From Elusimicrobia bacterium GWA2_51_34 (GTDB lineage Bacteria; Elusimicrobiota; Elusimicrobia; Elusimicrobiales; UBA9959): a stretch of DNA of 45,208 nucleotides. The position numbers and the translations under genes are program-made. Shown piece by piece: positions 1-45,208 of this stretch (its first letter is position 1; each line of letters starts with the position of its first letter). The notes under the pieces were generated by a model. The model was not told the origin of the DNA and did not search any database. It saw only the letters and a program-made list of their open reading frames with translations. The stretch lies in contig MGTS01000041.1 in the NCBI GenBank assembly GCA_001799565.1, positions 17,211-62,418 of the forward strand, in the 5' to 3' direction.

Positions 1-5
1 GCGTA

Positions 6-29
6 GGTGAAAAGCGTCAACTTTTCACC
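6..29. other. Short hairpin at window edge
   Basis: A 9-bp inverted repeat (GGTGAAAAG at 6-14, CTTTTCACC at 21-29) with a 6-nt loop. No T-run follows. Positions 1-90 hold no coding region that I can support. The hairpin may belong to the neighbouring gene outside the window. Confidence 0.4.
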
Positions 30-92
30 CGGGAAAAAGGCTCCTGTTGCCTTTTGCATTAAGAAAGGCCTGGGACATTTTCTGTTTTAAAG

Positions 93-156
93 CAAAACGC
101 CCCGCCCTTTTGCCCTGGGCTTTTTAAATCTGTTGGCAAAAGGGCGGGGCGTTTTG
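93..156. repeat. REP-like palindrome, copy 1, at the 3' end of the OmpA-like gene
   Basis: A perfect 22-bp inverted repeat (93-114 with 135-156) around a 20-nt loop, rich in CCCCGCCCTTTTGCC. It lies about 20 bp past the stop codon of the minus-strand lipoprotein gene. The same core, including the loop-end CTGTTGGCAAAAGGGCGGGG, recurs at 25464-25522, also just behind a minus-strand stop codon. A dispersed palindrome that could act as an mRNA 3'-end or terminator hairpin is the simplest reading; there is only a short T-rich stretch after the stem. Confidence 0.7.
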
Positions 157-174
157 TTTGTCAGGAGCGAGATG

Positions 175-1074
175 TTATTCTTCTCTTGCCGTTAATACTA
201 TTTCTATCCTGCGGTTTAAAGCCCTGTTTTCGGCGGTATCATTGAGCGCCACAGGCCTGTACTCGCCGTAACCCGCGGCAACAAGCCTTTCAGGGGTTAC
301 TTTTGCCTCATCCTGCAGATATCTGGCGACTGCGGTGGCTCTTGCCGTGGAAAGTTCCCAGTTGGTGGGATATTTACTTTTCAGTTCACCCTTGATCGGG
401 ATGTTGTCCGTATGACCTTCTATGCGGATGTCTTTATTAGTTATATCTTTTAAAACTTTTCCGATACTGCCCAGGACCTTTCTTCCTTCGCCGCGCACCT
501 CCGCCATTCCGGAGTCAAAAAGTATCTTATCAACCATATTTACCGTCAGCTTGCCCTTAAGCTGGGTGATGGTTATTTCCCCGGCGGTAATTTCCGCCTT
601 CAGCCCGGAGGTAAGGTCTTCATAATTTTTTTTGACGGCGGCTATTTCAATTTCCTTTTCCTGCTCCACGGCCTTCTTTTCCGTTTCAGCTTTGGCGAGC
701 GCTTCGGCATTTGATCTTCTCTGCGCATCCATAGCCGCGGCGGTATCCGCCAGATTTTTCGCCAGTTCGTCCCGTTCTTTTATAATGTCGGAGATTTTTT
801 TGTTTAATTCCCCTTTTTTGGCTTCCAGCGCTTCCTGCTGGTCTTTATTACTTTTCTGCAGCGCCGCCGTCTGCACTCCGGCGCGTGCCAGTTGTGAATT
901 CAGCTCCTCAACGCGGTCATTCAGCCCTTTTTCCTTGTTTTGGTAATCCGCCTTTACGGCTGTAAGATCTTTCTGGACCGAATCAAGCCGGCCAGTCTGG
1001 GTTTTGTACTTTGCGGCGCTCACGCAGCCGGAGAATAAAACGGCAGCGAATAACAAACAGATATTTTTTTTCAT
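175..1074 (-). CDS. OmpA/MotB-domain outer-membrane lipoprotein with coiled coil
   Basis: A predicted lipoprotein that would anchor the outer membrane to peptidoglycan. The ATG at 1074 is chosen over an upstream in-frame ATG at 1089 because GGAGGG lies 3-4 nt ahead of it and a signal peptide starts there (MKKNICLLFAAVLFSGC). The lipobox ends FSGC, with Phe at -3, which is less usual than Leu. Residues about 25-165 are charged and heptad-like, probably a coiled coil. The C-terminal 110 residues are an OmpA_C domain: EGHTDN, NWELSTARA, GYGEYRP and NRRIEIVL are all present, including the Asp and Arg that bind diaminopimelate in this family. It is the last gene of a likely three-gene minus-strand unit, 40 bp after the retropepsin-like gene, followed by a REP-like hairpin. 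Confidence 0.88.
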   Translation of the reverse strand: MKKNICLLFAAVLFSGCVSAAKYKTQTGRLDSVQKDLTAVKADYQNKEKGLNDRVEELNSQLARAGVQTAALQKSNKDQQEALEAKKGELNKKISDIIKERDELAKNLADTAAAMDAQRRSNAEALAKAETEKKAVEQEKEIEIAAVKKNYEDLTSGLKAEITAGEITITQLKGKLTVNMVDKILFDSGMAEVRGEGRKVLGSIGKVLKDITNKDIRIEGHTDNIPIKGELKSKYPTNWELSTARATAVARYLQDEAKVTPERLVAAGYGEYRPVALNDTAENRALNRRIEIVLTAREE

Positions 1075-1113
1075 AGTCCCTCCATACATCTAAAATAGCA
1101 TATATAGCGCGGA

Positions 1114-2250
1114 TTACTTCATGCTTTCCAGGATCAGTTTTCCGTTAGCGCTGTCCACCCGCACCACAAAATGGTTCAAAAAAGACATCCCAAGAAGGCC
1201 GTCTATCCCGCCGGATGTCCCCGGCATGATCAAAGCAGCCGTGCCTTTTACCACGGACTTCCCTACCGCGATAGATTCCAGGCTGACCTCCTGCGCGTCA
1301 ACGGTCCGCCCATCCCCCAAAGTGCTGCGCGAAACGCCAACCACGTCTTTGGGCCCCAGTTTGAGAGAAGCGGCCGCATGACTGTACAGGACTGTCAGCG
1401 TGGCCCCGGTGTCCACCATGAGCCTGGCGCTGACTCGCCCGTTGATGATAGCTTTTACGATCAAATGTCCGCCACGTCCTTCCGATTCCACGTAATCCCT
1501 GCTGAAATCCCGCTTCATTTTCCCTATTTCCCCGCGGAGCCAGGCATAGTAATCTTCGTCGGGCCCTTTCCGGGAAGCCTCCATAAGCGGCTTACCCTCG
1601 CCCTGAATATAATTCTCTACCCTTCCGTAGGCGTCCAGATAGGTCTGAAAAAATGAGTCCGGCTTATCCGCCTGCCGCCGGATTTCTTCACGGCTAAGTT
1701 CTTTTATCCGGATCTGATTGCCGATATTGTTAAGTTCTCCTACCACGCGGTTGTATTCAGAGGGATCAGATTGCATGTCTATCCCTTCAAGCTCTTTGGA
1801 AACTACGCGGTAATGTTTCTTGAGGCCGGATAATCCTTTTTCTGTTTTCTTTTCCTCCGCCGCCCGGGCCGCGCCCCTGGCCCTGGCTTCAACAGCCTTT
1901 CCCCTGGCGGCGCTCGCGGCGCGGAACAAGCCGGACAGCTTCTCCGCGCCCTTCGGCGCCAGAACGCCTGATTTAAACTTCTTGCGGCGCGCCTCATTTC
2001 GGGCCGCTTCTCGCTGCGCTTTTGTGGCGCGGCGAATCTTCAAAATATCCGCTTTCTCCAGATTCACCGTCCCATAACCTATATCCACCACCATTGCGGA
2101 GGCGTTCTCGGAAACTACTACTCCCTCAATTTCATTGCCGCTTTTCATGTAAATAGTGTCCGCCCGCGCCCGGGAGCAAACCAGTAAAAGCAAAGCCGCC
2201 GCAAGCAGTCGCCGCGCCGGATCCGAATTTACAACATTATAAGATTTCAT
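1114..2250 (-). CDS. Secreted retropepsin-like aspartic protease
   Basis: Probable periplasmic or anchored single-domain aspartic protease (clan AA, retropepsin-like). A hydrophobic segment at residues 13-30 ends in ARA, a plausible signal peptidase I site. Residues 31-75 form a small beta-rich module of the kind starting DTIYMKSGNEIEG. Residues 75-150 are very rich in Ala, Arg and Lys and probably helical. The protease domain fills about 260-378, with the catalytic motif DTGA at 280-283 and the second family signature GIDGLLGMSFL at 348-358. Families with one DTG motif act as homodimers. The substrate is unknown. There is no Shine-Dalgarno sequence ahead of the ATG. It lies 20 bp after the SIS-domain gene, so the two are probably co-transcribed. 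Confidence 0.75.
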   Translation of the reverse strand: MKSYNVVNSDPARRLLAAALLLLVCSRARADTIYMKSGNEIEGVVVSENASAMVVDIGYGTVNLEKADILKIRRATKAQREAARNEARRKKFKSGVLAPKGAEKLSGLFRAASAARGKAVEARARGAARAAEEKKTEKGLSGLKKHYRVVSKELEGIDMQSDPSEYNRVVGELNNIGNQIRIKELSREEIRRQADKPDSFFQTYLDAYGRVENYIQGEGKPLMEASRKGPDEDYYAWLRGEIGKMKRDFSRDYVESEGRGGHLIVKAIINGRVSARLMVDTGATLTVLYSHAAASLKLGPKDVVGVSRSTLGDGRTVDAQEVSLESIAVGKSVVKGTAALIMPGTSGGIDGLLGMSFLNHFVVRVDSANGKLILESMK

Positions 2251-2270
2251 AAATGGAGATAGATTCCGGG

Positions 2271-3275
2271 TTAAAAGGTGCGGGTTACTTTTTTCAGGCC
2301 TTTGGGGTTGTCGGGGTTCAGGCCGCGGGACAAGGCCAGGTTAAGCGCCAGCAGTTTCAGTTTAATATCGGTAAGCAGGCAGTTGAAAGGAAATCGGCCT
2401 TTCTTTTGCGTAACAACCCGGTACGGCGTGCCGCGCTCTTTAAGCGCTTTTTCAACCTTCATCAGATCTTTGGGCAGTTTTCCCCCGGGGCTGAGCAGAA
2501 AAATAAAATCGGAAGCGCTGTAAGCCCCAACGGGTCCATGTAAAAATTCAGCGGCCGAATAGCCCAGCGCGTGGGAACGGCTCATCTCGCGGAATTTAAG
2601 CGCCGCGTCTTCGGCCACGGCGTTATACGGGCCGCGCCCCACAAAACCTATCATCCGCGCCGCTTTCACTTTTTTAAAAAACGGCCTGGCGGCTTCTTCA
2701 AAAGGCGCCGACACAAGCCGCCGCGCCAGTTCCACTGTTTCGGAGAAATCGCTCTTTCTGAAGCAGCCGCACCATATTTGCGCGGTCCACAAAACGGCCC
2801 ACAATTGCAGTATAAAGCTTTTAGTGGCGGCCACCGGCAGTTCCTTTGAACTGGAAAGCAAAATACCGGCGTGCGCCGCCCTTGCAAGAGGATTTTCGGC
2901 GAATGACGGCTCATTGGTCACGGCTACGGTTCTTGCGCCCCATTTTTTCAGCAGTTTAAGACAAGCCACAATATCCCCGCTTTTGCCCGACTGCGAGAAA
3001 GCCCACACGGCCTGGCCTTTGAAATTAAGCGGTTTTTCAGCCTCAAGAATTGAATGCGGGTGAATGAAGTTGGTAATTACGCCCGCGTAAACTTCCCATA
3101 TATATTTGGCAAAAAGCGTGGCGTTGCCGGAACTCCCACGCCCCACCAGGTAGACGCTGTTGTTTTTATTTTTGAGCGCGGTTTTTTTAAGACCCCGCGC
3201 CCTTTCGGAAAACAAACGCAGAAGCTCAGGTATTTCCCTGATATCGCAATAGGTAAGCGTATCTTCAGTTTTCAT
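2271..3275 (-). CDS. Double-SIS-domain sugar-phosphate isomerase/deaminase (GlmS C-domain/AgaS-like)
   Basis: 334 residues with two SIS folds and no glutaminase domain. Motifs typical of the GlmS isomerase half are visible: VGRGSSGNA (about 44-52), FSQSGKSGD (about 93-101), ELPVAATKSF, the catalytic-loop-like AEFLHGPVGAY, and the C-terminal NPDNPKGLKKVTRT. These point to an aldose-ketose isomerase or glucosamine-6-phosphate deaminase of the NagB-II/AgaS/GlmD group; which sugar it uses cannot be told from sequence. As it lacks the N-terminal Cys amidotransferase, it is not glucosamine-6-phosphate synthase. First gene of the unit with the retropepsin and OmpA-like genes; an inverted-arm element lies directly upstream. 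Confidence 0.8.
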   Translation of the reverse strand: MKTEDTLTYCDIREIPELLRLFSERARGLKKTALKNKNNSVYLVGRGSSGNATLFAKYIWEVYAGVITNFIHPHSILEAEKPLNFKGQAVWAFSQSGKSGDIVACLKLLKKWGARTVAVTNEPSFAENPLARAAHAGILLSSSKELPVAATKSFILQLWAVLWTAQIWCGCFRKSDFSETVELARRLVSAPFEEAARPFFKKVKAARMIGFVGRGPYNAVAEDAALKFREMSRSHALGYSAAEFLHGPVGAYSASDFIFLLSPGGKLPKDLMKVEKALKERGTPYRVVTQKKGRFPFNCLLTDIKLKLLALNLALSRGLNPDNPKGLKKVTRTF

Positions 3276-3298
3276 TTCAATCTTTTGTTAATACGCAG

Positions 3299-3438
3299 GT
3301 AGTCAGGATTCAGTAGTCAGAATTCAGAATAGCGGAATCTTTCTGGCCTATGGCCGTGCCGTGTCAGGGGCTATGACCATCAGACGGTCTCGTAGTCAGC
3401 TTTTTTATTCTGACTACTGAATTCTGACTTCTGACTAC
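3299..3438. repeat. Intergenic inverted-arm element A (unit GTAGTCAG/AATTCA)
   Basis: Left arm 3299-3331 and right arm 3406-3438 are near-complementary over 33 bp; each is built from alternating GTAGTCAG and AATTCA units. The right arm ends on the base before the HAD gene stop codon. The interior carries a 33-bp module (3356-3388, GTGCCGTGTCAGGGGCTATG...) with about 26/33 matches to 10638-10670 inside element G. Confidence 0.75.
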
Positions 3439-4275
3439 TTAAACAGTTCCCTTTATTAAACGCAAGCTTTTGACTCCGTCTTCAATATCATTCAAATCTA
3501 TTCCGGTGCGGCCGTACTGGGCGTGCTCTATGGGAGAATCCGGGCAGATATAAGTATCGCGCCGCACGCCTTTCGGGTCGCGCCGCACGCCCAGCCAGAT
3601 AAGCCAGGGGTTAAGGTCCGTAAAATCTTTCGCCAGCATTTCAGGACCGCTTTTTTGTATTTCCCGCGCGTCGCCAAAACCGTCCAGGATGGCGCCGGAA
3701 TGGTAGCCGGCTTCCTTGGCGGCCAGAACATCCATATGCGTGTCTCCGATCACAAAAACCGCGTTTGGTTGTATTTTTATCTTTGCGGTTTTCTCGGCCC
3801 TTTTTACGGCACAACGCAGCATATCACTCCTGTGACGGGAATCGCAGCCATAGCCGCCGAAAGAGAAGTATTTCGCGAGTCCCGATGGCTCAAGTTTTAA
3901 ACAAGCCCCCCCTTTAAGGTTGCCTGTGCCGAGTCCTATTAAAATTTCTTTATTTCCAGCCAGGTTTTTTAAAAACTGTTCAACGCCTTTTACCTTTGAA
4001 TATTTTTTCCCTTTCACGGCAGCTGCCACTTCAGCCGGTAATATTTTAAGGTAAAGAGCCTCTACCCGGCGCGCCTCGGCGGCGGTGGGCCTGCGTCCGC
4101 AGCCCATTTTGTAGGCGGTTTCAAAATTACTCTTATCCGTGGATCCCTGCAGAGAAAATCTGGCGCAGACGTCTTTGGCGCCGGTTAACTCAAAAATGGC
4201 CTTATTAAGGGCACTCGCCCCGGCTCCGCCGGCCTTGATTAAAGTTCCATCAATGTCAAATAAGACAACTTTCAC
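3439..4275 (-). CDS. HAD-superfamily phosphatase (phosphoglycolate phosphatase-like)
   Basis: 278 residues. HAD motif I is DIDGTL (residues 7-12, nucleophile Asp7), motif II lies in GLGTGN, and motif IV is GDTHMD. The cap inserted after motif I is the alpha-helical kind of subfamily IA, as in Gph and beta-phosphoglucomutase. A tail of about 40 residues (TYICPDSPIEHAQYG...) extends beyond the usual HAD core and I do not recognise it. The start is a GTG at 4273-4275 preceded by AAGGAT at suitable distance. It follows hutI in the same direction but has no known role in histidine breakdown, so it may simply be co-transcribed. The substrate cannot be inferred. Confidence 0.8.
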   Translation of the reverse strand: MKVVLFDIDGTLIKAGGAGASALNKAIFELTGAKDVCARFSLQGSTDKSNFETAYKMGCGRRPTAAEARRVEALYLKILPAEVAAAVKGKKYSKVKGVEQFLKNLAGNKEILIGLGTGNLKGGACLKLEPSGLAKYFSFGGYGCDSRHRSDMLRCAVKRAEKTAKIKIQPNAVFVIGDTHMDVLAAKEAGYHSGAILDGFGDAREIQKSGPEMLAKDFTDLNPWLIWLGVRRDPKGVRRDTYICPDSPIEHAQYGRTGIDLNDIEDGVKSLRLIKGTV

Positions 4276-4298
4276 GATAAATCCTTCGTAATAAATTC

Positions 4299-4398
4299 AG
4301 TGTCGAGTGAATAGTGGCTAGTAACGAGTGTTGAGAGAGAAAACAAAACCCCGTAAATTCCCTGTCTACTCTTCACTTGCCACTCGCCACTTGCTGCT
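4299..4398. repeat. Intergenic inverted-arm element B (unit GAGTGGCAAGTG), running into hutI
   Basis: Left arm about 4299-4336 (GTGTCGAGTGAATAGTGGCT...) and right arm about 4361-4398 (CTTCACTTGCCACTCGCCAC...) are imperfect inverted copies built from 7-8 bp units. The right arm covers the hutI stop codon (4366-4368) and its last ten or so codons, so the C-terminal tail of HutI is repeat-derived. Confidence 0.65.
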
Positions 4399-5637
4399 AT
4401 ACACCATCTTCCCTTTCTTTATAGTCAGTTTATTTAGATTGCCGCCGAAGTAGTAGCAAAGCTCTCGGTAATCATCCGCTTCAAAAACAGCTATATCGGC
4501 CTGCTTACCGGCTTCAAGGGTGCCAAGCCTGCCTCCCAGCCTTAAAGCGCAGGCGCCGTTGATAGTGGCAGCGGTCAAGGCTTCCTCCGGAGTCATCTTC
4601 ATTCGCAGGCAGGCAAGTGACAACACAAATTGCATATTCCAGCAGGGGGCGGTGCCGGGGTTAAAGTCGGTAGCCAAAGCGATGGGAACCCCTGCCGCCA
4701 TTATTTTTTTTACCGGGGGATATTTTCCGATACCCAGGTAATGGTTTGAGGCCGGAAGCAGGGTGACAATGGCGCCTGAAGTTTTAAGCGCCTTAATGTC
4801 GCCGGCGTTAATAAAATCGGCGTGGTCAACGCTTATGGCGCCTGCGCGCGCGGCGGCGAGCGTGCCGCCGCAGTTTGAAAGCTGTTCGGTATGTGCCTTG
4901 GGTAGAAACCCGAAGCTTTTGGCGGCCCGAAGATAGCGCGCGGTTTGCGCCGGGCTGAAATAGCCCTTTTCACAGAAAATATCGGCAAAAACAGCCAGCT
5001 CTTCAATGGCAACCGCCGGCATTATTTCTTCAATGGCGTAGGAAAGATATTTTCCAGCGCCGCCTTTAAACTCAGGCGGAACGCTGTGGGCGGCTAAAAG
5101 CGTGGGAATCATTTCAAGCGGTGTTTTTCGTGCGGCGGCTTTTACGGCCCGGAGCATTTTAAGCTCGGAGGCCAGGCTGAGGCCATAACCGCTTTTCACC
5201 TCTGTTGTGCCGGTGCCGCATTCAAGGAACTTCCTGGCCCGCTTCAAAAGCTGTCCGGCCATGTCACGCGGATCCTGTTTCCTGACAGCCGCAAGGCTTG
5301 AAACAATTCCCCCGCCAGCGGCCTTTATCTCTTTATATGAAGCGCCTTCAAGCCGCATTGAAAAATCTTTAAGGCGGGGCTCGGCAAAAACAGCATGTGT
5401 ATGGCTGTCAACGAAGGCCGGCATTACCACGCCGCCGGCCGGCCTGCTTACAGCTTTTTTGGCAAGCGGGTGGCGCATAACATGTTTTTCAGGGCCGGCG
5501 GCGCAGATAAGCCCGTCGTTGATCAGCACAGCCCCGTTCTTAACAAGGCCGATATCGCGCATAGCCGCGCCGGCGCGCGGCAGAGCACCGCCTCTGAAGG
5601 TAAGAAGCTGTTTTATGCCGGTAAGGATTAAGGCCAT
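4366..5637 (-). CDS. hutI: Imidazolonepropionase
   Basis: Third step of histidine breakdown: hydrolyses 4-imidazolone-5-propanoate to N-formimino-L-glutamate in the cytoplasm. It is an amidohydrolase-fold protein of 423 residues, close to the usual 400-420. The metal-binding DSHTH is at residues 77-81, followed by substrate-binding EVKSGYGL, AHSVP, AHTEQLS (further metal His), DHADF and the late catalytic Asp in ATDFNPGTAP. The family normally ends soon after KKGKMVY; here ten further residues (SSKWRVASEE) are encoded by the arm of element B. No Shine-Dalgarno sequence is visible ahead of the ATG, because element C lies immediately upstream. It lies between yajQ and the HAD gene. Confidence 0.95.
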   Translation of the reverse strand: MALILTGIKQLLTFRGGALPRAGAAMRDIGLVKNGAVLINDGLICAAGPEKHVMRHPLAKKAVSRPAGGVVMPAFVDSHTHAVFAEPRLKDFSMRLEGASYKEIKAAGGGIVSSLAAVRKQDPRDMAGQLLKRARKFLECGTGTTEVKSGYGLSLASELKMLRAVKAAARKTPLEMIPTLLAAHSVPPEFKGGAGKYLSYAIEEIMPAVAIEELAVFADIFCEKGYFSPAQTARYLRAAKSFGFLPKAHTEQLSNCGGTLAAARAGAISVDHADFINAGDIKALKTSGAIVTLLPASNHYLGIGKYPPVKKIMAAGVPIALATDFNPGTAPCWNMQFVLSLACLRMKMTPEEALTAATINGACALRLGGRLGTLEAGKQADIAVFEADDYRELCYYFGGNLNKLTIKKGKMVYSSKWRVASEE

Positions 5638-5643
5638 ATTGTA

Positions 5644-5758
5644 AGTGGATAGTGATTAGTAGCTAGTGGTCAGTATTATTTATGTTGCGACATAAACGTG
5701 AAGAGAATGGTTATAAGAAACTCCTCGACTAACCACTCACCACTAACCACTCGCCACT
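5644..5758. repeat. Intergenic inverted-arm element C (unit ACCACTCGCCACTA)
   Basis: Left arm 5644-5675 (AGTGGATAGTGATTAGTAGC...) and right arm about 5726-5758 (CTAACCACTCACCACTAACC...) are inverted copies built from 7-bp AGTGGYK-like units. It fills the hutI-yajQ gap, starting 7 bp before the hutI ATG and ending 7 bp from the yajQ stop codon. Confidence 0.7.
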
Positions 5759-5765
5759 GTAGTAT

Positions 5766-6263
5766 TTACCGATAATTATCAAACTGCAACGTTACCCCGA
5801 AATCGCCGCCGCGGAGAAAATTCATTACTGTCTGAAGCTCGTCTTTGGAACGGGAAGTTATGCGAAGGCTGTCGCCCTGTATGGCGGAGGTAACTTTAAG
5901 CTTGGCGTCTTTTATTGCTCTTACCATTTCTTTGGCTTTATCCACGGGTATGCCCTGCTGTATTTTCACCACCTGCCTGGCCTGCCCGCCAAGGGCCGAT
6001 TCCACCTTGCCCGGCTGGAAATTTTTAAGCGGGATATTGCGTTTTGAAAGGCGGGTAAGCAAAACATCGTAAAGGGCTTTTATCTTGTAATCGTCCGACG
6101 ACAAAAGCGTTATAAAGTTCTCTTTTTTATCAAAAGTTATCTCTGAATTGCTGCCCCTGAAATCGTAACGGTTTATTACCTCTTTCATGGCGTTGGCAAT
6201 GGACTCATCCACCAGAGTTATATCCACCTTTGAAACCACGTCAAAACTGAAATCAGAAGCCAT
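5766..6263 (-). CDS. yajQ: YajQ-family nucleotide-binding protein
   Basis: 165 residues, full length for the family. It starts with the conserved MASDFSFDVVSK and ends with FGVTLQFDNYR. RYDFRGS and GQARQVVKIQQGIP are further family signatures. Members have two ferredoxin-like domains and bind nucleotides; in Xanthomonas and Pseudomonas they bind cyclic-di-GMP. The biochemical role here is unknown. GGAGG lies about 10 nt ahead of the ATG, a stronger ribosome-binding site than most neighbours have. It sits between hutU and hutI, an unusual position, with inverted-arm elements on both sides. Confidence 0.93.
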   Translation of the reverse strand: MASDFSFDVVSKVDITLVDESIANAMKEVINRYDFRGSNSEITFDKKENFITLLSSDDYKIKALYDVLLTRLSKRNIPLKNFQPGKVESALGGQARQVVKIQQGIPVDKAKEMVRAIKDAKLKVTSAIQGDSLRITSRSKDELQTVMNFLRGGDFGVTLQFDNYR

Positions 6264-6300
6264 AGTTGTTATCCTCCTCCATTGACATCGTTAACGAATG

Positions 6301-6392
6301 GTTAGTGGAGAGTCGAGAGTGTAGAGTGTAGAGATTTTAAGGTGTTCTTTATTTCGACTCTATACGCGCGACTCCAGACTCCACACTATCAC
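6301..6392. repeat. Intergenic inverted-arm element D (unit GAGTGTAGA)
   Basis: Left arm 6301-6333 (GTGGAGAGTCGAGAGTGTAG...) and right arm about 6355-6392 (CGACTCTATACGCGCGACTC...) are imperfect inverted copies. The hutU stop codon (6389-6391) lies inside the right arm. Confidence 0.65.
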
Positions 6393-8047
6393 AGCATTGG
6401 TATTCTAATGCCTGTCTTTTTCGCGAAATCTTTTGCCTTTTCATAGCCGGCGTCCGCGTGCCGGATTACGCCCATGGCCGGGTCGTTGGTAAGCACTCTT
6501 TCAATTCTCTCCGCCATTTCTTTAGTGCCGTCCGCCACCGTAACCTGTCCGGCGTGCAGAGAGTAGCCCATGCCCACGCCGCCGCCGTGGTGAAAAGACA
6601 CCCAGCTTGCGCCTGAAGCGGTGTTTACCAAAGCGTTTAAAATCGGCCAGTCGGCTATGGCGTCGGAGCCGTCTTTCATGGCCTCCGTTTCCCGAAACGG
6701 GCTTGCCACCGAGCCGGAATCCAGATGGTCTCGGCCTATAACTATGGGGGCTGAAATTTTGCCTTTTTTAACAAGGTCGTTTATGCGCAAGCCCATTACA
6801 TTGCGCTCCCCGTAGCCAAGCCAGCAGATGCGCGCGGGAAGCCCCTGAAACTTAATTTTTTCTCCGGCCATTTTTATCCAGCGCGCCAGGCTTTCATTTT
6901 CCGGAAAGAGTTCCAGGGCGAGCTTGTCGGTAACTGCAATGTCTTTAGGGTCGCCCGAAAGAGCGGCCCAGCGGAAAGGCCCTTTGCCCGAACAGAAAAG
7001 GTCCCGTATGTAGGCGGGCACGAAACCCGGAAAATCGTAGGCGTTTTTAACACCCTGCTTGAAGGCCATAGTACGGATATTATTGCCGTAATCAAAAACG
7101 ACTGCTCCGCTTTTCTGAAGTTGCAGCATGGCCTCAACATGAATAGCTATGGACTCCATGGCAAGTTCCACGTATTTTTTGGGGTCTTTTTTCCGAAGGT
7201 CTCCGGCGGCTTTAACCGTAAAACCCTTTGGAATATAGCCGTTCAGCGGGTCGTGGGCGGAAGTCTGGTCGGTAAGCACATCCACCTTTACGCCGCGCCG
7301 CGCAATGCGCGGCAACACCTCGGCGCAATTGCCCAAAAGCCCTATAGAAAGCGGCCTTTTTTCTCTTAGCGCCTTCTGCGCCAATTCAAGCGCCTCGTCA
7401 AGCGTGCGGACCATAGTGTCCACATAAGCCGTGTCCAGCCGTTTTTGTATGCGCGTTTCGTCCGCTTCAATAATTATAGCCACGCCGCCGTTCATGGTAA
7501 CGGCCAGGGGCTGCGCGCCGCTCATGCCGCCAAGCCCGCCTGAAACCACAAGCTTTCCGGCAAGGTCGCTTTTAAAATGTTTTTTGGCGCATTGGGCGAA
7601 GGTTTCGTAAGTTCCCTGAAGTATACCCTGTGTTCCTATGTAAATCCAGGAGCCGGCCGTCATCTGGCCGTACATCATAAGGCCCTTTTTTTCCAGCTCG
7701 TCAAAAACCTCCCAACTGGCCCAGTTTCCCACCAGGTTTGAATTGGCTATAAGAACGCGCGGGGCATATTCATGTGTGCGCACAATGCCCACCGGTTTGC
7801 CCGACTGCACAAGCAGGGTTTCGTCGTTTTTAAGTTTTTCGAGCGAACTTATTATGGCGCGGTAACAGTCCCAGTTGCGGGCGGCCTTGCCGCGCCCGCC
7901 GTAAACTATAAGTTCCTCCGGGCGTTCCGCCACCTCGTTATCCAGATTATTCATCAGCATGCGCATGGCCGCTTCCTGCTGCCAGCCCAGGCAGGAAATT
8001 TTATTGCCCCGCGGCGCCCTGATGTTTTTAATCGGTGAATTGTTCAT
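6389..8047 (-). CDS. hutU: Urocanate hydratase (urocanase)
   Basis: Second step of histidine breakdown: adds water to urocanate to give imidazolonepropionate, using NAD+ as an electrophile rather than as a redox carrier. At 552 residues it matches the family (about 550). The N-terminal [18 protein letters not shown], the NAD-binding [12 protein letters not shown] (about 169-180) and the active-site [15 protein letters not shown] are present; Cys408 corresponds to the essential cysteine (Cys410 in Pseudomonas putida). ATG at 8045-8047 with only a weak upstream AGG. It follows hutH by about 117 bp in the same direction. The stop codon lies inside element D. Confidence 0.96.
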
Positions 8048-8060
8048 TTAATGGGCCTAC

Positions 8061-8140
8061 GTCACAACCAGAAAAAAACATGCAGTGAATTAAAAAAGGG
8101 TTATCTTTAAACTTGCAACTTGAAACTTGTGTCCTGTGAC
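8061..8140. repeat. Partial inverted-arm element E (unit ACTTGCAACTTGAA)
   Basis: The right arm at about 8107-8140 consists of ACTTGCAACTTGAAACTTGT followed by GTCCTGTGAC, the same family as the exonuclease-flanking copies. The left arm is reduced to GTCACAA at 8061-8067. It fills the hutH-hutU gap together with the adjoining hairpin at 8141-8163. Confidence 0.55.
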
Positions 8141-8163
8141 AGCCAAAGGCTTTGCCTTTGGCT
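8141..8163 (-). terminator. Perfect 10-bp hairpin with 3-nt loop after hutH
   Basis: AGCCAAAGGC (8141-8150), loop TTT, GCCTTTGGCT (8154-8163). It begins one base after the hutH stop codon (8165-8167) on the minus strand and abuts the arm of element E. There is no T-run beyond it, so an mRNA-stabilising or processing hairpin is as likely as a terminator. Confidence 0.6.
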
Positions 8164-8164
8164 T

Positions 8165-9697
8165 TTACCAGGAACTTTTTAACTCGCCTATTTCGTTCTG
8201 AACGGCGTCAAGGATCTCGCACTTTCTGACGGCCTCGGTTATAGCGTTATGGTCCGTAAAAAGCGGGCGGTCCTCTTCCAGATGCTTGACCGCATTACGT
8301 ATGGCTCCGTGCGCGGCGCGCGTGCCTTTCCCCACGGAGAAGTCCCTGAAATCCACGGCCTGCGCCGCGGCTATCATCTCTATGCCCAGAACGCTTTGGG
8401 CGTTATCCAGTATCTGCCTGGTTTTAAGCGCCGCGTTCATGCCCATGCTCACAAAATCTTCCTGATCGGCGGCCGCGGGGATGGACTGTATGCAGGAGGG
8501 CGCGCTCAATATGCGCTGCTCAACAATCAGCATGTCCGCGGTATACTGGCTGAGCATGAGTCCCGAAAACATCCCGGCGCCTTTGGTTAAAAACGCGGGC
8601 AGACCCACGCTTAAGGCAGGGTTCAGCAGGCGGTTCAGACGCCTTTCGGACAGCACGCAGACCATGGTAACGCCCGCGCCTACCATATCAAGCGGCATAC
8701 TGACAGGCGTTCCCTGGAAATTGGCGCCGGTAAGCACCGTGTCGCTGTCCGGCAGAAAAATGGGATTATCGGCTACGCCGTTAAGCTCTATTTCAAACTG
8801 CGCGCGGGCGTAAGCGAGGTGGTCCCTGAAAGCGCCTATAACCTGGGGCGTTGAACGCATGGAATATGCGTCCTGCACTTTCACCTTCAGTTTCCCGGTA
8901 ACCAGGTCTGAACCAGCCACGACTGAACGGATGTTGGCGGCGGAGGTTACGGCGCCTTTAAAGCCCCTGAGCTCATGAAGACGGCTGTCATACGGCTTCA
9001 TGTTGGCCATAAGCGCCTCAAGAGACATGGCCGCCGTTATTTCAGCCTGCTTAACCCAGCGCTCGGCGTCGTAAATTTCAAGACAGCCCATGCCGGTGAT
9101 CAGGTTGGAGCCGTTTATGGCGGCAAGGCCGTCGCGCGCTTCCAGCCCCGGAACAGGTATGCCCGCCTTCGCCATGGCCGCTTTGGTGGGCATGCGCTCG
9201 CCTTTATAAAAGCTTTCGCCCTCTCCCATAAGAGACAGAGCCAGCTGGCTCATTGGAGCCAGGTCTCCACAGGCGCCTACGCTGCCTTTCTCGCAGACAA
9301 CCGGCGTAACCCCTTTATTCAGCATGTCCACATAGGTCAGGGTTATTTCCGGCCGGCAGCCTGAATGCCCTTTACTGTGAACGCTTATGCGGCCCAGCAT
9401 CGCCGCGCGCACATGCTCTATGGGGCAGGGTTTGCCGATTCCCGCTGCGTGATTGTATATCAGATAACGCTGAAATTGCTTTACCTGATCGTCGGTGAGC
9501 ACCATTTCCGAAAATTCGCCTATGCCGGTATTGACGCCGTACATTATCTCATGAGCCGAGATCTTTTTCTCAAGCATGGCTCGGCATTTTCTGATACGCG
9601 CCACCGCCTCAGGGGTTAATTCCACTTTCCCGCCCTGGCGGGCCACCTTTACAACATCCTCAATAGTAAGAAAACCTCCGCCCACTTTTATAGTCAT
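8165..9697 (-). CDS. hutH: Histidine ammonia-lyase with Cys in the MIO triad
   Basis: First step of histidine breakdown: removes ammonia from histidine to give urocanate. The ATG at 9697 is chosen (510 residues) because AAGGAGAG precedes it at 7 nt; the longer frame from TTG at 9727 starts inside a repeat arm. From this start the active-site residues fall at P. putida positions: Tyr53 (YGVNTG), His83 (NHAAG), Asn195 (AINGSN); Tyr278 and Arg281 (DAYSMR) are shifted by two. The cofactor triad is Ala142-Cys143-Gly144 (SVGACGDLAPM), where nearly all family members have Ala-Ser-Gly; codon TGT at 9269-9271. Later, EDFVSMG stands where classic HutH has EDHVSMG. Adjacent hutU supports histidine as substrate, but the variant residues leave room for another amino acid. 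Confidence 0.9.
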   Translation of the reverse strand: MTIKVGGGFLTIEDVVKVARQGGKVELTPEAVARIRKCRAMLEKKISAHEIMYGVNTGIGEFSEMVLTDDQVKQFQRYLIYNHAAGIGKPCPIEHVRAAMLGRISVHSKGHSGCRPEITLTYVDMLNKGVTPVVCEKGSVGACGDLAPMSQLALSLMGEGESFYKGERMPTKAAMAKAGIPVPGLEARDGLAAINGSNLITGMGCLEIYDAERWVKQAEITAAMSLEALMANMKPYDSRLHELRGFKGAVTSAANIRSVVAGSDLVTGKLKVKVQDAYSMRSTPQVIGAFRDHLAYARAQFEIELNGVADNPIFLPDSDTVLTGANFQGTPVSMPLDMVGAGVTMVCVLSERRLNRLLNPALSVGLPAFLTKGAGMFSGLMLSQYTADMLIVEQRILSAPSCIQSIPAAADQEDFVSMGMNAALKTRQILDNAQSVLGIEMIAAAQAVDFRDFSVGKGTRAAHGAIRNAVKHLEEDRPLFTDHNAITEAVRKCEILDAVQNEIGELKSSW

Positions 9698-9711
9698 AAA
9701 TAAACTCTCCT
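9691..9711 (-). promoter_or_regulatory. Ribosome-binding site deciding the hutH start
   Basis: On the minus strand AAGGAGAG is followed by 7 nt (TTTATTT) and ATG at 9695-9697. This is a much better initiation site than the TTG at 9727, which has only repeat-arm sequence upstream. Confidence 0.75.
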
Positions 9712-9720
9712 TGGATATAA

Positions 9721-9864
9721 GCCACAAGTCTCAAGTCACAGGTCACAAGTCAGAGAGGAAGTGTAAACTGAAGAAAGATAGTTTAAGATTCAGTCTCTTC
9801 TCCACCTTTAGTCTTCAATAAATCGGTCTCTTGCTTGTGACATGTAACCTGTGACTTGTAACCT
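9721..9864. repeat. Intergenic element F, inverted copy of element G
   Basis: Positions 9742-9864, read on the minus strand, align with 10463-10583 on the plus strand along their whole length (123 against 121 bp, roughly 85% identical by hand). Both begin AGGTTACAAGTCACAGG and share the core ACTAAAGGTG...TGAATCTTAAA...TATCTTTCTTCA. Terminal arms are tandem GTCACAAGT units. The end of the element overlaps the exonuclease stop codon (9863-9865). Confidence 0.85.
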
Positions 9865-10459
9865 AATATGCTCTTCCGCAGCTTTTTTTAACCAGGTCGC
9901 CTACGGTGGCGGCCCCGCTCTTCTTGAAAGCGGAAATAAAATGCTCAAAAATCTTTCTGGTCATTTCCACATCGGCTAGCGCCCTGTGCCAGTTTTCGTT
10001 TGAGAGGTTAAGTTCCGTGGCTATAGTGCCAAGACGGTTATTGGTAAATTTCCAATGACCGCGCGCTATTTCAAGTGTATCCACCACCGGCAACCGCTCC
10101 GGGAATTTAAGCCCCACCCTGGAAAATTCCATTTTTAAAAAATTCATATCGAAAGGGGCGTTGTGAGCCACTATCACAGAACCCTCCAGCAAATCCAGAA
10201 GCTTGGGCGCCACCCCCCCAAAGGCGGGGCTCTGGCGCACCATGTCGTCCGTGATGCCGTTTATCCTTGAGGCTGTAGGCGGGATGGGCCCGCCGGGGTT
10301 TACAAGCGAGGAAAACTGGTTTACGCGCGCGGCGCCTTTAAAGCCTATAAGCGCCACTTCGCACACCCGCGCGCGCTCCGGAGAGAGCCCTGTGGTTTCC
10401 ACATCAATAAAATTAAAAACAGCTTCGTCTATGTTTTGATCAAGCATGGCGGCAGTCAT
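9863..10459 (-). CDS. DEDDh 3'-5' exonuclease (DNA polymerase III epsilon-like)
   Basis: 198 residues, a stand-alone DnaQ-fold exonuclease. Exo I is FIDVETTG with metal ligands Asp19 and Glu21, Exo II is VAHNAPFDMNFL, and Exo III is HRALADVEMT with the general-base His and final Asp. That makes the DEDDh type, as in the proofreading subunit, RNase T and the exonuclease domains of Gram-positive PolC. Whether it proofreads or trims RNA or DNA cannot be told. Starts at ATG 10457-10459 (another Met at codon 5); no clear Shine-Dalgarno sequence. Both ends abut inverted copies of the same repeat element (F and G), so the gene is bracketed like a cassette. Confidence 0.85.
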   Translation of the reverse strand: MTAAMLDQNIDEAVFNFIDVETTGLSPERARVCEVALIGFKGAARVNQFSSLVNPGGPIPPTASRINGITDDMVRQSPAFGGVAPKLLDLLEGSVIVAHNAPFDMNFLKMEFSRVGLKFPERLPVVDTLEIARGHWKFTNNRLGTIATELNLSNENWHRALADVEMTRKIFEHFISAFKKSGAATVGDLVKKSCGRAY

Positions 10460-10462
10460 ATC

Positions 10463-10688
10463 AGGTTACAAGTCACAGGTCACATGTCACAAGCAAGAAA
10501 CCGAGTACCGAAAACTAAAGGTGAGAGAAGATTGAATCTTAAATTATCTTTCTTCAACTTACACTTCCTCCCCCACTTGTGACAAGCCTATGGCAGTGAC
10601 TCTGGCCTGTCGCGGGCCTATGGCGCTGTCCGCGACTGTGCCGTATCAGGGCCTATGGCCGACAAACGGCTTTGAGACTTGTGACTTA
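10463..10688. repeat. Intergenic element G with nested modules
   Basis: The first 121 bp (10463-10583) are the inverted homologue of element F. A second block follows (10584-10672), containing GTGCCGTATCAGGGCCTATG, related to the interior of element A, and three copies of the CCTATGGC motif. A final arm AGACTTGTGACTTATA at about 10673-10688 covers the stop codon of the DUF3307 gene (10686-10688). It looks like one element inserted beside or into another. Confidence 0.8.
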
Positions 10689-11399
10689 TATCGCTCCGTA
10701 ATAAATATAGCGGGTCCAAAAGCCGAAAAATACCGTAAGAACCACGCTGAAAGCGATATTTAAAAGCGACAGGTCTATAATGCGTTTTCTCCGTATGTAA
10801 AATATCTGAAATATCCAGGCGGCGGCAAAAGGCGTCCACCAGTAGCCGGCAACAAAAAAGAAAGCCCACAAAACCAGACGTTCAAAAATCAAAAAATATT
10901 TCACGTCAAAATTGGGGAACTGCGTGTCGTACATGTCTTTTTCAATAAAATAAACCAGCACCGTGGTCACATGGCTGACCAGCACCAGCATGACGGCGAC
11001 GCCTATCCATTTTTCCGGCATAAGAAAACCATGTCCCGGATATATCATGGGCGAAATCATAAAAAGCACATATATATGAAGGAACTGGTCCACCAGAAAA
11101 CTTACCGTCCCGTCGCGGTAGGAGAGGTGTTTCATGCTGTATATGCGCACCTCATCTATAAAAAAATGGACAACGAACATCAGCGTCAAAGCCAGCCAGC
11201 CATTGACTTCAAGCGGGCCAAGGCGGAACCAGACAGAACCGACTGTGTTCCATGTGAGGGCGACCGACACAAAAAAATGCGTAAAACAGTGAAGAAGCAT
11301 GCCATAGACGGATTTACGCTTTAAACTGTTCACAAAGTTGAACTGCAGCGTAAAGTCCGCCAGCAAATGGGATAAAACCAGCCGCCAGAATATGGTCAT
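10686..11399 (-). CDS. DUF3307 multi-pass membrane protein
   Basis: 237 residues, strongly hydrophobic with about six or seven membrane segments. The N-terminal half has the DUF3307 pattern: a first helix containing LVLSHLLADFTLQ, then LLHCFTHFFVS and VVHFFIDEVRIY, with conserved His and Asp inside the helices. The function of the family is unknown; the buried His/Asp residues suggest metal or substrate handling in the membrane. The ATG at 11399 has no obvious Shine-Dalgarno sequence. It follows the cyclase gene with a repeat element between. The last codons meet the terminal arm of element G. Confidence 0.7.
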   Translation of the reverse strand: MTIFWRLVLSHLLADFTLQFNFVNSLKRKSVYGMLLHCFTHFFVSVALTWNTVGSVWFRLGPLEVNGWLALTLMFVVHFFIDEVRIYSMKHLSYRDGTVSFLVDQFLHIYVLFMISPMIYPGHGFLMPEKWIGVAVMLVLVSHVTTVLVYFIEKDMYDTQFPNFDVKYFLIFERLVLWAFFFVAGYWWTPFAAAWIFQIFYIRRKRIIDLSLLNIAFSVVLTVFFGFWTRYIYYGAI

Positions 11400-11400
11400 A

Positions 11401-11517
11401 GTTAGTAAGATGCGAGTACGCGGGTAGGCTAGTAGGCTTTAAGCATGCCAATTTACCCGCCTGCAAGCAGTAGTCTTCCCCGGCCTACCAGCCTACTAGC
11501 TTACAAGCCTACCAGCT
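11401..11517. repeat. Intergenic inverted-arm element J (unit GTAGGCTAGTAGGC)
   Basis: Left arm about 11401-11440 (GGGTAGGCTAGTAGGCTTTA...) and right arm about 11481-11517 (CCTACCAGCCTACTAGCTTA...) are imperfect inverted copies of a CTAGTAGG-type unit. Same family as the elements at 13874-13957, 17421-17520 and 33083-33180. It fills the gap between the DUF3307 gene and the cyclase gene. Confidence 0.7.
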
Positions 11518-11528
11518 TCTCATAATCG

Positions 11529-13712
11529 CTACTTCGAAGTCATATTAAACGTGCCGTCCCATTCTCCGGGAACAGCGGCCGAGTATTTTTCGGCCAACTC
11601 CAGATAAAACCTGGAAGGCCCGTCCTTTGGCGCGGCTGCGAGCGCCGCTTCAAAGGCCTTGTGCGCCTTGCCATAAGCGCCCTTATAGAACTCCTCAAAA
11701 CCCTCATTGTACGCCTCAAGCAGTTTCTTACTTGCCGCCGGCAGCTTGCCCTTGCGCGCCAGCGGCTCATACACCTTTACAGGTATCGCTTTGCCAACCA
11801 CCCGTATCTGCCCGAGCTGCCTGGCTTCCAGGAAATTCTTCGCCTCCCCATAAGTATATTCGCTCACCATTATCTTTGAATGGAAGTACTTATTTGCGCC
11901 TTCAAGACGTGAGGCGAGGTTTACCGAATCGCCCATTACGGTGTATGAAAGCCGGGTCTTGGAACCCATGTTGCCGACTACCATGGGGCCGGAGTTAAGG
12001 CCTATGCGCGCCGAGGGCTTTATCGAGAATTCCGTGAGTTCCGTGTTTAAACGGTCTATTTCCAGCATGCAGTCAACCGCGGCAAGGCAGGCAAGTTTGC
12101 GGTGGTCTTTCTGGTCAAGCGGGGCGTTCCAGAAAGCCATTATACAGTCGCCTATGTATTTATCCACCACTCCGTCATGCTTCAGTATCACGTCGGTCAG
12201 GCCTGAAAGGTAATTGTTGAGCATTTTGGTGAGCTGCTCAGGCGTCATTTTCTCGGACATGGTGGTAAAGCCGGCTATATCAAGGAAAAACGCCGTCATA
12301 TCGCGCTTCTCTCCGCCAAGAGAAAGCCTGGAGGGGTCTTTGGTTATGATCTCAACCACTTTAGGCGACAAGTACTGGCCGAAGGTGTTCTTTATCCATT
12401 TCTTCTCACGGCCCTCCATTATGGCCTTGTAGACGGTCATAAAAAGGAAAGGGATAATAAGTGAGATGGCCGGCGTAAGGTATGGCAGGTTATAGAGACG
12501 GAAGAAAAATAAAAAATTCAATAACATCAGCAACGCCAGCGTGCCCACCGCTACGAACGTTGAAATTTTAATGGACATTCTTGCCATGAAGAAAGGCAGC
12601 CACATAAGAAAAACGCACAAAAGCACCACCCACCACCTGTTAATGGAGCGCAGAAAGTCGCCGTTAAGAAGGTTGTCTATAACATTAGCGTGCACCTCAA
12701 CGCCGGGCCAGGTGGGAAAAAACACCGAAGGATAATGGTCATACGCGCCTAAAGCCGTGGAACCCACAAGTATAACTCCGTTTTTCACGGCGGCCTTCTC
12801 TTCGGGCGATAGCCTGCCTTCCAGAATATCCGCCACGGACAGATATCTGTAAACCCCGCTGCCGGTAAGTTCTTTGCCGTCGGCGCTTTTACGCTCCTTC
12901 TGGGGCCAGCCCGGGTGGAAACTGCGCTCCACAGGATATCTGAAATTTATATAAACGGTATCCCTGCCGAATTTCTGCTCCATCTCATGAAGGGGTTTTT
13001 TGTCGTAAATTGAATATGCAGCCGCGGCAAGCAGCGGAAGATTTATTCCCGCGCATTCGTCTTTGCAGCGTTTCTTTATTTTCAGCGAATCGTAGGAAAT
13101 TTCCGGGTCAAAAAGGTAAACCCTGCGTACCTGGCCGTTGGATTCAAGCGTATAGTCCACATTGGGGTACGAAATATACCTGCTGGCCTCTCCAAGGCCC
13201 GGAATCGGATAAATTATACTGTTGCTCTCCGTATCCATGGCCACCAGCGCGGAAACATTGCCGGCCTTTTTAACCGCCTCCACAAACACCCTGTCGCTGG
13301 CCGGGTCTTCCCGGTCCTTGTCAAAAAATAAAACATCAAGCCCGATGGCTCCCGCCCCCATATTACTGAGCCTTTTGATCAGTTCCGCGTGATACTTGCG
13401 CTTAAAAGGGTAGCCATATTTTTTCACGGTGTAACCGTCCACCGCGGCTATACTGATTCGCGGGTCAGCCGGCTTGTTGTATTTGTCGCCTATCCAGAAA
13501 GTATAATCCCCGGCGTGCGGGGTAAAAAACGCCTTGGCGTAAAAAGGCATGTAAATCCTGAAATCCTCCCACTTGTTTTCCATGGCCCTGATCCACCAGC
13601 CCTTGGAAAGCGTGGAGTCCATAAGGAAACTGAAAAGGATAAACAAGGTGAAAAATATATTGAATATCAGCAGAGTGTTCCTGCCGGGTTTTTTTGAAGT
13701 TTTCTCACTCAT
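11529..13712 (-). CDS. CHASE2-domain class III adenylate cyclase
   Basis: 727 residues, an inner-membrane receptor cyclase that would make cAMP. After one N-terminal membrane helix (about 13-30) comes a large extracytoplasmic CHASE2 domain (about 80-345; DPRISIAAVDGYTVKKYGYP, VGSTALGAYD). Three membrane helices follow at about 360-430, then the catalytic domain (about 470-640). Metal-binding Asp478 (FLDIAGFTTMSE) and Asp522 (KYIGD), adenine-selecting Lys518 and Asp595 (MGDSVN), and transition-state Asn598 and Arg602 (NLASRLEG) are all present, so it should be active and ATP-specific. The last 70 residues resemble a TPR-like helical pair. It sits beside a large sensor kinase; no cAMP receptor is visible in the window. 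Confidence 0.93.
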   Translation of the reverse strand: MSEKTSKKPGRNTLLIFNIFFTLFILFSFLMDSTLSKGWWIRAMENKWEDFRIYMPFYAKAFFTPHAGDYTFWIGDKYNKPADPRISIAAVDGYTVKKYGYPFKRKYHAELIKRLSNMGAGAIGLDVLFFDKDREDPASDRVFVEAVKKAGNVSALVAMDTESNSIIYPIPGLGEASRYISYPNVDYTLESNGQVRRVYLFDPEISYDSLKIKKRCKDECAGINLPLLAAAAYSIYDKKPLHEMEQKFGRDTVYINFRYPVERSFHPGWPQKERKSADGKELTGSGVYRYLSVADILEGRLSPEEKAAVKNGVILVGSTALGAYDHYPSVFFPTWPGVEVHANVIDNLLNGDFLRSINRWWVVLLCVFLMWLPFFMARMSIKISTFVAVGTLALLMLLNFLFFFRLYNLPYLTPAISLIIPFLFMTVYKAIMEGREKKWIKNTFGQYLSPKVVEIITKDPSRLSLGGEKRDMTAFFLDIAGFTTMSEKMTPEQLTKMLNNYLSGLTDVILKHDGVVDKYIGDCIMAFWNAPLDQKDHRKLACLAAVDCMLEIDRLNTELTEFSIKPSARIGLNSGPMVVGNMGSKTRLSYTVMGDSVNLASRLEGANKYFHSKIMVSEYTYGEAKNFLEARQLGQIRVVGKAIPVKVYEPLARKGKLPAASKKLLEAYNEGFEEFYKGAYGKAHKAFEAALAAAPKDGPSRFYLELAEKYSAAVPGEWDGTFNMTSK

Positions 13713-13739
13713 TTTATCGCCCCTTTAAAGGTTTTTCCG

Positions 13740-13957
13740 AAACCGGACCGTCTGCTAGTTAGAACTGAAGAAGTATAAAATTTCAGCGCTTCAACACTGG
13801 CTTGACACGGCACAACCGCAGGCTAGTCAATTCTATTAAACAAAAAGCCGGTAAACAATATCCCTTGTCAGAAAGCTGGCAGGCTGGTATGCTTTCAGAG
13901 AACTCCTACAGCAGGCCTACAAGCATACACGCCTGCCGGCATACCGGCAGAGCTTAG
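13740..13957. repeat. Gap between histidine kinase and cyclase with a family-2 element
   Basis: Inverted arms at about 13874-13896 (AGCTGGCAGGCTGGTATGCT) and 13913-13957 (GCCTACAAGCATACACGCCT...). The stretch around GGCTGGTATGCTTTCAGAG and CCTACAAGCATAC matches the element at 33107-33150 almost base for base. CTGCCGG-CATA-CCGGCAG (13933-13950) is a small hairpin. Upstream, 13740-13860 holds a weak GACACGGCACA motif resembling the interior of element A and nothing else that I recognise. Confidence 0.6.
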
Positions 13958-13961
13958 TAAC

Positions 13962-16001
13962 TCACCCGCGCGCGGGCAGACGCAGCACGAATCTGCCGCC
14001 CTGGCCCGCCACGGCCTTTATTGTGCCGCCGTGAAGTTCGGTTATTTTTCTTGCTATGGCAAGCCCCAGGCCGAAGCCGGTTTCACCCGAAGAACCCGCC
14101 TTCAGGCGCTTGTACTTCTCAAATACCGCCTCAAGCTGGTCCGGCGGTATGCCCGGGCCGGTGTCAGACACCTCAAAAACCAGAGAACGGCCATCGGCCC
14201 TGGCAGAAGCTCTTACTTCCCCCCCCGCCGGGGTGAATTTCCAGGCATTGGAAAGCAGGTTCTCTATTACCCTGCGCAAAAGAGAACTGTCGGCCGTGAA
14301 CTCCGTTTTTTTGGCGCCGGCGGCGTCAACTTTAAATTTTATATTTTTTTCTTCAAAAAGAGCTTTAAAACTCTCCGCGGCGGAAACAAGAAAATCAGCC
14401 GCGTTTATTTTTTGCAGGTCAGGCTTAAGCTGGCCGGCCTCCATGCGGGAGATATCAAGAATATTTTCCAGCAGTTTAAAAAGCCGGTCACTGGAATCTT
14501 TCACGCTCCTCACATAACCGGCTTGTTTAGCTTCGGGAGCGAATTCGCGCTCAAGAAGCTTTATATAGCCCTGCATGGTTAAAAGCGGAGCGCGCAGGTC
14601 GTGCGCCACGGAATGAAAAAACTCCTCTTTAACCCGCTGCACTTCCCGCTCAAGGGTAATATCGCGCAAAACCATGAAGACGGCCGGGCGCTGGGTTTTT
14701 GAGGACAGCACCTGCAGACTTGAACTGTAACTTTTTTTATTTCCGTCCTCTCCTCCGACGGTTATCGGTCCGCCCTTTGCTTTCGCTTTAAGCGCCATTA
14801 AAGAGCGGATCTTGCCGCTTACAGCCTCCGAGCCGGCCCCCGACTCATTTTTCCCCAGGCCAAGCATACCGCGGGCCGAAGTATTTGCGTAAAGCAGCTC
14901 GCCCCGCAGATCGCAAAGAATAATAGCGTCGTGGATAAGGCTGATAAGCAGTTCAAGCTTGCTTTTTTCGTCAAAGATCTTTTCAAGCTGAAGACCGTGA
15001 TAGCGGTCGGATTCCTTCATCATGTAATTGAAAGCGCCCAGCAGGGCGTCCAACTCGGAAATGCCCGAAAATTTATCCACCGGCGTTTTGAAATCCTGGC
15101 GCGCCACCCGCGCCGCCCCGTCAGCCAGAGCCTCAACCGGCCCCGCCAGGCGACGGCTGAAAGCGAGGGCCGCAAAATAAAAGCTTGTAATTATAGCAAG
15201 CAGGAAGAACGCCATCAGCCAGGTTATCCGGCTGACGCCTGAAAACGCCTCGGCCCTGTCCTGGAGAGTTACGGCGTAAAGGTCAAAACCGCGCGCCTTT
15301 TCTATGGCCCCTACGTAACGCGCGCGGAGGCCGGTAAGAAAAAATATTTTTTCTTTTTTCCGCTCAAGCACGCTTTTAAGTTTTTCCCTGCTTAAATCGT
15401 CAAAACGGCGCCAGACGGACACAAAATTTCCGTCCCCGTCGGCCACCAGCACGCCGCCCGAAGCCCCCAGGCGCTGAGCTTCCAGTTTTGAAAAAAGGTC
15501 GCGCATATTGACCAGCGCGAAAGCGTAGTAGCCGCCGCCAAGCGGATACACCAGCCGGCACACCGGCATGTCAAACAGCAGTTCGAAACGCCCCGCCTGG
15601 TATAGTCCCGTAGCCGCCGCTTTTTTAAAAAGCGGCTCGTCCCCCAGATCAATATAGCCGAAAAGTCTTTTAAATTCAGGAGCGCCATCTCCGAATATTT
15701 CGCGGCCGTCAGGGCCGGTAAAAACCAGAAAAATAAATTCCGGATTACGCCGCAGCGATTTCTGAAGATTCTCCCTGGTTATGTACGAGTCGGAGGGGCC
15801 CCACATGTTTTCAAGCCGTCCGGCCAGTTCGCCTGTTTTCTGCTCTACAAGCAATGCCGCCATTTGCGACACATTTTCATGCAGCGTAAGGATGTTTTTT
15901 TTCGCGGCTGACTGGTAGTAATAAAGTAAAAAACCGGCAGGAATTATAGGGACAAGGCCCGCGCTGATAACTATAAGCAAAAGTTTATTCAACAGTTTCA
16001 C
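13962..16001 (-). CDS. Membrane sensor histidine kinase (extracytoplasmic sensor, HAMP, PAS, HisKA, HATPase)
   Basis: 679 residues. GTG start at 15999-16001 with AAGG 7 nt upstream. Membrane helices at about 6-29 and 258-282 enclose a 230-residue extracytoplasmic sensor, probably Cache-like. A HAMP linker (about 283-335) and a PAS-like domain (about 345-450, DAIILCDLRGELLYAN) follow. HisKA has the phospho-accepting His467 (HSVAHDLRAPL). The HATPase has the N box (ENLLSNAWKFTP), G1 (DTGPGIPP) and G2 (GFGLGLAI). No response regulator is adjacent; the nearest is the orphan receiver 17 kb away at 33210. The ligand is unknown. Confidence 0.92.
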   Translation of the reverse strand: MKLLNKLLLIVISAGLVPIIPAGFLLYYYQSAAKKNILTLHENVSQMAALLVEQKTGELAGRLENMWGPSDSYITRENLQKSLRRNPEFIFLVFTGPDGREIFGDGAPEFKRLFGYIDLGDEPLFKKAAATGLYQAGRFELLFDMPVCRLVYPLGGGYYAFALVNMRDLFSKLEAQRLGASGGVLVADGDGNFVSVWRRFDDLSREKLKSVLERKKEKIFFLTGLRARYVGAIEKARGFDLYAVTLQDRAEAFSGVSRITWLMAFFLLAIITSFYFAALAFSRRLAGPVEALADGAARVARQDFKTPVDKFSGISELDALLGAFNYMMKESDRYHGLQLEKIFDEKSKLELLISLIHDAIILCDLRGELLYANTSARGMLGLGKNESGAGSEAVSGKIRSLMALKAKAKGGPITVGGEDGNKKSYSSSLQVLSSKTQRPAVFMVLRDITLEREVQRVKEEFFHSVAHDLRAPLLTMQGYIKLLEREFAPEAKQAGYVRSVKDSSDRLFKLLENILDISRMEAGQLKPDLQKINAADFLVSAAESFKALFEEKNIKFKVDAAGAKKTEFTADSSLLRRVIENLLSNAWKFTPAGGEVRASARADGRSLVFEVSDTGPGIPPDQLEAVFEKYKRLKAGSSGETGFGLGLAIARKITELHGGTIKAVAGQGGRFVLRLPARG

Positions 16002-16020
16002 GGATAAACCTTGATCAACG

Positions 16021-16140
16021 CTGTCTTAGGCCATATTTTAGATACGGCTATCGCCATAGGCCATAAGCCTTAGGCCGTACACAGAAACCTTATATCTTTC
16101 ACCGTAAAAGCCTATGGCATACGGCTTAAAGCTTATGGCT
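16021..16140. repeat. Intergenic element M (unit GGCCATAAGCCTTA), homologous to element N
   Basis: Left arm 16026-16080 (GGCCATAAGCCTTAGGCCGT...) and right arm 16108-16140 (AAGCCTATGGCATACGGCTT...) are inverted copies. The stretch 16036-16064 (TTTTAGATACGGCTATCGCC...) matches the minus strand of 33731-33759 at 27 of 29 positions, and AAACCTTATATCTT recurs there as well, so M and N are two copies in opposite orientation. Confidence 0.8.
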
Positions 16141-16142
16141 TT

Positions 16143-17396
16143 TTATCCCTTTCTCTTGAGGGCCTCGATCAGCTTGGGTAATATTTCATGCGCGTCGCCC
16201 ACTATTCCGTATGTGGCCACGTTAAAGATGGAAGCGCCGGGGTCTTTATTTATCGCCACGATCACATCCGACGATTTCATCCCCACTATGTGCTGGACTG
16301 CGCCTGAAATACCGAAAGCCAGATAGATACTGGGAGAGACCGTAGTTCCGCTTTGCCCCACCTGGCGGGTTTTTTCCTTGAAACCCAGATCCACTGCGGC
16401 CCTTGAAGCGCCTACCATGCCCCCCAGCAGGCGCGCCAGCTCTTCAAGAGTTTTGAATTTTTCTTTTGTTTTCATGCCGCGGCCGCCTGAAACCACAATT
16501 TTGGCGTCGCTTATTTTAAGGGCGCCGGGCTCGCGCGTGATCTTTCTTTCCAGAACTTTAACGCGGCGCAGAGTTTTGTCTATTTTAATTTCTTCGCGCA
16601 GCAGCACGGCCGTTTTACCGTAAACCGGGTCGGAGATTTTCATTACATTGGGGCGCACAGTGGCCATCTGCGGCCTGGAGTTTGGGCTTAAGATGTCGGC
16701 CATGATATTGCCGCCGAATGCGGGGCGCGACTGCAGCAGCAGGCCGTCCTTTATGGCAAGCCCCGTACAATCCGCTGTTAAACCGACATAAAGCGCGGCG
16801 GCCACGCGCGGAGCCAGGTCCCTGCCCTGTATGGTGGCCGGATAAAGCATGACCGCGGGCTTATGCCGGTTGACAAGCGCCGTGATAGCGGTGGAAAAAA
16901 TATCGGTATTGTATTCAAAAAACTCCGGATTTTCCACAAGGTACATCTTATCGGCGTCAAGCGCGCCCAGTTCTTTTTCATAAGCGCGGTTCTTGTCGGT
17001 CAACACCACCGCGCAGAGTTCCTGTCCTAGTTCATCGGCAAGTTTGCGGCCGGCCGACAACAATTCAAACGTAACCGGCTTTATTTTTCTCGCGCCCTCT
17101 ATTACAGCTTCAGCCTGCGGCTTACCCGCCGGAGCCGCGCGGTGAGCGGACGCCTTATCTTCCGGCTCCGAGAGCTCCACAAATACCCACACGCCTTTAT
17201 AGTTTGAGAAATCCTTTAAAACCGACTCTTCCCTGACAATATTTATGGCCTCCACGGGACAGATCTGCACACAGGCTCCGCACAGCGTGCAGGCCTCGTT
17301 TATAACGGCCTTCTTTTCCATCATCTGTATCGCCGCGAAAGGGCAGACCGGCACGCATTTGCCGCAACCTATGCATTTCTGGGAAACTTCAATCAT
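16143..17396 (-). CDS. etfA: Electron transfer flavoprotein alpha subunit with N-terminal 2[4Fe-4S] ferredoxin domain
   Basis: 417 residues. Residues 1-60 form a bacterial-type ferredoxin with two CxxCxxCxxxCP clusters (Cys8, 11, 14, 18 and Cys36, 39, 42, 46). The rest is EtfA, with the C-terminal FAD-binding region VGQSGTTVSPSIYLAFG, AVQH and VAINKD. Of EtfA proteins, the ferredoxin-extended type is known from electron-bifurcating complexes such as LctC and CarE of Acetobacterium woodii. This points to coupling NADH oxidation with reduction of ferredoxin and an acyl-CoA or 2-hydroxyacid partner. AGGAG lies 7 nt ahead of the ATG. It is transcribed after acyl-CoA dehydrogenase and etfB. A gap of about 136 bp with an inverted-arm element separates it from etfB, which is unusual for this gene pair. 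Confidence 0.93.
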   Translation of the reverse strand: MIEVSQKCIGCGKCVPVCPFAAIQMMEKKAVINEACTLCGACVQICPVEAINIVREESVLKDFSNYKGVWVFVELSEPEDKASAHRAAPAGKPQAEAVIEGARKIKPVTFELLSAGRKLADELGQELCAVVLTDKNRAYEKELGALDADKMYLVENPEFFEYNTDIFSTAITALVNRHKPAVMLYPATIQGRDLAPRVAAALYVGLTADCTGLAIKDGLLLQSRPAFGGNIMADILSPNSRPQMATVRPNVMKISDPVYGKTAVLLREEIKIDKTLRRVKVLERKITREPGALKISDAKIVVSGGRGMKTKEKFKTLEELARLLGGMVGASRAAVDLGFKEKTRQVGQSGTTVSPSIYLAFGISGAVQHIVGMKSSDVIVAINKDPGASIFNVATYGIVGDAHEILPKLIEALKRKG

Positions 17397-17420
17397 AAAT
17401 AAGCTCCTACAACTTTGTTC

Positions 17421-17520
17421 GCTAGTAGGCTGGTATGCTAGTAGGCTAGTAGGCTAAGAGGCTCGAAAAAGCACGCCCACTTCCTCCGCCGGCATACCCG
17501 CCTACCAGCTTACTAGCCTG
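17421..17520. repeat. Intergenic inverted-arm element K (unit CTAGTAGGCTGGTATG)
   Basis: Left arm 17421-17456 (CTAGTAGGCTGGTATGCTAG...) and right arm about 17490-17520 (GGCATACCCGCCTACCAGCT...) are inverted copies. It separates etfA from etfB, genes that are normally adjacent or overlapping. Confidence 0.7.
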
Positions 17521-17532
17521 CCCGCGCTATTT

Positions 17533-18324
17533 TCATTCCTCAATAAATCGCTCTTTTTTCATTATTTCCAGCAGTTTATCCACCGCTTGATGAACGGAAC
17601 CATGCGTCATCTGCGCTTTGCCTTTGAGCGGCGGCGGATAGATTTTGTTTACCTGCGTGGGCGAGCCTTTAAGCCCCAGGTAGCGTTCTTCGGCCCCGAT
17701 GTCCGCGGCCGACCATACCTGGTAAGGCTTCGCAAGAGCCGCGTGTATGTCCGGAAAAGAGGGATAGTCGGGCGCATAGTCAGGCGGCATTATCATTGTA
17801 AAAAGCGCGGGTGGTTTGACTTCAACTACTTCATAACCGTTATCAATGAGCTTTTTTACTATAAACTTTTTCCCGTCAAGGTCGATATGTTCGCAGAAAG
17901 TAACCTGCGCTATGCCGAGTTGCTGCGCCACGCCGGGCCCCACCTGGGCGGTGTCGCCGTCTATGGCCTGCATACCGCACAAAATAAGGTCCAGCTTACC
18001 CGATTTTTTGGCCGCGCGCGACAGCGCGTAGGAAGTGGCCCAGGTGTCGGAACCGGCAAACGCCATGTCGGAAAGCAATACGCCGTCGTCGGCGCCAAGC
18101 GCCAGCGCGAGCTGCACCACGCTTTTCGCCTGCGGCGGACCCATGGAAATAACAGTAACCCTGAAACCGTGCTTTTTTTTCAGTTCAAGGGCGCTCTGCA
18201 GCGCGAAATGGTCGTACGGATTTATTATGCTCGGCACTCCGGCCCTTATCAGCGTGCCGGTTTCCGGGTTTATTTTCACTTCAGTGGTGTCGGGCACCTG
18301 CTTGATAAAAACGGCAATGTGCAT
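17533..18324 (-). CDS. etfB: Electron transfer flavoprotein beta subunit
   Basis: 263 residues, full length. It begins MHIAVFIKQVPDTTEVKI and carries the nucleotide-binding region GMQAIDGDTAQVGP and the loop SDMAFAGSDTWATSYAL. In bifurcating Etf the beta subunit holds the bifurcating FAD; DGDTAQVGP fits that group, but sequence alone does not settle it. AAGGAG lies 7 nt ahead of the ATG, within a stretch repeated exactly ahead of the dehydrogenase gene. It pairs with EtfA downstream and the acyl-CoA dehydrogenase upstream. Confidence 0.94.
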   Translation of the reverse strand: MHIAVFIKQVPDTTEVKINPETGTLIRAGVPSIINPYDHFALQSALELKKKHGFRVTVISMGPPQAKSVVQLALALGADDGVLLSDMAFAGSDTWATSYALSRAAKKSGKLDLILCGMQAIDGDTAQVGPGVAQQLGIAQVTFCEHIDLDGKKFIVKKLIDNGYEVVEVKPPALFTMIMPPDYAPDYPSFPDIHAALAKPYQVWSAADIGAEERYLGLKGSPTQVNKIYPPPLKGKAQMTHGSVHQAVDKLLEIMKKERFIEE

Positions 18325-18331
18325 GAATAAT

Positions 18332-18480
18332 CTCCTTAAATTTTATCGATGGCAACTGACCGCAACAGAAGGCTACTGAAAGCAACAGAAAGTTTTGCTG
18401 CGGTTTTTCTTACCTTCCGTGGCTTTCTGTCGCATTCCTTTGCTTTCCACTGCTATAATTTTACTTGGCCTTAAACGTCT
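18332..18480. repeat. 149-bp direct repeat, copy P (etfB leader to dehydrogenase 3' end)
   Basis: Aligns without a gap to 20102-20250; I count 13 mismatches in 149 (about 91%). It starts in the etfB ribosome-binding site, contains inverted arms built on GCAACAGAAGGCTACTGAAA, and includes the stop codon and last six codons of the acyl-CoA dehydrogenase gene. Confidence 0.9.
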
Positions 18481-20095
18481 GCTTCAGTTTCGCGGCCACA
18501 ATGTCCATGTCGGCCGTAAGGCCTTTCTGGGCCGCGGCGGCGCCGGCCACATCAACGGAAAGATTAACCTCTCCCTCGGCGGTGCCCAGAACCAGGGCCG
18601 CGCCCTCTACGGCTATAGTAAGCGCGGCTTCCCGGGCAAAAACACGGGCCATTGCCCGCCAACCCTGCGCGTCAAAGCGTACCGACTCGCTGTATTTTTC
18701 TTTGGCGGCGGCGCCCGAAAAAACATAAGCGGCCTCGCCCATGGTTATAAGCCTGCCGAGTTTAAAAGTTATATGCTGGTGGCGGGTGAGCTTTTGCACG
18801 CGGCATTCTTCAAGAACAGCCGCAAGCGAGCGCAACGCCAGGGCGCAGGCTTCAGCCCCCACATCGGCATTTGCCGTGTGCAAAGCGTCCATTTTGTCCG
18901 CCAGATCCAGGTAATACCTGCCCCTCGTTTTTAAATGTTCCTGCCAGCGGCCCCGGTAAATGGTCATTTCCAGCACTTCGCTGGTGCCCTCGTAAATGCA
19001 GGTGATCTTAACATCCCTCTTGATTTTTTCAACCGCAAAGTCGTGCGTGTAGCCGTAGCCGCCAAGCGCCTGTATGGCGTCTTCCGCCGCTTTATTGCCG
19101 GACTCGGTGGCAAAATATTTGGCAACCGCGCCCTCGGTCTGCAGGCCGTGCTCGCCCGAGTCAAGGCGGTTGGCGGTTTCTTCTATATAGGCGCGGGCGG
19201 CTTCAAGTCTTACAATGTTGGGCACCAGAAACTTGTGGGTGTAGCCCTGCTTATCGGAAAGCGGGCCGCCCGCCTGTATCCTCTGCTGGCTGTAGCGCGC
19301 GGCTATCTCAATAGCCTCAAGCCCCGCCCCAAGGCCGAAAGCCGCCACCATAAGGCGGGTATAGCCGAAAACAGCCTGCGCCTGTAAAAGCCCCTTGCCT
19401 TCTTCAAGGCCTATCAGGTTTTCAACCGGCACATAAACATTGTCAAGTGAAAGCCCCGCCGTGTTTGAAAGCCGTATGCCGTGCTTGTCTTCGTGCTTAT
19501 TGGGAGAAAACCCTTCCATGTCCCGCTCAACTATAAACCACGAAGGCCCGCCGGGCGCCAGGGCCAGCACCGTGTAAATATCGGCCACTCCGCCGTTTGA
19601 GATCCATTGTTTGGCGCCGGTCAGACAGTAGCCGGTCAGCTTGCCGTTTTTTACCACATGCTCGGCCCTTGTTTTTAAATTAACCAGATCGGAGCCGGCG
19701 TCCGGCTCGGTGGCGGCATAAGCCACAAACGACCGCTCCTTGGCTATTTTTGTAAGCCATTTTTCCTTCTGCTCCTCGGTTCCGCCGACATTAAGAGGAT
19801 CGGTGCCCAGAAAAGTGGCGAATACCGAGGTGGCAATGCCGAGGTCAATGCGGGCCAGCGCCTCGCAAACCCTGTAAATATCAAAAGTTCCGCCCGAAAC
19901 ACCGCCGTACTTGACCGGGATCATCAGCAGATGCACGCCTAAAATAGCCGGATCATACATCTCTTTCAATATTTCAGCCGGGAACTCGTTGTCGGTGTCG
20001 TGCCGGCGTATGAAGTCAAAAGGCAGCCGCCTTTTAGCGTATTCACGCAGACTGTCCAGCATCAGGTTTCTTGAAATAGCGTCAATGCTTGCCAT
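18461..20095 (-). CDS. Acyl-CoA dehydrogenase, long form
   Basis: 544 residues: about 380 of standard acyl-CoA dehydrogenase fold plus a C-terminal helical extension of about 160 residues, seen in some Etf-linked family members. Signatures: AATEPDAGSD (about 127-136), LTGAKQWISNGG (about 158-169), QALGGYGYTHDFAVEK (342-357) and the catalytic IYEGTSEV with base Glu369, the position used by short-chain acyl-CoA dehydrogenase. It would oxidise an acyl-CoA to the 2-enoyl-CoA, or run in reverse with bifurcating Etf. AAGGAG lies 6 nt ahead of the ATG. The gene lies between two 149-bp direct repeats, one of which includes its own last codons. Chain-length specificity cannot be read. Confidence 0.92.
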   Translation of the reverse strand: MASIDAISRNLMLDSLREYAKRRLPFDFIRRHDTDNEFPAEILKEMYDPAILGVHLLMIPVKYGGVSGGTFDIYRVCEALARIDLGIATSVFATFLGTDPLNVGGTEEQKEKWLTKIAKERSFVAYAATEPDAGSDLVNLKTRAEHVVKNGKLTGYCLTGAKQWISNGGVADIYTVLALAPGGPSWFIVERDMEGFSPNKHEDKHGIRLSNTAGLSLDNVYVPVENLIGLEEGKGLLQAQAVFGYTRLMVAAFGLGAGLEAIEIAARYSQQRIQAGGPLSDKQGYTHKFLVPNIVRLEAARAYIEETANRLDSGEHGLQTEGAVAKYFATESGNKAAEDAIQALGGYGYTHDFAVEKIKRDVKITCIYEGTSEVLEMTIYRGRWQEHLKTRGRYYLDLADKMDALHTANADVGAEACALALRSLAAVLEECRVQKLTRHQHITFKLGRLITMGEAAYVFSGAAAKEKYSESVRFDAQGWRAMARVFAREAALTIAVEGAALVLGTAEGEVNLSVDVAGAAAAQKGLTADMDIVAAKLKQTFKAK

Positions 20096-20101
20096 TTAGA
20101 A

Positions 20102-20250
20102 CTCCTTAAATTTTATCGATAGCAACTGACCGCAACAGAAGGCTACTGAAAGCAACATAAAGTTTTGCCGAGTTTTTTCTTACCTTCCGTGGCATTCTGT
20201 TGCATTCCTTTGCCTTCCGCGGCTATAACTTTATTTTGCCTTAAACGTCT
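20102..20250. repeat. 149-bp direct repeat, copy Q (dehydrogenase leader to FTCD 3' end)
   Basis: Second copy of the repeat at 18332-18480. Its right end repeats the last codons of the dehydrogenase (on the minus strand AGACGTTTAAGGCAAAATAA), but here they are read in another frame and supply the final residues and stop codon of the FTCD gene. This is a fossil tail of a second dehydrogenase copy, or a duplicated junction. Confidence 0.9.
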
Positions 20251-21722
20251 CCCGCCGTTACATACCCTTTAACTTCTTCCACTATTTTTTTACCGTACAC
20301 CTTGTCTTCAAGGCCTTCAGCGTTAATAAAAACATTCTCAGCCGCGCAGCGGATGGCCGCCTGCAGCAGATAGCGGGCGCTTCTGTAATCCGAGACTACC
20401 TGCGCGGAGACAAGGTCCGCGCAAGCTACAAGGCCCGCCAGAGCCTCCGCCGACAGGCGCGCCGTATTAAGCGGCACCTCGGCCGCGTACTTAAGGGCGG
20501 CCTGCATTTTAGCTTTGCGCTCAGGGTTGTCTTTCGGCAGTTTCAGAGCCGCCATGAAAACATTAAAAGAAGCCGAATCCTCGCTCACACAGTTTTGCAG
20601 GGCGGCTTTATACTCCCCCAGCTTTTCACGCCGGGCGTTAATAACGGGTTTTTTAGACTCTTCAAGCTTTTTACCGCGCAGGGTTATACCCAAAGCCATC
20701 TGCCCCAGGGCGCAGCCCATGGCTCCGCTGACCGCGCCGGCTGACCCCCCTCCCGGAGTGGGCTCGGTATTGGCCAGCGCGTCCACAAAAAGCCCCGCGC
20801 CTGCCTGCCAGGAACTGAGAAGTTTCAGAAGTTTTGTTTCCAAAACCTGGGTGTCTTTGCTGAAGTCCTTTACATTAAGAGCCTCAACGGCGTAGTCGGT
20901 AATGGCTTCCTGCGTAGTAAGGCCGATAAGTTCGGTTCCGGTAATCGCTATATTTTTAGGGGCCAGGTCTTTGGCCATTTCGTCCATTACGCGCTTGACG
21001 GAGGTGGTCCGATAATCGGTCAGCACGGTTGAAATCTGCACCTGCCCCCTGGATTCCAGAAAAATTTCCTTGGCACGGAGCGACGGCAGTCCGCCTCCTG
21101 AAGTGCGTATCTTACGCGCCAGAACCTTGGCGAAAGCCATGTCGGTGGTGGCCAGGTTCACATTGAAATTTACTATCTGGTTGCGGGCGCCCACGGCCAT
21201 AGCGCCGGCAGTCGGATGTATCCGGTTAGGACCGAAGTCCGGCACACGGTCAGGATTTTTTCCTATTTCTTCGCGCAGACCTTCAAACTGCCCCTTGCGC
21301 ACCTTTGCAAGGTCCCTCCGGTTTTCATTACGGGCGGCCTTGTCGTAAAGATACACGGGGATATTCAGTTCCCGGCCTATTCGTTCACCGGCGATTTCAG
21401 CCAGTTTCACGCATTCCTCAAGGGTGGAATCCATTATGGGAATGAACGGGGCCACATCGGTGGCGCCCATGCGGGGGTGTTCGCCTTTATGGTGATTAAG
21501 GTCTATAAGGCCGGCGGCTTTTTTGGTAACGGCAAACATCGCCTCGGCGGCGGTTTCAAGCGGAGCTATAAAAGTGAGCACCGTGCGGTTATGGTCCGCG
21601 TCTTTTTCAACGTCCAGCACCAGCACGCCAGGCACGCTCCTGGCGGCGTCCACTATCCGGTTTATCTTATCAAGGTCCCGGCCCTCGCTGAAATTAGGCA
21701 CACATTCCACAAATTTGCCCAC
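20241..21722 (-). CDS. ftcD: Fused glutamate formimidoyltransferase / formimidoyl-THF cyclodeaminase
   Basis: 493 residues. Residues 1-300 are the formiminotransferase (KFVECVPNFSEGRD, catalytic His82 in GEHPRMGATDVAP). About 310-485 is the cyclodeaminase (FVDALANTEPTPGGGSAGA). Together they move the formimino group of formiminoglutamate to tetrahydrofolate, release ammonia and leave 5,10-methenyl-THF plus glutamate, completing the hut pathway encoded at 4366-9697. Many bacteria carry the two activities separately or use other routes; the fused form is best known from animals. GTG start at 21720-21722 with GGAGG 4 nt ahead. The last codons lie within direct repeat Q, so the original C-terminus may have been replaced. 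Confidence 0.95.
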   Translation of the reverse strand: MGKFVECVPNFSEGRDLDKINRIVDAARSVPGVLVLDVEKDADHNRTVLTFIAPLETAAEAMFAVTKKAAGLIDLNHHKGEHPRMGATDVAPFIPIMDSTLEECVKLAEIAGERIGRELNIPVYLYDKAARNENRRDLAKVRKGQFEGLREEIGKNPDRVPDFGPNRIHPTAGAMAVGARNQIVNFNVNLATTDMAFAKVLARKIRTSGGGLPSLRAKEIFLESRGQVQISTVLTDYRTTSVKRVMDEMAKDLAPKNIAITGTELIGLTTQEAITDYAVEALNVKDFSKDTQVLETKLLKLLSSWQAGAGLFVDALANTEPTPGGGSAGAVSGAMGCALGQMALGITLRGKKLEESKKPVINARREKLGEYKAALQNCVSEDSASFNVFMAALKLPKDNPERKAKMQAALKYAAEVPLNTARLSAEALAGLVACADLVSAQVVSDYRSARYLLQAAIRCAAENVFINAEGLEDKVYGKKIVEEVKGYVTAGDV

Positions 21723-21782
21723 AATGCCTCCAAAAAAATCGGAATACGCCTCCCGCCCGGACGCGCGTATATATAATATGAA

Positions 21783-22913
21783 TTATACTAATTTTCGGGA
21801 GGACAGGAGTTCACGGTAATAGGCTAGCGTGCGCGCGCCCATTATTTCCACGGTAAAATTATTCCGCACCAGGGCGACGGCGTTTTTGGAAAGTACGGCG
21901 CGCAACGATTCATCTTTAAGCAGGGTTTCCACGCGCTCAGCAAGGGCGGCGCCGTCGCCCGGGGGAAAAAGCAGGCCGGTAACGCCGTCTTTTACTATTT
22001 CGCAGTTACCGGAGATATCGCTGACGGCGGCAGGTACCCCCATGGCCAGCGACTCCCTTATGCTGCCGCTCAGAGCTTCGCCTTTTACAGCCGCGTTTAC
22101 GCTCACCGAAGCGACGGAAAGCAGACGCTCCACATCGTTGCGCAGGCCAAGAAAGCGGGCTTTTTCCGGCGGCAGGCCTTCACGGTCATAAAGCGTTTTA
22201 AGTTCCGGTGAATCCGTGTTTAGACCCGCAAAAACAAGTATAAAATCCAGCCCCCTGGAGTAAAGCATTCTGGCGGCTTTCAGCAATACATGCTGGCCCT
22301 TGTGGAAACTGAAGTTGCCCACCAGCATTACAACCGGCAGGCCCGGCGGCAGGCGCAGTTCTTCCGTTATGGCGGGCGCCGGCGGCTGCGGAAAAAAGAG
22401 GGTGATGTCGGCGCCGCTGTAGATGGTCCGCACATGGCTTTCGGGCAAGCCATAGGCCGTAAGCAGGCCGCGCACCGATTCGGCCACGGCTATAAAACCG
22501 TCTATCAGGCTGCTTTTGTATTTCAGCCTGGCGGAGAAAGTGGTAATAATCGGGTGGGACACCCTTCGCGTTACTATAAACAGAGGCTTATGCCGCGCCA
22601 GAAATTTTGCGATAAGGCCCATGGCGTGCGCCTTGGGGTGATGGGCATGCAGAACATCCGGCCTCCGCGCGTTTATCAGGCGGGCTAGCGCGAAGGCGGT
22701 TTTAAGGTCATAGTCGCGCCGGGGCCTGAAATTAACCACTTCGAAACCTTTCGCGGCGGCCTTCCGGCCAAGGTCTCCGTCCGGGGGACAGGCAAAAATA
22801 TTCAGGTGCCCGGCTTCGCGCAGCTGGCACGCCAGAAAAAGAGCCTGAGCGGCGCCGCCTGACCAGCCGTAGCTTTCCGTTATGTGCAGTATTTTTAATT
22901 TGTCAGCGCTCAT
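21783..22913 (-). CDS. GT4-family glycosyltransferase
   Basis: 376 residues with a GT-B fold: N-terminal ILHITESYGWSGGAAQALFL (acceptor side) and C-terminal nucleotide-sugar domain with LVGNFSFHKGQHVLLKAA, FLGLRNDVERLL and the EX7E element in KGEALSGSIRESLAMG. Similar to retaining transferases that build cell-surface polysaccharide or LPS core. Donor and acceptor are unknown. It lies 60 bp upstream of ftcD in the same direction, with no repeat element between, and has its own likely promoter. No other polysaccharide genes are nearby. Confidence 0.85.
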   Translation of the reverse strand: MSADKLKILHITESYGWSGGAAQALFLACQLREAGHLNIFACPPDGDLGRKAAAKGFEVVNFRPRRDYDLKTAFALARLINARRPDVLHAHHPKAHAMGLIAKFLARHKPLFIVTRRVSHPIITTFSARLKYKSSLIDGFIAVAESVRGLLTAYGLPESHVRTIYSGADITLFFPQPPAPAITEELRLPPGLPVVMLVGNFSFHKGQHVLLKAARMLYSRGLDFILVFAGLNTDSPELKTLYDREGLPPEKARFLGLRNDVERLLSVASVSVNAAVKGEALSGSIRESLAMGVPAAVSDISGNCEIVKDGVTGLLFPPGDGAALAERVETLLKDESLRAVLSKNAVALVRNNFTVEIMGARTLAYYRELLSSRKLV

Positions 22914-22949
22914 CTTAGTTCGGGAGTGAAAGATTTAAAGCCCGCGATG

Positions 22950-22958
22950 ATTATAACA
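22950..22958 (-). promoter_or_regulatory. Extended -10 promoter of the glycosyltransferase gene
   Basis: On the minus strand TGTTATAAT, a perfect TATAAT preceded by TGn, lies 37 nt upstream of the ATG at 22913. No good -35 hexamer is visible, as is common for extended -10 promoters. Predicted start near 22943, giving a 5' leader of about 30 nt. Confidence 0.5.
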
Positions 22959-23048
22959 AAAAAGCCGCAAGGCGACGAAAAAGCTGATAAAACACATTTC
23001 AGCTTCAAGACAGACTGCTCCGATTGCTTAAACCATCCCCTGTATAAA

Positions 23049-23076
23049 CGAAAAACCCGCTTTTAGCGGGTTTTCG
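23049..23076. terminator. Bidirectional intrinsic terminator
   Basis: A 10-bp stem (AAAACCCGCT 23052-23061, AGCGGGTTTT 23065-23074) with a 3-nt loop and T-runs on both strands. It would end transcripts running left from the histidine kinase at 23566. Confidence 0.75.
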
Positions 23077-23167
23077 CATCCCCTTATTACGGGGAGTTCA
23101 CATTTGGCGGTCCCTATTCGGGTTAACAGCCATATATAGTATTGCAGACGCACCCCAGCTTGTCAAG

Positions 23168-23564
23168 GCCCAATTTAAAACTGCTAATTACAAATTAAAA
23201 GTGCACATTCTGTTTTTCATACAAATTCACTGGGGTCGACGGCGAATTCTTGTATCGCTCCAAGATCGGGTTTTTAGGGAAGAATCCCGTAGTCTTACGC
23301 CGGTTCCGGAACTCACCTGAAAGCAATGCTTTCAGGCTCAAACATCCTCGCCGTCCCTGTGGGATTCGCTTCAGACCACGGGATTAAAACCCTTAAGGAG
23401 CGATATAAGAATTCACCGTCAACTTTATCCTATTTATTTTCATGTATTGGTGCCCCGCCCTTTCCATGATAAAGCCTAATCGCCCGCCCAATAATGAGTG
23501 TGCACTTTTAATTCGTCAACTGTGCACTTTTAAAAAATTCCTAACAGGCCCAAATTAGAACTGT
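23168..23564. mobile_element. Possible remnant of an insertion sequence or MITE
   Basis: Perfect 15-bp inverted repeats AATTAAAAGTGCACA (23193-23207) and TGTGCACTTTTAATT (23499-23513) bound about 320 bp. A second direct copy TGTGCACTTTTAA follows at 23521-23533. Outside lie near-identical 17-mers GGCCCAATTTAAAACTG (23168-23184) and GGCCCAAATTAGAACTG (23548-23564). Inside are a 24-bp inverted repeat (23237-23260 against 23397-23420, 22 of 24) and a perfect 9-bp hairpin CCTGAAAGC-AAT-GCTTTCAGG (23316-23336). Repeated end motifs of this kind occur in IS21-like elements, but no transposase is left. The interior has no open frame worth reporting. Confidence 0.55.
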
Positions 23565-23565
23565 A

Positions 23566-24909
23566 CTATTTTTTATCTTTTTTTGTCTCCGCCTTAACAG
23601 CTCCGGAAACTTCGCGCCGGTTCTCCGCCGTTACCGGCAGAGAGAAACAAAAACAGGCGTTTTTGCCCGGTTCGCTTTTAACTTCCAGCGAACTGCCGTG
23701 CAGCAGCAGCATGTCGTTGCAGATCTTAAGCCCAAGCCCGAAACCCTCAGCGGCGGCCTGGCCTTCCCCTGTCCTGAAAAATTCCGTCTTTATCCTTTCT
23801 ATGTCGGCGGCGGCGATGCCTAGACCGGAATTTTCTATGCTAAAAGTTATGTGGCCGGCTTTCTGTACGTCCGGCGCCAGCCGGACCGCTATCCGGCCGT
23901 TTTCCGGGGTGTACTTGACGGCGTTGCCCATCAGGTTGGAGATAACCAGCGCCAGCGCCTCATGATCGGCTTCAACCACGCCCGGCCCCATAGGCATGTC
24001 GAGCGAAAAAGAGATCTTCTTCCTGCGCATCAGCTCTTCCATGGCCGTCGCGGAGCCTGACACCAGGTCGCGCAGCGCCAGCGGCTTCTTTTCTATCCTG
24101 AACCGGCCGGCCTCCATCCTGGCCTCGTTCAGGATGTTTTTCACATAAAGCTTCAGAGAGTTCCGCTGATAGTCAAGAGCCCGGTATAGGCCCGATCGCG
24201 AAGCGTCGCTTTTTTTAAGGTCGGATTCCTCCAGCATGAAAATGGCGGCGTCAATGACCGTGAGCGCGTTGTTGAATTCATGGCTGACGGTGTGCACCAT
24301 GGCTGATTTTAACGCGGAAGATTTTTGCTCCTTGCGCATCAAAGACCTTATCTCCAGCAGCAGCCCCATGGCGCCCAGCGCCGCCAGAAAAATCAGCAGC
24401 AGCTTATGCGTGGCGGCGGCCAGGCGGTATTTCATGGTCTCGCTGTTTATCGCCACGGCGATGGTGCCAAGCCGCCTGTTCCCCACGGTAACAGGTTCTG
24501 AAAAATAAAAATAATCCAGACCGTCAGCGCCCCTGAAAACCTGCGTCAGGGGACCCCCGGAGTTTCTTGCCGCGGCCCCCTCGCGGCTCGCGTCCATGTT
24601 CCCTATTTTGTCAGGGTCGGAGTGGGAGCGTATCCTGCCGGTGCCGTCGGCCACCACGGCATATTTTATTACCTTATCCAGCAGCAAAGTGTGAACAAGG
24701 AAATGCAGCGAGAACAGGTCTTCTTTCGGGAACATGGCCGTACCCGCCCTCTTTGAAGATATTGCGGCGCGCAGGCGCATATCCTTGAAGACGGAGTTTC
24801 TGGCATCCTCCAGTATAAGGCCGGCGGTGCCCAGTATAAGAAGGAATACCAGCGCGGAAACGACGAGAGAGATGTTTATGGCTATCTCCCTGAGCCTTAA
24901 TATCTTCAT
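23566..24909 (-). CDS. Membrane sensor histidine kinase
   Basis: 447 residues from ATG 24909; a longer frame to 24954 would overlap the lipoprotein gene and has no start with a usable ribosome-binding site. Membrane helices lie at about 12-33 and 168-188 with an extracytoplasmic sensor of about 130 residues between. HisKA-like region with phospho-accepting His210 in HTVSHEFNNALTV, an atypical match to the usual SHELRTPL. The HATPase has an N box (ISNLMGNAVKYTPENG) and G2-like GFGLGLKI; the G1 motif (ENSGLGIAA) lacks the usual Asp, which in this fold contacts adenine. No response regulator is adjacent. It follows the small lipoprotein gene at 26 bp. Confidence 0.85.
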   Translation of the reverse strand: MKILRLREIAINISLVVSALVFLLILGTAGLILEDARNSVFKDMRLRAAISSKRAGTAMFPKEDLFSLHFLVHTLLLDKVIKYAVVADGTGRIRSHSDPDKIGNMDASREGAAARNSGGPLTQVFRGADGLDYFYFSEPVTVGNRRLGTIAVAINSETMKYRLAAATHKLLLIFLAALGAMGLLLEIRSLMRKEQKSSALKSAMVHTVSHEFNNALTVIDAAIFMLEESDLKKSDASRSGLYRALDYQRNSLKLYVKNILNEARMEAGRFRIEKKPLALRDLVSGSATAMEELMRRKKISFSLDMPMGPGVVEADHEALALVISNLMGNAVKYTPENGRIAVRLAPDVQKAGHITFSIENSGLGIAAADIERIKTEFFRTGEGQAAAEGFGLGLKICNDMLLLHGSSLEVKSEPGKNACFCFSLPVTAENRREVSGAVKAETKKDKK

Positions 24910-24934
24910 TGTATTTGGGTTCTGCGGCGGAAGT

Positions 24935-25243
24935 TTATCTGCTGCCTGAAACACTCCTTATTTTTTCCCGCAGTTCCGCGGCCGGCGGATAGGAGGGGTG
25001 TATGGCGGAAATCTCGTTAAGGTATTTAAGGGCCGCGCTCATGTTGTTGTTGCTGTAGGCGCCGACCGCCTTGTAATACAGGCTCTCAGCTTCCTTCACA
25101 TTTTCCGGAGAAAGCTTCACAGCCGTTTCTTGTTTTTCCGGCGCCGCGGGCGGCGGATTTTTCCGGACCGGCAGGACGCAGGCGCAAAAAAAGGCCGCGG
25201 TAAAAAAAAGGAATAGATATTTACTCAGGCGCATAACGGTCAT
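24935..25243 (-). CDS. Small lipoprotein with a TPR-like segment
   Basis: 102 residues. The signal peptide (RLSKYLFLFFTAAFFCAC) ends in a lipobox, with acylated Cys about residue 22. A proline-rich linker is followed by a helical pair resembling one TPR (AESLYYKAVGAYSNNNMSAA...). ATG at 25243 or, equally possible, at 25234. Function unknown; being just upstream of the histidine kinase gene it could be an accessory of that sensor. Confidence 0.65.
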   Translation of the reverse strand: MTVMRLSKYLFLFFTAAFFCACVLPVRKNPPPAAPEKQETAVKLSPENVKEAESLYYKAVGAYSNNNMSAALKYLNEISAIHPSYPPAAELREKIRSVSGSR

Positions 25244-25463
25244 ATAAAAACCCGGAACAGCTTTGCATCCGGCGCAACGGAACCGCCGCCGCGCTGGATA
25301 CCGCTTTCACATCTTACTAACTTTTAACGCCCGCCCGTTATCTTATTGCGAACAGGCGTTTAAACCAGCCAGTAACGCCCGGAGAAAAGCAGAATCGCAA
25401 GAGAATTGCCCGCCGAACAACCGGTGGGGTCTCCTCAGTCGCTGGCAGTCCGCCTAAAGCGGA
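25244..25463. other. 220-bp gap with no recognised gene
   Basis: Leader region of the lipoprotein/kinase pair and downstream of the peptidase gene. It is GC-rich, with several possible stems on the minus strand (for example around CACCGGTTGTTCGGCGGG), but I could not match it to a known riboswitch or small RNA. A 65-codon open frame covering much of it has no start signal or recognisable domain. Confidence 0.5.
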
Positions 25464-25522
25464 ACAGGCCCCGCCCTTTTGCCCAACGTTGTTTAACTCT
25501 GTTGGCAAAAGGGCGGGGCCTG
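25464..25522. repeat. REP-like palindrome, copy 2, at the 3' end of the M23 peptidase gene
   Basis: A perfect 20-bp inverted repeat (25464-25483 with 25503-25522), extended into the loop by GTTG/CAAC with one bulge. The core and loop match the palindrome at 93-156. It lies 10 bp past the peptidase stop codon, the same position relative to its gene as copy 1. Confidence 0.75.
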
Positions 25523-25531
25523 TCCCTATTT

Positions 25532-26455
25532 TCATTGTCTGCCGATTTTGGAGAGCGGATTTATAGACTTGCCTGAAGGGGTGATAATTTCAAAATGCAG
25601 GTGCGGGCCCGTGGACATCCCTGTTGAGCCCACCTTTCCCAGCCGGGTTTTTGATTTCTGCACAGTCGCGCCATTGCTTATTTCCACAATTGAAAGATGT
25701 CCGTAGCGCGCCACGGACCCGTCTTTGTGGCGCACCTCCACTACATTGCCGTATCCTCCCTTCCAACCCGCGAAAACCACGGTTCCGGAGCGGGAAGGAT
25801 ACACGGATGAGCCAAGCGGCATTGGTATATCGCAGCCTTTATGGAAAATGCGTCGACGCAGTATCGGGTGGTAGCGATAGCCGAAATTAGAACTGATGCG
25901 GATACGCCCGCTGTTAAAAGGCAGACGGTAGGTATCAAGATTTAAAAAAATAGAAGCCAAAAAAATTCTGTCGCCTTTTTTGAATTTATAGTTACCCAGC
26001 ATGGCCGACGGAGGCAGATCGTTATCTTTTATTATCAATGCCTTGAAGCTTTTAAAATCGCTTGCTCCGGGCTTAAAACGCGCGGCCAGGCCGTTTAAAG
26101 TTTCACCGCCGCCTGTAACCTCATAAAGATACCCGCGGCCGTTATGTACGCGCATATATCTTCCGCGCGCGGGCCCGAAAATGAACTCATTGCCATTGGT
26201 ACTTTGGAGCGACCTCGGATCGGTGTTATAGCGCGCGGCCAGCGTTCTTACATCCTCGCCCTTGCCCACTTTATGTTTCGCGTGGATAAGGCGCGGGACT
26301 TTTTGGAAGACCTCGGGCAACGGCTCAACGGGACCGGGTGGAGTGAGGACGGAGAGCCTGTCATACTCCTCCGGAGTTATGACGCCAAATCCGAAAGCGT
26401 AGACGCTTAAGACCAGACAAACGCCGGCAAGCAGATATCTTTTTTTTAGGCGCAT
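25532..26455 (-). CDS. M23 metallopeptidase with LysM-like region (murein endopeptidase)
   Basis: 307 residues from ATG 26455 (an in-frame TTG lies directly before it). An N-terminal hydrophobic segment (8-24) acts as signal peptide or anchor. LysM-like modules about 60-165 (KHKVGKGEDVRTLAARYNTD; GGGETLNGLAARFKP) would bind glycan. The zinc peptidase domain fills about 185-305, with ligands His205 and Asp209 (HKGCD), then His253 (YGHLS) and His285/His287 (GPHLHFE). All zinc and catalytic residues are intact, so an active cell-wall endopeptidase is expected, unlike EnvC-type activators that lack them. The region upstream of the start is repeat element H, without a Shine-Dalgarno sequence. Confidence 0.9.
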   Translation of the reverse strand: MRLKKRYLLAGVCLVLSVYAFGFGVITPEEYDRLSVLTPPGPVEPLPEVFQKVPRLIHAKHKVGKGEDVRTLAARYNTDPRSLQSTNGNEFIFGPARGRYMRVHNGRGYLYEVTGGGETLNGLAARFKPGASDFKSFKALIIKDNDLPPSAMLGNYKFKKGDRIFLASIFLNLDTYRLPFNSGRIRISSNFGYRYHPILRRRIFHKGCDIPMPLGSSVYPSRSGTVVFAGWKGGYGNVVEVRHKDGSVARYGHLSIVEISNGATVQKSKTRLGKVGSTGMSTGPHLHFEIITPSGKSINPLSKIGRQ

Positions 26456-26462
26456 CAAATTT

Positions 26463-26604
26463 AAGTTTCAAGTCACAAGTCACAGGTCACAAGTAAGAAA
26501 CTTAAAACTGAAAGCGAAACACGGGGATTAAATCTTCAACAATATTCTTTCCGCGCTGCCCACTGGCCGCTCCCCTCCGGCTTGTGACTTGAGACTTGTG
26601 ACTA
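26463..26604. repeat. Intergenic element H (GTCACAAGT family)
   Basis: Left arm 26463-26499 (AAGTCACAAGTCACAGGTCA, then CAAGTAAGAA) and right arm 26578-26604 (GGCTTGTGACTTGAGACTTG). The left part matches elements F and G through CACAAGYAAGAAAC, AAAACTGAAAG and GATTAAATCTT, so it is a diverged copy. It fills the gap between rho and the M23 gene. Confidence 0.75.
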
Positions 26605-26623
26605 GCGGCGCGATGCGCCGCTA
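26603..26623 (-). terminator. Perfect 9-bp hairpin with 3-nt loop across the rho stop codon
   Basis: TAGCGGCGC (26603-26611), loop GAT, GCGCCGCTA (26615-26623). The rho stop codon (26621-26623) forms the foot of the stem. No T-run follows. Confidence 0.6.
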
Positions 26624-27955
26624 TCGGTTAATCATCTCCATGGACTTCAAAAAGTCCTTGTTGGACTTGGTGACCGAAAGCTTGGTTAAAAGCAGTTCCA
26701 TTGCGTCCACCGGCGAAAGAGGCGCTAAAACCTTGCGCAGTATCCACACCTTGTTAAGCTCATCTTCCGTCATCAGCAGCTCCTCTTTGCGCGTTGAGGT
26801 GCGGTTAATATCTATGGCGGGGAAAATACGCCGGTCTGAAAGTTTGCGGTCAAGGTAAATCTCGGAATTGCCCGTGCCCTTGAATTCCTCAAAAATGACA
26901 TCGTCCATGCGGCTGCCGGTTTCCACCAGCGCAGTGGCTATAATGGTAAGCGAACCGCCTTCTTCCAGTTTCCTGGCCGCGCCGAAAAAGCGTTTGGGCC
27001 GCTGCAGCGAAGTGGATTCAAGCCCGCCTGAGAGCACCCTGCCGCTTGAGGGCGAGATGGTGTTATAGGCGCGCGCAAGCCTGGTGACGGAGTCAAGGAG
27101 TATTACCACGTCCTTCTTGTGTTCGGTCAGGCGCTTGGCCTTTTCAAGCACGATCTCGGCCACCTGCACATGGCGGTCCGCGGGCTCGTCAAAAGTGGAG
27201 GCGATAACCTCGCCCTTTACCGAACGCTTCATATCCGTAACCTCTTCCGGGCGCTCGTCTATCAAGAGCACCAGCAGTTCTATTTCGGGGTGGTTTGCGG
27301 TAAGCGAGTTCGCTATACGCTGGAGTATCATGGTTTTGCCGGTCTTAGGTGCCGCTACAATAAGCGCGCGCTGCCCCTTACCTATGGGAGAAATCAGGTC
27401 TATCACCCTTGAGGTCAGGTCGGTTTTTGAGTTTTCAAGCAGGAAGCGGGAGTTGGGGTGCAGCGGAGTGAGGTTGTCAAAAAGGGAGCGATGCCCTATT
27501 TTTTCTATCTCAATGCCGTTTACGGTTTTCACCTGCAGAAGCGCGAAAAAGCGCTCCCCTTCTTTTGGCGGGCGGATAAGGCCGTTCACCGTGTCGCCTT
27601 TTCTGAGCCCCAGCTTTTTTATCTGCGAGGGAGAAACATAAATATCCTCGTGGCTGGAAAGATAGTCGTATTCCTGGGAACGCAGGAAACCAAAACCGTC
27701 GGGAAGTATTTCAAGCACACCCTCGCCGTACACTATACCGTTTTGCTTGGCCTGCGCTTCCATAAGCTTGCCTATAAGCTCCTGCTTGCGCATGCCCGAA
27801 ACGCCTTCAAGCTTGAATTGCTCGGCGATCTTAAGCAATTCGGACACCGTCATTTTAGTCATAACGGTAACATCCATTTTCGGCATTATCTGGCCGCCCT
27901 GCGGCTGGGAGGCTGAGCCGCCGCCCGGGGGATTTGAGTGGGAATTATTTTCCAT
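26621..27955 (-). CDS. rho: Transcription termination factor Rho
   Basis: 444 residues from ATG 27955, chosen because AAGGAG lies about 10 nt ahead; the longer frame to 28024 would overlap coaE. The N-terminal helical domain ([21 protein letters not shown]), the cold-shock-like RNA-binding domain ([13 protein letters not shown]), the Walker A motif [11 protein letters not shown], Walker [18 protein letters not shown] and the Q/R-loop region around [12 protein letters not shown]-type sequence are present. The hexameric RNA helicase ends untranslated transcripts; this matters here because the long gene chains have few hairpins with T-runs. An insertion of about 25 low-complexity residues ([19 protein letters not shown]) precedes the N-domain. 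Confidence 0.96.
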
Positions 27956-27990
27956 TTTAGAGTTTCTCCTTGACTGCATACCTGTCATTT

Positions 27991-28629
27991 TTAAATTTTT
28001 ACCGCTTTTTTTAAAAAGCGGCACAAGCCTCTTATCTCTAATTCCAGCACTTTAAGCGCGCCATCGTTTACCAGCACAAGGTCCGCTAAAGCGGCCTTGC
28101 GCTCCGCGCTAAATTGCGCCGCCTCCCTGCGCGCCAGCTCCGCGGTACTCCAGCCGCGCCTTGAAGCGCGGGCGCGCCGCGTTGCCGGCGAAGCACTAAC
28201 GCAAACGGTAAGCGCGAAACAATCGGCAAGCCCTGCCTCAAAAAGCAGGGGCGCTTCAACTACCGCTATTTTTGCGTGGGATTTTTTTATTAACGAATAA
28301 ATACGCTTTAAAATCTCGGGGTGCAGCAAACCCTCAAGCCACTTTCTTTTGGAACTATCGCCAAAGATTTCCAGGGAGAGCCCGCGCGTGTCGGGCAGGC
28401 CGTCTTTCAGGACTATCTCGGGGCCGAACTTCTTTAAGATTCTATTATAACATTTCGGTTCTGTCAACACTTCTTTTGCCAGAGCGTCGGCTGAAACGCA
28501 AAAAAAGCCCTCCGCCGAGAACATTTCAAGAGCGGCGCTTTTGCCGGAAGCGGGCGCCCCCGTAAGGCCGATAATGCAGCGGTCCTTGAGATTTTTTAAT
28601 TTTGTTTTCCAAAATTTAATACTAGTCAC
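27991..28629 (-). CDS. coaE: Dephospho-CoA kinase
   Basis: Last step of coenzyme A synthesis: phosphorylates the ribose 3'-OH of dephospho-CoA. 213 residues from GTG 28629, chosen because AGGAGAG lies 8 nt ahead. An upstream ATG at 28674 would add 15 residues encoded by a tandem repeat (ATGCAAAATGTAAAGTGTAA) and is unlikely. P-loop [13 protein letters not shown], then [21 protein letters not shown] and [12 protein letters not shown] are all family motifs. A leader of about 18 residues ahead of the P-loop strand is longer than usual. It lies 35 bp upstream of rho. Confidence 0.92.
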
Positions 28630-28645
28630 CGTCTTTTCTCTCCTA

Positions 28646-28680
28646 TTTTGCATTTTACACTTTACATTTTGCACTTTCTT
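28646..28680. repeat. Single tandem-repeat arm upstream of coaE
   Basis: TTTTGCATTTTACACTTTAC followed by ATTTTGCACTTTCTT: a degenerate repeat of 7-8 bp like the other arms, but I found no inverted partner nearby. It reads as an apparent N-terminal extension of coaE in the long open frame. Confidence 0.5.
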
Positions 28681-28701
28681 AAGATTTACCGCGGAGGGCG
28701 C

Positions 28702-29490
28702 TCATGCGTTTCCCCCCCGCGAGCGGTCCTTAAGTTTCTGAAGTTCGGATTTGGAAAGGGAACCGACGCCTTTTTCCGTTATTTTTTCAAGCAATGCGTC
28801 TGTTTCGGATAAATGGTCGAGGGCAGCGGGTCTAGGGTTTAGAGCATAGGATAAAAATTTCCTTATTCCTGAACCATCGCCACTCCCCACTCGCCACTCG
28901 CCACTGCCGTTACCCGCTTTCAGATAAAGCCAGCCGAAAAGCAGTCCGCTTAAATGTGTGATATTCGCTATTTTTGAGCCGGAAACAGCAAGGCTCAGCG
29001 TAAATTCCAGCGCCGCAAGTACCACAACCAGCTGCCTCGCGGTTAAAGGGAAAATAAAATATAAATACACTTTCATATCCGGGTAGTAAAAAGCGAAGGC
29101 GGCAAGCAGGCCGTAAACGGCGCCTGAGGCGCCTATCACCGGTATGGCGGAGCGCGGCGACACAAAAGCGGTAAAAAAACCGGCCGCCAGGCCGCAGAAG
29201 AGGAAAAACCGCAGAAACCGCGCTGCGCCCATTTCAGGCTCAAGAAAGCGCCCCAGCATCCAAAGCATGAAAGCGTTAAAAATAAAATGCCAGAAACCGG
29301 CATGTATGAAAATATAGGTTACCGGCTGCCATAACCAATAACGGCCAGTAATAAGCCGCGGAACCAGGCCGAAGTAAAAATTAAGCTCCGCTCCAAAGGC
29401 CAGCTCAAGCAGCCAGCCGGCAAAAAAACTTACGGCCAGCCACCTGGTAACGCGCGGCAGATTGTTGAAAGATTCAAGGGCTAGATTCAT
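28702..29490 (-). CDS. Rhomboid-family intramembrane serine protease with repeat-derived linker
   Basis: 263 residues from ATG 29490. Six membrane segments in the first 190 residues; catalytic Ser in VIGASGAVYGLL and catalytic His in ANITHLSGLLFGWLY; the HxxxN element appears as HAGFWHFIFNAF. The C-terminal SETDALLEKITEKGVGSLSK stretch is a tail motif common in this rhomboid family. Between core and tail lies a stretch of about 30 residues (NGSGEWRVGSGDGSGI onward) encoded by tandem GGCGAGTG units (28878-28908) of the element B/C family, so an element has entered the coding frame without breaking it. Cuts membrane proteins; target unknown. Lies between polA and coaE. Confidence 0.88.
   Translation of the reverse strand: MNLALESFNNLPRVTRWLAVSFFAGWLLELAFGAELNFYFGLVPRLITGRYWLWQPVTYIFIHAGFWHFIFNAFMLWMLGRFLEPEMGAARFLRFFLFCGLAAGFFTAFVSPRSAIPVIGASGAVYGLLAAFAFYYPDMKVYLYFIFPLTARQLVVVLAALEFTLSLAVSGSKIANITHLSGLLFGWLYLKAGNGSGEWRVGSGDGSGIRKFLSYALNPRPAALDHLSETDALLEKITEKGVGSLSKSELQKLKDRSRGGNA
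28831..28912. repeat. Inverted-arm-type repeat inside the rhomboid gene
   Basis: Positions 28878-28908 are tandem CGCCACTC/CCCACTCG units of the GCCACTCGCCACTA family, with a TAGGGTTTAGAGCATAGG stretch at 28833-28850. Its length keeps the rhomboid frame open. Confidence 0.7.
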
Positions 29491-29685
29491 ATTGTCGCAC
29501 CCCGCGCGCACTGCACAGCGCGCGGGGCGATTAACGCCGCCCTTTATAAGGTGACGGGCGGTGCTCCACGAGGGGAGCTATGCTCCCCTTCGTCGTTCGC
29601 TCTGCCGCCTTTGGCGGCCCGCTCACTTAACCCCTTCTATACGGTATCCGCGCTCACTAACGAAGGAAATCGCGCGGGCTTAATT
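29491..29685. other. Leader of the rhomboid gene with two hairpins
   Basis: AGGGGAGC-TAT-GCTCCCCT (29571-29589) and GCCGCC-TTT-GGCGGC (29604-29618) are perfect hairpins with 3-nt loops. No gene. They may terminate polA transcripts or shape the rhomboid mRNA leader. Confidence 0.5.
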
Positions 29686-29863
29686 GGCCACAAGTCACAG
29701 GTCACAAGTAAGAATCTAAACGAAGAATATGGAATTTACTGGGCAGTAAAACCCACAAGTTATATCGTACAGTAAGTTAGTGCCAGGCGTTACCCACCCG
29801 ATATATACCACAATATTCCGCGTTCCAATCTGGCTTGTGACCTGTGACTTGCAACTTGTGACT
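29686..29863. repeat. Intergenic element I (GTCACAAGT family)
   Basis: Left arm 29686-29714 (GGCCACAAGTCACAGGTCAC, then AAGTAAGAA) and right arm 29832-29863 (GGCTTGTGACCTGTGACTTG...). The arms match elements F, G and H, but the interior (29715-29831) is different, so arms and cores are not always inherited together. Confidence 0.75.
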
Positions 29864-29888
29864 GTCGCCTGTTCAGGGAACAGGCGAC
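29864..29888 (-). terminator. Perfect 11-bp hairpin with 3-nt loop across the polA stop codon
   Basis: GTCGCCTGTTC (29864-29874), loop AGG, GAACAGGCGAC (29878-29888). The polA stop codon (29873-29875) sits at the top of the stem, and the stem encodes the last residues. It adjoins the arm of element I. No T-run. Confidence 0.6.
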
Positions 29889-32512
29889 ATATCCCGCCAG
29901 TTTTTTCCGGCTTTAAGTTCAGCTTTCAGCGGCACAACAAGCGGAAAAGCGTTTTCCATCTCCCGCTTTACAAGCGCGGCGGTTTCTTCAAGGAGTGAAT
30001 CCTGCACCTCAAAAATAAGCTCGTCATGAACCTGGGAAAGCATAAAAACCCCCGCGGAACCTTTAATTACGCCCCAGATCCGTATCATGGCCTTCTTTAT
30101 AATGTCGGCGGAACCTCCCTGGATAGGCGTGTTGACCGCCGCCCTCTCGGCGAAAGACCTTATATGCGGGTTGGAAGCTTTCAGTTCCGGCAGGGTCCGG
30201 CGCCGGCCCGTGAAGGTAGTGACAAAACCGTCTTTTTTGGCGGTCTCAACGGTTCTGTCTATCCACTCCCTCACTCCCGAATAAACCTCAAAATAATAGT
30301 TTATGTATCTGGCGCCGTCCGCGCGGCTGATACCGAGTTCCCTGGCAAGGCCCTGGGCGCCCTGGCCGTAAACTATTCCGAAATTTATAGCCTTGGCGGA
30401 ACCGCGCATCTCTTTTGTAACCAGTTCCGGGGCGCAGTTAAACACCTCGGAGGCCGTGCGCAGGTGTATGTCCTGTCCGGAGCGGAAAGCGTCAACCAAA
30501 GCCTTGTCAAGCGAGTTATGCGCCAGCACCCGCAGGTCTATCTGCGAATAATCGGCGCTTAAAAGCGAAAAACCATCACGCGCTATAAAACACCTGCGCA
30601 CCAGCTGGCCGTATTCGGAGCGCACCGGGATATTCTGCAAATTCGGTTTGGAACTGGAAAATCTGCCCGTGGCCGTGCCGGTGGCGTCAAAAGTTGAATG
30701 CACCCTGCCGCCCGAATCCGCGGCCGCTAGTAAATTATCCACAAAAGAGCTTTTTAGTTTTGATATTTCGCGGAACTCAAGTATTTTGGGTATAACAGGG
30801 TGGGCGGCTTTAATAAACGTAAGAGCTTCCTCCCCGGTTGAAAGCCCCTCTTTGGTTTTAAACATCCGCCGCTGCTGTTCATCCAGCTGGATATTGAGCT
30901 TTTCGTATATAAGGAAAGCCAGTTGTTTCGGGGAATTAAGATTTACCTTCTCCCCAGTAAGCGCCTCCGCCTCGTTTTCTATCGCGGAGAGTTTTTTTTC
31001 AAAATCCGCCGAGAGTCCGCCGAGCATCGCCCTGTCCACCATGATGCCGGTTTTTTCCATGGCGTAAACCGGTTCGGTCAGCGGCAATTCAAGAGTTTCG
31101 TAAACCTTCCAAAGCCCGGCCGCCTCAAGTTCGGCTTTCAACTTCACCGCAAGTTCCCCCAAACGGCCGCAGACAAGCAGTTTTTCCTCACGCGAGCCCT
31201 CCGGCGCCGGGGCGTGGCCCAGTTTTTCAAAAACAAGGTCCTGCGGCCCGCGCTTTTTAACTCCCGCGCCAAGAAGCGCCGCCGCTATTTCAAGCTCAAA
31301 AAAATTAACGGGGCTTTCACCGGCTTTAAAATCAAGCGAATGCATGGCGTTTTTAAGCCCGAAAGCGGTTTTATGGATGGCGGGGTTTTTAATTGCCGCA
31401 TTAACAAGAGCCGCCTGGCTTTGCGAAAAAAAACTTTTTTCAAGCAGGCAGACTCCGGAAGACGCACCCAGGGCCGCCCCCCCTTCAAAAGCGTACACTG
31501 AAAGCATCTCCGCGGCGGAGGCCAGAATTTCCTCCAGCTTTTTTAAAGGCGGCAGGTTTTCAGGTTTGGCCGCGAACAGCGACATAAACCCTGATCCTGC
31601 GAAGCTATTGTCAAGCGAAGCAGACTCGCCGGCTGGCCCCGCGCCCCCGGCGGCGCCGCACATTGCCCTTAATTCCCTGAACTCAAGGCGGCGCGCCATA
31701 GCCAAAATAACAGCCGAATCCGGCTTAGCCGGGATAAAAGCCTCAAAATCATCCTGCACAGGCGCGTTTGTATCAAGCACAATAAGCCGCCTTGAAAGTT
31801 CCGCGTTCGCGCTGTCTTTTGCCACTTTCGCAAGCGCCTTGTCTTTGGATACAAGTTCGGGGTTTTTGGCGGCACTGATAACCGCCGCAAGGCTGCCGTA
31901 TTCGTTTATAAGCTTGGCGGCGCTTTTCGGGCCTATCCCCGCAACGCCCGGCACATTGTCGGAAGCGTCGCCGGTAAGCGAAAAATAATCGGCAAGCTGA
32001 GAGGGGGTTACGCCGTACTTTTTAATCACGGCCTCCGGCCCCGAAAAGATCTGGGAGGAACCGTCCCAGGTTTTTATAAGGGGGCCCACCAGCTGGAACG
32101 CGTCTTTATCGCCTGAGACGATAATTGATTCCACTCCGGCTTTTGAAAACTTTCCGGCAAGCGCGGCAATAAGGTCGTCGGCCTCAAAACCGGCCGCGTA
32201 AACACCCTTAAACCCCAAAGCGGCCGTAAGTTCACGCGCGCTCTCAAGCTGGCTTACCAGCCCCGGATCAGTCGGCGGCCGGTTGGCCTTATAATCCGCG
32301 GATATAGCGCGGCGGAATGTCTGGCCCGGCGAATCAAAACATACGGCGAGGTATTTAGGCTTTTGCTCACGCGCCAATTTAAGCAGCAGGCGCATGAAAC
32401 CGTACAACGCGCCCACTTCCTCCCCTTTTGAATTTGTAAGCTTAGGCAGGGCGTGGTAGCTTCTGTGCAGGAAAGCGTGAGCGTCAACTATAAAAATTCG
32501 CTGGAGATCCAT
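29873..32512 (-). CDS. polA: DNA polymerase I
   Basis: 879 residues. A 5'-3' exonuclease/flap domain (1-290; IFIVDAHAFLHRSYHALP, VSGDKDAFQLV, GDASDNVPGVAGIGPKSA), a degenerate 3'-5' exonuclease domain (about 320-490) whose Exo I motif reads YAFEGG instead of FDTET, so no proofreading is expected, and the polymerase domain (about 500-879). Motif A is SADYSQIDLRVLAH: catalytic Asp654, with Asp659 where Escherichia coli and most others have the steric-gate Glu (Glu710). Motif B is RGSAKAINFGIVYG and motif C SQVHDELIFE. The ATG at 32512 lacks a Shine-Dalgarno sequence; element S lies upstream. Confidence 0.95.
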   Translation of the reverse strand: MDLQRIFIVDAHAFLHRSYHALPKLTNSKGEEVGALYGFMRLLLKLAREQKPKYLAVCFDSPGQTFRRAISADYKANRPPTDPGLVSQLESARELTAALGFKGVYAAGFEADDLIAALAGKFSKAGVESIIVSGDKDAFQLVGPLIKTWDGSSQIFSGPEAVIKKYGVTPSQLADYFSLTGDASDNVPGVAGIGPKSAAKLINEYGSLAAVISAAKNPELVSKDKALAKVAKDSANAELSRRLIVLDTNAPVQDDFEAFIPAKPDSAVILAMARRLEFRELRAMCGAAGGAGPAGESASLDNSFAGSGFMSLFAAKPENLPPLKKLEEILASAAEMLSVYAFEGGAALGASSGVCLLEKSFFSQSQAALVNAAIKNPAIHKTAFGLKNAMHSLDFKAGESPVNFFELEIAAALLGAGVKKRGPQDLVFEKLGHAPAPEGSREEKLLVCGRLGELAVKLKAELEAAGLWKVYETLELPLTEPVYAMEKTGIMVDRAMLGGLSADFEKKLSAIENEAEALTGEKVNLNSPKQLAFLIYEKLNIQLDEQQRRMFKTKEGLSTGEEALTFIKAAHPVIPKILEFREISKLKSSFVDNLLAAADSGGRVHSTFDATGTATGRFSSSKPNLQNIPVRSEYGQLVRRCFIARDGFSLLSADYSQIDLRVLAHNSLDKALVDAFRSGQDIHLRTASEVFNCAPELVTKEMRGSAKAINFGIVYGQGAQGLARELGISRADGARYINYYFEVYSGVREWIDRTVETAKKDGFVTTFTGRRRTLPELKASNPHIRSFAERAAVNTPIQGGSADIIKKAMIRIWGVIKGSAGVFMLSQVHDELIFEVQDSLLEETAALVKREMENAFPLVVPLKAELKAGKNWRDMSPVP

Positions 32513-32536
32513 TGGGTTGGTTCTGTTCTTATAAGA

Positions 32537-32725
32537 GTAGTCTGAGAGTCTGGGAGTCTGAGAGTCAAGAGTATGGAAAAAGCGGCAGAAAGTGTGTCAG
32601 CAAATCATTCCCAATAGCAATCTTCTGAAGGTACCGTATAAAAGGGCATTGACCCAACAAAACGACCGGTCTTTTACAGATTGTCTCCGCAACTCTAAGA
32701 CACCCAGACTCTCAGACTCCCGGAC
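32537..32725. repeat. Intergenic element S (unit GAGTCTGGGAGTCTGA)
   Basis: Arms 32537-32570 and about 32690-32725; the central 15 bp GGGAGTCTGAGAGTC (32552-32566) is perfectly complementary to 32707-32721. The interior of about 120 bp holds no gene. It fills the polA-trxA gap. Confidence 0.75.
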
Positions 32726-32742
32726 TTTTTACCTGTGCCTGC

Positions 32743-33066
32743 TTACAGCAGTTCGTCAAGGTGGCGTTTCAGGGCTTCTTTCTGCTGGAGTCCGACCAGT
32801 TCCTGAGCGGGCTTACCGCCCTTGAACAAAAGTATGGTGGGAATGGCTGAAATGCTGTATTTAGCGGCGGTGTCGGGGCACTCGTCGGTGTTTAATTTGC
32901 ACACCTTTACCTTGCCGGCATACTCCTTGGCGAGCTCCTCAATAATGGGAGCTATCATGCGGCAGGGGCCGCACCAGGGCGCCCAAAAATCCACCAGCAC
33001 CGGGATAGCGCACTTTAGCACTTCACCCTCAAAATTACCGTCGGTCAACTGTATTTCGTCTGACAT
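32743..33066 (-). CDS. trxA: Thioredoxin
   Basis: 107 residues, the usual length. Active-site WCGPC in VLVDFWAPWCGPCRMIAP, the cis-Pro loop AIPTILLFKGG and the C-terminal helix are intact. Reduces protein disulfides in the cytoplasm, normally recycled by thioredoxin reductase (not in this window). GGGGG lies 6-7 nt ahead of the ATG. It follows the orphan receiver gene and precedes polA, with elements on both sides. Confidence 0.96.
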   Translation of the reverse strand: MSDEIQLTDGNFEGEVLKCAIPVLVDFWAPWCGPCRMIAPIIEELAKEYAGKVKVCKLNTDECPDTAAKYSISAIPTILLFKGGKPAQELVGLQQKEALKRHLDELL

Positions 33067-33082
33067 ATTAATCCCCCAAGTA

Positions 33083-33180
33083 AAGGCTGTAGGCTGAAGG
33101 CTGGTATGCTAGTAGGCTGGTATGCTTTTCAGAGCCTACAAGCATACTCGCCTACCAGCCTGACTACTTACAGCCTATTC
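33083..33180. repeat. Intergenic element L (unit AGGCTGGTATGCTAGT)
   Basis: Left arm about 33083-33128 (GGCTGGTATGCTAGTAGGCT...) and right arm about 33132-33180 (GCCTACAAGCATACTCGCCT...). Its central part matches 13880-13935, and the arm family matches elements J and K. It fills the trxA-receiver gap. Confidence 0.75.
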
Positions 33181-33209
33181 ACCTGATTTATTCATTATAC
33201 CAATAATGA

Positions 33210-33593
33210 CTATTTTTTCTTGTCAAGCAGATATTTTATCTCGGTCCAAAGCTCTTCAATACTGACGGGCTTCGGGAAAAAAGCCTCCGCGCCGGCAAGC
33301 ATAGCCTCAGAACGGTCCGCCGGTTCTGTATATTTAGCGGAAATAAAGATCACTGGGGTTTTTTTAAGCTTTGGAGAATCCTTTAACACGCGCAGGAACT
33401 CAACGCCATGAATGTCGGGCAGCTGCACATCAAGTATGATAATTGACGGCACGAACTTGGAAAGGGCGTCCAGCGCCTCGCGGGCCGACCTCGCCACTGA
33501 AATTTCAGCCCCTGGTTCTTTAAGCTTCATGCCGTCTTTAAGGGTATCTATGAAATTTTCATCGTCGTCAATTATTAATACGCTGATCTTCAT
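33210..33593 (-). CDS. Single-domain response regulator (orphan receiver)
   Basis: 127 residues, receiver domain only. Acidic pocket Asp9/10/11 (IIDDDEN), phospho-acceptor Asp55 (IIILDVQLPD), switch Ser84 (FISAK) and Lys107 (FFPKPV) are all present, so phosphotransfer should work. With no output domain it must act by protein contact, as CheY- or Spo0F-like proteins do. Neither histidine kinase in the window is adjacent, yet both lack a regulator, so pairing with one of them is possible but untested. GGAGG lies 6 nt ahead of the ATG. Confidence 0.9.
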   Translation of the reverse strand: MKISVLIIDDDENFIDTLKDGMKLKEPGAEISVARSAREALDALSKFVPSIIILDVQLPDIHGVEFLRVLKDSPKLKKTPVIFISAKYTEPADRSEAMLAGAEAFFPKPVSIEELWTEIKYLLDKKK

Positions 33594-33629
33594 TTTTCCT
33601 CCACAAAAACACAGCTATACGCTTTAAAC

Positions 33630-33785
33630 CATAGATAGAAAGGTTGCCATAAGCTTTAGACCGTAGGCTTTATAAGGATATTCCTTCACAGCTTAAGATA
33701 CAAGGTTTATGCGTATGGCCTCTACGGCTTATAGCCTATGGCAATAGCCGTATCTAAAACTTACGGCATATGGCTTATGGCAGTA
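33630..33785. repeat. Intergenic element N, inverted homologue of element M
   Basis: Arms of GCCATAAGCTTTAGACC / GGCTTATGGC type surround a core homologous to element M in reverse orientation (33731-33759 against 16036-16064, 27 of 29). The right end abuts the phosphoesterase stop codon at 33786. Confidence 0.8.
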
Positions 33786-34520
33786 TTAGAATCCCAAGGC
33801 CAACCGCTCCCCCAGTGCCACGGGCAGTTTAAACTCATTTATAAGCCGGCTGGTTTTTTCTATATCGTAGGATACCCTGAAAACTTCAAAAACTTTTGTC
33901 ACGGTGTCGTAAATAGCGCAGGAGGCCCTGGGGTCGTTGTCCCTTGGCTGACCTACCGAGCCAGGATTGAACATAAAGCGTCCGGCGCCGACTGTCATGC
34001 GCCTCATGGGACCCAGAAAATCGCTCTCAGGAAGTCCGGCGGCGTTCTGCCTGAAATAAGCCGGCATGTGGGTATGGCCCATAAAACAGGGCGACACTTC
34101 CCATAACTTAAGGTTATCAAGGAACTGGTTCTCTCCCAGCAGATATTCGGTCATCGGTTTTCTGGGTGAGCCGTGCACCACGGTAAAATCAGGCGGTTCC
34201 AGTTTTTCAGGCAGAGCGGAGAGAAAAGCGAGCGACGCGCCGGATAAATTTTTGCGGGTGAACTCTATGGCCGCGCACGCGTTGGGGTTAAACCACTTCA
34301 TGTCCATGCGGCCCGTAACGGCCGCGTCATGGTTGCCCGTCACGGCGCGGAAATCTTTAAGCGCCATAAGCGCTTGAACGCATTCCTGCGGCTGGGGGCC
34401 ATAGCCCACCAGATCCCCGCAGCAGATGAAATGCTCCACCTTGTTTTTTTCGTAAAAGCCAAGCACCAGCCTGAGGGCTTCAAAATTAGCGTGCACATCG
34501 GAAAAAACGCCGTAGATCAT
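33786..34520 (-). CDS. Calcineurin-like metallophosphoesterase
   Basis: 244 residues. The full two-metal motif set is visible: FSDVHAN (Asp8, His10), CCGDLVGYGP, TGNHD, VVHGSPR and MGHTHMP. The closest broad group is the YfcE/MJ0936-like phosphodiesterase family; the substrate is unknown. The ATG at 34520 is preceded by AATCTCTTCCT without a Shine-Dalgarno sequence. It lies between smc and the receiver gene, with an element on each side. Confidence 0.85.
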   Translation of the reverse strand: MIYGVFSDVHANFEALRLVLGFYEKNKVEHFICCGDLVGYGPQPQECVQALMALKDFRAVTGNHDAAVTGRMDMKWFNPNACAAIEFTRKNLSGASLAFLSALPEKLEPPDFTVVHGSPRKPMTEYLLGENQFLDNLKLWEVSPCFMGHTHMPAYFRQNAAGLPESDFLGPMRRMTVGAGRFMFNPGSVGQPRDNDPRASCAIYDTVTKVFEVFRVSYDIEKTSRLINEFKLPVALGERLALGF

Positions 34521-34633
34521 AGGAAGAGATTACAACGATTAAAGATAGATTACAGCGATACAACGGAGAATACGACGATAGAAGAGAGATTGCAACTGTT
34601 TTTCCTATTGAGTAGTATCGCTGTAATCTCTCC
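34521..34633. repeat. Intergenic element R (unit GATTACAGCGATACAAC)
   Basis: AGATTACAGCGATAC (34547-34561) is perfectly complementary to 34615-34629. Further degenerate copies (GAGATTACAACGATT, GAATACGACGATAG) precede it. The right arm ends 4 bp before the smc stop codon. Confidence 0.75.
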
Positions 34634-37600
34634 TTAGGCTTTCACCGGTTCGGGCTTCTCGGACAGCGCCGCGGCCTTTTTAAGGTCCACTGAAATAACC
34701 TTGGATACGCCGGGCTCTTCCATAGTGACGCCGTAAAGAATGTCGGCCGCTTCCATGGAGCGCTTACTGTGGGTGATAACTATAAACTGTGTGGTGGCGG
34801 AAAACTCCCGTATAAGGCGCACAAAGCGCTCAACGTTGGCCTCATCAAGCGGAGCGTCGGCTTCATCCAGCACGCAGAAAGGCGAAGGGTTCACCTTAAA
34901 GAAACTGAATAAAAGCGCCAGAGCGGTAAGCGCCTTTTCTCCGCCTGAAAGCTGAGAGATGTTCACAAGACGCTTACCCGGCGGATGCGCCAGTATCTCA
35001 ACGCCCGTTTCCAGCAGATTATCAGGCATGGTAAGCACAAGGTCGGCTTCGCCGCCGTTAAAAAGCAAAGCGTAAATCTGCTTGAAGTGGGTTTTGACCT
35101 TATCAAAAGTGGCCTTGAAATTCTCCCTGGTCGTTTCGTTTATTTTTGAGATAGCGGATTTTAGATCCGCCTTGGCCTTGTTCAGGTCCTCAACCTGCGA
35201 ATTTATAAAATTATAACGGGCGGTAAGGGTATCGTATTCCTCGGGGGCCGTCATATTCACCGCGCCCATATTTTCCACGCGCTTTTTAAGGAATTTAACG
35301 CGTTCCGCGTCCACTTCAACTCCGGCGGACCCGGCCGCAGCTTCTTCGGGGGTGGTGTTCCAGTCGTCTTTAAGACGCCTTACGGTTTCCTCCGCCCTGA
35401 TATTAATGGTATTCATCTCAATTTCTATCTGGTAGCGGACCTGCTCGTTCTCCGTTTTCAACCCGTTATTATCCCGCAGGTTGGCGTTTAAACGCTCGTA
35501 ATTGTTCCTTATTTCGCCAAGTTCGTCAGCCAGCTGGCGCTCCATTATTTCTTTTTCCGCCAGATCATGCATCAGTTCGGCGCGGCGCAGCTCGCATACC
35601 CTGGTTTCTTCGTTGACCGAGGCCCGGCTGGCGGAAAGATCGGCTCTGCGCTGTGAGAAGTGCGACCGTTCCTCCCCGAGTTCCTTTATCGCAGCCTCAA
35701 CGCGGGCGCACTCGGCGTGGTTGGTTTCAAGATTCCGGTTATAATTGTCAAGATTCGCTTTTTTCGCTCCCAATTCTTCGTTCAGGCGGGCCCGCGCGGA
35801 ATTCAAGGCGTTCTTCTTTTCCTCCAGGGCGGCGGCTTCGGCTGTTTTGGCTTCGCTTGCCTTTTTGGCGGCGGCGATCTTTTCAGTTAGAAGCCCCAGC
35901 TGCTCCTGCGCGCTTTTAAGCGCGTCGGCGGTTTTGGTAATTTCAGCCGCGGTAAAATCAAGATTCTGCGCTTTTAAGCGCATTTCATTTTCGGCGCCAA
36001 GAGCCTCAGCCTCGGCGCGATGAAAATCTATGTTAAGGGAGTTTATTTTTTCCCCGCAGGCGGAAAGCGCCGTTTCATTGCCCGAAATAGCGGCGGCCAG
36101 CGCCGTTTTCTCCGCTTCAAGGCGCGAAGATTCTTCTTCAAGCGCCTTTATCTTTTCTTTAAGTTCTCCTTCCTCTTCCCAGTAGGGTTCGTTTGAAACC
36201 ACGGTCTGCGCCCCGCCGGTAATCCAGAACGGGCCCATAACCGAGCCGTCCATGGAGTGCACGCCCGCAAGCAAATTGGAAACCAAAGGCCGGCAAGCCG
36301 GCTCGCAGGAAATTTTTTCAAGCAGATTGCGGGCGTTAGGCACATCCCATGACGTAACGGAGGCGCCCGTGTCCCGCACGCGCTCAAGGATCAGGAACCG
36401 GCAGCGGCCCTTCCCTATATGTTTCAGGTAGTCTATGGCTTCCTGGGCGCTTGCCGCCGTTTCGCAGACCACCGAATCAAGAAAACGGCCCAGCGCGTCC
36501 TCAACGGAAAGCTTGTCCTCTTTTTTCACGCTCACCAGATGCCGGAGCGTTCCGCGAACGCCGGCCACTCCGGAATTAAGCACGCTGTTTATTCCCACCC
36601 AGTATGAATCTTTTTCGCCCTGTGCGAGTATCGCCTCAAGGCGGGACTGGTTCCAGGCCTTTTCTTCGCGCCCCTGGGCAAGCCTGTTCTCAATCTCGGA
36701 CAGGCGCAGAGAGCTGGAGTCCCTTTCTTTTTCAAGCGCGGACTTAGCCGTAGTTTCAATGGACAGGGAGGCGAGCGCGGAATTCATTTTTTCTTTCAAG
36801 CCGCCCACGCGGGCCGAAATCTGCGCTTTCAAAGCATCCAGATCCGCCAGGTCTTTATTGAGGCCGGAGAGATTCTCTTTATAATGGCCGATGTCCGACT
36901 CGGCGGCGGAAGAAGAATTTGAAAGCGACATTTCAGCCTGATAGGAGGCGGAAAGGGCGCCGGACAGGTTTTCAGCGGCCTCGTCAAGCGTACGGGCCTC
37001 CCCGTCAAGTTTTGAAAGCGAGGCGGCCGCGCCGTCGTATTCCGCCTTAACGGACGAAAATCCCTGCGTGCCGCGTTCAAGCGCCGCCTTTAACTCTTCC
37101 AGGCGGGGTTCCGCTTTGGAAAGGCTTTCAGCGTTGCGTTTTTCCGAAAGATTAAGCGAGTCGCTCTGGCGGTTTATTTCCTCAAGAAGACGGCCGTTGC
37201 CGACTATTTTTCCCTCGGAGTTGTTTTTTTCAAATTTAACGGCGGCGACGGCCTCTTTCAGCGCCCTTTCATCTTCGGTTTTGGCGGCAAGGGTTAAGTT
37301 AAGCGCCGCTATTTCTCCCTCAAGAGCCGTTACGGCGGCGGCTATTTCGCCAAGTTCTTTATTAACCGGTTCAAGCCTGGCCCTCGCGGCATCCAGCCCC
37401 CCCTTGTGGGCGGCGAATTCTTTTACCAGAAAAGCTATTTCCGCGGATGCCAGCTCTTCCTGGTATTTCTTCTGAAGGCGGGCTTTTTTCGCCTCGTTAT
37501 CCAGTTTCTTTATCTGCTCGCCTATAAGCACCATTGAATCCGCCAGCCGCGCCATATCCTGATCCACTTTTTCAAGCTTGCGCAGCGCCTCTTCACGCTT

Positions 37601-38116
37601 GGCTTTGTACTTGGAAACGCCCGCGGCCTCTTCAAACAGTTCACGCCGCTCCTCGGAGGTGGACGACAGCACATATTCCACCTCGCCCTGGTCTATAATG
37701 GCGTAGCCGTCGGTGCCCACGCCGGTATCCATGAACATTTCGCGGATATCCCTGAGGCGGCATTGCACTTTGTTTATGAAGTATTCGGATTCTTCAGAAC
37801 GGTAAATTTTGCGGGTGACTGTAACCTCGCTGAAATCAAGTGGGAGTTTGCGGGATTCGTTGTCAAAGGTCATGGACACTTCGGCCATGTTAAGCGGCTG
37901 GCGCTTGACGGTGCCCGCAAAAATGACATCCATCATGGACGGCATCCGAAGCGACTTCCACGACATTTCGCCTATGCACCACTTTACGGAATCAACCACA
38001 TTGGACTTTCCGCAGCCGTTCGGGCCTACTATGCAGGTGGTGCCGGGTTTCAACTGCACCTTAACTTTGTTCGCGAAAGACTTAAATCCGCTTATTTCCA
38101 CGCTTTTGAGATACAT
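34634..38116 (-). CDS. smc: Chromosome segregation protein SMC
   Basis: 1160 residues, typical length. The N-terminal ATPase half has Walker A GPNGCGKSNVVDS (31-38 core), the SMC-specific IIDQGEVEYVLSS and ELFEEAAGVSKYKAKREEA. A long coiled coil (about 170-500) leads to the hinge (about 510-660, GVRGTLRHLVSVKKEDKLSV), a returning coil (about 670-990), then the C-terminal half with signature LSGGEKALTALALLFSFF and Walker B VLDEADAPLDEAN. The dimer compacts and segregates the chromosome with ScpA/ScpB, which are not in this window. AAGGGG lies about 8 nt ahead of the ATG. First gene of the leftward chain smc, phosphoesterase, receiver, trxA, polA. Confidence 0.97.
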   Translation of the reverse strand: MYLKSVEISGFKSFANKVKVQLKPGTTCIVGPNGCGKSNVVDSVKWCIGEMSWKSLRMPSMMDVIFAGTVKRQPLNMAEVSMTFDNESRKLPLDFSEVTVTRKIYRSEESEYFINKVQCRLRDIREMFMDTGVGTDGYAIIDQGEVEYVLSSTSEERRELFEEAAGVSKYKAKREEALRKLEKVDQDMARLADSMVLIGEQIKKLDNEAKKARLQKKYQEELASAEIAFLVKEFAAHKGGLDAARARLEPVNKELGEIAAAVTALEGEIAALNLTLAAKTEDERALKEAVAAVKFEKNNSEGKIVGNGRLLEEINRQSDSLNLSEKRNAESLSKAEPRLEELKAALERGTQGFSSVKAEYDGAAASLSKLDGEARTLDEAAENLSGALSASYQAEMSLSNSSSAAESDIGHYKENLSGLNKDLADLDALKAQISARVGGLKEKMNSALASLSIETTAKSALEKERDSSSLRLSEIENRLAQGREEKAWNQSRLEAILAQGEKDSYWVGINSVLNSGVAGVRGTLRHLVSVKKEDKLSVEDALGRFLDSVVCETAASAQEAIDYLKHIGKGRCRFLILERVRDTGASVTSWDVPNARNLLEKISCEPACRPLVSNLLAGVHSMDGSVMGPFWITGGAQTVVSNEPYWEEEGELKEKIKALEEESSRLEAEKTALAAAISGNETALSACGEKINSLNIDFHRAEAEALGAENEMRLKAQNLDFTAAEITKTADALKSAQEQLGLLTEKIAAAKKASEAKTAEAAALEEKKNALNSARARLNEELGAKKANLDNYNRNLETNHAECARVEAAIKELGEERSHFSQRRADLSASRASVNEETRVCELRRAELMHDLAEKEIMERQLADELGEIRNNYERLNANLRDNNGLKTENEQVRYQIEIEMNTINIRAEETVRRLKDDWNTTPEEAAAGSAGVEVDAERVKFLKKRVENMGAVNMTAPEEYDTLTARYNFINSQVEDLNKAKADLKSAISKINETTRENFKATFDKVKTHFKQIYALLFNGGEADLVLTMPDNLLETGVEILAHPPGKRLVNISQLSGGEKALTALALLFSFFKVNPSPFCVLDEADAPLDEANVERFVRLIREFSATTQFIVITHSKRSMEAADILYGVTMEEPGVSKVISVDLKKAAALSEKPEPVKA

Positions 38117-38137
38117 TTAAGAACCCCTTCAACTGGT

Positions 38138-38366
38138 AAATAGATAGTAAGAGAGCAAATAGTGAATAGTAAACAGCCGGCAAAAAATACCGCGCCCCGG
38201 CATTTTAAAAGCCGGCGGTGAAAGCAGCGATAATTATATAAATAATAGGCGGCGAATAGCGAATAGTAGTCACAGGGACGCCATAGGCCATACGCAGGAC
38301 AAAAAAGAGCCCGGGAGTTTATCCCGGGCTCTTTTTGTTTACGGCTTATGGCTTAAAGCCTATGGC
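38138..38366. repeat. Composite intergenic element T
   Basis: Two repeat types are nested. One is AATAGTGAATAGTAAA (38158-38173) and GGCGAATAGCGAATAGTAG (38251-38269). The other is the GGCCATA/GGCTTATGGC family (38281-38292 and 38342-38366), which brackets the terminator at 38302-38340. A GCCGGC-rich stem (CCGGCATTTTAAAAGCCGG) lies near 38198-38216. No gene. Confidence 0.65.
38302..38340. terminator. Strong bidirectional intrinsic terminator
   Basis: A perfect 15-bp stem (38302-38316 with 38322-38336, AAAAAGAGCCCGGGA and its complement) with a 5-nt loop, followed by TTTTTGTTT on the plus strand and a matching T-run on the minus strand. It would separate the outer-membrane protein operon from smc. 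It lies inside element T. Confidence 0.9.
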
Positions 38367-38367
38367 A

Positions 38368-38390
38368 CTAAAAAGCCGCAGGCTTTTTAG
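38368..38390 (-). terminator. Perfect 10-bp hairpin with 3-nt loop across a stop codon
   Basis: CTAAAAAGCC (38368-38377), loop GCA, GGCTTTTTAG (38381-38390). The stop codon of the beta-barrel gene (38387-38389) is inside the stem. It adjoins the GGCTTATGGC arm of element T. Confidence 0.6.
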
Positions 38391-39592
38391 TAAGACAGTT
38401 GATACGCAATGCCTATGGTATTGCCGGTATAGTTTCCGGGCATATACTTTTCAAATTTATTGTTTGAAGAAGCCACTGTAAGCGCGTAATACAGCCGCAC
38501 CATGGCGGTATCGTTTATGCGCTTGCGAATGCTGCCGGTAAGCGTGGTCATAAGGTTCTTCTGCAGACCGTCCACATAATCATTGTTTTCGTCACGGCGA
38601 TTACGGTCGGTGTACTTGCGGCTGGTCATATTCAAGGCGCCGCCTAAAGCCCACTTGCTGGTAATATTCAGGTCCACCGGCACACTGAGGGTCAGTTCGT
38701 TGTAGTCATAGTTCTTACTCACAAAGGTCGCGCTGGCTGAGTCATTAAGGGACTTATAGCGCATAAAGTTCTGGTTGGAGCGATGCATGGTGTAGGACGC
38801 CATGGGATATAGTTCAAAAATCCACAGCGCGTGATGGAAACCGGCGTCTACCGCGGTGGTTGTGTCCTTTTGCTTGGTGGTGCCATATACACCGGTGTTC
38901 TCTACCACCTTCTGGTTGTCAAAGTTCTGCAGCGTATAGGTTATGCCGCCAAACCACTTACCCCAGATGGGGCGCAGACTTACCTGCTTTATGCCCTGGT
39001 CCTGAAGACCGCCGTTGGCATTAGCCGTGTTGGACGGATCCTGGAACTCGCGCAACAGGTCGGTATAGTTGGGGAACTTAACAGCCTTGGACAGGTAGGT
39101 CAGTGAAACCACGCCGTTTTTCTCAAAATCAAAGATATAGTCGGCAGCCAGCTGAAAACCAAGGGCGGACATATTGTAAAGGCCGTTCTTCCAGGCCTCG
39201 TTGGCGCCGGAGCGGGAATAGTCGCTAGATAATGAAACGCCCGGCCGCACACGGAATTTCTCGTTTATATTGCGGCGGTATTCAAAATTAAATGCATGGG
39301 TCATGGACCGGTCCGTGAACTGCTTTGAGTCCTGCGGCGCGAAGCCCTGGCCCGCGTAATTAAAGTTATAGAGTCCGAAGATGTGGTCCTTCTCCGTAAC
39401 CTTGGCAAGCAATCCCACCTGTGTGTTTATGTTGCCGCCGCTGAAGATATTGCCAACGCTGGGCATATAAGCCGCTTCGTTGAGCGTCATATCAAAAAAC
39501 GGCGTGAATATTTTTGAATCTTCCGCCACCGCTGCGCAAAGCCGCCCGCCCATAACCGCCGCTATAACCGCGCTTAAAATTATTCTTTTCAT
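38387..39592 (-). CDS. Putative beta-barrel outer-membrane protein
   Basis: About 401 residues from ATG 39592; further in-frame starts lie just upstream (39595 ATG, 39610 TTG), with AGAGG giving best spacing to 39592. A signal peptide (MKRIILSAVIAAVMGGRLCAA) precedes a chain of alternating polar and hydrophobic stretches rich in Tyr, Asn, Ser and Thr, with almost no Cys and no long hydrophobic helix. It ends in GIAYQLSY with a terminal aromatic residue, the usual signal for the BAM machinery. I do not recognise a family. Last gene of a unit with the FecR-domain protein and another exported protein. Confidence 0.65.
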   Translation of the reverse strand: MKRIILSAVIAAVMGGRLCAAVAEDSKIFTPFFDMTLNEAAYMPSVGNIFSGGNINTQVGLLAKVTEKDHIFGLYNFNYAGQGFAPQDSKQFTDRSMTHAFNFEYRRNINEKFRVRPGVSLSSDYSRSGANEAWKNGLYNMSALGFQLAADYIFDFEKNGVVSLTYLSKAVKFPNYTDLLREFQDPSNTANANGGLQDQGIKQVSLRPIWGKWFGGITYTLQNFDNQKVVENTGVYGTTKQKDTTTAVDAGFHHALWIFELYPMASYTMHRSNQNFMRYKSLNDSASATFVSKNYDYNELTLSVPVDLNITSKWALGGALNMTSRKYTDRNRRDENNDYVDGLQKNLMTTLTGSIRKRINDTAMVRLYYALTVASSNNKFEKYMPGNYTGNTIGIAYQLSY

Positions 39593-39595
39593 CAT

Positions 39596-39657
39596 TTTCC
39601 TCTTTATCAAATCTTTATTCCGCCACTATTCGCTATTTTCTATTCGCTATTCGCTGT
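39596..39657. repeat. Tandem arm of CTATTCGC units between two outer-membrane genes
   Basis: 39617-39655 reads as CGCCACTATTCGCTATTTTC then TATTCGCTATTCGCT. It is the inverted counterpart of GGCGAATAGCGAATAGTAG at 38251-38269, so the two arms bracket the whole beta-barrel gene. Confidence 0.6.
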
Positions 39658-39659
39658 CT

Positions 39660-40412
39660 TTAGAAATTAAGATGGAAATTCCACACGGGGTGCACTACCA
39701 GCACGCCTTCGGGGAAGATATTGAGCCCCAGTTCAAAATACTTCCCGTACCAGCTTACTTTGCTGGAGAATGTCTGGGTTTTAATGCCGTAGTTAAGCTG
39801 CATACTCCAAAGCTTGTTCACTCCCTTGGGCGTTTCAATACCGGCTATAATGAAGTCGTCTTTAAAACCGGTATCAAAACTGTTAAGGTCGGTACCCATA
39901 AACTGCGGCAGTTTGCCATCTTCATCGGGTTTGAAAGCCAGTTTGGCCGCCATCACCGAATGTTTATAACCCCAGAAAGTGCGCACCTTGGGGCTTACGG
40001 AAGCGCTTATTATGCCGCCCATATAATAGCCGCCGAACTTGGCGCTGTCTATGGTTTTGGAATCCTTGGTGGCCATCTTTGCGGCCAGCATGTCCCAGTA
40101 ACCGCCTATCAGGTCCACCTGCGGCACTCCGGGGGCTATGCGGCCCTCGCCATGCAGGCGCACCTTGCCGGACACATTGGCGTAGGTAAGCGGTATGGCC
40201 GTGGGAAACAGCCCCGTCTGTATGCCCCAGGTTTTACCCGGCGGCAGCGGGGTGGTGCCTTCCAGATCCTGCTGGAAGTCGTAGAAGAAACCCGCGGGGT
40301 TGGCTATTATTTCGCCCGCCATCTGCATACCTTTGGATTCCCAGTCTATGGCTGCAAAAGCGGCGCCGTTGAAGCACAATAGCGCCGTCAGGGTAAACGT
40401 TATCCTTTTCAT
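39660..40412 (-). CDS. Exported, probably outer-membrane protein of unknown function
   Basis: 250 residues from ATG 40412; a longer frame to 40448 would add 12 residues ahead of the signal peptide. The signal peptide is MKRITFTLTALLCFNGAAFA, cleaved before AIDWES. The remainder has beta-rich alternating segments (KVRTFWGYKHSVMAAKLAF, GKYFELGLNIFPEG) and ends FHLNF, an aromatic terminus as in outer-membrane barrels. No family recognised. A GAGG lies 10 nt upstream. The open frame ahead of it almost touches the FecR gene stop codon (40455), so co-transcription is very likely. Confidence 0.6.
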   Translation of the reverse strand: MKRITFTLTALLCFNGAAFAAIDWESKGMQMAGEIIANPAGFFYDFQQDLEGTTPLPPGKTWGIQTGLFPTAIPLTYANVSGKVRLHGEGRIAPGVPQVDLIGGYWDMLAAKMATKDSKTIDSAKFGGYYMGGIISASVSPKVRTFWGYKHSVMAAKLAFKPDEDGKLPQFMGTDLNSFDTGFKDDFIIAGIETPKGVNKLWSMQLNYGIKTQTFSSKVSWYGKYFELGLNIFPEGVLVVHPVWNFHLNF

Positions 40413-40454
40413 CAGGTTAAATCCTCTTTTTATTGAATGATGCGGCATGTCGCG

Positions 40455-42200
40455 CTATTTACCGATGTCTGTTATGGCTGGCAGCATGCGCTGTACAGCG
40501 GCAACCAGCAGGTCCGGGATAAAGACGATATCGATATTTTTAGTTCCGAACCTATCCCCTCCTGCGTCGTTATTAATTTGGTCGTAGGGCAATGCCCCGG
40601 CCTGCCAACTCTTTACGGAGAAAATGGCCTCTCCTGCTACATTTTTAAGCAGGGTAAACGGATCGCTGCCGGAATTGGTGATACTGTCTTTTGTTTGAAT
40701 ACTGCCGCTATTGTTTATCACGTAATTTTCCGTAGTAAACCATATTTTTTCGCCGGCACCGCCGCCAATGGCGTAAAGATTAGCGCTATAATTCCAAAGC
40801 TGGTCGCTGTTGACATCTTCCGCGTCATAGCTGTATGATGGCGTATTCTCCACGCTTTGCGCCCAGCGGACATCTCCTGCGTCGCCGCCCACCGGCTTAT
40901 TATCGATGACATACTTTAAACCGCCTGTGCCGCCATTCTTCGTCACTGCCAACCGGGAAATACGGTTAAGTCCTTCCATTGCGGTTATGCTATTAACCGA
41001 ATCATCGGTCAATACACCCGTCATTATCACGTCCTGATCGAGGCTGACCGCCACCCCGTCTGCGGCCAACATGCCGTCATTATTTACCATCTCATCATTG
41101 GCCGCGTCGTATTTATAGCCCTGTGCGATAAAGAAAATGTCGGTGGTGCCGGTCCTGTTGGCCATTATGACGCTGGCGTAAACCGGATTTACGCTGTTAC
41201 TGCTGAAGAATGACGGCCATTCATCTATACGCTGTGGCAGAGCCTTGTCAAACTTCATATTCATCTGCATCAGGTCCAGCCTATTTGTAACCACCCCGCC
41301 ATTATATCGGAAACCGTGGGCTCTGGCGGTATAGTCGGCATAGCTGGGGCGCTTTACCAGATTAAAGAACTGTATAGTGTTGTTGTCCGGGCGCATCATG
41401 CGCTGGTCAACGCGCACCAGGTTGCCGTGCACATCGCTAAGCGTGCGTCCGGCTTCCAGGTCTGACTCCTTGACAACATTAAGGAAACCCTTTACAGCTC
41501 TTTCGGAGTTGTTGGTGACCTTGGCAAATTCCTTTATCTGCGCTCTGTCGTTTTCCTTGGCCTTAAGCTCCTTCTGGCGCTCCTCGGGCTTTAATCCGGG
41601 GTTCCAGTTTTCAAGCGCGGCCCTTTCCTGTTTCGGGTCCATAAGGGTAAGCTTTCCGGGCTTGCCTTTTTCATCAAGGCTCAGGTTCCTGCCCTGCGGG
41701 ATATACAGTTCCGATGGGCCCTTTGACGGAGGGACGATAAAATTAAGTTTTACCTCTCCGTAGAGCACATTCAGCCCCATCTTGCCGCTTTCGGTGGTTT
41801 CCATTGTGAACTCGGTGCCGCGCACGGCACAGACAGCCGCGGGGGTGCGCACCTCAAATTTTTCCTTGCGCAACAGGTGAGGCACTCTTAGTTTGATGCT
41901 TCCGAACGCCAGGGCCAGACGCGAGGCCAGGGTCCGGCGCTGTTCTATTTCAAGGCTGGTGGATTCTTTAAGCCAGACCTTGGTTTTGTTCGGCATAAGC
42001 GCCACAGCCGAGCCGTCGGCGCCGGTGCGTATGGCGCCGCCTTCGGCTATTTCCATGTTTTGCGTGGCGCTCACCCACTGGCCCTCAGCGGCCTGGCGCG
42101 CCTCCACGGAACCGTTAATGGCTAAAATCCTGACTTCTTCGGCCGAAACAAGGCACGGCAACAGCAGAAAAGTAAAAAGAAACGCGGTTTTTTTCCTCAT
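40455..42200 (-). CDS. Secreted FecR-domain protein, first gene of an envelope operon
   Basis: 581 residues with a cleavable signal peptide (MRKKTAFLFTFLLLPCLVSA). The FecR domain fills about 22-160: VRILAINGSVEARQ, GGAIRTGADGSAVALM, then FGSIKLRVPH and EVRTPAAVCAVRGTEFTM, the usual FecR core. A charged helical linker (about 190-245) leads to a 330-residue C-terminal region that I do not recognise. That region is rich in Asn, Asp and Gly and looks beta-structured. Unlike FecR of iron signalling it has no cytoplasmic part and no sigma factor beside it, so a structural or surface role is more likely. A promoter is visible directly upstream and the mRNA seems leaderless. Confidence 0.8.
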   Translation of the reverse strand: MRKKTAFLFTFLLLPCLVSAEEVRILAINGSVEARQAAEGQWVSATQNMEIAEGGAIRTGADGSAVALMPNKTKVWLKESTSLEIEQRRTLASRLALAFGSIKLRVPHLLRKEKFEVRTPAAVCAVRGTEFTMETTESGKMGLNVLYGEVKLNFIVPPSKGPSELYIPQGRNLSLDEKGKPGKLTLMDPKQERAALENWNPGLKPEERQKELKAKENDRAQIKEFAKVTNNSERAVKGFLNVVKESDLEAGRTLSDVHGNLVRVDQRMMRPDNNTIQFFNLVKRPSYADYTARAHGFRYNGGVVTNRLDLMQMNMKFDKALPQRIDEWPSFFSSNSVNPVYASVIMANRTGTTDIFFIAQGYKYDAANDEMVNNDGMLAADGVAVSLDQDVIMTGVLTDDSVNSITAMEGLNRISRLAVTKNGGTGGLKYVIDNKPVGGDAGDVRWAQSVENTPSYSYDAEDVNSDQLWNYSANLYAIGGGAGEKIWFTTENYVINNSGSIQTKDSITNSGSDPFTLLKNVAGEAIFSVKSWQAGALPYDQINNDAGGDRFGTKNIDIVFIPDLLVAAVQRMLPAITDIGK

Positions 42201-42208
42201 ATGTGAAG

Positions 42209-42237
42209 AGTTTAATAGAAAATGCGCCTTGTGTCAA
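42209..42237 (-). promoter_or_regulatory. Promoter of the FecR/outer-membrane operon
   Basis: On the minus strand TTGACA (42232-42237), a 17-bp spacer and TAAACT (42209-42214, 4 of 6 to consensus). The ATG at 42200 is only 8 nt past the -10 box, so the transcript would start at or within a few bases of the start codon. Confidence 0.65.
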
Positions 42238-42257
42238 TAAGATTTTTTTGGGATAAT
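42229..42257 (+). promoter_or_regulatory. Possible rightward promoter for mltA
   Basis: TTGTGT (42229-42234), a 17-bp spacer and GATAAT (42252-42257). It overlaps the FecR -35 box on the other strand. Use of it would give mltA a 5' leader of about 165 nt that contains the palindrome at 42301-42330. Confidence 0.4.
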
Positions 42258-42300
42258 AGAGGCTGGCAGAAGCGTTTTTCTCAATGGAAAGCGGGCCGCT

Positions 42301-42330
42301 GTAACAAAAATCACATGTGATTTTTGTTAC
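42301..42330. promoter_or_regulatory. 30-bp perfect palindrome in the divergent gap
   Basis: GTAACAAAAATCACA followed by its exact complement TGTGATTTTTGTTAC. It could be an operator for a dimeric regulator of the divergent genes, or a hairpin in the mltA leader. The half-site order (TCACA-TGTGA) is the reverse of a CRP site. Confidence 0.6.
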
Positions 42331-42429
42331 CCTGCGCCCTTGTTCGCAAAGCTACGGCGTTTGTTTCCCACGATGTAAAAAAGGGTCCGCGACCGAAGGA
42401 TGGACAGGATTTCAATTCGGGAATAAAAA
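42331..42429. other. mltA 5' leader region
   Basis: No gene. CCGAA (42391-42395) and TTCGG (42415-42419) could pair around GGATGGACAGGATTT. No Shine-Dalgarno sequence is apparent just ahead of the ATG (GGGAATAAAAA). Confidence 0.35.
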
Positions 42430-43689
42430 ATGAAAAAACTGGCAATAATTCTGCTGACGGCGGTTTTAGCCGGCTGCGCCGCGGGCGGCAGAAAAGGCCC
42501 CCTTACCGGCTGCCCACCTTGCCCTACGGTATGCGTTTCCACCAAAGCGATAGAAGCCGCCCCCATGACGCTGGCAAGCGCGCCTGAGCTGCCGCTTTTT
42601 ACGGACACCGACGACAGGAAAAGCCTGCTGAAAGCCGCCGCGTTGAACCTGAAATATTTTGAAGGCCTGAAAACCGGAGCGCCGGCCTATACTTTCGGCG
42701 CGCGAACGATCACCCCTAAAGAACTAGCCGCTTCCACCTCGCGGTTTATGCGGCTGCTTGAAACAACCGCCGATCCCGCGGAACTGGACGCTAAAATAAA
42801 GGAAAATTTTGATATCTACCAGCTTGCCGGAAACGATTCCACCGGCACTGTGGTATTCAGTTCATATTACGAGCCCACTCTTGAAGCCAGCCTTAAACCG
42901 ACCAAAGAATACAAATACCCTATTTACGCCAGGCCCGGCGACCTTATTTCCATTAATCTGGAGGAGTTCAACGAAAAATTTAAAGGCGAAAAACTTACAG
43001 GCCGCGTCAATAAGGGAACCCTTGTGCCTTACCTCAACCGGGATGAAATAGACTTTGCCGGCGCGCTGGAAGGCAAAGGCCTTGAACTGGCCTGGTTCAA
43101 AAACAGAGCCGATATTATGGACCTGCACATAGAGGGTTCCGGGCGGCTGGCGCTCCCGGACGGTAAAGTGATAAAGGCCGGATTCGCCTCCACCAACAGT
43201 CTTAAATTCAAAGGTTGGCTTTCCGCTTTAGTGGAATCGGGCGCGCTGCCGCGCGAAGGCCTGAGCCACGAAAAAGGCAAACAGTACCTTCTTAAGCACC
43301 CCGAAAAAGAACGGGGCATAATGAGCCGCAATAAACGCTATACTTTTTTTAAACTGCAACAGCCGGCTGATCCTGAAGAAGGCCCCGCCGGCACCTACGG
43401 CCTTCCGCTTACCGGCTGGCGTTCCATAGCCGTAGACAACACCCTTATACCCATGGGGACAATAGCCTTTATGCGCGCCAGTGTGCCGGATATAAACGCC
43501 GAAGGCGCTATGCTAGGCAAAAAGCAGGACAGCCGCTTTGTATTCTGCCAGGACACAGGCGGCGCCATAAAAGGCCCTGGCCGCGTGGACTTCTTCGCCG
43601 GCAACGGAAAAAAAGCCCGCGCCTTCGCCTTTAAACTCTGGGACGCCGGACAGTTGTATCTGCTTGTGCTCAAAGAAAGTGGCGAGTGA
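42430..43689 (+). CDS. mltA: Membrane-bound lytic murein transglycosylase A
   Basis: 419 residues, an outer-membrane lipoprotein that cuts glycan strands to leave 1,6-anhydro-muramic acid ends. Lipobox LAGC with acylated Cys16. The MltA domain (about 140-300; VVFSSYYEPTLEAS, MDLHIEGSGRLALPDG) is followed by the 3D domain (about 330-415; GLPLTGWRSIAVDNTLIPMG and CQDTGGAIKGPGRVDFFAG), whose Asp in QDTGGAI corresponds to the catalytic residue. The region before the MltA domain has unusual Cys-Pro-rich sequence (TGCPPCPTVC). The last codons and stop are part of a repeat arm (43678-43706). It begins the rightward unit with the NamZ-type gene. Confidence 0.93.
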   Translation: MKKLAIILLTAVLAGCAAGGRKGPLTGCPPCPTVCVSTKAIEAAPMTLASAPELPLFTDTDDRKSLLKAAALNLKYFEGLKTGAPAYTFGARTITPKELAASTSRFMRLLETTADPAELDAKIKENFDIYQLAGNDSTGTVVFSSYYEPTLEASLKPTKEYKYPIYARPGDLISINLEEFNEKFKGEKLTGRVNKGTLVPYLNRDEIDFAGALEGKGLELAWFKNRADIMDLHIEGSGRLALPDGKVIKAGFASTNSLKFKGWLSALVESGALPREGLSHEKGKQYLLKHPEKERGIMSRNKRYTFFKLQQPADPEEGPAGTYGLPLTGWRSIAVDNTLIPMGTIAFMRASVPDINAEGAMLGKKQDSRFVFCQDTGGAIKGPGRVDFFAGNGKKARAFAFKLWDAGQLYLLVLKESGE

Positions 43690-43836
43690 TTAGTGGCGAG
43701 TGGCTAATGTTTCAAGGAAACAGAACCTAACTATCGAAAGTAAAAGGAGCAACTGCCCTTTAAAGATTTATATGGAAAACAAACACTTGTTTTCGGTGCT
43801 CTTGCTAGTCACTAGCCACTCGCCACTAGCCACTAG
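43678..43836. repeat. Inverted-arm element between mltA and the NamZ-type gene
   Basis: Left arm 43678-43706 (AGTGGCGAGTGATTAGTGGC, then GAGTGGCTA) and right arm 43806-43836 (TAGTCACTAGCCACTCGCCA...) are inverted copies of the GCCACTCGCCACTA family. The left arm contains the mltA stop codon, and the right arm encodes part of the next protein's signal peptide. Confidence 0.8.
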
Positions 43837-44992
43837 TCATGCCGGCACAGCCGGCATGACTTTGACCGGTTTAGATGTTCTTGAACGCGATGGTTTCGCG
43901 CAGCTCACCGGCAAACGCGTTGGGCTTATAATCAACCATTCCTCCGTGGATAAAGACGGCAATAACGCGGCTGACATACTGCGCAAAGCGCCGGGGGTAA
44001 CGCTGGCGGCTATTTTCTCTCCTGAACATGGTTTTCGCGGCACGGAGGAAGGCGGCGTTCTTATAACTGATTTCTCAGACCCGGTTACCGGTGTGCCGGT
44101 TTACAGTCTTTACGGTAAAACCACGCGTCCCTCGCCTGAAATGCTCAAAGGCCTGGACACTCTGGTATTTGACATCCAGGACATCGGCGCCCGTTTTTAT
44201 ACCTACCTGACCACCATGGGATACGCCATGGAAGAAGCCTCCGCGTTCGGGCTGGAATTTATAGTGCTTGACCGCCCGAACCCGATAGGAGGCGCTGTGG
44301 AAGGCCCTATGCTTGAGCTGGGCGTAAACGCTTTTACGGCATACTTCCCCGTGCCCGTCCGCCATGGTTTTACCGCGGGAGAGATGGCGCTTTTTCACAA
44401 AGACAATAAAAAACTGGACCTGAAATTAAGCGTAATAAAAATGGAAAACTGGAGCCATGACATGTTCTTTAACCAGACCGGCGTGGCATGGACAAACCCC
44501 TCGCCTAATATAAGAAATGCGGACGCTGAGGTTCTTTACCCGGGACTGGGATGTTTTGAGGCTTCAAACGTGTCCGTGGGCCGAGGCACCGATATTCCAT
44601 TCCTGTGGTTCGGCGCGCCCTGGATGAAGGCTGAAAAAATAGCCAAAAAACTTTCAAAAGCGGGGCTTTCAGGAGTAAAGTTCACCCCCCTGCGCTTAAC
44701 TCCTTCCAAAGACATTTACGCGGGCGAACACTGCGAGGGGATCAAAATAGAGGTTACGGACCGCGCGGCCGTAAGAGCGCTGAATGTTTTCACGCAAGCC
44801 GCTTACCTGTTAAGGAAATACAACGGCGCGGATTTCAAATTCAACTCCGGAGAAATACGCAAGATGACCGGCTCCGGAGATTTCTACCGGCTGCTGGAGG
44901 CGGGGAAAAACCCGAAAAAAATAATAGCCGCTTTTAAAAAAAGCAACGCCGGCTTTATGAAAGAACGGGGTAAATATCTGTTGTATAAATAG
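43772..44992 (+). CDS. Exo-beta-N-acetylmuramidase (NamZ/DUF1343 family)
   Basis: About 406 residues from ATG 43772. DUF1343 family motifs: LIINHSSVDKDG, SPEHGFRGTEEGG, FDIQDIGARFYTYLTTMGYA, LDRPNPIGG, EGPMLE and RHGFTAGEM. NamZ of Bacillus subtilis removes terminal MurNAc from peptidoglycan fragments (GH171); the same reaction is inferred here. The N-terminus (ENKHLFSVLLLVTSHSPLAT, then SHA) looks like a signal peptide, but most of it after LLLV is encoded by the repeat arm at 43806-43836 and the hairpin beyond it. A GTG at 43700 would start inside the other arm. An ATG at 43856 would give a cytoplasmic form. Only weak ribosome-binding sequence at each, so the start is uncertain. Follows mltA. 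Confidence 0.85.
   Translation: MENKHLFSVLLLVTSHSPLATSHAGTAGMTLTGLDVLERDGFAQLTGKRVGLIINHSSVDKDGNNAADILRKAPGVTLAAIFSPEHGFRGTEEGGVLITDFSDPVTGVPVYSLYGKTTRPSPEMLKGLDTLVFDIQDIGARFYTYLTTMGYAMEEASAFGLEFIVLDRPNPIGGAVEGPMLELGVNAFTAYFPVPVRHGFTAGEMALFHKDNKKLDLKLSVIKMENWSHDMFFNQTGVAWTNPSPNIRNADAEVLYPGLGCFEASNVSVGRGTDIPFLWFGAPWMKAEKIAKKLSKAGLSGVKFTPLRLTPSKDIYAGEHCEGIKIEVTDRAAVRALNVFTQAAYLLRKYNGADFKFNSGEIRKMTGSGDFYRLLEAGKNPKKIIAAFKKSNAGFMKERGKYLLYK
43836..43860. other. Perfect 11-bp hairpin with 3-nt loop at the element/NamZ junction
   Basis: GTCATGCCGGC (43836-43846), loop ACA, GCCGGCATGAC (43850-43860). Same design as the hairpins next to hutH, rho, polA and the beta-barrel gene, but here at a 5' coding end. 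Confidence 0.65.
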
Positions 44993-45208
44993 CGAGGATA
45001 GTCTAGAGTTGAGAGTCAGGAGTCGGGAGTTTGGGAATTATAAACTCCTGGACTCTAAACGCTACACTCTCAACTGGCAATTACAATATCCGTTCAAAAC
45101 AAAAAAACTCGCACAGCATTTTCTAATTCAAACATGATGGTGAAATGTATCGTCGTTACTCCGTCGTAATTCTTTTGCTAAGCCTCCATTTCTGAATGTT
45201 TTTGTGCC
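44993..45208. repeat. Inverted-arm element and 3' flank at window end
   Basis: Left arm about 45000-45034 (GTCTAGAGTTGAGAGTCAGG...) and right arm about 45042-45075 (AACTCCTGGACTCTAAACGC...) are inverted copies of a GAGTCTAGAGT-type unit with a very short loop. From 45080 to the end I see no gene. Confidence 0.6.

Follow-up and report, generated by a model that had tools for sequence, protein, structure and literature searches.

Intergenic stem-loop repeats, among them the REP/BIME and ERIC families, are well known from bacteria and have been surveyed (PMC2267715). Whether REP sequences evolve by gene conversion was asked in the 1988 review by Higgins, as cited in that survey, and the spread of small intergenic palindromes, by transposition or by conversion-like copying, is an old question. 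REPINs, the best studied mobile form, are thought to be mobilised by RAYT (Y1) transposases (PMC3116915). Multicopy intergenic hairpins made of heptanucleotide repeats have been described for Geobacter metallireducens (PMC2700814), and intergenic arrays of the heptamer TAACTGA for Beggiatoaceae, Cyanobacteria and Bacteroidetes (PMC4679880). For the Elusimicrobia, we found no description of an intergenic hairpin family in the open-access papers searched.

The hairpins flanking the acyl-CoA dehydrogenase gene acd of the uncultured Elusimicrobia bacterium studied here can be likened by description to REP, BIME and ERIC, as they are dispersed, intergenic and hairpin-forming, with a spread by conversion proposed; in contrast to these families, their arms are longer and consist of tandem units of about 10 nt, and the tail of a flanking gene appears to have been copied along. 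With the hairpins of G. metallireducens they share short tandem units, an inverted intergenic arrangement, many copies and the presence of several families per genome, but the unit is about 10 nt long (GAAAGCAACA-like) instead of 7 nt, whereas other hairpins of the window resemble the heptamer type. The resemblance to REPINs lies in dispersed hairpins in a genome with Y1 transposase genes (six matches), although none of the six is flanked by the hairpin family. TAACTGA arrays likewise consist of short units in tandem, set in spacers close to start codons; however, they are direct repeats and not hairpins, and their unit is different. Intergenic palindromic repeats are thus a known kind of sequence, of which the present instance is new and modestly informative.

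Anatomy of the repeat pair

In the window, i.e. the whole stretch of 45,208 nucleotides that was analysed, the genes ftcD, acd, etfB and etfA follow each other in that order, all on the minus strand (Table 1). Copy 1 of the repeat occupies the acd/etfB spacer and copy 2 the ftcD/acd spacer. The preliminary description of 149-bp direct repeats with 13 mismatches and no gaps was confirmed by alignment (91% shared, longest identical run 36 bp) and by a blastn search of the whole genome, in which copy 2 was recovered at E = 1.4e-55, a value that excludes chance. One end of copy 1 lies in the ribosome-binding site just upstream of etfB (ATG at 18324), and the other reaches 20 nt into acd. Copy 2 begins just upstream of acd and extends 10 nt into ftcD. 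About 118 bp of each 149-bp copy represent one member of a genome-wide family of intergenic hairpins. What distinguishes the two window copies is the acd tail, while the 11-nt leader is also common to both but generic.

The 20-nt tail of acd, AGACGTTTAAGGCCAAGTAA, has its counterpart AGACGTTTAAGGCAAAATAA in copy 2, with 18 of 20 nt identical. The last codons of acd are thus found in the wrong place, as had been stated before, and another frame of the copied tail (G GAC GTT TAA) terminates ftcD. The native end of ftcD, comprising its last few codons, appears to have been replaced by this tail. As the match to the FTCD_C domain stops at residue 485 of 493, the domain is spared by the C-terminal change, which is probably neutral.

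Table 1. Features of the ftcD-acd-etfB-etfA locus, in window coordinates
Feature	Position	Strand	Remarks
Repeat copy 1 (putative donor)	18332..18480	-	acd tail 18461-18480; hairpin element 18343-18460; etfB leader and ribosome-binding site 18332-18342
Repeat copy 2 (putative recipient)	20102..20250	-	acd-tail copy 20231-20250; hairpin element 20113-20230; acd leader and ribosome-binding site 20102-20112
Hairpin element, copy 1 (dispersed intergenic family)	18343..18460	-	predicted RNA fold -35.8 kcal/mol, z -3.1
Hairpin element, copy 2	20113..20230	-	predicted RNA fold -35.6 kcal/mol, z -2.7
Native last 20 nt of acd	18461..18480	-	encoded C-terminus KLKQTFKAK/R conserved in most of the family
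Copied acd tail	20231..20250	-	its first 10 nt (20241-20250) form the present last codons and stop of ftcD
acd (acyl-CoA dehydrogenase), single copy	18461..20095	-	
ftcD (formiminotransferase-cyclodeaminase)	20241..21722	-	altered C-terminus ...KGYVTAGDV
etfB (electron transfer flavoprotein beta subunit)	17533..18324	-	
etfA (electron transfer flavoprotein alpha subunit with ferredoxin domain)	16143..17396	-	

The hairpin family

The family yielded 59 matches at E <= 10 in the genome, about 30 of them at E <= 1e-4, and the longer matches share about 70-76% identity. The hairpin is imperfect, and its arms are built from GAAAGCAACA-like units, the length of about 10 nt being judged by eye from an alignment of 16 copies; tandem units of seven nucleotides were not seen in it. 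The consensus of these 16 copies has a stem of 20 pairs, four of which are changed on both sides with pairing kept, while its covariation term is weak (-0.71). The fold predictions for the two window copies (Table 1) refer to the elements as transcribed.

Members inspected on contigs C41 and C42 sit between open reading frames, as delimited by a crude ORF call. Four near-identical members (91-93%) are found elsewhere on C42, separated by more than 100 kb and lying in either orientation with respect to the genes, which indicates that members of the family have moved recently. These four copies display no evident target-site duplication of the MITE kind, and some are nested in the arms of other repeats. 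The genome contains six matches to the Y1 transposase (PF01797); since none of these genes is flanked by a family member (best match 22 nt, E 0.016), a REPIN/RAYT origin was dismissed.

No Rfam family matched within the window. On the coding (minus) strand, neither spacer contains a terminator-like match or T run, and one short terminator-like match lies on the non-coding strand (18419-18433). The hairpin is probably a generic intercistronic RNA stem involved in stability or processing, if it has a role, or tolerated repeat DNA.

Gene order in relatives and the origin of the second copy

The closest named relative of the genome is UBA9634, with 92% in acd. The order ftcD-acd-etfB-etfA is kept in nearly all family members read and is ancestral in this family of Elusimicrobia; in the sister family, acd-etfB-etfA is present without ftcD. 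The gene acd is single-copy, its remaining matches being distant paralogues, and the tandem dehydrogenase pair that had been suggested as a thing to look for was found in none of 37 genomes. Taken together, acd was neither inserted at this position nor necessarily duplicated. In two genomes of the same genus, ftcD has longer, ordinary ends (...KGYITAANGEWRMAISE and ...KGYITAANREEANSK) which lack acd sequence, and both spacers are filled with other sequence. The spacers measure merely 10-30 nt in many other genera, which suggests that long hairpin-bearing spacers are probably derived and were gained repeatedly. A member of another genus carries a 73-nt hairpin on both sides of acd, the two being 97% identical and free of any gene tail.

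We consider it probable that, since the species diverged, the acd/etfB spacer has been copied into the one between ftcD and acd. The two copies diverge by 8.7%, whereas fourfold acd sites differ by 33-37% among the sister species, which makes the event younger than their split. As the tail of acd belongs natively to copy 1, the direction is from copy 1 to copy 2. The source would be the entire acd/etfB spacer, i.e. the hairpin element with the terminal 20 nt of acd on one side and the ribosome-binding site on the other, and its copy would have landed in the neighbouring ftcD/acd spacer, displacing the sequence that stood there before together with the final few ftcD codons. As to the molecular route, we infer template switching or a conversion-like copy between adjoining spacers. 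A switch-in may have relied on a short stretch that the end of ftcD has in common with the tail of acd (GCGGGAGACG here, GCGGCAAACG in a relative), and a switch-out may have occurred at the ribosome-binding site TTTAAGGAG or within the hairpin. All breakpoints are deduced from diverged relatives and not from a strain with an intermediate, and the right flank, at an edit distance of 7-9 to many spacers of both kinds, is too short and generic to show origin or direction.

The same anatomy would result if acd had been duplicated in tandem with its downstream spacer and the upstream acd then lost by a deletion running from the end of ftcD to the tail of acd; the left junction would suit the breakpoint of such a deletion just as well. 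A genuine tandem duplication of 1.45 kb (89%) with gene tails at its junctions does exist in the genome, and the shared ribosome-binding sequence could have served unequal crossing over. However, this course requires two events, of the lost acd no more than 20 nt would survive, with neither a substantial remnant nor a second gene, and a tandem acd is absent from the 37 genomes, so that we regard it as unlikely, if still a serious contender. The earlier interpretation held in part: a piece of acd was duplicated into the wrong place, where it replaced the native ftcD end, whereas a tandem acd is not needed. A very improbable reading is that two mobile hairpins inserted independently beside acd and that the match to the acd tail is coincidental. 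The dispersal of the element, with its 91-93% identical members, and the tail-free hairpins around acd in another genus would fit such insertions, but a match of 18 of 20 nt, in register and past the end of the element, is far beyond chance and absent from the other dispersed copies, and the reading was already disfavoured. That the repeat might be a common element unrelated to the gene, which would count against the earlier interpretation, is true of most of its length, a common intergenic element.

The preliminary description had also offered gene insertion by recombination, i.e. the integration of an acd-carrying segment that left direct repeats at its ends. A nearby stretch of 3.5 kb on the contig does resemble an insertion, with copies of a gene end on either side. 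Insertion of acd is nevertheless refuted by the synteny conserved across the family: the gene is ancestral at this position, and its similarity to the sister species (91-92%) is on a par with that of the adjacent ftcD and etfB (89-93%), which makes this origin scarcely credible. Hardly any more weight can be given to an artefact of assembly; the metagenome-assembled genome is a draft in 43 contigs, but 13 sites distinguish the copies, the relatives have the same gene order and all reading frames are intact.

The exact run of 36 bp would make recombination between the copies possible. Such an event would delete 1,770 bp, comprising the whole of acd and one repeat copy, and would leave ftcD-spacer-etfB. 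The loss of acd proposed before is thus feasible, but ftcD directly before etfB without acd was not found among the relatives. In one genus (g3; genomes G004 and G015, loci L033/L085 and L031/L083), a close etfB is absent and a histidine kinase gene directly follows acd, indicating that genes were lost or moved here in another lineage; it is a matter of speculation whether repeats were the cause.

Spacer hairpins along the genome

Hairpins of short units occupy most of the co-directional spacers, both in the window and along the syntenic stretches of the two same-genus genomes, and orthologous spacers of these species frequently differ in their unit. Among co-directional spacers with a length of 60-400 nt, strong inverted repeats (by one score, z >= 4) were present in 34% in a sample of this genome versus 3% in loci from other phyla, with small samples and crude gene calls. 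In two sampled stretches of the genome, 722 kb together, 46% and 62% of the spacers shared a repeat with another spacer, and similarity between neighbouring spacers was enriched 2 to 5 times. At a threshold of at least 50 bits, seven pairs of similar spacers lay no more than 5 kb apart in the first sample (1.5 expected by permutation, p 0.001) and 13 in the independent 400-kb sample (3.9 expected, p < 0.0005). The first sample leaves out the genuine tandem gene duplication on C42 (87465-90330, L140), in which the end of the upstream gene is joined at the junction to the start of the downstream one and which was used as a control. Together with the hairpins flanking acd in another genus, this enrichment supports recurrent local copying or homogenisation, and local copying looks recurrent in this genome as judged from its spacers.

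No other case of a gene tail copied along with a hairpin was found among about 1,080 gene ends sampled in the genome, the exceptions being tandem paralogues, two weak matches with four mismatches and, at a distance of 3.5 kb, one insertion-like case. In the insertion-like case, the last 60 nt of the minus-strand gene at 2271-3275 and a further 14 nt are repeated with 94.6% identity (window 2257-2330; contig C41, 15941-16014; L149). The second copy, 3.5 kb downstream, marks the far end of a stretch that the same-genus genome G001 lacks, and the arrangement resembles an insertion at the end of a gene, bounded by att-like direct repeats.

Several further spacers of the window carry hairpins of other types. 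The one at 3301-3429 consists of CTTCTGA/ATTCTGA-like heptamers with the consensus MTYCTGA, which is the consensus of a multicopy hairpin class in G. metallireducens (PMC2700814). Inverted copies of a GTCACAAG-type hairpin (9742-9870 and 10457-10583, 86%) flank the gene at 9863-10459. Hairpins of GCTAGTAGGC-type units are found in the spacers at 17420-17530, 13866-13949 and 33084-33176, and comparable orthologous spacers in sister species contain other units or none. Similar strong hairpins with GGCAAAAGGGCGGGGC arms occupy the spacers at 90-159 and 25456-25531.

As a tentative extension, the hairpins of these Elusimicrobia may spread and turn over mainly by the copying of whole spacers between neighbouring gaps, occasionally with a gene tail that rewrites the C-terminus of the neighbour. 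This would explain why orthologous gaps of sister species hold hairpins of different units. For annotation, the locus advises caution, since C-termini beside hairpin spacers can be borrowed from adjoining genes. With the tail of the donor gene attached, the hairpin fixes the direction and the extent of one copy event and, combined with the enrichment among neighbours, turns local copying into an alternative to transposition that can be tested in Elusimicrobia. The pair of repeats around acd may thus serve as a small, clear example of how repeated gap hairpins can spread between neighbours in this genome.
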